The translations under genes were made by a program, and so were the position numbers. The notes under the pieces are model-generated. The model saw only the letters and a list, made by a program, of their open reading frames with translations. It did not search any database and was not told where the DNA came from. Positions 1-64,000 of a DNA stretch of 64,000 nucleotides are shown here, one piece after another. Within the stretch, counting starts at the first letter, position 1; every line of letters begins with the position of its first letter. The stretch spans positions 4,222,501-4,286,500 of the forward strand of contig JAZGTN010000046.1 in assembly GCA_037783415.1 (NCBI GenBank), written 5' to 3'. This DNA is from Leptasterias polaris. Lineage: Eukaryota > Echinodermata > Asteroidea > Forcipulatida > Asteriidae.

Positions 1-387
1 TAACTCAACTTAGCAGTGAAATTTGATACTTAAGCCACATAGAAAGGAATTTAGCAGTGTTGTTGTTTCTCGTGTGAATGTAACTGACCTCAGCTAGTTG
101 TAACATGGTGGAAGGGTTGTAAACATGATTTCAGCTCGATGTTACGACGCCGTGTATTTTTTTCTTCCGGTGGAGTTGCACGTAGGCCTATACATTTTTC
201 TCCTCAGTTGCCGCCTAAATTCTTTTAAGTTTTACAATTAAGTTGACATCATCTGTATTCCTTATGACAGCTATTAATCACTCAGAACACAGAAGATAAT
301 AAAGATCAAAGAATCGGACATTGTTGGATCCATGTTTGTAAACATTATCTGAACGATCGAAAAACGTATTTACCTCCACCTGCTGTG

Positions 388-514
388 GTTACGGTGACAT
401 CGCACACTAATGGGGACGAAGTCGATTCAACATAGCCCTGACGCAGTGTGTGGTACGGTGACATCGCACACTAATGGGGACAAAGTCGATTCAACTTAGC
501 CCTGACGCAGTGTA
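388..514. repeat. tandem duplication, 64-bp period, two copies
   Basis: The block beginning ACGGTGACATCGCACACTAA at 391 recurs at 455 with few changes, both copies running to CCTGACGCAGTGT. Function unknown. Confidence 0.9.
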
Positions 515-1330
515 TTTTAATAGTGACAAGACCCCCCTTCCCCCATTCAAGAACAGACCAAAACAAAATGCATTTCTCATTCCGAATAGCTGCGAAAAGT
601 AACTTTAAAAGTGGCCAGACCTTCCCAGGAAACCAACAATTTTATACAAACAGTTTTGCCGTTTCATTATTGAGTGGAATTTTAGAAGAGGATTATAAAT
701 ACCTGCAAAAATGTCCAGCAATCTGACATGTTTAATTTATTAAATTCTGAGTACGTGAATTTGAAGGAAATTTCCTGTGTTGAATGGGTCGCTGCCTTCG
801 GAGGGCGTTAGATGTCCAGTTTTTCATATAATGGTTGAACTTTTTGATCAGTTGTAGCAAATGTTGTCATTTTATGACAAATTTCATTAAGTTTTATTCT
901 TAAATCTGGCTAAACTATTTAACAACAGTTTACAATAATACTGGTTATTTTTTGGGGGGACATGTAAGTTCTGTTCACACATGGTTCACACAATGACCTC
1001 CAAACCTTCAAGCTCACTCCAAACCGCAAGTTTGTTTATACAAAATGTAATCAGCCATACAAACCGCAGAGCGCTCAGCGGGGTGCATCTGGCACATGGC
1101 CTATTTGGTGTTCCGGACAAGTTGTGACATTCAGCGAATAAAACCATGTCCCCTATACAAATACAGTCTGATGATTTGTCCCGGACTACTTTTGACAAGA
1201 CCCCTTACAGGGGGCGGCACAAACCCAGGGAAGGGGAGGGTGGGGTCCAAGGGGTTTGCACCTGTGTGTCTGTCGGGAAAAAAAACCTTGCAGGTAAACA
1301 AGTTATCCGACGTGAAATCGTTAAACTCTG
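515..1330. other. no recognisable feature
   Basis: AT-rich intergenic sequence with short ORFs only. I see no domain, splice-supported exon or clear repeat. Confidence 0.6.
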
Positions 1331-1660
1331 TATAATAATAATAATAATAATCATTTGGGGGGCTAATCATCCTTACTAGCAGCTGAAAGCTGAATTGCGA
1401 AGGACACGGCTACAACGTGTTCGAGAAGCAGGCATGCAAGGGCGCCTTTGACAGCCAGCCACATCAACCCATATAGCACCATGGAGCACAGCCAGAGATC
1501 GAAAGTGTTTGATTTTTCCCAAGGGAGAAAAACCCTCTAGGCACAGCAGAGAACCAACGCACAACTCTACTCACATATGGCCTTGGCCGGGTATTGAACC
1601 AGGGTCACCTTGGTGAGAGGCGAGCGCTTTAGGCACAAGCCAACCATGCCCCCATACTCG
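1331..1660 (-). mobile_element. decayed tRNA-headed SINE, minus strand
   Basis: Read on the minus strand, 1655-1580 has a tRNA-like head with a B-box-like GGTTCAATACC. A body follows and the element ends in an (ATT)n tail that appears here as TAATAATAA at 1331-1350. The A box is less clear than in the main SINE family. Confidence 0.45.
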
Positions 1661-1689
1661 GTATTTACCGGATTCCTGTGGGGGAAATA

Positions 1690-1790
1690 ACAGCCAGTTC
1701 TGTGGTCGAGTGGTATGACATCTGCTCTAGAATGGCAAAGGTCATGGGTTGGATTACACCCAAGTAATATGCCAGTGGATTTTTGTTTCC
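1690..1790 (+). mobile_element. tRNA-like SINE head fragment
   Basis: TGGTCGAGTGGTATGAC resembles an A box and GGGTTGGATTACACCC a degraded B box about 45 bp later. It is followed by a G17 tract (1801-1817). This is more likely a SINE head than a working tRNA gene. Confidence 0.35.
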
Positions 1791-2156
1791 ATAGGACTCG
1801 GGGGGGGGGGGGGGGGGAGTACTGAGTATACTGTGCTTAACACACATCGGTGTATTGGTAAAGCACAAATGATATTTTTTATCCCCGATACAAATTTAGC
1901 ATTTACTAAAGTTCTTCGTTTTTGTTTTTTTACAGTATCTGTGGAAGCATTGTGTATGTTTACTATACATTTAATGAAAAGCAACCTGCGGCTACCACAA
2001 GACAAGAATCATCAGCTGACAACAACGCTAGCAAAAAGGGTATTTACGCTTCTGTATAATCATTACCTCTACTCTCATATTCTTCAGGAGCCATTTCTAG
2101 ATCTTGTTTCATAAAATAGTAGTTGAATCTTTAGTGTTTTTCATTATCATGTTTCC

Positions 2157-2796
2157 ATTCCAACTTGAGAATCATCCCAACTATAGTTTGGACCACCAGT
2201 CTTAACTTGAGTGTTACAGTTGGGACGCCCAACTATAGCTGGGATTGCCTAAAAGTGACAGTGATAGAGATGTAACCATACGTCTCACTGTTAAGCCCAC
2301 TTGTCGGGGGCCATTAGGTATCAAACCATAAAATAGTCGTTGAATATCACTAACTCACTCATGAAATAGTAGTTGAATCTTTAGTGTACTTCATGATTGT
2401 GTTCCGTTCCAACTGAAAAACTGTCCCAACTTGAGAACTGTCCCAGTCGGCCAAACTCTAAATGGGATTGCTTGATGGTGACAGTGAGAGAGATGTACTG
2501 CAATCAGTGGGGCTCTAAAGTAACTCGATCCTCTAAAGTCTTGCTCGGCTTAATACGAGGCTTGTACATGATACCCCGTAATTATTTTGGCAAAGGTTAA
2601 GAAGAATCAATTGTTACTCCATTATGTACACGTAAATGAATTTATCCTCGCCACCTGGCAGCAGTCTCTTTTGTTAGAACCATAAAGCCGCTGGCTCCCT
2701 GCACGGTGAAAGATCTCTGGATCCCAGCTACAGTTGGGCCATCCCAACTGTCCATCCCAAGTGTAACTCAAGTTGGGACGATTCTCAAGTTGGGAC
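2157..2796. mobile_element. inverted-repeat (MITE-like) element
   Basis: TTCCAACTTGAGAATCATCC near 2158 is the reverse complement, with small changes, of the segment GATTCTCAAGTTGGGA ending at 2796. Inside, a ~140-bp block (2109-2290) is repeated at 2361-2500 (AAATAGTAGTTGAATCTTTA). No coding capacity. Confidence 0.65.
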
Positions 2797-2910
2797 GGGA
2801 CAGTCACATGAATGAGTTACTTTTGTTCTTTGTTGCCTGAGCACTCAAAATCGAGCAGATGCTCCGTAGTTTGTCGTGGCAATCTGCTTTCATAGATGCC
2901 ACTGTATACG

Positions 2911-3273
2911 TGTCGTGGCCGAGCGGTTAAGAGCACTGAACTCAAGCTCTGGTGTTTCTGTTCAGCAGAGTGTGGGTTCGAGTCCCGGTCGTGACACTTG
3001 TGTCCCTGAGCAAGACACTTAACTATAATTGCTTCTCTCCACCCAGGGGTAAAATGGGTACCTGTGAGGCAGAGATGGTTCTTGTGATTGATTTAGCCTA
3101 GTAGCGCATATATTGCAGCACGGGCTGTATACTCCCCAGGGAGCTGAGATGGTTTAAGGAATGAAATAAATGGCCCAGTGACCAGGGGTAATAATGTTCG
3201 AAGCGCTTTGAGACGCCCTTGGGTGTGATAAAGCGCGATATAAATCCATATTATTATTATTATTATTATTATT
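2911..3273 (+). mobile_element. tRNA-derived SINE, subfamily A
   Basis: The head resembles a class II tRNA: A box TGGCCGAGCGGTTAAGAGC, B box GGGTTCGAGTCCCGG. The body contains GGGGTAAAATGGGTACCTGT and CCCAGGGAGCTGAGATGG. It ends in GCGCTTTGAGACGCCC... and an (ATT)n tail. It is non-coding and in this model would be RNA polymerase III transcribed and moved by a partner LINE. Confidence 0.9.
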
Positions 3274-3289
3274 GGTTGGGCAACTATCT

Positions 3290-3510
3290 TCAGAATGGTG
3301 CTAATGGGTTTAAAACGGGTTCAAATTCGGTTCAAATTTGGTTTAAAGCATTAGAATCAACTACTTCAGTAAGGTGCTTACGGGTTTAAAATGGGTTCGA
3401 TTTGGGTTCAAACTGGATTTATAGCACCAAATTGATTTACTTCAGTAAGGTGTTATTGGGTTCAAAATGGGTATAAACTGGGCTTAAAGCACCAAAATCA
3501 GCTCCTCAGC
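3290..3510. repeat. three-copy tandem repeat, ~72-bp period
   Basis: Three copies of a unit containing CTTCAGTAAGGTGCTTACGG, GGGTTTAAAATGGGTTC and AAAGCACCAAAATCA. The copies are diverged. Confidence 0.7.
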
Positions 3511-3842
3511 AAAGCTGTTTTGTATCCATGAAAGCCCCTTACCACAACGACTCTTATCATTCCTTGTTCTCTGTATACAGTGGCATCTATGAAAGCAGAT
3601 TGTCATTATTCCAAGAAGGGGACAGACTAATTGCCCTATGGTCTCGGTTTGATTTTTATTCATGACCTGGAATCATACCAGAAGTTGCAAGATAAGGGTC
3701 TGTTATGGGCTTCAAAAGACAACCTCTAATCATTTACATACTCTTCTGTATTCATACCTGGATAATACTATTAATAGGCATTTAACAGGCGCTTTTAAAC
3801 CTATTGTATGACAGGGCCTTAACCTATTAGCCCTGTGGACCT

Positions 3843-4165
3843 TTAAGGGTGTGTACAACATTAATTGCCAAAGACCAGTATCCACACTTGATGTGACCCA
3901 ACATATACATGAAATAACAAACCTGTGAAAGTTTAAGCTCAATCGGTGTTCGGAGTCATGAGAAAACAGTGAAAATTCCCATGTTTAAACATTTTTTTCA
4001 AACATCGGATTTTATCCTGCAGGATAAAGACTATTGTTTTACTCATTTCCTTAAAACTATGGAATTTCAAGCAAAACTATTTCAAGGGAAGTTTCCACCA
4101 TGACCATCTTTATACAATGTAAGTTATATGTGCAAATCTGTGAACATTTATATTTTCAATCTTAC
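3843..4165. mobile_element. TTAA MITE, GTGTACA subfamily, right end truncated
   Basis: Starts TTAAGGGTGTGTACAAC and contains the shared core AACCTGTGAAAGTTTAAGCTC and the ATAAAGACTATTGTTTTACTC segment seen at 31690, 51640 and 63818. The right end dissolves into a short TTACGT repeat instead of a TIR. Confidence 0.7.
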
Positions 4166-4214
4166 GTTTACGTTTACGTTTATGTTGGTTGACTCAGCAG
4201 GATCCATGAGTCAA

Positions 4215-4462
4215 TGTTGTACTCGCCCTTTGAGCATTCATCCAAGAAACTATCTCAACTCCTTCGGTGTATGCAGTACCAGCAGCCAAATGGGCGCTAA
4301 TCATTCACGTCAATTTGCCTACCTTCCCAGGTACCCAATAACTCCTAGGTGATGAGAAGCAATTATAGTTAAATGTCTTGCCCAAGTATAGAAGTGTCCT
4401 GACCGGGATTCGAACCCACCCCCTTTAGTTTGATGTGCTAGACCACTTAGCCATGCCACTCT
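4215..4462 (-). mobile_element. tRNA-derived SINE, old copy, minus strand
   Basis: The reverse complement shows a head with B box GGGTTCGAATCCCGG (at 4414-4400) and the GCAATTATAGTTAA and TAGGTACC body motifs, much diverged. The tail is missing. Confidence 0.65.
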
Positions 4463-4789
4463 AAGGTGTCCAGAAGTAAATTATGGATAAACAAGGGGGT
4501 ACAAAAATAAGAAGTGGGGGTACTAGGGTGTTCAAAAGAACATAGTAGATAAAATAGGGTGTTTAAGAAATGAAAGGGACCAAGGGTGTTAAAAAGATAC
4601 CCAGACATCCCGGGGTGAATGCTACTTATTTTTTATTCATTTGTACATTAATGTGTATCATAGTTTTTGATAAATTAATTTATTTCTATATTGGTGTTAA
4701 TAGCTTTAAAACACTTTTGCATGACAGCTGTATCTGTTTTAGAGGAAGATTTACTATATGGGATTTGAGGCATTGCATGGTGAGATATT

Positions 4790-4940
4790 ATACAAATAAT
4801 GAATGTTTATGAGTGCAATGGTAAGAATATTTTCATGAGTTGAAATATGGAATGTTCGAGTTGAATGGAACAATCCATCTTTCAACGAATGAAAATATTC
4901 TTACTATTGCACGAATGAAAAACATTCATTATTTGTTTTT
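4790..4940. repeat. long imperfect hairpin
   Basis: CAAATAATGAATGTTTATGAG and AGAATATTTTCATGAGTTG are mirrored by CGAATGAAAATATTCTTAC and CATTCATTATTTG. The arms are about 60 bp around a short loop, the shape of a MITE relic. Confidence 0.75.
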
Positions 4941-5429
4941 ACATCCAAGTAGATCCTTGTCATTTGTCATTTGTCATTTGCCGTCTTTAATCGAATAGTC
5001 ACATTCGTCAATGAGGAGGGCGGGCGAGCGTGCAATAGAACAAATCGGATGGAACGAAGAATTCACGGTGAATGGAACGAAAAATGCACGGTGAATGAAG
5101 TAGCGTGCAATGGTACGTTTATTTGCTATCACGTGACGGACAATCCTCCAATCAAATGGCAAGGATCTGCTTGGGTGTTATATAACAATGTATATTTGGT
5201 TTGCGGTAACACCATGTTTATATCTACTTGCTAGGTAGATTTATTATGTTAAATTGAATGCGCAATGCCTTTTATTTTTAACACCCATTCGATCAGTCCA
5301 CACCACATTTCATGTCGTTTCATCCATAATGACCTAACAACCTTGACCTGTTGACCTTGTTTGTTTCATTGAATTGTGAGACTTTCATCTCTAAGCTTGA
5401 TTATTCAAAAAAAGGAACATCAGCTTGTC

Positions 5430-6180
5430 TTCAGTGCCACTTCAGTGCAAGCCACTTCAGCTTGCCTTACTGCAAGTCATTTCAGCTTGTCCCATCTGCA
5501 AGCCACTTCAGCTTGTCTCACTGTAAGCCACTTCAGCTTGCCTTATTGCAAGCCACTTCAGCTTGCTGCAAGCCACTTCAGCTTGTTGTAATGCAAGCCA
5601 CTGCAGCTTGCCTTACTGCAAGCCACTTCAGCTTGCCTTACTGCAAGCCACTTCAGCTTGCCTTACTGCAAGCCACTTCAGCTTGCCTTTCACTGCAAGC
5701 CACTTCAGCTTGCCTTTCACTGCAAGCCACTTCAGATTGCCCTCCTGCAAGCCACTTCAGCTTGTCTTGCTGCAAGCCACTACAACTTGCCTTACTGCAA
5801 GCCACTTCAGCTTGTCTTGCTGCAAGCCACTACAACTTGCCTTACTGCAAACCAATTTCAGCTTTCCTTGCTGAAAGCTACTTCAGCTTGTCTTGGTGCA
5901 AGCCACCAGCTTGCCTTACTGTAAGCAACTTGAACTTGTCTTGGTGCAAGCCACTTCAGCTTGTCTTGCTGCAAGCCACAGATTGTCTTACTGCAAGCCA
6001 CTTCAGATTTCCTTGCTGCAAGCCACTTCAGCTTGTCTTGCTGCAAGCTACTTCAACTTGTCTTGGTGCAAGCCACTTCAGCTTTCCTTGCTGCTAGCCA
6101 CTTCAGCTTGTCTTTCTGTAAGCAACTTGAAATTGTCTTGCTGCAAGCCACTTCAACTTGTCTTGCGCAAGCCAAATACC
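5430..6180. repeat. minisatellite, unit ~24-26 bp, about 30 copies
   Basis: Repeats of GCAAGCCACTTCAGCTTGCC followed by TTACT or TTGCT. The unit contains no stop in several frames, so overlapping ORFs up to 248 codons appear (5351-6097 the longest). They have no start context, splice support or known similarity, so I do not call a gene. The half-palindrome GCAAGCC..CAGCTTGC lets each unit form a small hairpin. Confidence 0.95.
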
Positions 6181-6346
6181 AAATCACTTTAAGGAAAGTA
6201 GCACCTTTAGTTTTGAACGATAAAGCTACAAGCCACAGGTGAATTATTCATATTTCATATCAAAAATTCAAACCCCTAATGCTAACAAAAACATTACTTC
6301 ATTCTTAAATCGTTTGCATAACTTTTCTACTGTCTGGTAGTATATA

Positions 6347-6632
6347 CAGGGATGAGATTTTTCAGATATTTGTCTGAATTCAGACTTTTTATGTCAGCCT
6401 GGTGAATAAAAAAAGCCTGTCATTTTCCACATAAAAGAAAGACAGCCCTTTGATCTACTTCACTAGTGCTTAGGAAACTGTTCCTAAAAGCCCTTTGAAT
6501 TCCAAACCCTCCCTTGGGGTTACCAAAAGGTAGAAACACCGTCATTTTAACATACATGTAGGCCCTATGTACTAAAATTTGGATCCAACATGTAGTTTCA
6601 GACTTTTTTGCCAGCGATGACTCTCATCCCTG
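6347..6632. mobile_element. MITE with CAGGGATGAGA termini, copy 1
   Basis: Ends are CAGGGATGAGA and the inverse TCTCATCCCTG, flanked on both sides by TATATA. The body is shared along its full length with 45706-45998. No coding capacity. The CAGGG start suggests a hAT-type end, but the flank repeat does not prove it. Confidence 0.85.
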
Positions 6633-6639
6633 TATATAG

Positions 6640-7100
6640 TACCATCTAGCAATAGCTCTTTACTTGCTTCTGTAGGTTACTAAAAATGGCACCAGACTAA
6701 CCCAGCAACCCCCAGGTAGCTAGTGGCACTAACCTCTCACACCTACCAAGATTTGCTTTTCCTGAGCATCACTGATGGTTAAATGCTGCTTGTGGGTGGC
6801 CATGTTTTCAGATGATCATGATGCCAAAGCCGACACTGGGGTTCCAACGGAAGACTCTGCACTCATTGTCAATCCCACTAACCTGTCGCTGAATAACAAT
6901 GCAAAGGTCGCAGAGGAAGGTGCTGTTTAAGGGACGAAATAACTTTTGTTTTTCTAGTTTTTTAAATATATTCATTCCAATTCTCAGAGATTTAAAACAC
7001 ACCCTAAGAGAAAAATGAATCTTCATAAGTTGGTTCTTTTTTATGTACACCCCTTGCACTGACAACTCACATGGCTACTGTCCGCTAATGGTCAGCCATT
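6640..7100. other. no recognisable feature
   Basis: Short ORFs only, including one of 85 codons on the minus strand at 6808-7065 with no similarity I recognise. Confidence 0.5.
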
Positions 7101-7109
7101 AGAGTCAAA

Positions 7110-7366
7110 TTGCATGTAACGGCTGATTTTCTGTTTACTGCACGTGTGTTTCCTTTTCATAGCACTGCCAACCGTAAGCACACGAAAAGGCATGCTAAGC
7201 TTCCAGTGCTTATTGTATGAAAATGAATGACGTAACAATGCAAATCTATGGTGAACGCCCAAGCTGGCCGCCTAATTTTCCTGTGCTATAAACCTGTGAA
7301 ATAAGCTTACGCTTAAGCAACTTTTTCTGCTAATTGTTAGCACGAAAATTTGCTTACTATAAAATT
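7110..7366 (-). mobile_element. GCTTAAGCAGCTC-family MITE fragment
   Basis: The reverse complement of this stretch aligns with 28990-29195 (GATTTGCATTGTTACGTCAT, CATGCCTTTTCTTGTGCTTACGG in parts). It belongs to the same dispersed family as the copies at 28873 and 37339. Confidence 0.65.
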
Positions 7367-7388
7367 GGCCTATGGTGCGGGTCTAAAC

Positions 7389-8180
7389 ATAGAGAAAGGA
7401 CCACGGAAGGAGTTCGAACCTGTCGGGCAGTAACAGCAGAGATCAATGGGCCACACGAACCCCTATATGTAGGTTGTGCAATACCGCATTTTACACTGGT
7501 AAACTGCAACTCATTTGGGCCCTGCATTGAAGAATGCTGTGTCATATTTTCTTGACGTCATTTCGCTGCAAGCTTTTCCACAATAAATGGAGTAGATATT
7601 TTGCATCAAATAAGACTTTATCGCATGCGCAGTCGAGTACAGTTCACCCTGGTTCATAATGACGCACGCAATCATGAAGGTTTTAATTACAAGTATTCGT
7701 CAATGTTTTTTTTGTTTTTTTAATCAACCAAAGTTAGGGGAATTTACACCAAATTCTTCAAAATTCGTGCGAGAATTATGACTTTTGTTAAAACTGACAT
7801 ATAAACAATTTTCATGGTTTTTCTGGGTCAAAAAATTGTGCATCTGGCAGGGAGTAAGTTAGTCTTTTTTGAACATGTTAATTGATGATGTGGCCAACCG
7901 TAGCCAACTCCAAACCACAAATCAAAACATTTGAAGAGTGAAAACATTCCTTTCCTGCCACACTTTCATTCAACAGAACTACTGGTTTGGGCTTCTGCGC
8001 ACGCCGATTCCCCAAAATGCACTGCGCCACTCTGCTATGGACAATTGGCTGACCGCAAAGTGGATGTTTGTGTCAGCAGTCACAATAGGATTAGCATACG
8101 ACTGCAAGGTATTTGCGGTGGTGATCATGTTTCCTCTGAAGTAAGAGAGTTGTAACTCCTTCCGTGGTCCTTTCTCTATG
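7389..8180. mobile_element. non-autonomous hAT-like element with 8-bp target duplication
   Basis: Terminal inverted repeats of about 26 bp start ATAGAGAAAGGACCACGGAA and recur in inverse at 8151-8180. The 8-bp sequence GTCTAAAC flanks both ends (7381-7388 and 8181-8188). An 8-bp duplication is typical of hAT elements. It has no transposase ORF; the interior is unknown. Confidence 0.8.
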
Positions 8181-8273
8181 GTCTAAACAAGCGCAAGTTG
8201 CCTTTAATGTGCACTGATCAGAAACTTGAGGGGACTCCGACTCCCAAAATGGCGCAATCAGGATTGTGACGTC

Positions 8274-8412
8274 GGGGCCCAATTTCTTGAAGCCTGTAGC
8301 AGAGATATAGGTTACCAGCCAAAATTCCATAATATTTACATTGTTACGACTGGTGCTCTGCTCACTTTTTTTGCTTAGCAGTATTTTCTGCTGGGCAGCT
8401 TGATGGAATTGG
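8274..8412 (-). mobile_element. GCTTAAGCAGCTC-family MITE fragment
   Basis: GGGCCCAATTTCTTGAAGC, a GGTTACCAGCCAAAATTCC segment and TTTGCTTAGCAG match the family consensus seen at 48195-48446. The copy is incomplete. Confidence 0.6.
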
Positions 8413-8824
8413 GCCTTCTCGAATTGGGTCATAAGAGAGGGCTTTGTAATGCAAAAAAACAGCACTCTCTTTTCTTTTTCCCCCAAAGAAATCCACGGTT
8501 TTTCTTGCACATTACAGGGTAGCTCCATTAAAGAAAGAGGCTAAAAGACAGCATCCTTTTTTGTCTGGCAGCTCACACCTGTTATCTACATGTAATTCCT
8601 TTTCCAAACAGTGGAGTTAATTGGTTAATGCACAAACCAGTTGTGCTGACTGCCCCAGGCAGATTAAATGCTCATCCATTAAGTTTAATGACCCAAGTTA
8701 TTCAATGTAAACAAGCCCACTCTGTGAAAAGGGCGTATACTTTCCGAGTTTTTGTGACCAAACTCGGAAATTCTTTAATGGAGCTTTCCCGTAATGAATA
8801 TTGAGGATTGTAATAAGCGGTTAA

Positions 8825-8938
8825 AGCCCGGTTCATACTTCAGACGAAAGCGAAAGCGAAGTGAATTTTCTTGAGTCAAAATTGCCAAAACGGCGCGTAT
8901 CGATTATTGCTTTCGTGTGAAGTATGAACCGGGCTTGA
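8825..8938. mobile_element. hairpin MITE, AAGCCCGGTTCATACTTC family, copy 1
   Basis: AAGCCCGGTTCATACTTC and its inverse GAAGTATGAACCGGGCTT bound a ~114-bp element. Confidence 0.85.
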
Positions 8939-9745
8939 ATCAAGTGTTATTGCTCCAATTAAAATATTAAGTGGGAAAACTGGTACTGTATGCTTGGTGC
9001 TGTAAATCTCACTGCACTTGTTTTCTTTTACTGCAAAAATAACATCACATCTTTTTTTTTCCAGTGGCTGAAAAATGTCTAACAAAGCTGAAAAGTATAA
9101 GTGTGGGAAAGTCTCTATGAGTTAAGCCTTGTTTTTTGTGGTTTTTTTTTTGGGGGGGGGGGGGTGTATTGTTATTATTATTTCTTTAGGTGTAGCACAA
9201 GTGAGAACATCCTTGCTCTTCGATATAAGGTTAACAACAGTGTTTTGTAAATTTTTGTTTATTTTAGTTTGTATATTCTCTGCATTGTTGATAATAATCT
9301 GTGAATCTTAAATAATATTACATGGCTTGTACAATGTACATGTAAGAGACCATACAAAGTCCTGTGCCTTTTTTTAACATTTTGGGGAAATGAAATCACT
9401 CACTTTAACAAGTCCAACAGGACTTGCACTTAGGCGTTTTGTTGAGCAACCCACTGGGCTAGTAAACTTTGCATTTAACTTGCCCCCAGGAAGTTCTAGC
9501 AGCCCATATTTTAAACATGTATTGGCATATGTATCTTTCTTATGTATTATTAGTGGTAGCGATCACAACCAGTTTGATGGTACAATGAAGTTACATTCAA
9601 ACACTCAAAAATAAATTATTTGTAAACTTGGTTGTGATCCCTGGCTACACGGTAGGTAAAGGTTGTATGGCTTCTGACTGGCACCCCAGAACAAAGATAT
9701 CGACAATAGTTGTGAGCAAAAATACTTAAGTTGTGAGCAAATAAC

Positions 9746-10121
9746 TTAAAAGCACTGGACAGTATTGGTAATTACTCAAAATAATTGTTAGCATAAAAAC
9801 TTACTTGGTAACGAGCAATGGAGAGCTGTTGATAGTATAAAACATTGTGAAAAACGACTCCCTCTGAAGTAACGTAGTTTTTGAGAAAAAGGTAATTTCT
9901 CACTCAAATAACAAAAGACTTGAGTGAAGCCTTTTATTATAGGCATCTGAAAGCACACAAATTTGTGCAACAAGGGTGTTTTTTCTTTCATTATTCTCTT
10001 GCAACTTCGATGACCAATCGAGCCCAAATTTTCACAGGTTTGTTATTTTATGCATATGTTGGGATACACCAAGTGAGAATACTGGTCTTTGACAATTACC
10101 AAACGTGTCCAGTGCCTTTAA
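9746..10121. mobile_element. TTAA MITE, GGCACTGGACAC family, copy 1
   Basis: TTAA on both sides (9746-9749 and 10118-10121). The ends are about 30-bp inverted repeats of the GGCACTGGACACGTTTGGTA type. The interior holds CTCCCTCTGAAGTAACGTAG and CCAATCGAGCCCAAATTTTC. TTAA targets are typical of piggyBac, so this is probably a non-autonomous piggyBac relative. Confidence 0.9.
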
Positions 10122-10264
10122 GTTTTGAGCAAAAACTTGAAATTGTCGCCGTCATTATGCCACAATCAGCAGAATAAACCCATGTTATATTGAAGTCTCA
10201 TCAATCTGAAGAAGAAACAGATAACCACTAATACCAAAGCCCTCATTCTAAAGAGCGTTGGAAA

Positions 10265-10475
10265 TCTTCACATTGTATTCGCTCTTTGCACGGATCTGCC
10301 ATGTGCGTGTAGAGCCTCGACTTCATGCTTCATTCGTATTGTATTTATGTATCTGTTTGAAAGCGTCATTACATTGCCGTGACAATACAGAGTTAAATAA
10401 TGCTTCTATTCACTGTTGTCCCCCAATTCGAGGCTCTACACGCAAATAGCTGACCGTGCAAGGGGCGAATAGTTT
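10265..10475. mobile_element. hairpin MITE
   Basis: ATTCGCTCTTTGCACGG...GTGTAGAGCCTCGA (10275-10322) is mirrored by TCGAGGCTCTACACGC...CCGTGCAAGGGGCGAAT (10428-10470). The arms are ~48 bp with a ~100-bp loop. Confidence 0.8.
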
Positions 10476-11100
10476 TCAGGGACTAGCCTAAGATTCTTAA
10501 CAAATTTTGTTGAAATTATGCGTCTTTTGATACCAAAATCATTTTATACAAGGCAAATATTTGTTATATTTTGAATAAATAAAATTATACTTTTTAGTTT
10601 TGTAGGTTTTATTTTGGAAATAATGTCTGAATGTTGTTTGCTGTCAAAAATAAATTGAATTTTTTCTTTTAATTGATGTACATTGGTCTTTTTGTCTTTT
10701 GCTAAACTTTCATAGTGAGGTTGGATTAATCTATTGCTGCTAAGCAATAATTGTCTGTGCTTATCAAATTTCTGTGCTCAACAGCATTGAGCCCAGGACT
10801 TAAATATAATGGAGCTGTTTGGCAGTAAATAATTAGCAAATTCAATATAATATACTAAAACTTGCATCGGGGATAAAGAAAATGATATGGTTTTAAAGCC
10901 CATCGCGTACCATATATACAGTGCTTTACACTTTTCTGACAGAAACGCTCCTCAGATTATAATTTGGAGGCATCAAAACTGATATCTTTTTACAATTTTT
11001 GTAAGCACATTACTTCGAAGTGAGATGTTTCACAAATTGCTTTATACTATCGAAAGCTGTAGTGGCAAAGATTTTAAGAGTGATTACCAAACGTATACCT
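10476..11100. other. no recognisable feature
   Basis: AT-rich intergenic DNA. Nothing coding or clearly repetitive is seen by eye. Confidence 0.5.
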
Positions 11101-11103
11101 TCC

Positions 11104-11246
11104 CTTTAAGTCAAGTTCATACTTTGTTTGATTGCCAATGCGAAGCTAATTTGATGTCACATCTGATATTTGCTGCAAATGTACTCAAGAGTGGAGCACA
11201 TTTTAAAACTTAAGCAAATTATTCCATGAAGTATGAACCAAGCTTT
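11104..11246. mobile_element. hairpin MITE, AAGCCCGGTTCATACTTC family, copy 2
   Basis: AAGTCAAGTTCATACTTTG and the inverse GAAGTATGAACCAAGCTT bound an element with the same end type as 8825-8938, but diverged. Confidence 0.65.
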
Positions 11247-11424
11247 ACAACTTCAGAGACAAAATCGAATCGAATCTAACATTATTATTGATAATGATAG
11301 ATAGCCGAGCAGTTTGTTTGTTGTTGTTTGTTTGTTAATGAGCATGATGAGGTTTGTTCAAAGAAAGGAGGGCCTTTGCTTTGTGTCTTTATCCCAGAAC
11401 TAATTAATAAGGAGTGCAAACATG

Positions 11425-11513
11425 ACAGAAGATTAGTCAAGTTGGATCATTCTAGCCACAAGAGGGCGCGCTACTATCCACTATCGATCACTGACGTCTT
11501 GGGCCAAGACTAG
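11425..11513. mobile_element. fragment of the TAGTCTTGGNTCAAGAC MITE
   Basis: CCACAAGAGGGCGCGC and GTCTTGGGCCAAGACTAG match the right half of the element at 63434-63736. Confidence 0.55.
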
Positions 11514-11800
11514 TGAAATAGTTGATAGAGTGGTTGGTGGATTTGATGAATTATTATAGTATCAGTTTATCGATTTTTTAATCAATAATTGACTGTTTAG
11601 GTATAGTGAATATTTCCCTTTATAACCCAAATAAAGTTAAAAGTTGGTAACTTTGTTTATCTGTGGAAAGTTTTGAGGGGAAAAAACACAACCTTGCTTT
11701 TTTTGGTGCATAATTAGCATTTTCGCTGGTGCCCTGTACTTGAGACGCCCCCTACTTGTGGTTAAGGGCTGAAAACCTAGTTCTGTGCGTCACGCGACAC

Positions 11801-11809
11801 CAGCGACAT
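11801..11809. repeat. 9-bp target-site duplication, left copy
   Basis: CAGCGACAT, identical to 20736-20744, immediately outside the inverted ends of the foldback element. Confidence 0.92.
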
Positions 11810-12235
11810 ACCAGACTGAAGCTAACCGCGTATTGGGCCAGATTTTCCATCCGCGTATTCGGGGATTCGCCAGCCGCGTATTCAGGAAAATTAGAATCCA
11901 TGCAGTAAAAGGCGGTGAAATTTCTGTCTCCCATTTTTTCGAATTTTAACGAATTTTTTAATAATCTTACTTTTTCAGTGCAATTTTTTCCCTATTATTA
12001 AAAAACATATCGCTAACCATACTTGAAGAAAGAATTAGAAGATTTGGCGGCCTAATTAGTGAGTAATTAGCCGCCACAATTAGGACCTCATCATACAGAC
12101 CATAATTAAAAACTGTTGGAAAACTTGCACTCGCTGTAAAGTAAATGTACCCTTCATGTTGCATAAAATATGAAATTTTCTTCCATAATCTGATAGACCA
12201 CACCACTGGCCACACTTAATTTTGGAGGTGATTAA

Positions 12236-14512
12236 ATCCAATCACTAACTAATACCTAATTAGCCGCTAGAATACACGCCTTTTTGTATCACACGTTAGG
12301 GTATGTACACAAGACTCCATAATGAATGTACTCGCCGTAAAGTAAATGTACCCTTCATGTTGCACAAAATGTGAAATTTTATTGCATAATCTGATAGACC
12401 ATACCACTGGGCACACTTAATTTTGGAGGTGATTAAATCGGATCACTAATTAATACCTAATTAGCCGTTAGAATACACGCCTTTTTCTATTACACGTTAT
12501 AGGTATATGGTATACTTGTACACAAGACTCTATAATGAATGTACTCGCCGTAAAGTCAATGTACCCTTCATGTTGCACAAAATGTGAAATTTTATTGCAT
12601 AATCTGATAGACCATACCACTGGCCACACTTAATTTTGGAGGTGATTAAATCCAATCACTAACTAATACCTAATTAGCCGCTAGAATACACGCCTTTTTG
12701 TATCACACGTTAGGGTATGTACACAAGACTCCATAATGAATGTACTCGCCGTAAAGTAAATGTACCCTTCATGTTGCACAAAATATTAAATTTTATTGCA
12801 TAATCTGATAGACCACACCACTGGGCACACTTAATTTTGGAGGTGATTAAATCGGACCACTAATTAATACCTAATTAGCCGTTAGAATACACGCCTTTTT
12901 CTATCGCACGTTATAGGTATATGGTATACTTGTACACAAGACTCTGTAATGAATGTACTCGCCGTAAAGTAAATGTACCCTTCATGTTGCACAAAATATT
13001 ATTTTTTATTGCATAATCTGATAGACCACACCACTGGGCACACTTAATTTTGGAGGTGATTAAATCGGACCACTAATTAATACCTAATTACCCGCTAGAA
13101 TACACGCCATTTTCGATTACACGTTATAGGTATGGTATACTTGTACACAATTAAGACTCTATAATGAATGTACTCGCCGTAAAGTAAATGTACCCTTCAT
13201 GTTGCACAAATTATTAAATTTTATTGCATAATCTGATAGAACATCCCTCTGGGCACACTTAATTTTGGAGGTGATTAAATCGGATCACTAATTAATACCT
13301 AATTAGCCGTTAGAATACACGCCTTTTTCTATCGCACGTTATAGGTATATGGTATACTTGTACACAAGACTCTGTAATGAATGTACTCGCCGTAAAGTAA
13401 ATGTACCCTTCATGTTGCACAAAATATTATTTTTTATTGCATAATCTGATAGACCACACCACTGGGCACACTTAATTTTGGAGGTGATTAAATCGGACCA
13501 CTAATTAATACCTAATTACCCGCTAGAATACACGCCATTTTCGATTACACGTTATAGGTATGGTATACTTGTACACAATTAAGACTCTATAATGAATGTA
13601 CTCGCCGTAAAGTAAATGTACCCTTCATGTTGCACAAATTATTAAATTTTATTGCATAATCTGATAGAACATCCCTCTGGGCACACTTGATTTTGGAGGT
13701 GATTAAATCGGATCACTAATTAATACCTAATTAGCCGCTAGAATACACGCCATTTTCTATTACACGTTAGGGTATGGTATTTGTACACAATTGACTCTAT
13801 AATGAAATGTACTCGCCGTAAAGTAAATGTACCCTTCATGTTGCACAAAATGTGAAATTTTATTGCATAATCTGATAGACCATACCACTGGCCACACTTA
13901 ATTTTGGAGGTGATTAAATCCAATCACTAACTAATACCTAATTAGCCGCTAGAATACGCGTCATTTTCTATTACACGTTAGGGTATGGTATTGTACACAT
14001 TACTTACAATTAAGAATGTACTCGCCGTAAAGTAAATGTACCCTTCATGTTGCACAAAATATTAAATTTTATTGCATAATCTGATAGACCATACCACTGG
14101 CCACACTTAATTTTGGAGGTGATTAAATCGGACCACTAATTAATACCTAATTAGCCGCTAGAATACACGCCATTTTCGATTACACGTTATAGGTATGGTA
14201 TACTTGTACACAATATTAAGACTCTATAATGAATGTACTCGCCGTAAAGTAAATGTACCCTTCATGTTGCACAAATTATTAAATTTTATTGCATAATCTG
14301 ATAGAACATCCCTCTGGGCACACTTAATTTTGGAGGTGATTAAATCGGATCACTAATTAATACCTAATTAGCCGCTAGAATACACGCCATTTTCTATCAC
14401 ACGTTAGGGTATGTACACAAGACTCTATAATGAATGTACTCGCCGTAAAGTAAATGTACCCTTCATGTTGCACAAAATATTAATTTTTATTGCATAATCT
14501 GATAGACCACAC
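12236..14512. repeat. left-arm tandem array of the foldback element
   Basis: About 11-12 units of ~200-215 bp, each with TAATTAGCCGCTAGAATACACG, ACTCGCCGTAAAGTAAATG, TACCCTTCATGTTGCACAAA and TTTTGGAGGTGATTAAATC. A two-unit higher-order repeat of ~430 bp is visible: the variant ACATCCCTCTGGG recurs near 13247 and 13677, and GACTCTGTAATGAATG near 12941 and 13371. Confidence 0.95.
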
Positions 14513-14599
14513 CACTGGGGGCAACAAAAAAGTAAGACTACGAGACTGAGACATTTGGGGGGGGGGGGGGGGGGGGGGGATAAGGGAGAGGCAAATTAA

Positions 14600-15290
14600 T
14601 TACATATCTATTGTTTTTAAATTAGATCTATGAAAAAATCTGACCAACAAAAATAATCATTACAATTTGTATAAAATGAGTTTTAGCTTTCATAATAAAC
14701 ACACAAATCATTTGTTATTTTTTTTTGAAACAAACTAAAAACTCTGGGACAAGGATGCTTATTTGATCTTATCTTTTTAGGAACCCCTTTTGTAAATCCA
14801 CGCCTGAGTACGTGCAACCACTAAAAGCAGGTTTCAACGCAGACGCGCGACGCTCGCACGGGCGTAGAATTAACACGTGACGCAGTTTGAAGAGGACGCT
14901 GACGCCTGGACAACCGTAGACTGCAATGAAAGGCTTAGCGTCTGACAATTACAACGTCTGGTGATTATCATCGCGCGACCAAAACAAATTTTGGTGATCG
15001 GAGGTGGGCACAATTCTTAATTTTTTGCAAGTAACCGGAAGCAGAGGTCAAGTTTAATTCTTTGGTTTTCTTCCTTGTATTGTTGAATTGATTTTACTTA
15101 GATATTTTTTATCACTTAGTATTACATTCCCAACAACATATTTAATTTTCATGGTCATAAAGTACGTTAAACTAAAATAATAGACGAAACAAAATCTTGC
15201 CAACGTAAAACTCCATATGGTTGGGACCACAATGGTCCCGGAAGTTCGATTACGCGCGAGACTTGCACAGTCTATTGGTGTTTTTTGCAA
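14600..15290. repeat. dispersed repeat shared with HOOK intron 8
   Basis: CTGGGACAAGGATGCTTATTTGA, CACAATTCTTAATT, GTAAAACTCCATATGGTTGG and CAGTCTATTGG recur in the same order and orientation, diverged, at 48040-48180 and 49380-49510. This is an unclassified mobile repeat captured in, or inserted into, the foldback element. Confidence 0.65.
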
Positions 15291-15424
15291 AATAAGCTAT
15301 TTATAACCTGTACCCTTGTGGACCACTGTTAATTCACTGACAGATATCTTCTCATGGGAATTTACACGTGAATCTGTGAATGGACAGCAAGTTTCTGAAC
15401 GTATTCACACATCTGTGTGTGCGA

Positions 15425-15650
15425 AATGCATATGATTAGAAAGATGTTTTAAAAGTAGAATACAATGATCCACTTAAATATGCCTCGAAATTGCATGGTT
15501 TTCCTTTTACTTTACGAACTAACACGGTCGGCCATTTATGGGAGTCAAAAATTTGACTCCAATAAATGGCCGACCGCGTTAGTTCGTGGTGGATCATTTG
15601 TGTGGATCATTGTATTCTACTTTTAAAACATCTTTCTAACCATTATGCAT
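15425..15650. mobile_element. hairpin MITE within foldback centre
   Basis: AAGATGTTTTAAAAGTAGAA...GATCCAC is mirrored around 15601-15637, and an inner palindrome reads GGTCGGCCATTTATGG / CCAATAAATGGCCGACC. Together the arms are more than 80 bp. Confidence 0.8.
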
Positions 15651-16749
15651 CTCATAACAAACGGTTACAAATGCTTTTTATGACCAACTCGTCCAATCCA
15701 AGGCAACGTGTCGCTTTAGGAAGTGCAAAGCAAAGATCCATAGCTAGCGCCACACGTACACGCGGCGCTTTACGATCTTCGGTTTTTAATCCCCTGCTGC
15801 AAGATCAATGGCGGCATCGACATCTGCAGCAGAAAACACCGAATGCGCCTTTTTAATCCAAAGAGCACACGTTAAATGCCCCATGAAGTGAATCGTTCAG
15901 TAGGAACGTATTTTGCGCTACATTATAATCAAATCCTCTTCTGTGATATGAAAACTAATTGACAGAGAGACCCTTTTAAGGGTTAATTTATTTATTTCTT
16001 GTATTACCCCATAGCCTAATTAGTTTTCGTCCACGAATAAATATTGTATTCTGCAGTTTGTTTTACTCAAGATGTCTGATTCAATGACTCACTAGAACAA
16101 CTAGAACATAATTATGTATGAGCTTAAATAAATGGTTCAAGTGGTCACTCGTATAAAGTTTATTGCCTGAGATCGCACCACGGAGAGCATAATAGAATCC
16201 CCATGTTCCAGGGCCCTTTGAGTGGTCCCGGACCCCACGCTGTTACGCAGACGCCACGACTTGCCTTCAACATTACTGCTCTGGTACATTCCCCCCCCCG
16301 CCCCCCCCCCCCCCACCCCATCCCCGGTTTTGAAGGTATTGGATCTGCCCTGAACCTTTTAAAAAGCGGGAGGGGAACTGGTTCCTCTGCCTAAGAACTT
16401 AAAACTTTCCCCAAATTTTCTGCTGCAAATCTAAACAATGTGGCCAAAGCCTTTTGCAGCGTTTGTCTGGTCAAGCATATTGCAAAACGTAAATATCAAA
16501 AATAATAATTCAAGGAGCTGCGACTGGGGATATGTTTTTGGTGTGCCCCGCCCCCCCCCAAAAAAAAATAATAAAATATTTCTGTATGCATCTAGAGCAC
16601 CTCCCGAAAAGTGCTAAATTATGATGCCGGTGCCATTGGTAAATCTGTCCCCGGGGTGATTCCGTCCCCCATGGTAAACTAGAATGGGATGATGAAGGAG
16701 GATGAATCAAAAGAGGGCGCTATCTGAAGAAGTTTGTACAATATACCAT

Positions 16750-19700
16750 ATATACAATATACGTGTATTCTAGCGCTTAATTAGGTATTAATTAGTGATC
16801 CGATTTAATCACCTCCAAAATTAAGTGTGCCCAGTGGTGTGGTCTATGAGATTATGCAATAAAATTTAATAATTTGTGCAACATGAAGGGTACATTTACT
16901 TTACGGCGAATACATTCTTAATTGTAAGTAATGTGTACAATACCATACACTAACTTGTAATAGAAAATGGCGTGTATTCTAGCGGCTAATTAGGTATTAA
17001 TTAGTGCTCCGATTTAATCACCTCCAAAATTAAGTGTGCCCAGAGGGATGTTCTATCAGATTATGCAATAAAATTTAATAATTTGTGCAACATGAAGGGT
17101 ACATTTACTTTACGGCGAGTACATTCATTATAGAGTCTTAATTGTGTACAAATACCATACCCTAACGTGTAATAGAAAATGGCGTGTATTCTAGCTGCTA
17201 ATTAGGTATTAATTAGTGGTCCGATTTAATCACCTCCAAAATTAAGTGTGGCCAGTGGTATGGTCTATCAGATTATGCAATAAAATTTCACATTTTGTGC
17301 AACATGAAGGGTACATTTACTTTACGGCGAGTACATTCATTATGGAGTCTTGTGTACATACCCTAACGTGTGATACAAAAAGGCGTGTATTCTAGCGGCT
17401 AATTAGGTATTAGTTAGTGATTGGATTTAATCACCTCCAAAATTAAGTGTGGCCAGTGGTATGGTCTATCAGATTATGCAATAAAATTTCACATTTTGTG
17501 CAACATGAAGGGTACATTTACTTTACGGCGAGTACATTCATTACAGAGTCTTGTGTACAAGTATACCATACCCTAACGTGTAATAGAAAATGGCGTGTAT
17601 TCTAGCGGCTAATTAGGTATTAATTAGTGGTCCGATTTAATCACCTCCAAAATTAAGTGTGCCCAGTGGTGTGGTCTATCAGATTATGCAATAAAATTTA
17701 ATATTTTGTGCAACATGAAGGGTACATTTACTTTACGGCGAGTACATTCATTATGGAGTCTTGTGTATACATACCCTAACGTGTGATACAAAAAGGCGTG
17801 TATTCTAACGGCTAATTAGGTATTAATTAGTGATCCGATTTAATCACCTCCAAAATTAAGTGTGCCCAGTGGTATGGTCTATCAGATTATGCAATAAAAT
17901 TTCACATTTTGTGCAACATGAAGGGTACATTTACTTTACGGCGAGTACATTCATTATGGAGTCTTGTGTACATACCCTAACGTGTGATACAAAAAGGCGT
18001 GTATTCTAGCGGCTAATTAGGTATTAGTTAGTGATTGGATTTAATCACCTCCAAAATTAAGTGTGCCCAGAGGGATGTTCTATCAGATTATGCAATAAAA
18101 TTTAATAATTTGTGCAACATGAAGGGTACATTTACTTTACGGCGAGTACATTCATTATAGAGTCTTAATTGTGTACAAATACCATACCCTAACGTGTAAT
18201 AGAAAATGGCGTGTATTCTAGCTGCTAATTAGGTATTAATTAGTGGTCCGATTTAATCACCTCCAAAATTAAGTGTGGCCAGTGGTATGGTCTATCAGAT
18301 TATGCAATAAAATTTCACATTTTGTGCAACATGAAGGGTACATTTACTTTACGGCGAGTACATTCATTATGGAGTCTTGTGTACATACCCTAACGTGTGA
18401 TACAAAAAGGCGTGTATTCTAGCGGCTAATTAGGTATTAGTTAGTGATTGGATTTAATCACCTCCAAAATTAAGTGTGGCCAGTGGTATGGTCTATCAGA
18501 TTATGCAATAAAATTTCACATTTTGTGCAACATGAAGGGTACATTTACTTTACGGCGAGTACATTCATTACAGAGTCTTGTGTACAAGTATACCATATAC
18601 CTATAACGTGCGATAGAAAAAGGCGTGTATTCTAACGGCTAATTAGGTATTAATTAGTGGTCCGATTTAATCACCTCCAAAATTAAGTGTGCCCAGTGGT
18701 GTGGTCTATCAGATTATGCAATAAAATTTAATATTTTGTGCAACATGAAGGGTACATTTACTTTACGGCGAGTACATTCATTATGGAGTCTTGTGTACAT
18801 ACCCTAACGTGTGATACAAAAAGGCGTGTATTCTAACGGCTAATTAGGTATTAATTAGTGATCCGATTTAATCACCTCCAAAATTAAGTGTGCCCAGTGG
18901 TATGGTCTATCAGATTATGCAATAAAATTTCACATTTTGTGCAACATGAAGGGTACATTTACTTTACGGCGAGTACATTCATTATGGAGTCTTGTGTACA
19001 TACCCTAACGTGTGATACAAAAAGGCGTGTATTCTAGCGGCTAATTAGGTATTAGTTAGTGATTGGATTTAATCACCTCCAAAATTAAGTGTGCCCAGAG
19101 GGATGTTCTATCAGATTATGCAATAAAATTTAATAATTTGTGCAACATGAAGGGTACATTTACTTTACGGCGAGTACATTCATTATAGAGTCTTAATTGT
19201 GTACAAATACCATACCCTAACGTGTAATAGAAAATGGCGTGTATTCTAGCTGCTAATTAGGTATTAATTAGTGGTCCGATTTAATCACCTCCAAAATTAA
19301 GTGTGGCCAGTGGTATGGTCTATCAGATTATGCAATAAAATTTCACATTTTGTGCAACATGAAGGGTACATTTACTTTACGGCGAGTACATTCATTATGG
19401 AGTCTTGTGTACATACCCTAACGTGTGATACAAAAAGGCGTGTATTCTAGCGGCTAATTAGGTATTAGTTAGTGATTGGATTTAATCACCTCCAAAATTA
19501 AGTGTGGCCAGTGGTATGGTCTATCAGATTATGCAATAAAATTTCACATTTTGTGCAACATGAAGGGTACATTTACTTTACGGCGAGTACATTCATTACA
19601 GAGTCTTGTGTACAAGTATACCATATACCTATAACGTGCGATAGAAAAAGGCGTGTATTCTAACGGCTAATTAGGTATTAATTAGTGGTCCGATTTAATC

Positions 19701-20319
19701 ACCTCCAAAATTAAGTGTGCCCAGTGGTGTGGTCTATCAGATTATGCAATAAAATTTAATATTTTGTGCAACATGAAGGGTACATTTACTTTACGGCGAG
19801 TACATTCATTATGGAGTCTTGTGTACATACCCTAACGTGTGATACAAAAAGGCGTGTATTCTAGCGGCTAATTAGGTATTAGTTAGTGATTGGATTTAAT
19901 CACCTCCAAAATTAAGTGTGGCCAGTGGTATGGTCTATCAGATTATGCAATAAAATTTCACATTTTGTGCAACATGAAGGGTACATTGACTTTACGGCGA
20001 GTACATTCATTATAGAGTCTTGTGTACAAGTATACCATATACCTATAACGTGTAATAGAAAAAGGCGTGTATTCTAACGGCTAATTAGGTATTAATTAGT
20101 GATCCGATTTAATCACCTCCAAAATTAAGTGTGCCCAGTGGTATGGTCTATCAGATTATGCAATAAAATTTCACATTTTGTGCAACATGAAGGGTACATT
20201 TACTTTACGGCGAGTACATTCATTATGGAGTCTTGTGTACATACCCTAACGTGTGATACAAAAAGGCGTGTATTCTAGCGGCTAATTAGGTATTAGTTAG
20301 TGATTGGATTTAATCACCT
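16750..20319. repeat. right-arm tandem array of the foldback element (inverted)
   Basis: About 17-18 units, each the reverse complement of the left-arm unit. A higher-order repeat of about 1.02-1.03 kb (five units) is visible: the variant CCCAGAGGGATGTTC occurs near 17040, 18067 and 19095, and ATAACGTGCGATAGAAAAAG near 18604 and 19634. Confidence 0.95.
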
Positions 20320-20735
20320 CCAAAATTAAGTGTGGCCAGTGGTGTGGTCTATCAGATTATGGAAGAAAATTTCATATTTTATGCAACATGAAGGGTACAT
20401 TTACTTTACAGCGAGTGCAAGTTTTCCAACAGTTTTTAATTATGGTCTGTATGATGAGGTCCTAATTGTGGCGGCTAATTACTCACTAATTAGGCCGCCA
20501 AATCTTCTAATTCTTTCTTCAAGTATGGTTAGCGATATGTTTTTTAATAATAGGGAAAAAATTGCACTGAAAAAGTAAGATTATTAAAAAATTCGTTAAA
20601 ATTCGAAAAAATGGGAGACAGAAATTTCACCGCCTTTTACTGCATGGATTCTAATTTTCCTGAATACGCGGCTGGCGAATCCCCGAATACGCGGATGGAA
20701 AATCTGGCCCAATACGCGGTTAGCTTCAGTCTGGT

Positions 20736-20744
20736 CAGCGACAT
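20736..20744. repeat. 9-bp target-site duplication, right copy
   Basis: CAGCGACAT, identical to 11801-11809. Confidence 0.92.
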
Positions 20745-20874
20745 TTAACCGGTTGATGTGGATTTACGTAGGGGAGGAGAGATAGGAAGTGTTTATTTGC
20801 CAGAAAATATTAGTCATTTAGGAAGAGGGTTTTACCCGTGGTTTTCTTCAGTTGTAACTCTTGATTTTATCAAC
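20745..20874 (+). promoter_or_regulatory. HOOK 5' flank / presumed 5' UTR
   Basis: These 130 bp separate the target duplication of the upstream foldback element from the HOOK ATG. I see no TATA box or clear initiator. An in-frame ATG at 20758 would add 39 codons (MDLRRGGEIGS...), but these do not resemble any HOOK N-terminus I know, so I treat this stretch as leader. Before the transposon inserted, the sequence now at 11750-11809 was contiguous with this segment, so part of the promoter may lie there. Confidence 0.4.
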
Positions 20875-20913
20875 ATGTCTCAAGATGAACTCTGTGACAG
20901 TCTATTAACTTGG
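20875..20913 (+). CDS. hook: HOOK exon 1 (residues 1-13)
   Basis: ATG TCT CAA starts the peptide MSQDELCDSLLTW, followed by donor GTGAGT. It matches the ELCESLLTW start of vertebrate HOOK proteins, and the next exon continues with VQTF just as vertebrates continue IQTF. The exon ends in phase 0. The start was chosen because the homology begins within a few residues of this ATG. Confidence 0.9.
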
Positions 20914-23900
20914 GTGAGTATTGTTTTGTTGAATATTGTTGTTGTTTTTTCGTGAAGAAAGTGGTTTTGCTGACGTTCCTTTTTTATTTAGATTTTTCTT
21001 CGCCGCGTACGCGATGTGTAGAATACGTCGTGGATGAGTATGTTGACTATGATTTGCCCACTTTTCGGACAATCAAAATGGAGCAGGTTTTTTAGTATAG
21101 TATATTGCTAAATGGTTAATAAAGTGATTTTTTTAAATGAAATTTGATCAGTTGCTAATGGAAAAATACTTAAATCGTAAATAAAAAGGTAGTTTTACCA
21201 GCAATCAGTAATAAAATACTTTTGGAACGTTTACTTTTTTCCCGCAGTTAGGCCTAACTATTTTCTAATTTTTAGTGACTACTGTACTAGTACTACTACT
21301 AGTAGGTAGTTCAGGTGAAAAATAAATAAAAGGTTTTTACTTCTGAAACAATGCAGTCTGATAAACATACCTAAAGAAGTAAACTGGCGTTTAAAATTTG
21401 AAAATCAGAGGTTTGGTTGCAAGAGGTAGGATCGTTAAAAAACGCAGAGTAAAATCTTGTGCAGGTCTTAAATTAGACGCCGCAGCACCAGCACTAGTTG
21501 CGATAATCGTAACCCTCCTTTCCCGACGGGCTTTAGCCCGGAGGGTTACGAGACAATGACAATTAATGAGCACGAGATTCGACCATTCGTGCCAAAACGT
21601 GCAATTTCGACCAATGTTGACAGACTAGTTGACACCAGATTTGCCCAATTTTTACCACTTTCAAAAATCATGAAACAAATTCTAAGAACATGGGCTTAAT
21701 CTTCAATGTCTAACAAATCCAACCATAACACTTAAAACATAATTGAGAAAATATTTTGAAGAAAAAAGGACAAAAACTTACCGGAGACGGAGCGAAATGC
21801 TCGTGAATCAGACACAGACGATGGTTGAGGTTGAGGAAAAACAGACTGGGCGGAGCTTCGGCTGTAGACCGCTAACCGGCTGTTCTCACTTGTGGACTCA
21901 CTGCACTGCGCGGCTCTATGCATGTGTGTACAAGCATGGAGCTATAAAGTGCGTACATGTATGTACATGTAACCCCAATACATTATACACACACAGTCAT
22001 ACATTGGCATCAACCTCGTCCCCATGTTTTACTTTTTTTCCAACCATTGTTTACCATGAGAGAGCGGTCAACATGGTACTGCTCGACACACCCCGGGGAC
22101 GAGGTTGACGTTGGAATACATGTACATGTGTGTACAGCTTAGCGCAAGCATACACAAACACACCCGTGCAGTGAGTCCGCGAGCGGGCATAGCCGGTTCG
22201 CGGGCTACAGCCGCGGCAGGCCGGTCTGTTTTTCCTTGGTTTGTGCTGATTGGTCGGGAATTTACACTGATTGGCGTGTCGTGGCCGAGCGGATAAGAGC
22301 ACCGGACTCAAGCTCTGGTGTTTCTGTTCAGCAGAGTGTGGGTTCGAGTCCCGGTCGTGACACTTGTGTCCTTATTAAGCAAGACACTTAACCATTATTG
22401 CTTCGTCCTTCGGATGGGACGTAAAGCCGTTGGTCCCGTGTGTTGTGTAATGCACGTAAAAGAACCTAGTGCACTTATCGAAAAGAGAAGGGGTTTGCCC
22501 CGGTGTTCCTGGTTTGATTGGCTGCATATTGCGCCACAGCACCTTGTAAACCATTCCATGGTGCTATGTAAAGAAATAGGTCTCAAAATTCAAAAAGTAG
22601 CTCCACATATATACCTTGCAGGAAAATAGGACTGTTGAAGCGCCTTGAGCGTCACTGAGTGACGGATATGAGCGCTATATAAGAAGCCACTATCATTATT
22701 ATTATTATTAAGTTGCATGGTAACGAAGTGCGGGGTTTAAAACCTCAACCATCGTCTGTCTACACTTCACGAGCATTTCGCTCCGTCTCCGGTAAGTTTT
22801 TATCCTTTTTTCTTCAAAATAATTTTCTCAATGATGTTTTGAGTATTATGGTTGGATTTGTTAGACATTGAAGATTAAGCCCATGTTCTTAGAATTTGTT
22901 TCATGATTTTTGAAAGTGGTAAAAATTGGGCAAATCTGGTGACTAGTCTGTCAACATTGGTCGAAATTGCACGTTTTGGCACGAATGGTCGAATCTCGTG
23001 CTCATTGTCTCGTAACCCTCCGGGCTAAAGCCCGTCGGGAAAGGAGGGTTACGATTATCGCAACTACACCAGCACCTATATAAGAACTGCGTATTATTAT
23101 TATTATTATTATTATTATTCAACACACAGCGAGTGAGTGAAAAAGTGGCAGTTGGGGGTCTACCTCTTTCTCTGTTATTATTAAATTTGTACGTTTGAAA
23201 AAATGTTTTGGTTGTTAATTCACTGCTTGTGCAAGAATAGCAAATCACAAAGAAAGGAAGGGAATATAAAAAGCAAATCAAAAGAGGAAAAACAAAAACA
23301 CCCCTAAAATACCAAGTCACTTTTTGGGGGTAAAAATGTTATATTAGGCCTGCCGAACGAGCCCACGTACGGCCTAGACAACACTGATTTGCGGAGTCAT
23401 GGGCTGTTTTCAAATCACTGTAATTTTCATAATAGAGGTCATATGGCTGAAACTTGTGGAAATAAAGCATTTCTATACTTTTATTCTTGTGTGTACTGTA
23501 AGTTTCATTTTGTAAGGACTTCAAATTACTTCGTTACGGCGAGTTGAATTTGACACCGCAACACGTGTAGGGATGTCAGCCCAAATCTTGTCCCCATTGG
23601 TTTCGCATAGCGCTCCACTGAAATTCCATTTTGATATGGAAAACCCCATCCTAAATCAACCAACCAGGTACCACCTTACAGAGGACGACGTCATCTTTCC
23701 AATGGCATATGGGCGATAGTCCATTTTTGATGGGGGGAGGTTTTATAACCTACCCCAAAATGTATTTTCCCAGAACATACACAAATTTCAAATAATCCCA
23801 GACTGCGCGCACCTCATACCCAAAATGGGGATATTAAGTCACTAAATATGGTTTAATATTGTCGATGCGTGCCATTTTTCCATGTAATAATCGACTCCAA

Positions 23901-26900
23901 AGTTGTCCCTCCAACCGAGGAATAAACACTCCACACCCATGTCACACGTGCACACAGACCGCCGGGTCAGAGCGCTTGCCAACGGCCGGCCAGCAGCACG
24001 CACTCTCACCCGGTGTGTAAATACCGGCAATCGTGGACCCTCCTTTGTTCAACTCTTTGTGATAGCAACCGTGGACCACAATGCTTTCCTTTGTGATAGC
24101 AACCGTGGACCTATTGTCCCTTTTGTTATAGGTCCACGGTTTGAATGTGGATACCTACCCACACACACGTGTGTGTGGACATACATGTACATCAAATGTA
24201 CGTGTACATGCACCATGTTTTTCATTGTGACCTGCCACTGACCGTTTTTCTCATTTTTTGAGCCTTGTTTTTGTGCGTACATGCACAATGTAAGTTTCAT
24301 TTCTTGTTTCTTTCTACTCTTCTGGTTTGATACTAAACTAAATTCATGCACTGTCCTGGGTTGGGGGTAAATTAAAAGACACGAAATCAGCAATTTATTT
24401 TTGTGTTCCGTTTTGCTGAGTTCGGGCATGCAATTTCAGCTCACGTTGTTGTTCATGAATGCATCATCATGCTTGCCGCTAGGAACCAATTACATTTCGT
24501 TAGTTACATCATGTGATTGGTTTTGTGTAACATGATTGGTTGATTTCGCAAGGTAAATACTTTGGCTATTTGGGGGATTTTTGTTTGTGTGTGGTTAAAA
24601 CAAAACTTTTGCTCATTAAAGGCACTGAACACGTTTTGTAATTGTCAAAGACCAGTATTCTCACTTGGTGTAGCCCAACATGCATAAAATAACAAGCCTG
24701 TGAAAATTTGGGCTCAATTGGTCATTGAAGTTGCAAGAAAATGATGAAAGAAAAAACACCCTTGTTGTACAAATTAGTGTGCTTTCAGGGCTTCAGGCCT
24801 GAAGTCTTTTTCAGATTCAAATATTTTAGTGAGAAAAACCTCTTTCTCAAAAACTACGTTACATGTACTTCAGAGGGAGTCGTTTCTCGCAATGTTTTAT
24901 ACTATCAACAGCTCTCCGTTGCTCGTTACCAAGTAAGTTTTTATGCTAATATATAGTTTGAGTAATTACCAAACGTGTACAGTGCCTTTAACTCATATTG
25001 TTGTCTTCATGTTTCATGTGGAATAAATTTGTTTTATTATCGAAATTGCTTCAGTTACATGTAAAAACAACCTCTTCCTACACGCTACAGATGTGAAAGG
25101 ATGGGTTCATTTATGACACAAGCGCCAGTAAAAATGTTGTGTTCAATTTTTGCTCTTGGCTGTGCTCAAAATGTCTTTGTTTATTAATTAGCTACAAGTA
25201 ATTAACTTCTATATTCTTACATACTGTGCAATGCCGAATATTCATTGTGTCAATAGGACTTATTCAGCTGCAAATGCTGACATACATGTAAAGAGTAAAG
25301 ACACTACAAATTGTTTTGGTTTAAAACGTCTAGCTCTTTGAGTATGCCAGTTTTGAATATTAATTAGGCATTTTTGTTCAATTTGCATACATAATTAGCA
25401 CAATATGAGCCAGTTTGAAATAATTATTGGTGGAATTCTTTAAATCACCAGAGGAAGACACCATCCAAATTTCAAGACAGTATCTCATTCCCCTTTTAAG
25501 TTATGGCAATTTTGCATATTAAGTAGGTCGGATTTGCATAATTTGAACTAAAATATCAACAATTTTGAATTTAAGTATGTTTTTGTGGTCCTATATCTCA
25601 CAAAATATGTATCCAGTGACTGTGTAATTTTGTATAGGTGGAAAACTCACTAGAATCTTTCATTTCTGTAAGAAGAAGAAGAAAGGAAGCATTACTTTTA
25701 AAGTTATTGACAAGTTCAAAAGGTACAATTTGAGAAAATTGCTGATAAATTGAGTTCTAAAATGTAGATTTTGTTCAAAAATGAACAACGGGGCAATTTA
25801 AAAGTTCCATTTCTAAAGAAATTGAATTTCTGGCTAGCATTTTCTTCAACAAGTTGCGTACATCCTTAAGGGATTGTTCAAAAGTACCAATTGCCATGGT
25901 TTGGAATATACAGTGTCACAAAAGTTGTAATTTATCACTTTTGACTAAAATCAAGATTTTTGTCCAAAAATAGTCACTATTTTGCACTTTTTCTTTGACC
26001 ATAACTCAAAAACGGCGCATCAAAATTAAATGAACCCGCACATTTTTTGAAAGCACCCCTTGAGATCTATCAAATTGTACCTGTTTTAAGGCCAAATGAC
26101 AAACTTTAAAAAATTTGTTGTCAGGCCTAGTTATATTAGGGCCAAGTTTACAGTGGGATGTCTTGTGTGTTTGCCCTTAAATTAGGGCTATGTAAAGTAG
26201 TCACACAAACAAGAGACCCCTTGCATATGACATCACAAGCCCAAAACAGTCCCCTCGCTGAGGTCAATGAAGGTCAATGAGGTCAATGAAGGTCAATGAG
26301 GTCAATGAAGAGCAATCATTGGCTGAGAGTCGTGTGCAGTGCGGACACGCATGCATATTTTCCACTGTTTGACATCAAAGAATGCGTCCAATGCAAGGGG
26401 TCTATAATAATAATAATAATAATAGTGGCTTCTTATGTAGTGCTCAGGGCTCATGGCGCTTCAACATTATTATCCCTGGTCACTGGGACATTTTTTATTT
26501 CATTCTTTAAACCATCTCAGCTCCCTGGGGAGTATACAGCCTGTGCTGCCAAATATGTAGCGCACCAAGCTAAATCAATCACAAGAGCAAGAGAATTTTT
26601 AGTGGTGGGTGTGACTTCACTGACTTGGACCTGTAAATCCCAATCCTGACTGCTACACTAGCGCTAGCTCACGATCACACACGTAACACGTGCGTATCAT
26701 GCATGAGTAAGGCCAACAAAAACAAGGCTCCAACTCAATCAATAAAAATTTTATAATTTTATAGTAACATTATCAAATAAATTTGACAATGGACAAAGTA
26801 TATATATATATATTTTATTGTACTCAAATTTATTTATTCTGGAAAATATAATTGTTTTTATTTACGCTAGTGAAATAAACATTTTCTAGAATTAGTGATC

Positions 26901-29900
26901 GAACGAGCCTGTGCCGCTACCTCTATGTGTATAACATATACATCGGTAAATTCAATATGGCAGCTTCCATGAAACGTAACATTAGACAACAACACGCGGC
27001 AAAACGGAAAAATTATTTATTTTTTCTCAAATTGAAAACATGTTCCCTGTACAATTGCAATTTAAACAAGAATTAAGATGGAAATATGAATGTAAGTACT
27101 ATTTTTCATCACAAATAGTTACGTTTACAGCAGTTTTTTATGTGAAATTAGTGCCGGTCGGAAGCAGTGTTTTTCATCAGAAGTGGTGGGCGGAAATCCT
27201 CGGTGCCGGTCGGGCCCGCCCGGTGCCGACCACCGTAGCTAGAACGCTGCGGTGCTCTTATTTGCTCGGCCACGATTAATTAGTACATTGTGATTCACCT
27301 TTTCATCTTTTTTTTAAATATTTTTTTTGCAGGTGCAAACTTTTAACTTAGAAGCCAATCCAGAGACGGTAGATGAGCTGACAGATGGGGTCGCTCTAAG
27401 TCAGATTCTGTGTCAAATGTAAGTTTGATTATTCTGCATACATGTTCAGTAATAATGTTGGAGAGATTGAATAAGTAGTCTTTATAATGCATGGTTGTGG
27501 CCAAGGACCAGTGCTCGTTTTCACAAAGAGCTAAGACTGATCTTAAGTACAAACCAATCTTAACTGCTAAGCAAAGTGTGAAGTCACAATACAAATTACC
27601 ATGGGAACACTGACAACTCATTATAAGATAAGTCTTAGTGCTTTTGTGAAATCAACCCCATGGGTCTCAGCGTAGTTTGAAAGATATGGCTGTCCACAGA
27701 TTTCTTTCCTGAAAAGTTCAAAGCTCTTCTGTGGGTAGTCAAACTCAACGTCCCTTGAAAACTCTATTGGAAATGGCACATTCTGTACAACTTGTTTTAT
27801 TCAATTCTCTTTTTACAAAACATTGATGAGGTCAACTCTTCAAGTTTTACTGATGCTTCACTGTTCGTTAGGGACTTAAAGGCACTGGACACGTTTGGTA
27901 ATTACTCAAAATATATATTAGCATAAAAACTTACTTGGTAACGAGCAATGGAGAGCTGTTGATAGTATAAAACATTGTGAGAAACCACTCCCTCTGAAGT
28001 AACGTAGTTTTTGAGAAAGAGGTAATTTCTCACTACAATATTTGAATCTAAAAACGACTTCAGGCCTGAAGCCCTTTTCAGGCATCTGAAAGCACATAAA
28101 TTTGTGCAGCAAGGGTGTTTTTTCTTTCACTATTTTCTTGCAACTTCGATGATCAATTGAGCCCAAATTTTCACAGGTATTTTATGCATATATGTTGGGG
28201 TACACCAAGTGAGAATACTGGTCTTTGACAATTACCAAACGTGTCCAGTGCCTTTAAAGCTTTTACATGAAGTAAGTGAGATGGATGTAATGTATGTATA
28301 ACTTACAATCAAACTAACACTGCCCCCATGTTTGATGGAGTCTATTTAAAGATTAACAAACATATTTATAACTCGGTAGTTGGAGTTGTACACTGCTGAT
28401 ACCTAGAGGCATTTAGCCTTCAAGTATCCTTGAAGGCTAAGTATTCAGAAGTCAGAACCCTCATTCTGGAATCTATCCCTACTAATGATTTACTATAGAT
28501 CGTGACCTTCAAAATGGGAAGCAATTCACACCTATACAATGTCCTAGACAACCACCTCAGTGGAGGAGACAGCTGCACAATAGAGCAATTGTGACTTATT
28601 TATAGTTGATGGCACATGTAGGTTATTGAGCCTACCCTTTACATCCATGGTTGGGTGGCTACATGACCAGAGCAAGATCGGGTCCTTTGGAATCAGTCCA
28701 CATCTTTTCTGATGAGTGTAAACTTTGAGGTCATGTGTTCTGAGGCATTCATGTAATGCATAGTGTGTACAATCATGGAGGAAGGAATTCCCCTCCACGG
28801 TACAATGCAGTCAAATTTGAAACAAAGCTTGAAATACATCAAACTACAATGTTATGTAGACATGGTCAAGCCAGGGGCCAATTTCATAGAGCTGCTTAAC
28901 AGTAAGCACATTTTCGTGCTAACTGTAGCAGACAAATTTGCTTAAACATAAGTGTATTTCATAGGTAAGCAAGAAAATAAGGCAGCTACAGTTGTACATA
29001 CTGTATGTACATGTACCAGGATGTTTACCTTGCATGTTCACAATGGATTTGCATTGTTACGTCATTCATTTTCATGCAGTAAGCACCGGAAGGTTAGCAT
29101 GCCTTTTCTTGTGCTTACGGTTAGCAGCGCTATGAAATAGAAACTCGTACAGAAGCACAGAATCGGCCGTTAAGCAGCTCTACGAAGTTGGGCCCTGATC
29201 ACCTGGTCATGCCTTGCAGGCCCTTGAAATGTTCCAATACCTACATGTAGGCCTACCTGTAAACTACCCATTCGGGTCGGGTAAGTTACCTGGGAGGGAA
29301 ACTTCCTGGGCTGTTCGCATTGGACTTAAAATGGTCAAGTTACCCATTTGCTCGGTTAGTTTACCCAAAATAAGTCCAATGCGAACACGGCTTAAGACGT
29401 CTTATTTTATTGGTATTAATGTGTACTTCATTACTCAACAGAATTGAAAGGTTTTATCTAACTCAAAGTCAACAACTGAACATTTGTAGTTTGTTTCTGT
29501 TCAAGATATTGCACAGTGAGATATTATTCAATTAAAAAAAAACCAATACTGCCAGACTTATCCGTTCATGAGTTTTCTAGCCCGATGTCAACATCTAGGG
29601 CCTAATTCAAGCCATGCATCACCAAGGAAAAGCTTTTGAATAAAGAATACACTTCCAGATTGTTGTTTAACATCTCCATATTTCCTGATTTGGTACTTGA
29701 CACAGGAATTTAACCAAAACTCAAGGAGAACCTTCAAATAAATAAATTCACCACAGCATTTTAATTTCATAATTTATAATGGAAGTGCCACTCGGAGTGG
29801 CCTTGTGTTGTCAGGAATCAAATTCGTTGTCTGTGCCATGCCTGTGTGAAAGTGCACTGGCTACTTTTCGTGTATATAGGTAACGGGCAGTGTATCACTT

Positions 29901-32666
29901 AAAGTTGACATGGATACAGTGCATTGTTCTGAACTTAATGGCCTAAGTTGAGTAGGCTGAAGGGAAGTACCGGGTCAGTCATAACAAAGCCAAGGATGTG
30001 TGATAGCTATGACGGTGGTGCAAATTGTGAAAGTCAATACACATTGTGTCCTGCAACTTCGATTGAAACAAAAACTAGCATTGCAAGAAGTTTCAGGGGC
30101 AGGGGTTCTCCCTAGGTTTTGATGAAATACTGTGGGAGAATCTTCAACCTAACGGGCCAATGCTAAGAAGGGGAAACGTTTTGTTAAATTCATGAGCAAA
30201 AGTTCATTTGCTAGAACTTTAGACTCAGTAACATTTTAAAAAACAACAATCTATCAGTGTTCTCCAACTTTGAAAAAAAAAGGTTAACGCTTGGGGGGGG
30301 GGGACCAATGCGAGCATGAACTCTCAATGAAATCCATTAACTTGAAAAAAGTGGTGAAAAAAAAAAATGTGGCGGATGGATTTTAAACCTTGGCGGTGAC
30401 TTCTTAAACATGGTTGGTGCCGCAGAAAGCTTGGTGGTGTGCCAAGTTTGTTTTACATGTTGGAGATTACTTATGTTTTAAAAAGAAAAGCTTGTTCATG
30501 ACTTTCACAAAATGTTTCCTTTAACCTTGGACTTGGCTCGTTAACTTCCTTTGTGTTGAGTTTCACATGCAGTGATTTATACCAGTAACTGATTTATTTT
30601 CCTCTTTTATTTTTTGTTCTTGCAGAGCGCCAAATTTTTTCAATGCAGGATGGTATGGGAGGATAAAAAAGGAAGTTGGGGATAACTGGAGAATACGAGT
30701 CAGTAACCTCAAGAAGGTCTTGGAAGGCGTTTTAGACTTCTACAACGATGTAAGAATCTTGGTCTTTATTTTTTTGAAAGAGTTGAAAGTTCAGGCCTGA
30801 TGCTTCACAGAGGCAATGGTGGCAATTGCCTCCGTTGCCCCTGGTCATTGCCTTGGTGCCCCTTCTAATGTTTTTGTAGAAATTTACAATTTCCTCAAGG
30901 AGAAAACGCCTTGGTGCTGTTGACCTTTCAAAATGGAAGCACCAGTGCCCAATGTCATAGAGCTGCTTAAGCAGAAAATGTTGCTTAACAGTTGTCTGCT
31001 ATGCAGAAATGAGCAGGATACCAGTCGCAAATTGTACATGAGACATGGTAGTTTGGCTGGTAACCTTATTCTGGTTAGCGAAACTTATCAGGATTTTTCC
31101 TAGGATGTGTTCAACTTTGGCAAAATTCTACCATTTAAAAACTGTTCACCACGCTAATATTTTGTAGCGCACTGTATTCAAAAGCTGTATCTCGTCTGCG
31201 TCAACTCGTCAGACCAATCATTGGGCAGTATCTTTAATGAGCATTCTGTGTTCTGGTTTATGTTTTGTCGTCTGCTCTTCAAAATTATTACCAAATACAA
31301 GCGCAATTTTTAAAGCCTGATTGTGCTTCTTCAAAAATTGTAATATTTGTAATTGTATCGACCAAGCATTACGACTAGTTGATTTAAAAAAAACAAAAAA
31401 CTACTTCTTTACGGACGTACATTTGCAATTCCAGTGAAATGCATAGAGAAGAAATATTTAAATAAAATGAAGTCCATTTACATGTGTAAAAGGTTAAAGG
31501 TATTATACAGGATTGGCAGAGCTGACAAAATAATCACAGACAGTGTTCATGTTTTGTGTAATCAACCACATACATGAAATAACAAACCTGTGAAAATTTG
31601 AGCTCAATTGGTCATCGAGGTCACGAGAAAATAGTGAAAAGAGACCTTATGTGTTTTCTGTTTTTCAAACATCGAGTTTATTATCGCGCGTGATAAAAAC
31701 TATTGTTTTACTCATTTCTCAGAAACGATAGCATTTTAGGCAGAAATATTTTAAGGAACCCTTTCTACCATTACTTACTTTAAATCATGTAAGTTATGTG
31801 TGAATCTGTGAACATTTGTGTTTTTCGATCTTACCAATAGTGTACAGGGCCTTTAAGAAATAACCCGCAATCAACCTGTGGAAGACCTGATGGAAAACTC
31901 CATCCTGTAACCTCCCTCACCTCATATAGTCCAAACATACCCTTCCTGTAGCATTGGGGGACATCTCCCGTGGCCAATAAAAACATTTCCTGTGTGGCCG
32001 ATACTCCCACAGTACAAATATACACAATACCGTCAAAATATTCCAACCTTCCAGAATAGCAGAGGAGCTTATAGTAACAGGATATTGGATTAAAGGTTGT
32101 ATCAGCGTAGATCCAAAATAACCCCAATCCTATCATGTCTGGTTTATACTTGGGCTGACAGGGCTGTCATCTACTAGTCATGTGTCAATGTTTTTTTTCA
32201 CCTGTTGTGTTTACGCTTCTTGGACTGTCAAGCACAGCGTTTTATTTACTCTGTCTTTCCAATTATTCCTCGCTTTGAAAGAACCTACATGTAGTCATTA
32301 ATTTGAGAAACATGGTTACATCGGGGTGTTGTGGCCGAGTGGATAAGAACACCGAACTCAAGCTCTGGTGTTTCTGTTCAGCAGAGTGTGGGTTCGAGTC
32401 CCGGTCGTGACACTTGTGTCCCTGAGCAAGACACTTAACTATAATTGCTTCTCTCCACCCAGGGGTAATATGGGTACCTGTGAGGGCAGAGATGGTTCTT
32501 GTGCTTGATTTAGCTTAGTAGCGCATATATTGCAGCACAGGCTGTATACTCCCCAGGGAGCTGAGATGGTTTAAGGAATGAAATAAATGGCCCAGTGACC
32601 AGGGGTAATAATGTTGGAAGCGCTTTGGGACGCCCTTCGGGTGTGAAAAGCGCTATATAAAAATTG

Positions 32667-32698
<32 letters not shown>

Positions 32699-35600
32699 AT
32701 TTGTGTAGATTGAAAGGAAATAATTACACTGTGTAGGTGGTCTTACAATGTATATAAAAAGTGATCATACTGGTACCAAGTCAAAGCTGTTTTAAGCAGA
32801 AAATATTATAATGCTTCGTGTGCAGAAATTAACAGAGACCATACAGAAGTTGCAACTGGGTGCCTGTGCAATGTACACCAAATATGCCTTATGGAATTTT
32901 GGTTGGTAAACTGTTTGTTGCTGAGCAATGTTTTTTATTTTTAGAAGCTCTATAATTAGTGGTAGGTTGGGATCAATGTTACAACCTCTTTCCCACCGTA
33001 CATGTAGGTCTGTAGCCAGCCTCTGTCTTATCTACAGTTATGTTCATGGTAAATAAGCCACCAGCAGGTCTCAAACTTCAACATTTTTAGGGCAGCCAAT
33101 TTGGCCTTGGAGCAAGCCAACTTATGGAGGGCACCAAGGCCAGTAGATTGGGCACCAAGGCCAAAAATGCAATTTTAAAAAAGGCACGAAGGCCATCAAT
33201 AAATAATTAGTTGTAAATCAAAATAACACTGTAATGCATTAGTTACCCTAAAAGTCTTTACACAAAATTAAAAAAATATAAATTGGAAAATTGGCCAGAG
33301 GTTCCCCTATGGGTGGTTAACCCGATGAAACAATTTGCATGAATAAAATATGGATAAATCACATCTTATTCATAAACAAACTGTAAGCCACCAGATGTCA
33401 ACACACTTTCCAGGTTAAAAAGAAAACAACATCCACTCCTAAAGCCCGTTTCACACGAGCTTTCTAAACCATGGTCGTTGGGAACGAAATCGCATTCCCG
33501 TTATAATGTAGCAAATTTGCGTCGTGTGAAATGAATCCGTGTGCTGAAATCGCCGGGGACCCGCGTAATAAACAACCGGGATCAAGACCTCCTCCAAAAA
33601 TCGCATTCCTGTTTAGAATCGCCGAGATCACTCGTGTGAAACGACGCACGGCTGATTACCAAGGTCCCAGGTCATAGAACAACGACCACGCATGCGCGCG
33701 GGCGGTGGAAGGTCGTTTGTTTGTTCGAGTATCTTAGTAACCTCACTGTATCAAAATGGCGTCGGTGGAAGAAATGTTCGTGTTGCAAATTCTGTTTAGT
33801 TACCTTCATCCCCTGAGCAAAAAACGTTCGACCAAGAAAGCATTGGATACCAATGATGTCTGTCCGTAGAAGAAGACGGTCTCGGCTATTTGCACTATTG
33901 GATAGGTCCGCCAAAATGCTCTCAGATACGTCCATCTTCTAATCTTCGGAGTGCTAAAACAGTGCTAGGTTATGTTGTTGTTTTGTGAGACGCTGAGAAA
34001 GCAGATAATGGCGGGCAACCAGAAAGCGTTCGATGGTAACCTAAACGCAGTTACGTTGCATTACGCGGTACACCGACAGAACACCAGTGAACTGATAAAT
34101 GAACAATTTTGACCTTTGACCCAACACGTAGCGATCTCACGAAAACAAGGGACGTTGGGAACGCGATGTGTGAGATCGTGTGTATGTTTGTCATGAAATC
34201 GCAAAAAACCTTTGGGACAGACAACTGGCGCCCACAACAAGGGACATTGGTCTTCGGCTCTAGTGTGAAAAGGGCTTATGAGTCACAAAACCACAAAGAC
34301 ACTGCACACATGTGGCTAGTCTTTTGAGTGAAGCAAGAGTATTACAAACTAAAACAATTGTATAACAATCTGTAGAGGATTAACCACAGAGACACCACAC
34401 AGGCACACAGGCACACAGGCAGCTTGTCTTTTAAGTGAAACAAGAGTACCAATTGTATAACAAACTGTAGAGGATTAAGATAAGAGTAATTGGGTCTCAA
34501 TAGGAGTGTCAATCATTCTCCCAGGTGAGGCCTGGATAGTGTCTGGGGCCAACATTAAATAAAGAAAAGGATCTCCAACTGTCGGCTTCGTCTGTGTAGA
34601 AAAGTGTGTTTTTTCGTAATCATTGACAACTGTGTAAAAAATATTCCGAAAAATCGCGGAAGCTGGTGCTTCTGAACAACACTGACAATGTATCTAACTT
34701 CTATTAAAAAGGGCACCACGGCCAACAGGGATTAAGGGCACGGCAATTATGGCTCTGAAGAAGGTGATTTTTGGAGGGGCACACCGGCCAGTAACAAGGG
34801 CATGGCCGCCGTCGTGGCCGCTAGGAAGTTTGAGGCCTGCACCAGTGTGTCTGACCTGGTTCCTCCTATCAGGATGTTTGAGCGTGAAGCCAGGCTTTCT
34901 GCTTCTTCTTCCCCATACACTCTTGCTTTGCTGAGATGTAGAACAGCTTTATTCCATGTACTGCATCTCTTTGGAACTCCTTCCTTGCCTGGTGCATGTT
35001 TCCCTCCATCCTACAATCTAGACTATTTTAAGAGGAATATCAATTCCTACCTTCAGCTCCCCTGAGTTAATTTTATCTTAGATATTTTCTTCTTGTAGCC
35101 CCTTGCCAAGAGTGGCTTTTAGCTTTGTCCGGACAAACTTGCAAAGCAAAAACAAAGGGGGAAAAAAAAGTTTGCACAAAAGTACATGTTGTAGTAAGTG
35201 TTGTTTGCTTTTTTTTTCTATTAAGGTTTTGGGGCAACAGATTCGAGATTTCAAGCATCCTGATGTCTCGAAGATCGCTGAAAGGCGTGACCTTGCAGAG
35301 CTGGGTCGATTACTGCAGTTGGTGCTTGGGTGTGCCGTGAACTGCGCACACAAAGAAGGTTGGTATTTAAAGGTGCTGCATACGTTTGGTAATTGGAGCT
35401 TACTGATTGTGTTAATCCTATATAAATGTAGGTACATACAATAAAACTAACCTGTGAAAATTTCACTTCAAAAGGTGGTCGCGTTTTTGAGATATCACCG
35501 AAAAACTGGAGCGAATATTCCCCATAGGAATACACAGTCTGAGAAGCGTATGGGGAATAAAAAGTGATATATTTTTCCATAACCGTAGTACTTCGAAGTT

Positions 35601-38600
35601 AAAGGTTTCTCAAAATTCATTATACTACCCAAAGCTGCTGTACTTCTTACCAAGTAAGGTTTTTTGCCATTAACTTTCAGAGTCATTACCAAACGTATAC
35701 AGACCCTTTAAATTGATTATTAGGTCATTAATAATGTTTATTTATTCACCGGAAAGTTCAATTATGTAAGCACTAACGATCTTGAATCTTAAAGGGTTTG
35801 TTTAATGGTTTTGCTTTAATTTCAACTTACTTATTGCCATATAATCAGACAACTAAGCATGAGTATGGGCGGCGGAACTGAGTGTGTGTGTTGGGGGTGG
35901 GGGGAGCCAGTAAGCGGTTGCTTGAGTTTGGCAGACAGACAAACTTGGAACATAACAACAGACAAACAAGAAGTTTTAACAAAGCAATGAAACACTAACT
36001 ATGAAAAGCTAGGAAGTATCAATCAATCAATCAATCTTGCACCATATCCCGCAGGACGTTGGCTCCACAAATTTTCACTCTCCATTCTTGCCTATCTTGC
36101 CCTCGTCGGTGTTCGAGGTAGAAGGTGCTGTTACTAGTTAGCGATGATGTCGTTTTCCCATCTCCTCCTTGGCCTACCCCGTCTATTTTCCCCCAGTTAC
36201 TCTTTCAAATAGGCTGCATTTTGGGAGTCTGCTGTTTTCCATTCTCACTATGTGGCGACAAACCAGGCAAGTTGGATCTTGTGTGATGCGTGAGGTGATT
36301 AACTCTGGTGGGTCACCACCAGCTGATATTCTCCTACACACCTCTTCGTCTTGTACCCAAATGCTTAAGCCATAGCAAAATGAGCTTGATTCAGACCAGA
36401 CCTATGTTATTAGGATGGTTTACATGTAATAATAATAATAATATAGAGTATTTGTAATGCGTCAAATCCACCAATCCGCTCAAGGCACACGAGTAGTCCC
36501 CTTTCTAGTTTGGCATACTGAACATCACCTGGCAAGACAAGGTGCAGATGACTTTTTATTCTCTAATTAGCCCCTCAAATGATTTATATTATTTGAATTG
36601 AATTGTTCCCACCCCTATTACCCCACCTGCAATTAAATACATATTAATAAACAACAAAATAAGCAACAGATTTGGGGAACGCCGAACTTCGATGGCAAGC
36701 ATTGCCTTCAGACCTTCATTATCTCATCGGTCCTCCTGTCATTGTTAGGCGATCTTTTGATCGCGTGTCGTCGGACACCAGGAAAATTAGTCTTCTATTG
36801 ACGTTGATACTACCGTCCCATCGTGCAGCTGGTTCGTAAACTATGTGGAAGTATACCAGGCAAGCTTAAATCTGGAAAGAATTTGACAAGTATGCAGAAT
36901 TATTAAACTCATAGTTAATTCTAGGTAGATTTAACGTCCGTTCTGTTTGCTGCGAACTCGGTCAGTGATTTGAACTCGCCTGTTCAACCACACCTTATTC
37001 CACACTTCACTGGTGGTTCTATTTACATGCAAATCCTCGCTCTGGCTAAGCCAACGAAAATATATTGGCATTTCAGCCAATGCCATTACCAAAGCCACTA
37101 GTTCAGACCTAACCTGAAGTAAGATAATGCAGACAAATAATAAAGCAGGCTTGTGATTTCTCGAAGATTTTTCCTGATTTCAGGTTTTTTTTTTCAAACC
37201 TTGAGCCTTCTTGCAAGAAGTAAAGCTGTCGCCAAATAAAAGGGAGAAAGATATGGTCCACATTGTGTTCAAACCTGTAGTTTTGTGTTTCTGGTGATGC
37301 ATCCGAGTCTGTAAACCTCCTGAATTGTGAACGTATGGGAGGCTTAAGCAGAAAAAAATTGCTTAACAATTGTCTGCTAAGCAGAAATGAGCAGGATACC
37401 AGTCACAAATTATACATGTGACATGGTAGGTTGGCCGGTAACCTTATTCTGGTAAGCGAAATTTTGTTGTGCTTAGCTTCTTTTTGTGCTTAAGCAGCTC
37501 ATAGAGCTGCTTAAGCAGAAAATATTGCTTAACAGTTGTCTGCTAAGCAGAAATGAGCAGGATACCAGGCACAAATTGTACATGCGACATGGTAGTTTGG
37601 CTGGTAACCTTATTCTGGTAAGCGAAATTTTGTTGTGCTTAGCTACTTTTTGTGCTTAAGCAGCTCATAGAGCTGCTAAAGCAGAAAACATTGCTTAACA
37701 GTTGTCTGCTAAGCAGAAATGAGCAGGATACCAGTCACAAATTATACATGTGACATGGTAGGTTGGCCGGTAACCTTATTCTGGTAAGCGAAATTTTGTT
37801 GTGCTTAAGCAGCTCTATGAAATTGGGCTCAGGTCTGCAAGCTACTTTTCAGAATTGTTCACATTCCTCAAATCTCATCTCTGATAAAGAGATCTAATAA
37901 CTAGTTCTTATATAGCGCATTTCACAATAACGTCTCAATGCGCTTTACATTAGTGCCCTGGTCATTGGGCCAATAACATTCCTTTAATCTTTCTCAGCTC
38001 CCTGGGGAGTATACAGCCTTGGGTTTCCGTGGCGCTCCGAAGGCTTTTTCAAATACAATATCAACCTCTACCCTTGCAGGTACCCATTTATACCCCTGGG
38101 TGAAGAGAAGCAATTATTGCAAAGTGTCTTGCTCAAGGACACAAGCGTCATGACCGGGACTCAAACCCACACCCCGATGACTAAACCACCAGAACTTGAA
38201 TCCGATGCTCTTAACCACTCGGCCATGACACCCCATCTAAGTGTACAATCAAATGTTACTTATAAAATAAATGTGGGTTTTTTTTAGTTTGTTTTTTTTA
38301 AATATTTTTTGTAGAGTACATCAATGTGATCATGGGAATGGAGGAGTCCGTCCAGCACGCCGTCATGAATGCCATCCAGGAACTGATGTCAAAGGAAATG
38401 CCCTCCAGTGAACCACCTCCCGAGGCCTTCGCAGAGATAGAACGTCAGCTGAAGAGGACCATGGAGGACCTCCAGCACGCCTTGTTGGACAAGGAGGAGG
38501 TCATGCAGCGCTGTCATGAGCTCGATGTTCAGGTACTGTTTTACGTCGATTGGCAGAAGCTTTTTGAATCGATGAGAAGACTGGGGATTTTTTTGTTTTC

Positions 38601-41600
38601 AAGTTTTCATTTTTGCTAAGTATTAAAGGCACTGGACACTTTTGGTAATTACTCAAAATATATATTAGCATAAAAACTTACTTGTTAATGAGCAATGGAG
38701 AGCTGTTGATAGTATAAAACATTGTGAGAAACCACTCCCTCTGAAGTAACGTAGTTTTTGAGAAAGAGGTAATTTCTCACTAAAATATTAAAAGACTTCA
38801 GGCCTGAAGCCCTTTTCAGGCATCTGAAAGCACATAAATTTATGCAACAAGGGTGTTTTTCTTTCATTATTTTCTTGCAACTTCGATGACCAATCGAGCC
38901 CAAATTTTCACAGGTATGTTATTTTATGCTGATGTTGGGATACACCAAGTGAGAATACTGGTCTTTGACAATTACCAAACGTGTCCAGTAAAGGGTGTGC
39001 ATAACATTAGTAAGAGTAAAAATTTAAATGTTCACAGATTTGCACAAAACTTACATGGTATAAAGATGGTCACGGTGGGAAATTTCCCTTGAAATATTTT
39101 TGCTTGAATTGCAACAGTTTTTGAGAAATGAGTAAAACAATTAGTTTTGATCTAACTTAACGTTTGAAAACATTTAAGATTTGTATCAATTTTTTTTCCT
39201 GTGACTCCAATGACCGATTGAGCTTTAACTTTCACAGGTTAGTTATTTCATGTAAATACATTGGGTCACATAAAGTGTGGATACTGGTCTTTGACAAAAC
39301 CGTGTGGATATTAATCGCATACACAGTGGGAGGGTTAACAGTAAACAAAATCCTTTGACACGATTGTTTTAAGGTCGCTACCTTGACAGAGGAGAGAAAC
39401 ACTCTACACTCTGAGAATGAAAACTTACACCAGAGGCTAGACCAAGGCGACAGCGTGGATGACCCAAGGTAATTTCACACTCCTAAACGGATCATAACAT
39501 CCTTGAAAGACTCATTGTATTTCTGCATCCTGGTGTAGTCTATATCAAAGGGAAATACTAATGACAACATGTAGAAGGTTGGATTGCGGATGTAAATATG
39601 AGAAAGGTATCAGGCCTTGAAGAAGGCTCTTGAAGGGGTGAACATTCCCCCGGTAAAGGACACCCCTATGACAAAACACAACATCATAATGGACACTTTT
39701 TGTTTTAAAGGGTCTGTATACGTTTGGTAATGACTCTGAAAATTAATGGCATTGGTAAGAAGTACAGCAGCTTGGGATAGTTTAATGCATTTTGAAAAAC
39801 TTTTCACTTCGAAGTACTGCGGTTATGGAAAAATATATCACTTTTTATCCCCCTCAAAATTTGAATCTGAGAAGCGTAACAGCCGTAATGCTTCTCAGAT
39901 TGTGTATTCCTATAGGGAATATTCTTCCTGCGTGGAAATATGCGCTCCGGTTTTTCGGTGATATCTCAAAAACGTGACCACCTTTTGAAGTGAAATTTTC
40001 ACAAGTTAGTTTTATGGTATATATCTACAATTATATAGGTTTGAAACAAACAATAAGCTTCAATTACCAAACGTATACAGCACCTTTAATAAGGTTAAAT
40101 GAAGCAAACCGTAAAAGCGAAAACTTTGTCTTACAGACTTTGTGTGTGTCCCCAACAGTATTGAACCCTTGCACAACGCAATTTGCTTCTTGCTCTTGCA
40201 GGCTTTTTGCCATGGTGTCCCAAGAATCTAAGATAAAACATGTTTCATACCATACCCTCATAATTCATTATCTTTTCTGCTGATGCAAAGAAATTCTCAT
40301 ATTGATCCTTTTGCACTAACAGCACATGCGGCTACTGTCTGCCTCGCTCACCATTGTAGGAGTCAAATTGCAATAACAAACTATCGTCAAGTGTGTATAG
40401 ATAGGTTGCAGTATGACGTAAATCGGCCATCTTTACGGGCAATTTGGAACACACAGTCATGCGTTACGCGTGAGAACGGCGTGCATCACGCGCACATTTC
40501 ACAAAACTCATTGCATGATTGGTTAGTGAACGACGCGGCTGCGTTAATAATTTGAGCGCTTGACGCGCCTGCAAGCCAAAATGCGATTTGCCCGTAAAGA
40601 TGGCGTCTACTGGAAACTATCTATAGTCGACTCTCAGGTAAGGCTTGCGGGAAGCACCATTTGTAAATCTATTTTGAGTAGTGTATGTTCTGAAAAGAAC
40701 CGGTTGTTGACTACTCAACGCTTCGATCAGTATGCTCTGATCGTCTTCAGGAGAAAGCTGATTTACACATGGTGCTACCGCAAACCTTACCTGATGATGC
40801 TCCCACCTTGCAAAGTTTCAAATCCTACTGTTGACTCTCGTTATAAAAAGGCTGCTGGGACTGTCCAACAGACCTCTTAGTACGAGGAACGCGATAATAA
40901 GAGGACAGCAAAACAAAGAAACGACAAAGCAGAAATGAGATTTGGGTCTTCAGAATGTGCTCTTTATAAGAAAAACCACTTTCTATAGACCATGTTACAT
41001 TTGTTTACAGAGTGGTGACCTTGTACATTCTAATGCATTTCCTGACAGGCAAGATACTACACAGGCTTTATGGGAAAATTAACATTTTGTGTCATAATTT
41101 TCACAAATTCAAAATTTACAAAAGCAACAGCTGTACAGCTTTTGAGATGTCCCCCCTTTCTTCATATCAAAAGTTGAGAAAAATCAGACAGTGCAATCTT
41201 CACAAAACATAAGATTTGTAGTTTTCTTCCATTGATCTGTGTACAAATGTGCCTGCAGGAAGTCCAGGCTCTGTGGCTCTTTTGTAAACATGTGATGTCA
41301 CAGGTCACATCGTCTATAACAAGGTCGCTAGGGCTGGCCAACCTCTTTATAACAGAGTGTTGTTTAAAGAGGACAGCATAACAAAGAAACAACAATGCTG
41401 ACATGAGATTCAGGACTTCAGAATTTGCTCTTTATAAGCAAAACCTCTTTATAACACTGCTGATTATAACGAGAGTTGACTGTCAACACCACGTGGCTTA
41501 AAATGCGCGCTGTACTGTATAAATCACAAAGACTTTGACTTTCAAAATGGCGCAACCGAGACTATTGTGACGATGAGGTCAGTTGAATTGGGTCAATAAA

Positions 41601-44600
41601 GTATTTAAAAGGTTCGGAATAACTTCTTTATTTTCAGCCATTAAATCCTTTACACAGTCTCTTGACTTTACTGCTGATGAAAGTTATGTTTCTTTGGCTT
41701 TAATTCCGTTAATGCTGATAACAATCTTTTCTTGTGATCTAACCATATTGAAAAACTTGTCTCTAAAATGAACAAACAAACTAACTGTTTTATTCTTGTG
41801 CCCTTATTCCTGCTTATTCCTCAAGCAAAAAAAGTGCAAAGCCAGAACATCAAATCAGGTAGTTGACCAATCGGTGGCTTCCCACTAAGCATATGCATGA
41901 CATGAATTATTCATGAAGCACGCCCGGCATGCTACTGTGCTTAATGAGCATGTACTCTCTGTGGTCTCAGGGAAAGAGAGCTGCATAAGATATTCATGAA
42001 TTATTCATGAGGACACCTGGCAGGCTACTTTGCATATTGAGCATGCACTCTCTGTGGTCTGAGGGAAAGAGAGCTGCATCATAAAATGCACCAATTGCAG
42101 AGCTGTTTGTAATGTATGCAAGGATTGCATAATGCATGGTTATGAATTATTCATGAATACTGTTGTGCATGCTGGATTATGCCGGGCGATGTCCAATGTT
42201 TTCTTGGTGGCTGGGACAATGTGTGAACCCTCCTACTTTCCTTCCTTCTTTGATGATCCCAGTATTTGACCAGCAGTTTTTAACTCTCCTTTATGTAGTC
42301 TCTTTCCTGTATAAATTGTATTTGGGTTAGAGTCTATTCAGAGTAACCAATGTTCAATAAAAAAAATAAAATAAAAAAATTGTGGGTGGGTCGGTCAAAA
42401 GAAATAACTGAAAATTAAAGATTACAATTAAAAGAAGAGGAAAAATAGGGAATAATACCCTTGGGTCTCTTCCAGATCAGCTGTTAAGTCTGTGCTGTCT
42501 ATTTTTGGGGGTCAACCTTGTTTTGATAACTGGTCTTCGTGCCTGATTCTAGATGGCAAAAATTTCCTCAACTACAAAGCTGCACGCTGTAAGCCAGGGA
42601 AAACCCAACTCCTAAGCAAGGAGAGCATTCTGCTTCTTTCGAGGTATTACTCTGTTCTTCAGTGTATAGGGTATACATTTCTAAATCAAAATTTTGGGTG
42701 GATGGGTGGGTGAAAACAATTTTGTAAAAAGATAAGAGATTTTAACATTGATTACTCTGAATGTCCCTTGATTATTACTTTTTTTCATCTTCTTTTAAGA
42801 AAAGGAGTTTTTATTTTCTTTCATTTCATTTTATTTAAATCAAATGGTTGTGATGCCTCCCACTGATGCCCCCTTGTGATCGGCGAAGTGTATTTCTAAT
42901 GGTAATACAGTGTTTTTCTGGAAACACTGTTTAAATCTGTAAAGACAAAAATTGTTAATGGCCTGACATTTTGTTACAAGCGCAATCTTTCTCAATTGAT
43001 AACTGACCATACACAACACACACATGATACTGGCTTCGGTCACAGAAAGACTGTTCTAGGGTCAAAGGGGAGGCCATTCAAAAAATTTGCTTTTATTTTG
43101 CTTGTTTTGTGGTGTTTTTTTTATTAAAAACTAGAGGATGAGAACATAGGTTATTCACAATGCAGTGCGCCCTCTACACTTTGCCAAGGAGAGGCCACTT
43201 GTAGTATTGGGAAGAGGATTGACAAGTTTTTGGTCAAGTAATAAACCACAGTAAACCATAAAAAGTCGCTTCCCCTTAGTCGCTTCCCTCTGCTGCCGCT
43301 TCCCACGTTAATCAAAAAATAGGGACACCGCCAACATAGGAATCAGTTGGTGGAGCGCAGGCACGTTAATCCTGCTCCAGTAAATTTGTCTTTGTTCATT
43401 CGTGACAAGTTTTTGGTCCTCACGCATCAGTTGCTGCACAACCCTGATTGTTTCGGTTGGTTCGTGGTTTGCAGTAATGTCTTTATGGCATAAAAATGTG
43501 CTGTATTTTTTTTCATTTCGCAAGGCTGTGGAATACTTTTCACTTTCGTGTCAGCTATTTTAAGGTCCCAAACTGCCCCGTCGCTGAATAGACCGATCCA
43601 TTAAGCCCCGCCTCCTTACGAGTTGACCAATCACAGCCACGAAACCTGATCACCATTAGTGCAAAGATCACCAAACGGCCCAAATGGTGATCAGATTTCG
43701 CGGCTGTGATTGGTCATTGAGAAATGGGCGGTGATTAATGGATCGGTGTATTGAGAATGTTTTGGGGGGAGGAAATGGCTTCTCTTGGGTGAAGCTGTAG
43801 AGGGCCCACTGTATTGTGAATTGCCAGTTTGGTTTTTTGTACTCCTCCAAATACCAATTTCCCCTTTAAAAAACATATGCATGATTCTAACGTTAATACT
43901 AACCAGATGCTAGCTAATTTTAAAAGCAATTTCTTCTTTCTTGTGTAATTTAGATTTATGTACACCTTCCCTATAGATGGGTCATGGCCCAGACATAGAT
44001 TTATACTTAAGCATTCAGGCGCACATTACTTATCAAATCGCTGCTAAGGATAACAAAATTAGGCTGCACCTAGCCACAAATGGTTGACACAACATGGAAT
44101 TATGGCCGGTGGTAGCCTTTTTTTTCCTTCTCTGGTAGGCAGAGTTGAATAAACTTTGGCTGGTATTTGTGCTTCCAGGCAGATCTTTGAAGTTGACCCC
44201 AGTTCATTTGTGAGCTTGAATGGTGTAATTCTCGTCTGAATTATTTAATAAGATTCGAGTGTCTCTTGCTTACCTCTACTGAGCACAAATACATGTACAG
44301 TGGTATAACAAGAAAATGTCATTTGTAGGGGCAGGAAATACTTTGTTGGTCTGGGGGGGGGGGGGGGGGGACTTTACACTTTACCAATTAATTACAATGT
44401 GTAATTAGTTGAGGTACAGAAACCCTGACTTACATTATGCATTGCAGAGCTGATGTTCTGGGTAATAGAAAGCGTTACCTTCAACTTCATGAGATGAGTG
44501 TGCATTGCCGAAATTCTGATCAGGCGCAAGTTTTCTTCTACCAAAAATTGTTTCAAGCTGTGATTTCTGCTGAATAGCTCTTAAGACATTGAGCTCCTAC

Positions 44601-47600
44601 ATTGGGGTCGTCATGAAGAATTTTGTATGACCTGTGAGCTCCTGAAAGTGTGTTGACCTAGTGAAGTCGCTTTTAAAAAATATTTCGGCATGTTAAAGGT
44701 GCCCTTCTGTTTCGACTACTTTGCTGCTAAAAAATCTTGCTGCTAAAAGCTCTTTATTTATGTAGGGTCTTTCAAGGGTATGAACTGGATGCACCGAGCT
44801 GTCATTATCATGATGGTAGAGTACATAGAGATGCCCCCTCTAAGTGCATTTCTTTCTTGTTGTTGGTAAAAACAGCAGTCCCGATGCATCATTCTTGTAG
44901 GGGCAAGGCATTTTGTCCTTTGCAAAAGGCAGCTCTATGAGAAACGTAATTTGTACTGTAACACGTCACCAAGGGGCACCAAGGCAATGACCAGGGGCGT
45001 GGAGGCAATTTTGCCTCCGTGAATATCGGGGCCAAATTTCACTGAGCTGCTCAAGCAGAAAAAGTAGCTAAGCACAAAAGCAATTACGCTTACCAGATTT
45101 AGGTTACCAGACAAAACAGCATGTCACGTGTACCATTGTGACTGGTATTCTTGCTCATTTTTTTCTTAGCAGAAATTCGTTAAGCAATATTTTCTGCTTA
45201 AGCATCTCTATGAAACTGGGCCCAGGTCCCAATTTCATAAAGCTGTTTAGCAGAAAATACTGCTTAACAAATTCCTATGCTAAGCAAAAATTGAGTGGGG
45301 CACCAGTCACAACAATGCAAAGTTTATGTAAATTTGGCTGGTAACCTGTTTCTGCTAAGCAATACTTTTCTGTGCTGAGCAAGTTTTTGTGCTTACAAAC
45401 TTTATGAAATTGGGCCCAGGTCTGAATATAATAATTAAACTTTTGTTGATGGGCGATAAATTTCATTTTAATATTGCTAAATTTTCATTTTCATATGTTT
45501 AGTACCCCAGCAGGGCGGAGGCACCAGCACCTTCAGCAAACAGTGGAAGAATTCCAAGAGGAGAACTTCCGGCTGGAAAACCAAAAAGACGATCTCCAGC
45601 TCAGAGTTGACATGCTGGAGAGGGAGATTATAGAGATATCCCAGAAAGTAAGATAGTTCCCAGTTCACTCCGTCTAAAAAAAAGAATCCAGAATTTCTCA
45701 TATTGCAGGGATGAGATTTTTTCAGACTTTTTGTCTGATTTCAGACTTATTATATCAGCCTTGTGAATAAAAAAAACCTCTCATTTTGTTTTCCACATAA
45801 AAGAAAGACTGCCCTTTGATCTACTTCCCTAGTGCTTAGGACACTGTTCCTAAAAGCCCTTTGACTTCCAAACCCTCCCAAGGGGTTACCAAAAGGTAGA
45901 AATGACATCATTTCAACATACATGTAGGCCCTACGTCCTAAAAATTGGATCCAACATGTAGTTTCAGACTTTTTTGCCAGCAATGACTCTCATCCCTGGT
46001 ATTGGTTTCCCTCCTAAAACATTTAACAGATTATTATGTGGTTAGTGATGTTTTCTGGAAAACAAATGATTAAGGCCGTATCTGAATTAGCGGCTACGTC
46101 TACGACTTCGGCTGGTAGGACGTCCTATAGCTGTAGTCGCAAATTCGGACATGCCCCGATCCTCAATCTGTGTTTCTTTAAAGTTTTCACCTAATCTGGT
46201 TAAACGTTCACAGGTTGCTTTTCAGTGTGTTAATTGAAAACTGAATGATACAATATAAGTACTTTTACAAATATTATAGTACTGTCTTACCATCCATAAG
46301 AAGTCAACTCATCCACCAGAGGAAATAACATGAAACTCCTTGTTCCATCCACCCGCACAAACTTACTGAAAGGCTCCTTCTTCCCAGACACCATCCGCCT
46401 GTGGAATTCACTGCCCAAGCAAGTTATTGAGTCACCAACTCTGGATGTCTTCAAGACCAGACTAAACGGTGTCACCTTCAGCTAATTAGCCATCCCCCAC
46501 ACAAAATGCTTAAATTAAATAACTGTTTTTACTTGCACATGCGTATCTTTTTTATGCCTTGAGTTTTGTCTGCCTGCTTGTTTGCACCTCAACCAATAGG
46601 CGAGTATACTCCAGAGAAGGTTTGTGCACAGTATAGGAAGATGAAATCAGTGTGACATGTCATGGCCAAGCGGTCTAGTACACCGAACCCAAGCTCTGGT
46701 TTTGTCAGCAGCAAAGTGTGGGTTCGAATCCCGGTCATGACACTAGTGCCTTTGAGCAAGGCACTTATTAACCATAATTGCTTTGTAGAAAGTTGGAATC
46801 TGCTCTGTCAGCCAGGCTCCTTCTGAGGATACCCATGCCTACATCCTTACAGACTGTGAAGGGGTAACCCCAATTCAGCCCCAAGAGTAGGTGGCAACGT
46901 GCCCTTGTCTTTGGGCCGATAGCCCAAATCAGAATACATGTAGCCCTCGCCATGAAGTGGCCGTTTGGCCCTGTGATGTTAGGCGATTTCTAACAAAAGC
47001 ATTCGCTAAACAAACCAAAGGTTTTTGTATGGGTTAAGACCATTATCTATTGTCAAAAGTGGCACCAATTTTAGGACCACTCTCATTTGCTGTTCTTTTC
47101 TACCCCTTGTGGCGTGTCGTGGCCGAGTGGATAAGAGCACCGAACTCAAGCTTTGGTGTTTCTGATCAGCAGAGTGTGGGTTCGAATCCCAGTCGTGACA
47201 CGTGTGTCCTTAAGCAAGACACTTAACCACATGCTTCGTCCTTCGGATGGGACGTAAAGCCGTAGGTCCCGTGTGTTGTGTAATGCACGTAAAAGAACCC
47301 AGTGCACTTATCGTAAAGAGAAGGGGTTCGCCCCGGTGTTCCTGGTTTGATTGGCTGCATATTGCGCCACAGCACCTTGTAAACCATTACATGGTGCTAT
47401 GCAAAGGAATAGATCTCATACTTCAACACGTAACCCCACATACCTTGTAGGAAAAATACTGAGCGCTTTGAGACACCCATCGGGAGTATAAAGCGCTATA
47501 TAAGAACTGCGTATTATTATTATTATTATTCTCCCTACTTGTAGAATGAGCGGCTAACGAGTCTAGCTGAGGAGGCGAGAGCCTTGAAAGATGAAATGGA

Positions 47601-50600
47601 CGTCTTGCGGCACACCTCAGACAAAGCGTCAAAATACGAGATGGCAATTGAGACTTACAAGAAGAAGCTGGAAGACCTGAGTGACCTGAAGAGGCAGGTC
47701 AAGCTCCTTGAGGATAAGAACACCATGTACATGCAGAACACCGTGGAACTGGAAGAGGTAATGAACCGTACCTGTGTATCTTCAGTTGTAGATGTGGGAG
47801 AAAACCCCCCCCCCCAAAAAAAAAAAAGACTGTGCAAGTCTCATGCGTATCAGAAATGAGAAAACAACTTGAAAAAATACTATTTTTTTCTATGAAATCA
47901 ATTTGTTAAATTCTGTTCATACAAATTTCTTGAAAATATAAATACACATAGCAATTTCTTATAAATACAATGTCAATTTATAAACGATTATACACAATAC
48001 AAACAATTGGTTAACACTGACAAAACCAAATTCAAACTTGGGACGAGGATGCTTGTTTTAAAAAAAAAAAAAATTGCCAATTATGCCCCAATTCGTGCTA
48101 CCGTTACATAGGTTTAATGATAACATGAACGGCAGTTGGGCAAAATTCTTAATTGGTAACAAGTACATGTGTAACCGACCAGTTTCTATTATCAGGGCCC
48201 AATTTCATACAGCTGCTTAAGCACAAAAAGTAGCTAAGCACAACAAAATTTCGCTTACCAGAACAAGGTTACCAGCCAAACTACTATGTCTCATGTACAA
48301 TTTGTGACTGGTATCCTGCTCATTTCTGCTTAGCAGACAATTGTGTCTCATGTACAATTTGTGACTGGTATCCTGCTCATTTCTGCTTAGCAGACAATTG
48401 TTAAGCAAAATTTTCTGCTTAAGCAGCTCTATGAAATTGGGCCCAGCAGCCGATTTCACGAAAGTAGTGCGTAACTTGCGCCATGTCTTAAAGTTACGCC
48501 ATGTAAATGTTGCGCAGCTGCGCCACTTCCTTAAATTGCATTTCACGAAACTTGCCTTAGCTGTGCAACGTTTTAATAACTAAAATAAATAACAAACACC
48601 GCGGACGAGGCTAATATCAACCTTTTCAACGACTGTTGCCTGAAACCACAGAAAAAAATGCAACGGAGCGCCATTTTAAATCGCGATCTTTTTTACACAA
48701 CAACATGTTTGTACGGTAAAGTGTCAACGGCGGTAAGTGTCGGAATAAGATGGCTCAACTTGGACCACTGACTTCGTTTATTTTGAATTCCCATTATATT
48801 TCATTATCTGACTGCTAAATTAAGTTGATGTTGCCATGTATTTTTAAAACAATGCTCGATTAATTTGGTGGGGTGGGCGTTGAATTTATTTTCAGCTGGT
48901 TTTTGAACACAACAATGTAAAAATTACTTGAAAACCAATGGCTGACGAACGTGTTTTTTGTTTTAAGTAAGCTACAGAAAAGAAAGAAAGCAACATCTTT
49001 CGGTAAGCACTGAAATAACGTTGTTTACCGAGGATAGTGTAGCCTACTCGGGTTAAACACGTTGTGCCGTTGGCAGTTTATCAACTTGCGCTATAAAACA
49101 CTGACTTACGCCATCAAAATCGAGTGCGTAAGTTGCGCCATTTTTGTGGCGTAACTTTCAAACTTGCGCCACTTTCAGACGTGGCGTAACTTTCGTGAAA
49201 TCGATCATAAATTCGTGGCGCAACTTACCCCATAAATGTTGCGCAAGTGGACTTACGCCATGGCGTAAAGTTTCGTGAAATCGGCTGCAGGTCTCTTTGT
49301 TGATATGTAAAATTTATTTAACTTTCATATATTTCACGGCTAAATTTTAGTTTCTCAAAAATATGATAACATTTTCATGGCCATAAACTAAACCAAAGGG
49401 TTTGAAGTAACAGAATCGTGCACGGGTAAAACTCAATATGGTTGGAACCAAGTTGGTTGCGGAAGCTTGAATACATGCAAGACTAATCCAGTCTATTGGA
49501 AAAACCGGTGTCACTTTTAGACCAAGAAGAGGATGCTACCCATTTTCAGGATTTTACATTTGTGTTCAATTTCAGTTTTTGTTTGTAGAGGCCAGGCCTG
49601 GACACGTAGGCCATGGCCTCTGTTGCCCCTGGTCTTGGCCTTGGTGCTCCTTAACAAACTTCCCGTAGACTTTCAATGGAAGTGCCCTTTTGCAAAATGA
49701 AAATGGCCTTGCCCTCCCAAAGTTGAAGTACCAGGGGTCGATTTCACAAAGCACTAAGATTCATCTTAAGATGAGTTGTCAGTATTACCATAGTGATTTG
49801 TATTGTGACATCACTCTTTGCTAAGCAACTGCGATGGATTTGCACTTACGATCAATCTTAACTCTTTGTGAAATCGAGCCCAGGCCTGAGAGGCACTTCA
49901 AAATAGGTCCCTTCCTCAATATTGTATTCTTGCCCTTTCCAGGAATTAAAAAAAGCAAGTGCCTTAAAATCCCAGCTTGAGAACTACAAGCGCCAGGTGC
50001 ACGAGCTCCACGCAAAAGTCTCTGAAGAAACCAGGCGAGCTGACAAGGCAGACTTTGAAGGGAAACGACAAGTTGAAAGAGTTGGCCAGATGCAAACGGA
50101 ACTAGAGGTATATAGATAGGAAAGCAAACTGCTTACCAACCAAAGCGACTTAAATGGTATTAATGCAAAAAGTAGTTAATGGCCTGACGTTTCGACCCTA
50201 GCAGAGTCTTTTTCGAAGGCTAAATGACATCACAACACACATAAACAGGTATACAAGTGTAACAAGAGCAGTCAAGTGGAAATACATGAATAGAGAGAGA
50301 GAGAGAAGCAGAAAGCATTCAGAAAAAGCAAGGGGTAAACAATGAATAAGGAGACGAAAGGGGCGGTCGGAGGATTAGGGTTCTACCACAAGACGATGGA
50401 AGCGCAAAAGACAAAATCAAAGGTGGGAAAAGGGGGGACAAAAATTAATTAGTGATTAACCCTCTTGCTGTCTGACCATTCAATACCATTCACTGTGGTT
50501 TTGAATGATAGATAAGCTATGCCAGCCTTGCAATATGATACCATGAGGGAATGCATGTACACAGTACACAGTTAGTTCTGTGCACAGTTGTGCCACCATA

Positions 50601-53600
50601 CACAACTTTGGCAGTTGAATGGTTTCAAATGGTTGGTCAACTCACTTGAAAATGTTGCGAACAGTAGGAGGGTTAAGGCAGACTATGAAGGAGGATATGG
50701 GAGAAAGCAAAGACAAAAGGTTGTTAGTATATAGCTAAGTTTAAAGGTAGGTTATACTTTTGGTAATTGTCAAAGACCAGTATTCTCACTTGGTGTATCC
50801 CAACATATGAATAAAATAACAAACCTGTGAAAATTTGGGCTCAATTGGTCATCGAAGTTGCAAGAAAATAATGAATAATAATAATAAATAATAACAACAT
50901 TTATAATGCGCACATATCCACCCCAAGGGATGCTCAAGGCGCCTAACATACTATTACCCCTGGTCACTGGGCCATTTATTTCATTCCTTAATCATCTCAG
51001 CTCCCTGGGGAGTATACAGCCTGTGCTGCAATATATGCGCTACTAGGCTAAATCAATCACAAGAACCATCTCTGCCCTCACAGGTACCCATTTTACCCCT
51101 GGGTGGAGAGAAGCAATTATAGTTAAGTGTCTTGCTCAGGGACACAAGTGTCACGACCGGGACTCGAACCCACACTCTGCTGAACAGAAACACCAGAGCT
51201 TGAGTTCGGTGCTCTTAACCGCTCGACCACGACACGTCACGAGAAAAAAACACGCTCAAATTAGAAATGTATGCTTTCAGATGTCTAAAAAAAAAAGGCT
51301 TCATGCCTGAACCCTTTTTTAAATTCAAATTTGTTGATGGAAAATTACCTCTTTCTCTAAAACAACTACTTCAAAGGGTGTCATTTCTAACAATGTTGTA
51401 TAATATCAACAGCTCTCTAGTGCTCTGTACCAAGCAAGTTTTTATGGTCTTTAATTGTTGGAGAAATTACCAAAGGTGTACACTCCCTTTAAAGGCCCTG
51501 TACACTATTGGTAAGATCGAAAAACACAAATGTTCACAGATTCACACATAACTTACATGATTTAAAGTAAGTAATGGTAGAAAGGGTTCCTTAAAATATT
51601 TCTGCCTAAAATGCTATCGTTTCTGAGAAATGAGTAAAACAATAGTTTTTATCGCGCGCGATAATAAACTCGATGTTTGAAAAACAGAAAACACATCAGG
51701 TCTCTTTTCACTATTTTCTCGTGACCTCGATGACCAATTGAGCTCAAATTTTCACAGGTTTGTTATTTCATGTATGTGGTTGATTACACAAAACATGAAT
51801 ACTGTCTGTGATTATTTTGTCAGCTCTGCCAATCCTGTATAATACCTTTAAATGGTTTGAAAGATAAAGTTGGAATCTTTCCAATGGTGGTTAATATACG
51901 GGATTGTAGTTCTGCAATCCTCTTAAAATGGTTTGGAACGATTTGGAATCCCAAAACACCGACGGAGCTATTTATTATGTTTGTGTACATAAAGTGTTCG
52001 AGTTCACAATCAATCAGGTCGACTCTCGTCGGACTGCAACAAAAGCACGCCACACATCACGATCTCCCATAGCTGTTCTGATCTCAGCTGCAGAGGTTAG
52101 CTCAGTATCACCACACAACTGGTCCACGTAGGTTAGTGACTGCCCACCTCGAGAGGCTACACCATGTGTGGGTTCCCAGAGAATGAGTTGGCTTGCAGCT
52201 ATATCTGGATGTCGAACGCAGTGTCCAGCCAATCGCAGACGCCTAAGCCTGATAGTTGTAGAGATCTTTGGCAGGTTGCCATAGAGCACCCCGTTGCTGA
52301 CTTTGTCTCTCCAACTCACGTCTAGAGCCATCCTCAGCATGCGAGTGTAACAGCCATCAAGTCGAGCCTCTTGCTTTGTAGTAAGGGTCCATGCCTCAGA
52401 GCCATAGAGTAGGATGGACTCCACGGATGCACGGAATAGAGCTCGCTTGAGTTTGTCCGGCATCATAGACCTCCAGATCTTCTTGAGGTTTTGGCATGCT
52501 TTCCAAGCCTGTGCTTTCCTTACTCGGATGTCCTTGTCTGTTGAGCTGATGTGCGAGCCCAGGTATTCGAGTTCACATTCGGGAAGGAATATTGAGAACT
52601 TTAACGTTTGTTGACCAATCTCAATTTTGGGGGGGATTGTATGAAAGGGCATTCAAAAATTCAACATTATTTTACTTAAAAATGAAATCTTTAGAGTGAT
52701 ATTAGGCTTTGTAAAATTGGCCTCTGAACACATGCATGCTGTTAGGCCAAACAAAAAAGTGTTCTGTTTCCGATTACATGCCATTTTAAAATAGGGTCGG
52801 TAGGTCGGAAAGTTTTGTTTTTTTGCCTTTTTTAAAATTCTGATACGTTTGGCGGGTGTGTAAAAATACCCTACTTGCCCGATTCAAAACTAACAGCGAA
52901 CGTGAAAAAAAAACTGCTCCCAAATCCATCTTCAGTATACTTTTTTAGTTCAATTTTGTTAAAAACATGTTAGTTTGGTCAAAGTCTAACATTTGGTCCA
53001 TATTACCTTCATTTTAAAAATCTGTTGTTATAATTTTAATTTTTTCCCATGTTTTTTTTTCAAGCCGAATAAAAAGTTAAGGGTCGGTCGGAAAACCGGA
53101 AACAGAACACTTTTCTTGTTTGGCCTTATGTAAGAATGTGTGTGGTCAAACAAATAGGTCACCAGCAGTTGTCTTTGTCAAAAAAGCGATTTCTTACAGA
53201 GAGTTACAAACTTTTACTTTTGTGACTCTTTGCAGCGGTTGAGAGTTGAGCGAGACTCACTCCGAGAAACAAACGACGAGCTGACCTGCAACCAGCTCGC
53301 TGGGAATATGGGTATGGGTCTGTCGCCTGACGGGCCATTCAGCCCTGGCAGCCCCCTGTCATCAGGATTTGCCGATATGCTTCCCTCAGAAATAAGGTAT
53401 GTTAACACTCACCCTTAACTCGCCCCGAATCTGAATTGATGACTACAGCTGTAACTCTTCCGCGGATTTCCGCGTTTGATAAAATAGAAATCCACTGTTA
53501 CGAAAAAACTCCGCGTACAAGAAAATCACGCTGCATGAAAAAAAAAATTCAGCGTTGTATGGACAAAAAAATCCCGCTGAGAGAAACATTGCTTATTGAA

Positions 53601-56600
53601 AAGAAATAAAGGTTCAAGATTCTTAAAGTCTGGCTCCACAAGTTTACACAAACAAAAGCATTACACTGTCCAGACACAGACACAGACACAAGTTCTCCTT
53701 GTACAGCATACCTTTTACACTATTCTTGTTTGCAGTCGGGCTTCGTAGTGTTTTTATTGCTTTTTGTATAAGGGGATGCGGCGGGAACCAGACGCTATAA
53801 GAGTGCAAGTGAACCACGCGATCGCTAGGTGTTTGCTCGAAAAGGAAATTTTCTCATTGCTAAAGGTGTCGCTAAGGGTTGCCTATACTTCAGCGCATAA
53901 TTTTGTCTCCTCTTTTATTATAAAATGTTCTTCTTTTTCAGGGAAAAGATTATCCGCCTTCAGCACGAAAACAAAATGTTGAGACTGAAAGCCGGAGAGT
54001 CAACCGATGAAAAGACGCAGCTGTTGCAGAGCCTTCTGGATGACTCGAACGCCAGGCGGAATGAGCTAGAGTCGGAAAACAGGTACGGTATGGTACCCGG
54101 ACTGCTCTCCAATTTGAACCGAGGCTTGTAGGACAATAGTCTGGTGCCTATGTTTTTGTCATAGTGCTGGAATTCAGTTTCTGTTTCTAGGATATCGGAC
54201 TTAGATGACTTTTATTTTGTATCTTTCTCTTATTTGGGTATCATGCAGAGAAAGTGTTGTAATTTGTTGGCAAGAGAGCATTCTACTAAAGGTGCTAGGT
54301 CTGTTTTTGTGCCAATTTGACCTGAAAATTTAGATTTAATTCTTAAATAGCTGTTTTATATAGATTCAAGAAAGCTATAAGCTTTCATTTCATTTAAGGT
54401 ATTGCACCAAAAATGCACCACCGATAAGTGGTAGTTAATTAAAAACTAAAAAAATGAAATATTGTTGGAATCGCGACATTATCTCACGTCCATAAGCCAC
54501 GAACAGATTTGCAACTTTGCATGTCACAAGTATTGTGTGCATTGTCCGTGGCATTAAGCCTAAGGCATGGCATTTGCATGTAGCATTTTCATGCAAAATA
54601 CATTGTTTTCACAAAAAACGAGATACAATGTTTTTTGCACTGACGCCACAAGTTCACCCAAAGGATTGCGGCACTGTGATTTTTTTGAATGGAACAGTGG
54701 GCTTTTGCACAGCATAGAGATGGAACAGATCAGTCATTGCATGACATAACTTGTTTCTGTTCTTCTCGACGTGTCTCAGGATTTCCAATCAGCGAATTCT
54801 TTCATTGGAAGTAGAGGTTGAAGAACTGAAGCTGCAGCAAAGGGAAGAAGGCGTGTCGTCGTCGGTCGTTGGAGAGGTGAGAACGAAAATCTTCCTCACT
54901 TTCACTCAACTAGTTTCTGCCGTTGAACCATGCTGCCTGGTTCACTCAATTTGTTCTGTGTACTGAAGTGCTTTGACTATTTTAGAATTATGCATGGTTT
55001 GACACCAACCATCAGTAGCATTTCTTAGCGGTGTAGGACTAGTGCAAGAGCAGCGATGCAGTGCTGTGCTTTGATCAATAAAGATAATGCTAGTCTTGTC
55101 TTAGGTACCTGTAGCTGAGATTTCTAATATAGTGCTACTTTAAATATTTGAAATATTTAACATAATACTTGTCTTTACACAAAAGTTCACGGGCTTAAAC
55201 TGGAAAAAAGGTCCAAGTTAAGGTGGTTTAGCCACCAGTATTTTTCTCAAAGTAATCCAAGTTTTGCAGCAACTTTTCCAGTTGGAACGGTCAGTCACTG
55301 TTGTAGTCAGTCGGTATTGTAGTGAGATCAGTTAATCATTAATGTAGTGAGATCAGTTAGTGTTCCAGGGATCTGTTAGTGTTCCTGGGATAACGGTCGG
55401 TGTTCCTGGGATAACGGTCGGTGTTCCTGGGATAACGGTCGGTGTTTCTGGGATAACAATCGGTGTTTCTGGGATAACAGTCGGTGTTTCTGGGATAACA
55501 GTCGGTGTTTCTGGAATAACAGTCGGTGTTTCTGGAATAACAGTCGGTGTTTCTAGAATAACAGTCGGTGTTCCTGGGATAGTCGGTGTTTCTGGGATAA
55601 CAGTCGGTGTTCCAGGGAGAACAATCAAATTTCCTAGGATATCAGTCAGTGTTTCAATGAGAAAAGTGACTTCGGTCGGTGATCCAGTGAATTCAACTAA
55701 GATCTGTCAATTGTCTTCGAAGACCAGTCAATGTTCCAGTGATTTCGGTCAGTAATCCTTGGATTTTAGGCAACGTTCCAGGTAATTGGGCAGCGTTCCA
55801 GGTAATAAGGCAGTGTTCCAGTGATCTCGGCCAGTGTTCCAGTGATCTCGGCCAGTGTTCCAGGGATATTAGGCAGTGTTCCAGTAATTTTGGTCGGTGT
55901 TCCAGGGATGTTAAGCAGTGTTGTTAAGCAGCGTTTCAGTAATCTTGGTCAGTGTTCCAGGGATATTAGGTAGTGTTTCAGTGATATTGGTCAGTGTTTC
56001 AGTGATATTGGTCAGTGTTCCAGGGATATTAGGCAGTGTTCCAGTGATCTTGATCAGTGTTCCAGGGATATTAGGCAGTGTTTCAGGTAATTAGGCAGTG
56101 TTCCAGGTAATTAGGCAGTGTTCCAGTAATCTTGGTCAGTGTTCCGGGGATATTAGGCAGTGTTCCAGTAATTTTGGTCAGTGTTCCAGTAATTTTGGTC
56201 AGTGTTCCAGGGATGTTAAGCAGTGTTGTTAAGCAGTGTTTCAGTAATCTTGGTCAGTGTTCCAGTGATATTGGTCAGTGTTCCAGGAATATTAGGTAGT
56301 GTTTCAGTGATATTGGTTAGTGTTCCAGTATTTACCTCGGTCGGTGTTCCAGTATTTATCTTGGTCGGTGTTCAAGGGATATTAGGCAGTGTTGAAAACA
56401 TTTAGTGTTCTAATCAGATTAGTCTGATCTAAGGGAACCTTTGACAATTTAACTGGAAGTATAGCATTGCTCTCATTAACCCTGCCACTAAGTTGTCCAG
56501 ATTTGTGTCCAATCACAAAACCTGTACTCATCATTTTGCGATTTCCTGATCGGTGCTTCTGCTTTTACAATATATCCCATATATTAAATCCACATTAATA

Positions 56601-59600
56601 ACAATCTGTGTTATGTCCTCATTTTTTTTCCTCCCGTTCACTCCAGTCTTCCCAGACACAAAACCAAGAGGTAACCCCCGAAAACAAATTTGACCCTCAA
56701 AATTGCCTGCTTGCATACGTTTGGAATGGCTTGCTGTGCTGCCCGTAGGCAATTATCGTACTAATCAGTTTTGATTTACAGATTGGTTTTGTATTTTTGG
56801 TTGTTGTGTTTTTGGTTTTGTTGTGGTACTAAACTAACTGATGATGTGAAGTGTGTATATGTTTCTTTTATGAGATGGCTATTATATAGCGGTTCTTATA
56901 TAGCGCTTTATCACACCCTTAGCGGCGCATCAAAGCGCTCAGTATTTTTTTCCTACAAGGTATATGTAGCTACGTTTTGAAGTATGAGACCTTTTCCTTT
57001 ACATAGCACCATGTAATGGTTTACAAGGTGCTGTGGCGCAATATGCTACCAATCAAACCAGGAACACCGGGGCGAACCCCTTCTCTTTTCGATAAGTGCA
57101 CTGGGTTCTTTTACGTGCATTACACAACACACTGGACCAACGGCTTTACGTCCCATCCGAAGGACGAAGCAAATAATGGTTAAGTGTCTTGCGTAAGGAC
57201 ACAAGTGTCACGACCGGGACTCGAACCCACACTCTGCTGATCAGGAACGCCAGAGCTTGAGTCCGGTGCTCTTATCCGCTCGGCCACGACACACCACAAG
57301 TTTTTTTTTTTTTTTTTGGTGGACATCGAAAACTAGAGTAGAGCAGATTTGAACCTGAAGCCACGCCCATTTCTCATTGACCAATCACAACCGCGAAATC
57401 TGATCACCATTGGAGCCGTTTGGTGATCTTTGCACTAATGGTGATCGGGTTTCGCGGCTGTGATTGGTCAGTTCGTAAGGAGGCGGGGCTTAATGGATCG
57501 ATCTATTATAGCTAGACAGGGCTTAAATCTGAGAAAGGGGGGGGGGGGTGAATTCACAAGACCACAGGGCTTGTTGCTCAAAATGTTCACTGGAACAGAA
57601 TTGTTTTTACACTGAAACTACTGGTCTTGGGCCTGTGGGCCAGTGTAAAATTTGAGCCCTGCAAGATAACAAGATCTGTCGATTCTTCTCATACCTAGTA
57701 CAGTACTTGCAAATTCGCTAACACACTCTTTCAGTAATTGCATCCATTTATTGGTATGTCAAGAAGACTGCATTTCCTTCCTTCCTTCAGAGTGCAGCTT
57801 CAAATGATTGAAGATAAACGCACTGCCAGACACACCGGGGCGAACCCCTTCTCTTAGCGATAAGTGTGTACTGGGGTCTTTTACGTGCATTGATAGTTTT
57901 TATAAAAACACACGGGACCAACGGCTTTACGTCCCATCCGAAGGACGAAGCAAATGGTTAAGTGTCTTGCTTAAGAACACAAGTGTCACGACCGGGTCTC
58001 GAACCCACGCCCTGCCAATCAGGAACACCAGAGCTTGAGTTCAGTGCTCTTAACCGCTCGACCACGACATATTTTGATGTTGGTCTTCTCCAATTTGGCT
58101 TGCACTCGGAGAATGAAACATCATTTGGCCTTATGTTCCATGTTTTTTAAAGGGCAAAGGCACCAAAGAGTTTTCTCCTTGGTAAAAGGCACCTCTATGA
58201 GGAAATTGTAAATTTCTATTTGGGATGGAACACCTTAAAGGCACTGGACACGTTTGGTAATTACTCAAAATATATATTAGCATAAAAACTTACTTGGTAA
58301 CGAGCAACGCAGAGCTGTTGATAGTAAAACACATTTTGAGAAACGACTCCCTCTGAAGTAACGTAGTTTTTGAGAAAGAGGTAATTTCTCAGTAAAATAT
58401 TTGAATCTGAAAAAGACTTCAGGCCTGAAGCCCTTTTCAGGCATCTGAAAGCACACAAATTTGTGCAACAAGGGTGTTTTTTCTTTCATTATTTTCTTGC
58501 AACTTCGATGACCAATTGAGCCCAAATTTTCACGGGTTTGTTATTTTATGCATATGTTGGGATACACCAAGTGGGAATACTGGTCTTTGACAATTACCAA
58601 ACGTGTCCAGTGCCTTTAAGGGGCAACAACCAGGGGCAACAACCAGGAGCAACAGAGGAAATTGTCTCTCTGCATCCCACAAACATGCGTTCATACACTA
58701 AGGAAAAGTTGCAAGAAGATTTGCTCATTCATGACTGTCCATTTAGTGTTTACAAGAACACTGTGTAAAAATAAAAATACAATGGCTTAAAAAAAAATCA
58801 TCAGTTTTTTTTTCCAGAACTTCAAAGACACTAATTTAAATGTCTTTAACATCGTATACATTTGAAGTAAACAAGGCAGTAATCCCCCAAAATCATGTTT
58901 TTATTTGTTCTGAGTGCATATTGGGTCTTTTGTTTTTTTACATTTTATATCTGTCTACATTTATAGCATGGAGGGTTATAGCATGTGTTTTCCGCCATGC
59001 AGAGTTTTTATTTTGTTTATGTCAGATTTGTTTTTTCTCCCCGCTTTGTTGTTGTTGATCGTTGATATTTCCAATGGTAGAATGTCTCATTTATGCTCTA
59101 CATGTTCCTTTATCCCTGACCACCCTAAATCCTTAAAAAATAAATGGGGTTTTTTTTTGGGGGGGGGGGGGGGGGGTTGTGAGTTTATATGTAGGTGTGC
59201 CAGTACTTTTTTGTTTCTCATTTGTAACATTGAAAGTTGGAGAGCACAGTGCAAAGTTCCGCTTTGCCTGGCACTTCCCCTGTCCCCACCCCCCCCCCCC
59301 CCCCTGTAAGCCGAGTATGAATTGGTCTTGATTACGTCCTGCATGTACTCAAATTGTCTACTTTCATTTTATTTGATTCATTATTTTCGTTTCCGGCATG
59401 CATGTCAAGATCTCTCCAAGTCTTGTACCTGACTCATTGTTTTCTTTGTATTACATTTTAACCTACTGTGCCTGGATTGCATGAATGGATTAACCAGTTC
59501 GTGAGTACCATACTAACGATTTTTCTTCTCGATCCGTCATATTCCATGCGTCCCAAAGCGTTTGCTTGTTTTTGTTTTTCCATACCACCCTCTTCCTTGC

Positions 59601-62600
59601 ACAAGTCACAACATACAGCTCTGTGTTGCAGTCATTCTGTGGACTTTCTATTGTTCTATACACTTCAGGAAAATCATATTCTTCAACACTGTAAAAAACA
59701 GTGTGTGGACATGTGTACGTCCACATAGTGTTTCAAGTCTTTACAGTATGTGGACCTCTTTTTTTCTCGGGTCCACACTTCGTATGTAGCATTAAAACAC
59801 AAATGTCGACCTGGTAAATCAAGGACTTCTTTGTTCTCAAATTGTTTTGACTATTGACCCTCTTGCTGTCTGACCATGCAATACCATTCACTGTGGTTTT
59901 GAATGATAGATAAGCTATGCCAGCCTTGCAATATGATACCATGAGGGAATGCATGTACACAGTGCACAGTTGTGCCACCATACACAACTTTGGCAGTTGA
60001 ATGGTTTCAAATGGTTGGTCAACTCACTTGAAAATGTTGCGAACAGTAGGAGGGTTAATGAGCAACATCTTCATTAGGTTATACACAGTCGAGCATTGAT
60101 TTGTCACACCATCTGAATCTCTTTTTTTAGTAAAGTCCTTGTTGTCAATGGGTAGACATGCTCATGTTGACCCAGTAAATCGAGGACATCTCTTTGTTCT
60201 CCCATTGTGTGGACTTGGTATTTCTACGCGACATTTCCATACAAATCAAACTGAAGACATCTCAGTTTGTAACACCACCCGGATATTTTTGTTACAGTCC
60301 ACAGTGTCAACAGGTAGACATGCTCACTTTATAGAGAATCACACTCGCACTCTCCTAAATATTTAGTGCACAATGCAGTAAGGGGCCGTTCACAATTATC
60401 AACATTTTCACGAGCGTACAAACCGTACGCTGGGGGGGAGGGGGTTAATGCCCGCCGTACGTTTTTTTTTTTTTTTTAAATGTCGATCTGTTTTCTCGCC
60501 CGTCGCCACAGCCGACATTGCTCACATCCCATCCACGCCGCAACCGATGCCGAGCGAGCACTGGCCGAGACGGTCGCACCCCGAGCCAGGCAGGCCCCGC
60601 ATTGCATCCCATGTACGTATTGTGTACAGCATGCGCGGCATTGTAGTCCTACACACACACATGTACATGTACATGAACCAAACTTGTCAAACTGCGAGTG
60701 CAAATTATTGCGCAATTCCCCTTCCGTTCCCTAGCTCACAGGCATGTGAGCGGGTCACAGAAAAAACGCGGAAAACTTTAGCAAGTGAAATCCGTGTCCG
60801 GATTTTGGGCCAGCTCTACAGTCAGAATAACAGGCTTTGTACTGCAGCGTAAACAAAACATTAACAGAAATATATAGGCCACAATTCTTACTTGGTAACA
60901 ATGTGTTGTTCGTCCTCATTTTCAATATGTTTTTGTGACATTCCTTAGAAATGTGTTCCACAATTAAAACAAGCGCGATGCGTTCATCACAGACGTGAAA
61001 GACCGTGTGCGCCTAGTCTTGGCTCAGGGTGTTGGCTTTTTAATACAGTTTTTAGTACAGCGCCCTCTCTTGGTGGAACGGGATGACGACATGGGTAAGT
61101 TTAATGGGACATCGCGCTTAATGAAAACAACGGCTTTAATCAAAGACTAACGCGGGTCTAGCCCCCGACTCACGGGCGTGTTGAAATCAAATCGCAATTA
61201 AAGTGATTCCCGATGCTGCCACAGCAAAGTGATTTCCACGGCGGAGACGAGAAAAACGCGGAGCCCGCAAGAAAAACGCGGAATGGGAAAATAAAAAACG
61301 CGGAGGCTAGGTACGGTCTCACATGCCTGCTAGCTACAATTGTAGCATACACACGCAATTGCATATCAGCGCGCATTTTCAACCGGTGTTGTTCAACTAT
61401 GTAGACTTGTGTGAAAAAAAAAATCAATTTTTTCGTACACTTTTAGGGGGGAGGGGGGGGCTTGAAAAAGTGTACGGTTTGTATGCTCGTGAAAATGTTG
61501 ATAATTGTGAACGGCCCCTAACATCCCCATCTAAACAATCTGTTTCAGCCTGTAGTTTGATTTAGAGATTTCAGTTTCCTGACTGAGGGAACGCCTCAAA
61601 AGTCTAAGCGCGAAAAAACTTTCCCGTAATAATAGTGGCTTCTTATATAGCGCTCAAATCTGTCACTCAGTGTCGCTCAAGGCGCTTCAACAGTCAGTAT
61701 TTTCCTGCAAGGTATATTATGTGGAGCTACTTTTTGAAGTTTGAGACCTATTCCTTTACATAGCACCATGTAATGGTTTACAAGGTGCTGTGGCGCAATA
61801 TGCAACCAATCAAACCAGGTACACCAGGGCGAACCCCTTCTCTTTTCGATAAGTGCACTGGATTCTTTTAGGTGCAGTACTCAACACACTGGACCAACAG
61901 CTTTACGTCCCATCCGAAGGACGAAGCAATAATGGTTATAAGTGTCACGACCAGGACTCGAACCCACACTCTGCTGAACAGAAACACTACAGCTTGAGTC
62001 CGGTTCTCTTATTCGCTCGGCCACGACATTCGCTCGCAATCCAGTGGACTTCCAGAATGTTCTGCTGGACTGCAACACTTGCCTAAACATTGGCATCATT
62101 CCTACATGAAAGAACATGCACATTTATAGTATTTTGAACGTTCCAATGCAGGGCTTGAAATTGGAGGAAAAATTCACAAGACCGCAGGGCATGTAGCTCG
62201 GAATTTTTTACTTGTCCAGTTTACTGGCCTGACTCTAAAATCACTGGCCTCGGGCCTGCGGTCCAGAGTCAAATTCGAGCCCTGCAATGGAATGCTTCAG
62301 CGGTCCAACAGACCAGTCGGTGTACATCCGCTGGAATACTTAACCGATCAAATTAGAATGCTTGTGCCATTTAGACTTTTAACTTAAAAGTTAGTTGTAG
62401 TATTCTTAGCCAAAAAAAACTTTCCATTTCTTCAAGTGCTAAGAATTTTTCATTTTGGCATAAAACAAATGCAGTTCTGCCCATGTGTCAGGATTTGTAT
62501 ATAGACCCTATGCATTTGTCGCCATCGCTGACGTCAAACATTGGAATTGTGCACGCTGTCCACGCATACGTGTGATGCACAACTCACAGTTATGCATACC

Positions 62601-64000
62601 ATGTTAACAAGTAACTCACTGGCTTTCCAGCAATACCATTATTATTTCCGTAGCTTATTCCAGTCTGAAGTTATCAGGCAATGAAGAAAGTCTACAAGAC
62701 AAGGCCGCTTCCATTTTTTTACGACCTGTTTATTTAGATAAACGTTTTTAACAACAGCTAGCTATTGTAGCTATGCGTGCAAATACGCTCAAGAGAACAT
62801 ACTTTTTGTGGATTTATTCATCCTTCAATTAAAGGAAAGACCACGACAAGAAAGATCAAGTTTTGTTCAACCTAATACCACCGAAATCGCGGAATCGGTT
62901 TTTGTAGTGTTTTTTCATGATTTTCGATTGTCAACAACTTTTGTATGGGGAATTACACATAATCGTGATTTCCGAAACATTCCTCATTTCGATAGAGCGG
63001 GTCACATTTGTGTTGCTTTTGTTTTGTCATTACACCTACACACATCTACTGATATCATTAACATATTTTACTAACATAATCCCACCAATTGTATTTATTA
63101 ATTCTGGATGCGAAGCCAAAGATTCCCTGAAAGGCGAACTTAATCACTGTACTAGCCAAGAACCCCCTTCAGAGAAGACATAGTTTCAGTTTTAGATGTG
63201 GAAAGAAAAACCCAGACAAATGTTCCAGGGAAAACCCACGCAGTCAATGGTAACACTAGAGGGCGCAGTTCCATATAACCAAGGACACAACATCGCCCCT
63301 AATTCGTTTTTCTGAATGACCTGTTTTGTTGTTTTTAGTCATTTTAAATGAAACTCAACTTTGTTATTTTTGCTTCCCCCCTCTGGTAGAATCAAGATCT
63401 AAGACTGAAGCTGAACGAACACAAGTAAGTCATTAGTCTTGGCTCAAGACGCTCCTGTTGTTTATTATCTTGAAAGCTGTCCACTAGAGGGCGCTATCAA
63501 CCACGAACCGCTATCACCCCGAGAACCGCTAGTTGGGTCAAGACGCTCCTGTTGTTTGTTATCTTGAAAGCTCTCCACTAGAGGGAGCTATCAACCACAA
63601 ACCGCTATCAACCCGAGAACTGCTATCACAGGATAGCGAACGAGCCCATGATAGCAGTCTATGGGGAGAGCGCGCCCTCTTGTGGCAATAGATCGTGGGA
63701 AGATATTAATAACAGGAGAGTCTTGAACCAAGACTAGAAGTCATTTGAACATCCAGCTGCCAACTCTCTGATTCTGCAGAAAGTTCCCTGAAAACAATCC
63801 CATTTTGCCACGCAGGATAAAGACTATTGTTTTACTCATTTCCTAAAAACTATGGCATTTCAAGCAAAACTATTTCAAGGGAAGTTTTCCACCATGACCA
63901 TCTTTATACCATGTATAAAGTTATGTGCAAATCTGTGAACATTTATATTTTCAATCTTACCAATGTTGTACACACCCTGTAAGCAAATTTTTCTGCTATA
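20875..64000 (+). CDS. hook: HOOK microtubule/dynein adaptor protein gene, 3' incomplete (whole gene span)
   Basis: Joining 20875-20913, 27333-27418, 30626-30749, 35226-35358, 38315-38532, 39374-39468, 45503-45647, 47545-47757, 49943-50107, 53236-53396, 53942-54082, 54780-54876, (56647-56670), 63390-63424 gives one open frame of about 558 codons with matching phases and GT-AG borders throughout. Residues 1 to about 160 form the HOOK domain (calponin-homology-like), with EVGDNWRIRVSNLKK, ELGRLLQLVLGCAVNC and MEESVQHAVMNAIQELMSKE. The rest is coiled coil. In the family, HOOK proteins link cargo to dynein-dynactin and form the FHF complex with FTS/AKTIP and FHIP. The residues that bind dynein light intermediate chain in human HOOK3 (Gln147, Ile154) correspond to Gln141 and Ile148 here. 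Human HOOK3 has about 718 residues, so roughly the last 150 lie beyond 64000. Segments such as AGRRH and LLQSLLDD resemble HOOK3 more than HOOK1. Introns are large and full of transposons. Confidence 0.96.
21486..21494. repeat. 9-bp target-site duplication of second foldback, left
   Basis: CACCAGCAC, repeated at 23067-23075. Confidence 0.9.
21495..23066. mobile_element. second foldback element, with nested SINE
   Basis: Starts TAGTTGCGATAATCGTAACC and ends with its inverse. Arms of about 350 bp match well (21495-21840 against 22735-23066, including GGAGACGGAGCGAAATGCTC). They continue less perfectly inward to ~22236, with CAACCTCGTCCCC / GGGGACGAGGTTG near the turn. A SINE (22275-22711) interrupts the right arm. 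It is flanked by a 9-bp duplication. Its ends differ in sequence from those of the upstream foldback. No transposase is seen. Confidence 0.88.
22275..22711 (+). mobile_element. tRNA-derived SINE, subfamily B
   Basis: Same tRNA-like head as subfamily A (TGGCCGAGCGGATAAGAGCA, GGGTTCGAGTCCCGG) but a different body: CCTTCGGATGGGACGTAAAG, CGCCACAGCACCTTGTAAAC, GCGCTATATAAGAAGCC and an (ATT)n tail. It sits inside the foldback right arm, so it is younger than that element. Confidence 0.92.
23067..23120. repeat. target duplication plus SINE tail remnant
   Basis: The right copy of CACCAGCAC is followed by CTATATAAGAACTGCGTATT and (ATT)n. This is the 3' tail of a subfamily B SINE whose body is absent here, so the foldback probably landed at or near an old SINE. 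Confidence 0.75.
24616..24991. mobile_element. TTAA MITE, GGCACTGGACAC family, copy 2 (inverse orientation)
   Basis: TTAA on both sides. The ends are AGGCACTGAACACGTTTTGT and ACCAAACGTGTACAGTGCCT. The interior matches the other copies in reverse (GTCAAAGACCAGTATTCTCA near the left end). Confidence 0.9.
24992..26250. other. AT-rich intron segment, unclassified
   Basis: Contains a stretch at 25300-26110 with a decayed-repeat look (ACCATAACTCAAAAACGGCG, TTTGCATATTAAGTAGG), but I cannot assign it to a family. No exon supported. Confidence 0.4.
26255..26312. repeat. short minisatellite
   Basis: Alternating GAGGTCAATGA and AGGTCAATGA units, about five copies. Confidence 0.85.
26401..26590 (-). 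mobile_element. 3' half of a SINE, minus strand
   Basis: (TAA)n, then GTGGCTTCTTATGTAG and CCATCTCAGCTCCCTGGGGA, which are reverse complements of the subfamily A body and tail. The tRNA head is missing. Confidence 0.8.
27333..27418 (+). CDS. hook: HOOK exon 2 (residues 14-42, split codon)
   Basis: Encodes VQTFNLEANPETVDELTDG and then VALSQILCQ, matching the TFN..C/P..V.DLTNGV.MAQVL segment of the HOOK domain. The acceptor is a long T tract plus GCAG and the donor is GTAAGT. The exon ends with two bases (AT) of an isoleucine codon completed by exon 3. Confidence 0.95.
27505..27660. mobile_element. hairpin MITE, TTTCACAAAG family, copy 1
   Basis: TTTTCACAAAGAGCTAAGACTG at the left is mirrored by GTCTTAGTGCTTTTGTGAAA. 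A related copy lies at 49738-49881. Confidence 0.75.
27876..28257. mobile_element. TTAA MITE, GGCACTGGACAC family, copy 3
   Basis: TTAA flanks both ends. A near-complete copy with GGCACTGGACACGTTTGGTA and its inverse, and the palindromic CTTCAGGCCTGAAG inside. A minus-strand ORF of 82 codons recurs in copies at 9788 and 58277 but is a repeat by-product. Confidence 0.95.
28873..29197. mobile_element. GCTTAAGCAGCTC-family MITE, full-length hairpin
   Basis: Left end GGGGCCAATTTCATAGAGCT and right end AGCAGCTCTACGAAGTTGGG with CCC, forming inverted ends. The interior has GATTTGCATTGTTACGTCAT. Many partial copies occur in the window. Confidence 0.8.
29268..29397. mobile_element. hairpin MITE
   Basis: GGGTAAGTTACCTGGG, CTGTTCGCATTGGACTTAAA and GGTCAAGTTACCC are mirrored by GGTTAGTTTACCC and TAAGTCCAATGCGAACAC. 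A compact palindrome. Confidence 0.75.
29400..30625. other. intron 2, no clear feature
   Basis: Mostly unique-looking AT-rich sequence with a short G9-10 tract near 30294 and an A-rich tract at 30356. No exon similarity found. Confidence 0.5.
30626..30749 (+). CDS. hook: HOOK exon 3 (residues 42-83)
   Basis: Encodes (I)APNFFNAGWYGRIKKEV, then GDNWRIRVSNLKKVLEGVLD and FYND. GDNWR..SNLKK.L.G is the most conserved block of the HOOK domain. The acceptor is TTCTTGCAG and the donor GTAAGA. It ends in phase 0. Confidence 0.97.
30796..30955. repeat. dispersed repeat with CCTCCGTTGCCCCTGG, copy 1
   Basis: GCCTCCGTTGCCCCTGGTCA and CTTGGTGCCCCTTCTAATG recur in diverged form at 49590-49735, and related GGGCACCAAGGCC sequence lies at 33110-33170 and 44970-45010. 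Confidence 0.6.
30956..31098. mobile_element. GCTTAAGCAGCTC-family MITE fragment
   Basis: TAGAGCTGCTTAAGCAGAAA, TGAGCAGGATACCAGTC and TAACCTTATTCTGGTTAGCG. The right end is missing. Confidence 0.7.
31494..31856. mobile_element. TTAA MITE, GGCCCTGTACAC family, copy 1
   Basis: TTAA at 31494-31497 and 31853-31856. Left end AGGTATTATACAGGATTGGC, right end CCAATAGTGTACAGGGCC. The interior is shared in inverse with 51489-51851. Includes GAGCTCAATTGGTCATCGAG. Confidence 0.92.
32325..32698 (+). mobile_element. tRNA-derived SINE, subfamily A
   Basis: Full-length copy with A box TGGCCGAGTGG, B box GGGTTCGAGTCCCGG, AGCGCATATATTGCAGCACA, GCGCTATATAAAAATTGG and (ATT)n. Confidence 0.92.
32699..33437. other. 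intron 3 segment with decayed repeats
   Basis: Contains a faint GCTTAAGCAGCTC-family relic (about 32790-32955) and GGGCACCAAGGCC repeats (33110-33170). No exon. Confidence 0.45.
33438..34277. mobile_element. probable TIR element, AAGCCCGTTTCACACGAG ends
   Basis: AAGCCCGTTTCACACGAGC at the left and GCTCTAGTGTGAAAAGGGCTT at the right are imperfect inverted repeats. The interior repeats CGTGTGAAA motifs. No transposase ORF. Confidence 0.6.
34800..35065 (+). pseudogene. LINE 3' end fragment (non-LTR reverse transcriptase tail)
   Basis: The ORF ends CFPPSYNLDYFKRNINSYLQ LP and stop, the typical tail of CR1/L2/Rex-like LINE ORFs. In the +1 frame just upstream reads CISLWNSF, the expected LWNSLP motif, so a frameshift separates the two parts. 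The catalytic domain is absent. Confidence 0.75.
35226..35358 (+). CDS. hook: HOOK exon 4 (residues 84-127, split codon)
   Basis: Encodes VLGQQIRDFKHPDV and then AELGRLLQLVLGCAVNCAHKE, equal to the LGQQI...ELGR.LQLILGCAVNC block of vertebrate HOOK proteins. The acceptor is TTCTATTAAG. The donor is GTTGGT, weaker than consensus, and a TTAA MITE begins eight bases after it. It ends after the first base of a Glu codon. Confidence 0.95.
35367..35711. mobile_element. TTAA MITE, GTATACGTTTGGTAAT family, copy 1
   Basis: TTAA at both ends. Left end AGGTGCTGCATACGTTTGGT, right end ACCAAACGTATACAGACCCT. Interior GGTGGTCGCGTTTTTGAGAT. It begins eight bases after the HOOK exon 4 donor. Confidence 0.92.
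36019..36378 (-). pseudogene. LINE 3' end fragment, minus strand
   Basis: Read in reverse, fragments such as WVQDEEVCRRI, RHIVRMENSRLPKCSLF and (in other frames) GRPRRRWENDI resemble the C-terminus of LINE ORF2 proteins (GH..RM..SRLPK..L, GRP..RW.DDI). Frames are broken. The 3' end is a (GATT)n repeat, seen here as ATCAATCAATCA at 36019-36036, typical of a LINE tail. Confidence 0.7.
36427..36560 (-). mobile_element. possible SINE tail remnant
   Basis: (AAT)n followed by a degraded GCGCTCAAGGC-like stretch (CGCTCAAGGCACACG). Weak. Confidence 0.35.
37339..37838. repeat. three tandem copies of the GCTTAAGCAGCTC MITE
   Basis: The block AGCAGAAA.TTGCTTAACAG, TGAGCAGGATACCAGGCACA-type, GGCTGGTAACCTTATTCTGG and GTGCTTAAGCAGCTCATAGA occurs three times with a period of ~170 bp, ending CTCTATGAAATTGGGCTC. 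Confidence 0.9.
37890..38235 (-). mobile_element. tRNA-derived SINE, subfamily A, minus strand
   Basis: Ends (reverse) GTGTCATGGCCGAGTGGTTA with B box GGGTTTGAGTCCCGG. The body has CTCAGCTCCCTGGGGAGTAT. It lies just upstream of HOOK exon 5. Confidence 0.88.
38315..38532 (+). CDS. hook: HOOK exon 5 (residues 128-200), dynein-LIC binding helix
   Basis: Encodes EYINVIMGMEESVQHAVMNA followed by IQELMSKE, then a short acidic linker and the first coiled-coil heptads. Gln141 and Ile148 correspond to HOOK3 Gln147 and Ile154, which in the family are needed to bind the dynein light intermediate chain helix. The usual Val after QH is Ala here. The acceptor is TTTTTTGTAG and the donor GTACTG. Confidence 0.97.
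38623..38989. mobile_element. TTAA MITE, GGCACTGGACAC family, copy 4, right end fused
   Basis: Left TTAA and GGCACTGGACACTTTTGGTA intact. The right end stops at GTGTCCAGT and passes straight into another element (AAAGGGTGTGCATAAC). Confidence 0.88.
38990..39345. mobile_element. TTAA-type MITE, GTGTACA subfamily, degenerate
   Basis: Starts AAAGGGTGTGCATAAC and contains AAATGTTCACAGATTTGCAC and GGTCACGGTGGGAAATTTCC, matching 3843-4165 in inverse. It ends close to exon 6. Confidence 0.65.
39374..39468 (+). CDS. hook: HOOK exon 6 (residues 201-232)
   Basis: Encodes VATLTEERNTLHSENENLHQ and RLDQGDSVDDPR, aligning with the VAALQEE..SLLAEN..L.ERL.Q.DS.EDPN segment of HOOK3. The acceptor is TTTTAAG and the donor GTAATT. 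It ends with two bases of a split codon. Confidence 0.93.
39705..40089. mobile_element. TTAA MITE, GTATACGTTTGGTAAT family, copy 2
   Basis: TTAA at both ends, AGGGTCTGTATACGTTTGGT at left and CAAACGTATACAGCACCT at right. Inverse orientation relative to 35367-35711. Confidence 0.92.
40398..40628. mobile_element. hairpin MITE, TAGATAGGTTGCAGTA ends
   Basis: TATAGATAGGTTGCAGTATG and GGCCATCTTTACGGGCAA are mirrored by TTGCCCGTAAAGATGGC and GGAAACTATCTATA. TA flanks are possible. Confidence 0.75.
40634..40797. mobile_element. hairpin MITE, CAGGTAAGGCTTGCGG ends
   Basis: TCAGGTAAGGCTTGCGGGAA, CACCATTTGTAAATC is mirrored by GATTTACACATGGTGCTACC and CAAACCTTACCTGA. It also contains GATCAGTATGCTCTGATCGT. 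The resemblance to common echinoderm repeats is from memory. Confidence 0.75.
40826..41485. mobile_element. TIR element, GTTGACTCTCGTTATAA ends (pogo/Tc1-like)
   Basis: TGTTGACTCTCGTTATAAAA at the left and TTATAACGAGAGTTGACTG at the right. GAGGACAGCAAAACAAAGAA recurs as GAGGACAGCATAACAAAGAA inside. No transposase. Confidence 0.7.
41885..42095. repeat. tandem duplication, ~110-bp period
   Basis: GAATTATTCATGA, GCATGTACTCTCTGTGGTCT and AGGGAAAGAGAGCTGCAT occur twice. No coding sense. Confidence 0.85.
42096..43588. other. intron 6 segment, no clear feature
   Basis: ORFs at 42492-42713 (+) and 42840-43043 (-) lack recognisable similarity and splice context. Nothing assigned. Confidence 0.45.
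43590..43748. mobile_element. hairpin MITE with CCAAT-type arms, copy 1
   Basis: GACCGATCCATTAAGCCCCG and TGACCAATCACAGCC are mirrored by GGCTGTGATTGGTCA and TTAATGGATCGGTG. TA on each side. Related in inverse to 57357-57512. Confidence 0.85.
43750..45026. other. intron 6 segment, no clear feature
   Basis: Contains a G-rich tract at about 44347-44370 and remnants of the GGGCACCAAGGC repeat at 44970-45010. No exon or complete element. Confidence 0.45.
45028..45420. repeat. two adjacent GCTTAAGCAGCTC-family MITE copies
   Basis: 45028-45225 and 45226-45420 each start near CAATTTCATAAAGCTG or CAAATTTCACTGAGCTG and end ATGAAACTGGGCCCAGGTCC or ATGAAATTGGGCCCAGGTCT. They lie just before HOOK exon 7. 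Confidence 0.8.
45503..45647 (+). CDS. hook: HOOK exon 7 (residues 232-280)
   Basis: Encodes (S)TPAGRRHQHLQQTVEEF and QEENFRLENQKDDLQLRVD, then MLEREIIEISQK. SPAGRRH is a HOOK3-like signature and QEENFRLE.AKDD is conserved in the family. The acceptor is ATGTTTAG and the donor GTAAGA. This is coiled coil. Confidence 0.96.
45706..45998. mobile_element. MITE with CAGGGATGAGA termini, copy 2
   Basis: Same length class and sequence as 6347-6632, including CTTTGATCTACTTCCCTAGT and AACATACATGTAGGCCCTA. It starts 59 bp after exon 7. Confidence 0.85.
46318..46484 (+). pseudogene. LINE 3' end fragment, intact tail frame
   Basis: A frame reads MKLLVPSTRTNLLKGSFFPD, then TIRLWNSLPKQVIESPTLDV, FKTRLNGVTFS and a stop. 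RLWNSLP...S..L..FK..L is the hallmark end of L2/CR1-like LINE reverse transcriptase ORFs. The rest of the element is missing. Confidence 0.85.
46656..46785 (+). mobile_element. SINE head fragment
   Basis: CATGGCCAAGCGGTCTAGTA and GGGTTCGAATCCCGGTCATG, then AAGGCACTTATTAACCATAA. The body breaks off. Confidence 0.75.
47112..47530 (+). mobile_element. tRNA-derived SINE, subfamily B
   Basis: Full copy from GTGTCGTGGCCGAGTGGATA to the (ATT)n tail. The tail ends 15 bp before HOOK exon 8, so the exon's acceptor lies directly downstream. Confidence 0.92.
47545..47757 (+). CDS. hook: HOOK exon 8 (residues 281-351)
   Basis: Encodes NERLTSLAEEARALKDEMDV, then LRHTSDKASKYEMAIETYKK and LKRQVKLLEDKNTMYMQNTV. 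It closely matches the family block around LKDEIDVLRH.SDK and KNTMYMQNTVSLEEE. The acceptor is CTACTTGTAG and the donor GTAATG. It has 71 whole codons, phase 0-0. Confidence 0.97.
47870..48194. repeat. left part of a dispersed repeat shared with foldback centre
   Basis: ACTTGGGACGAGGATGCTTG and CAAAATTCTTAATTGG resemble 14740-15020. It is interrupted by two nested elements and resumes at 49291. Confidence 0.6.
48195..48446. mobile_element. GCTTAAGCAGCTC-family MITE, with internal 54-bp duplication
   Basis: GGGCCCAATTTCATACAGCT to GCAGCTCTATGAAATTGGGC with CCAG. TGTACAATTTGTGACTGGTA recurs at a 54-bp interval inside. The right end is followed immediately by the CAG-flanked element. Confidence 0.88.
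48447..49287. mobile_element. 841-bp TIR element with 3-bp CAG duplication
   Basis: CAGCCGATTTCACGAAA at the left and TTTCGTGAAATCGGCTG at the right, with CAG at 48444-48446 and 49288-49290. The interior repeats GGCGTAACTT and TTGCGCCA motifs near both ends. No transposase ORF. Other copies of the host MITE read GGGCCCAGGTCT uninterrupted, which supports the empty site. Confidence 0.85.
49291..49520. repeat. right part of the dispersed repeat shared with foldback centre
   Basis: GGTAAAACTCAATATGGTTGG, GCGGAAGCTTGAATACATGC and CAGTCTATTGG match 15205-15280 in order. Confidence 0.65.
49587..49735. repeat. dispersed repeat with CTGTTGCCCCTGG, copy 2
   Basis: GGCCTCTGTTGCCCCTGGTC and CCTTGGTGCTCCTTAACAAA resemble 30796-30955. 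Confidence 0.6.
49738..49881. mobile_element. hairpin MITE, TTTCACAAAG family, copy 2
   Basis: CGATTTCACAAAGCACTAAG at left, CTTAACTCTTTGTGAAATCG at right. It is 60 bp upstream of exon 9. Confidence 0.8.
49943..50107 (+). CDS. hook: HOOK exon 9 (residues 352-406)
   Basis: Encodes ELKKASALKSQLENYKRQVH, then ELHAKVSEETRRADKADFEG. It matches the ELRKANAARSQLETYKRQV block. The acceptor is CCCTTTCCAG and the donor GTATAT. It has 55 whole codons of coiled coil. Confidence 0.96.
50456..50676. mobile_element. TTAA MITE, CCCTCTTGCTGTCTGACC family, copy 1
   Basis: TTAA at both ends, CCCTC and GAGGG termini, body GATAGATAAGCTATGCCAGC. A close second copy lies at 59858-60054. Confidence 0.85.
50741..51492. 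mobile_element. TTAA MITE interrupted by a SINE
   Basis: TTAA at 50741-50744 and 51489-51492. The left part matches the GGCACTGGACAC family in inverse (GTCAAAGACCAGTATTCTCA), the right part resumes at 51240 (GTATGCTTTCAGATGTC), and a minus-strand SINE lies between. Confidence 0.85.
50876..51236 (-). mobile_element. tRNA-derived SINE, subfamily A, minus strand
   Basis: (AAT)n tail at left, then body GGTACCCATTTTACCCCTGG, B box inverse CCGGGACTCGAACCC and A box inverse ACCGCTCGACCAC. Nested in the TTAA MITE. Confidence 0.92.
51489..51851. mobile_element. TTAA MITE, GGCCCTGTACAC family, copy 2
   Basis: Left AGGCCCTGTACACTATTGGT, right CCAATCCTGTATAATACCT, then TTAA. It shares the TTAA at 51489-51492 with the preceding element. 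Inverse of 31494-31856. Confidence 0.93.
52014..52652 (-). pseudogene. LINE reverse transcriptase C-terminal fragment (212-codon ORF)
   Basis: The ORF holds ELEYLGSHISS, KRALFRASVESILLYGSEAW, then TRMLRMALDVSWRDKVSN and RLRRLRLAGHCVRHP and finally MGDRDVWRAF. These are conserved in the thumb/C-terminal part of LINE ORF2 proteins (YLGS, LLYGSE.W, RMLR, RRL...GH..R, DR..W). The catalytic YADD region and endonuclease are absent, so it is a 5'-truncated relic with an unusually intact frame. It lies antisense in HOOK intron 9. Confidence 0.9.
52745..53125. mobile_element. Harbinger-like MITE with TTA duplication
   Basis: GGCCAAACAAAAAAGTGTTC at left, GAACACTTTTCTTGTTTGGC with final C at right. 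TTA at 52742-52744 and 53126-53128. The 3-bp TTA/TAA target is typical of PIF/Harbinger. It ends about 110 bp before exon 10. Confidence 0.85.
53236..53396 (+). CDS. hook: HOOK exon 10 (residues 407-460), variable Ser/Pro/Gly-rich insert
   Basis: Encodes RLRVERDSLRETNDELTCNQ, which matches the DRLRTERDSLKET.EEL segment. A Gly/Ser/Pro-rich break follows (GMGLSPDGPFSPGSPLSSG) and then ADMLPSEIR, matching the vertebrate AAEI..PEIR. The break interrupts the coiled coil at the place where vertebrate HOOKs are least conserved. The acceptor is TTTGCAG and the donor GTATGT. Confidence 0.94.
53942..54082 (+). CDS. hook: HOOK exon 11 (residues 460-507)
   Basis: Encodes (R)EKIIRLQHENKMLRLKAGES, then LLQSLLDDSNARRNELESEN. 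REK.IRLQHENKML is highly conserved. LLQSLLDD..RKNELE is specific to HOOK3-like proteins. The acceptor is TTCTTTTTCAG and the donor GTACGG. Confidence 0.97.
54780..54876 (+). CDS. hook: HOOK exon 12 (residues 507-539)
   Basis: Encodes (R)ISNQRILSLEVEVEELKLQQ and REEGVSSSVVGE, aligning with the NQRLLE..SQVEELQKSLQ segment of HOOK3. The acceptor is GACGTGTCTCAG and the donor GTGAGA. It ends in phase 0. Confidence 0.92.
55350..56405. repeat. minisatellite, unit ~22-30 bp, about 40 copies
   Basis: Early units read GGTGTTTCTGGGATAACAGTC; later units CAGTGTTCCAGGGATATTAGG or CAGTGTTCCAGTGATCTTGG. The early part is open in two frames, one per strand (VSGITVG and IPETPTV repeats, up to 131 codons). 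These ORFs are by-products. It lies in the HOOK intron between exon 12 and the possible microexon. Confidence 0.95.
56647..56670 (+). CDS. hook: possible HOOK microexon (8 codons)
   Basis: A 24-nt segment encoding SSQTQNQE lies between CACTCCAG and GTAACC. It is phase 0 on both sides and fits between exon 12 (ending GE) and the exon at 63390 (starting NQDL). Vertebrate HOOKs have a short Ser/Glu-rich variable stretch here, so inclusion is plausible. The frame also holds without it, so it could be a cassette exon or chance. Confidence 0.4.
56880..57293 (-). mobile_element. tRNA-derived SINE, subfamily B, minus strand
   Basis: From TTCTTATATAGCGCTTTATC to the inverse head CCGCTCGGCCACGACAC, including the inverse CTTTACGTCCCATCCGAAGG. 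It is followed by a T18 tract. Confidence 0.9.
57357..57512. mobile_element. hairpin MITE with CCAAT-type arms, copy 2
   Basis: TTGACCAATCACAACCGCGA at left and GCGGCTGTGATTGGTCAG at right, ending GGGGCTTAATGGATCGATC. The inverse of 43590-43748; the left terminus is altered. Confidence 0.85.
57516..57662. mobile_element. MITE with CAGGGCTTRAAAT ends, copy 1
   Basis: CAGGGCTTAAAT and inverse AATTTGAGCCCTG. Interior TTCACAAGACCACAGGGC and TGGTCTTGGGCCTGTGGGCC. Includes a G tract. Related to 62156-62286. Confidence 0.8.
57824..58071 (-). mobile_element. SINE subfamily B, 5' half, minus strand
   Basis: ACACCGGGGCGAACCCCTTC, TTTACGTCCCATCCGAAGGA, inverse B box and CCGCTCGACCACGACA. The tail half is missing. 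Confidence 0.85.
58235..58619. mobile_element. TTAA MITE, GGCACTGGACAC family, copy 5
   Basis: TTAA at both ends, complete inverted termini, and the same interior order as 27876-28257, including CTTCAGGCCTGAAGCCCTTT. Confidence 0.95.
58800..59855. other. intron segment with simple-sequence tracts
   Basis: A G tract at about 59158-59177, a C tract near 59288-59306, and short inverted GTGTGGAC motifs at 59700-59780. The ORFs here follow the low-complexity tracts. No exon supported. Confidence 0.5.
59858..60058. mobile_element. TTAA MITE, CCCTCTTGCTGTCTGACC family, copy 2
   Basis: Same body as 50456-50676 in the same orientation, with a ~10-bp deletion. The left flank is TTGA, right flank TTAA. 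Confidence 0.85.
60382..61518. mobile_element. 1.1-kb Harbinger-like element with TAA duplication
   Basis: GGGGCCGTTCACAATTATCA, ACATTTTCACGAGC at left and the inverse at right (about 50-bp ends, including GTACAAACCGTAC). TAA at 60379-60381 and 61519-61521. The interior is GC-rich, with GAAAAACGCGGA motifs. It has no transposase that I recognise; the ORF at 60448-60852 looks random. Confidence 0.88.
61627..62029 (-). mobile_element. tRNA-derived SINE, subfamily B, minus strand
   Basis: AATAGTGGCTTCTTATATAG through inverse CTTTACGTCCCATCCGAAGG to CGGCCACGACA. Contains a small deletion before the head. Confidence 0.88.
62152..62286. mobile_element. MITE with CAGGGCTTGAAAT ends, copy 2
   Basis: CAGGGCTTGAAATT and AAATTCGAGCCCTG, flanked by CAATG on both sides. 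The interior resembles 57516-57662. Confidence 0.8.
62290..63389. other. intron segment, no clear feature
   Basis: ORFs at 62808-63074 and 62917-63183 have no similarity I recognise, and no splice-supported exon is seen before 63390. Confidence 0.5.
63390..63424 (+). CDS. hook: HOOK last exon visible in window (residues 548-558)
   Basis: Encodes NQDLRLKLNEH plus two bases (AA), between acceptor CCCCCTCTGGTAG and donor GTAAGT. It aligns with the L.KKLEEH stretch of vertebrate HOOK coiled coil just before EKL. It is short, so the call rests on the splice sites, phase, position and the LKLNEH match. Confidence 0.72.
63434..63736. mobile_element. MITE with TAGTCTTGG ends, nine bases after a HOOK donor
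   Basis: TAGTCTTGGCTCAAGACGCT at left and its near-inverse at right (AGTCTTGAACCAAGACTA). AAGTCAT lies on both sides (63427-63433 and 63738-63744, with one extra G). An internal block (CTTGAAAGCT..CCACTAGAGGG..GCTATCAACC) is duplicated with a ~95-bp period. Confidence 0.8.
63811..63982. mobile_element. TTAA-type MITE, GTGTACA subfamily, left-truncated
   Basis: AAAGACTATTGTTTTACTC, GAAGTTTTCCACCATGACCA and ATCTTACCAATGTTGTACAC match the right half of the family copy at 3843-4165. The right terminus is CACACCCTGTAA instead of a clean TTAA end. Confidence 0.7.

Follow-up and report, generated by a model that had tools for sequence, protein, structure and literature searches.

Foldback Elements With Tandemly Repeated Arms

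The FB elements of Drosophila, which are built from short units, and the TU elements of sea urchins follow a foldback plan. As a kind, such transposons are already well described, FB, Tetris, Rehavkus and Tm1 being examples. Tetris of Drosophila virilis, whose description also cites the sea urchin TU elements, is a non-coding foldback element with an outer flanking domain, a variable middle and arms that both carry tandem units of ~220 bp; its duplications measure 8-10 bp, complete copies are few, and a kinship with Mutator has been suggested (PMC4079207). Rehavkus-1_TC of Tribolium measures 9.5 kb and has inverted termini that consist mostly of five and eight 164-bp tandem monomers; Rehavkus elements, which produce 9-bp duplications and are allied to MULEs, have been reported from arthropods and annelids (PMC6446971, PMC10218199), and Rehavkus serves as an outgroup in MULE trees. 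For FB4 of Drosophila, duplications of 9-10 bp and ~700-bp TIRs are given (PMC8277862), while Tm1 of root-knot nematodes has composite foldback ends, duplications of 8-10 bp in 45 of 53 complete elements and non-autonomous copies beside a single transposase-bearing one (PMC3169594). Galileo has long, internally repeated ends with extra transposase sites in the repeats (PMC3688188). Muta1, a MULE, generates duplications of 8 or 9 bp in yeast.

The element described here shares the listed features of Tetris, which it resembles in anatomy, the composite ends and copy composition of Tm1 and the repeated ends of Galileo, including extra candidate transposase sites. Like Rehavkus, to which it is likened by description, it has tandem repeats in its inverted termini. 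Its likeness to Drosophila FB, noted in the first-pass annotation, holds for the plan of mirrored foldback arms; that to sea urchin TU elements is likewise one of plan. The further claim that the unit and the ends were undescribed may stand for the sequences themselves but not for the kind of element, which has well-described counterparts in Tetris, Rehavkus and Tm1. Three features look new: the family as a set of sequences, the connection of its ends with a transposase fused to ubiquitin-specific-protease (USP) and Ulp1 domains, and base changes found in both arms of an element.

A Foldback Insertion Upstream of HOOK

The stretch of 64,000 nucleotides analyzed here (the window) contains a real non-autonomous foldback transposon of 8,926 bp (11810-20735), which lies upstream of HOOK at a distance of 139 bp from the start codon. 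Exact copies of CAGCGACAT bound it at 11801-11809 and 20736-20744, and the plus strand of the window contains no further occurrence of this 9-mer. Its left end begins with ACCAGACTGAAGC at 11810 and the exact inverse finishes at 20735, so that the bounding 9-mers, the inverse ends and the mirrored arms together bear out the earlier reading of a foldback insertion with a 9-bp duplication.

In structure, the element has the long inverted arms of tandem repeats flanking a variable middle that characterize the foldback class. Each arm starts with an end domain of 317 bp, termed T (11810-12126 on the plus strand, 20419-20735 on the minus strand). Inside T, the motif CGCGTATT occurs three times, at offsets 18, 43 and 66 from each end (left starts 11827, 11852 and 11875, spanning 11827-11882 on the plus strand; mirrored right copies at 20663, 20686 and 20711), and these triplets are candidate transposase-binding sites. 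On both strands of the 64 kb the motif is found seven times, always within the element; the seventh copy belongs to one of the left-array units. Behind T follow tandem arrays whose units number 12 on the left (12127-14519, plus strand) and 18 on the right (16762-20418, minus strand) when counted by anchors spaced 201-217 bp apart. TRF reported the left array as 12129-14519 (period 213, 11.4 copies) and the right one as 17156-20416 (period 201, 15.9 copies) or, alternatively, as 16762-20416 (period 414, 8.9 copies). A derivation of the unit from T was rejected, the two sharing only a weak 22-bp match that was equalled in 30 and 24 of 500 shuffles, as against a domain-unit match of 37 bp in Tetris (PMC4079207).

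Between the arrays lies a middle block (14520-16761) that is common to two other copies, L010 and L011 (97-98.5%). It was considered as a remnant of a transposase gene and rejected as such, since it shares only C/G runs with the transposase-bearing C189 stretch described below. The ORF scan gave no frame of more than 96 codons within the element, and an autonomous element was not seen inside the window. Nested in the middle block is a near-perfect hairpin (15432-15643) with arm pairs of 48 bp and 36 bp (94% each); it is probably a separate small repeat, because similar sequence also occurs in L009, L043 and L048.

The likely first HOOK ATG lies at 20875, 139 bp past the element, just as the first-pass annotation had it, and 130 bp past the second duplication. 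Regulatory DNA of HOOK may have been displaced by the insertion, as that annotation proposed. The putative first coding exon (20875-20913, plus strand) reads MSQDELCDSLLTW and is followed by GTGAGT. Five coding stretches of the plus strand, when joined, matched Pfam HOOK PF05622 (E 1.9e-28), and the gene would mark the host as an animal. A PDB sequence search with the HOOK pieces returned no useful match.

Other repeats are present in the window. An inverted pair (31494-31856 and 51489-51851) agrees at 99.2% over 363 bp and constitutes a second young repeat; a 212-codon frame at 52014-52652 (minus strand) resembles, by eye, the tail of a LINE reverse transcriptase; and the open frames at 5333-6097 and 55351-55755 consist of short tandem repeats, probably minisatellites.

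Family Copies and Target-Site Duplications

Across the assembly of 629.7 Mb, the 13-bp end ACCAGACTGAAGC was found 51 times, 25 times on one strand and 26 on the other; as a control, the same pattern read backwards gave 11 and 13. Nine convergent pairs, including the window element, were found among them. Flanks were inspected for 50 of the 51 copies (all except C273:169018), and family sequence was present within 47 bases of the end in 31 and absent in 19. Only the two window ends carried CAGCGACAT within the adjacent 14 bases, which assigns this 9-mer to the target site and not to the element; other copies of the junction of 9-mer and end, named in the first-pass annotation as a refutation, did not turn up among the inspected ends.

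The 19 copies lacking family sequence are not family ends, and several of them open a SINE-like repeat (CTCTGGTGTTTCTGATCAGCAGAGTGTGGG...), as judged by eye. Another flank, GGGAATAAAA, recurs beside the 13-bp end in L013, L023, L026 and L032; it is inverted on both sides of L013 and in L032 occurs without T. On account of this pattern, the 13-bp ends of these four seem to lie within another repeat.

The nine paired copies are 273, 793, 1,265, 2,895, 2,953, 3,280, 6,076, 7,712 and 8,926 bp long, the window element being the longest. Exact duplications of 8 bp flank five of them (L010, L011, L012, L014 and L016), an exact one of 9 bp flanks the window element alone and an imperfect one (six of eight bases matching) flanks L009, while none was found at L013 and L015. 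Duplication at independent sites, typical of foldback elements, is accordingly exact in six of nine pairs, and the lengths fall in the 8-10 bp range of MULE/Mutator elements. By chance, 14 of 200,000 random pairs of 8-mers from the window agreed. As a trait of this copy the 9-bp duplication stands; for the family it is the exception and 8 bp the usual length. At L015, a second T fragment (L015 1-94) adjoins the left end of the copy and is perhaps the reason for the missing duplication. Six of the nine paired copies have exact duplications of their own, so that an assembly artefact is unlikely to account for the whole.

Members of the family share the end domain of 317 bp and, behind it, units of ~207 bp. 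T yielded at least 43 domain matches, some of which are pieces of one end; 40 of 193 candidates were scored. T, units and middle block are all common to L010, L011 and the window element. Over ~2.2 kb and gaps aside, the middle block of the latter differs by 11 substitutions from L011 and by 12 from L010, and pieces of it also occur in the paired copies L009, L014 and L015.

Identity of the Arms

In an ungapped comparison, the arms of the window element first differ at arm position 1,189, so that 11810-12997 (plus strand) and 19548-20735 (minus strand) are identical. The first-pass annotation had seen no mismatch in the outer ~400 bp; the identity was confirmed and extends to 1,188 bp. Beyond this point, the order of units differs between the arms. 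The right array matches itself at an offset of ~1,035 bp (96.3%), a higher-order duplication with the pattern that unequal exchange would make.

The arms of L011 first differ at position 2,112. Over the first 1,188 bases, the window element and L011 show two differences, at sites 304 and 748, and each is present in both arms of its element. At site 304, L011 is the changed element, because L010 agrees with the window element. Site 748 falls in the third unit, which in both arms of the window element is unlike the unit of L011 at that place; the L011 version recurs deeper in the right arm of the window element (unit-by-unit splitting was done for three elements). In L010, changes private to one arm occur at 69 and 180.

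The T ends were compared across 24 end sequences and nine two-ended elements, with partial ends, such as those of L015, L016 and L037, left out. In four of the nine (window element, L011, L013 and L048), each arm had its own partner as the strictly closest sequence; this held for one arm only in C189 and for neither arm in L009, L010, L014 and L036; in L009, one arm falls within the young group and the other outside. Judging from these sequences, arm-to-arm copying is not general in the family, because in five of nine elements at least one arm had a closer sequence than its own partner.

A Transposase-Bearing Relative

Two retrieved loci, C189 (L045 with the adjacent L049) and L037, join T to the same gene. 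On C189, T and units occupy 302-1365 and, in inverted orientation, 12182-12882, with 96.7% agreement between the arms over 701 bp; of the 40 longest inverted matches, none but this pair encloses the interior. On the minus strand between these arms lies a broken transposase gene whose pieces are homologous to residues 9-1073 of a frame on C58 that runs unbroken for 1,076 codons. The homology halts at ~9827 and restarts at ~6161, around a piggyBac transposase frame. L037 joins T to a 500-bp piece of the same gene (96% DNA identity). At the C189 copy, the outer ~6 bp of one end are altered and no target duplication was found; owing to these two features and to the splitting of its gene, it may not be a working source. 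Neither of the two retrieved T-gene loci showed an unbroken gene between T ends. The splitting element is of the piggyBac type (L045 6161-9827, DDE_Tnp_1_7, 8.4e-78), and a stretch 92% similar to it lies within L037.

A 171-residue transposase core gave 18 matches in the whole genome: C189 (100%), C194, C58 and C211 (66%), C123 (67%, with a stop), others of 50-51% whose frames reach 1,764 codons, and then weaker ones. The unbroken C58 frame combines DD-E residues with a USP domain and an Ulp1 protease domain. For structure models of a homologue, the best predicted fold match was ISCth4, an IS256-family transposase; IS256 and MULE transposases are kin. Plain Foldseek with the first homologue model gave no PDB match at E 0.001. 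A Foldseek match to the uncharacterized bracovirus protein O92526 (E 1.1e-9 and 1.2e-10, with low TM-scores of 0.18-0.34) may serve as a lead only. IMG/VR viral contigs were tried as a source of relatives and dropped (eight pattern matches, none confirmed).

The comparison with described transposases shows differences as well as likenesses. The Rehavkus transposase has a PHD finger (PMC6446971, PMC10218199), whereas the scanned parts of the C58 frame contain USP and Ulp1 domains and gave no PHD match; among 14 homologues, three have one. The Tm1 transposase is of the Phantom type with FLYWCH and the Pfam MULE domain (PMC3169594); here, PF10551 matched neither the front part of C58 (E up to 5) nor any of the 14 homologues (E up to 1), which also gave no FLYWCH match. 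Pfam MULE loci were considered as helper candidates and rejected, since the 28 genomic PF10551 matches and the 18 core matches show no overlap. Galileo differs in its P-superfamily transposase with a THAP domain (PMC3688188). For Tetris, the helper is given as unknown (PMC4079207), unlike the present family with its transposase-bearing relative. Kinship with NOF-FB is only a lead, from the record name of one fish homologue ('120.7 kDa protein in NOF-FB transposable element'). In the literature searched, a transposase with both USP and Ulp1 domains was not found, which does not prove its absence.

Origin, Helper and Mode of Movement

Taken as a whole, the locus is probably best explained as a non-autonomous foldback insertion moved by the IS256/MULE-type DD-E transposase of its relative, with its arms copied one onto the other. 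A local segmental inverted duplication or a satellite array, without any transposon, would likewise give long mirror-oriented tandem arrays, yet it has practically no probability left, refuted by paired copies that place the same ends at many sites with different flanks, six of nine pairs having exact short duplications. P elements make 8-bp duplications, the usual length here, and in L042 a single 10-kb stretch holds one T end with units and, a few kb away, a 707-codon P-superfamily frame (6959-9082) with Tnp_P_element (4.8e-23) and TNP-like RNase H domains. That a P-superfamily transposase moves the family, in the manner of Galileo, itself described as a foldback-like P element, nevertheless appears very unlikely: the 9.96 kb of L042 yielded no second T end and the P-type frame was not seen between T arms, as the C189 gene is, and the 9-bp case fits MULE-type elements such as Muta1. 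It is also unlikely, if less so, that the C189 gene came with a different element, inserted into a foldback copy, the true helper being another. The missing duplication and altered end of C189 would agree with such an insertion, as would gene relatives of 66% and 50-51% without the exact 13-bp T end nearby; against it, no inverted repeat other than T with units was seen to enclose the gene, and L037 also joins T to a piece of it.

Concerning the arms, their identity might stem from recent insertion alone or from assembly or polishing, with no arm-to-arm copying, a reading to which we give a minor share of probability. The few middle-block substitutions separating the window element from L011 place it in a young group, the arms of L010 have arm-private changes, and polishing of near-identical arms could put the same change in both. 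Youth alone, however, does not place the same new change in both arms, and both differences from L011 sit in both. Since in each of the two elements a change reached both arms, the sequences support arm-to-arm copying in the window element and L011. The first-pass suggestion of gene conversion may thus be kept for these two and is not a general rule of the family.

In the reading preferred here, the transposase encoded by a relative with the same ends would act in trans, binding the terminal region with its triple CGCGTATT motifs, and the element would be excised and reinserted with a staggered cut of 8-9 bp, most likely by cut-and-paste. The tandem arrays would lengthen and shorten through unequal exchange, and copying of one arm onto the other would have made the outer arms of the window element identical. 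The protease domains could, speculatively, act on chromatin or on the stability of the enzyme itself. More tentatively still, foldback elements of the FB/Rehavkus plan might belong to a single animal transposase lineage in which an Ulp1-type protease and a USP are fused to an IS256-fold DD-E enzyme. Such an enzyme may protect itself, or it may remove ubiquitin or SUMO marks from chromatin at the target or the donor, and non-autonomous members would keep their ends matched through arm copying.

Implications

Foldback elements described without their transposase include Tetris (PMC4079207) and FB4 (PMC8277862). In the present case, one assembly contains both non-autonomous copies of young age and a copy in which the same ends are connected with a transposase gene, which makes the question of the helper testable. 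The fusion of a transposase to two peptidase families directed at ubiquitin-like modifiers points to a connection of mobile DNA with the modification of host proteins, and the changes found in both arms of an element constitute a natural assay of arm-to-arm conversion.
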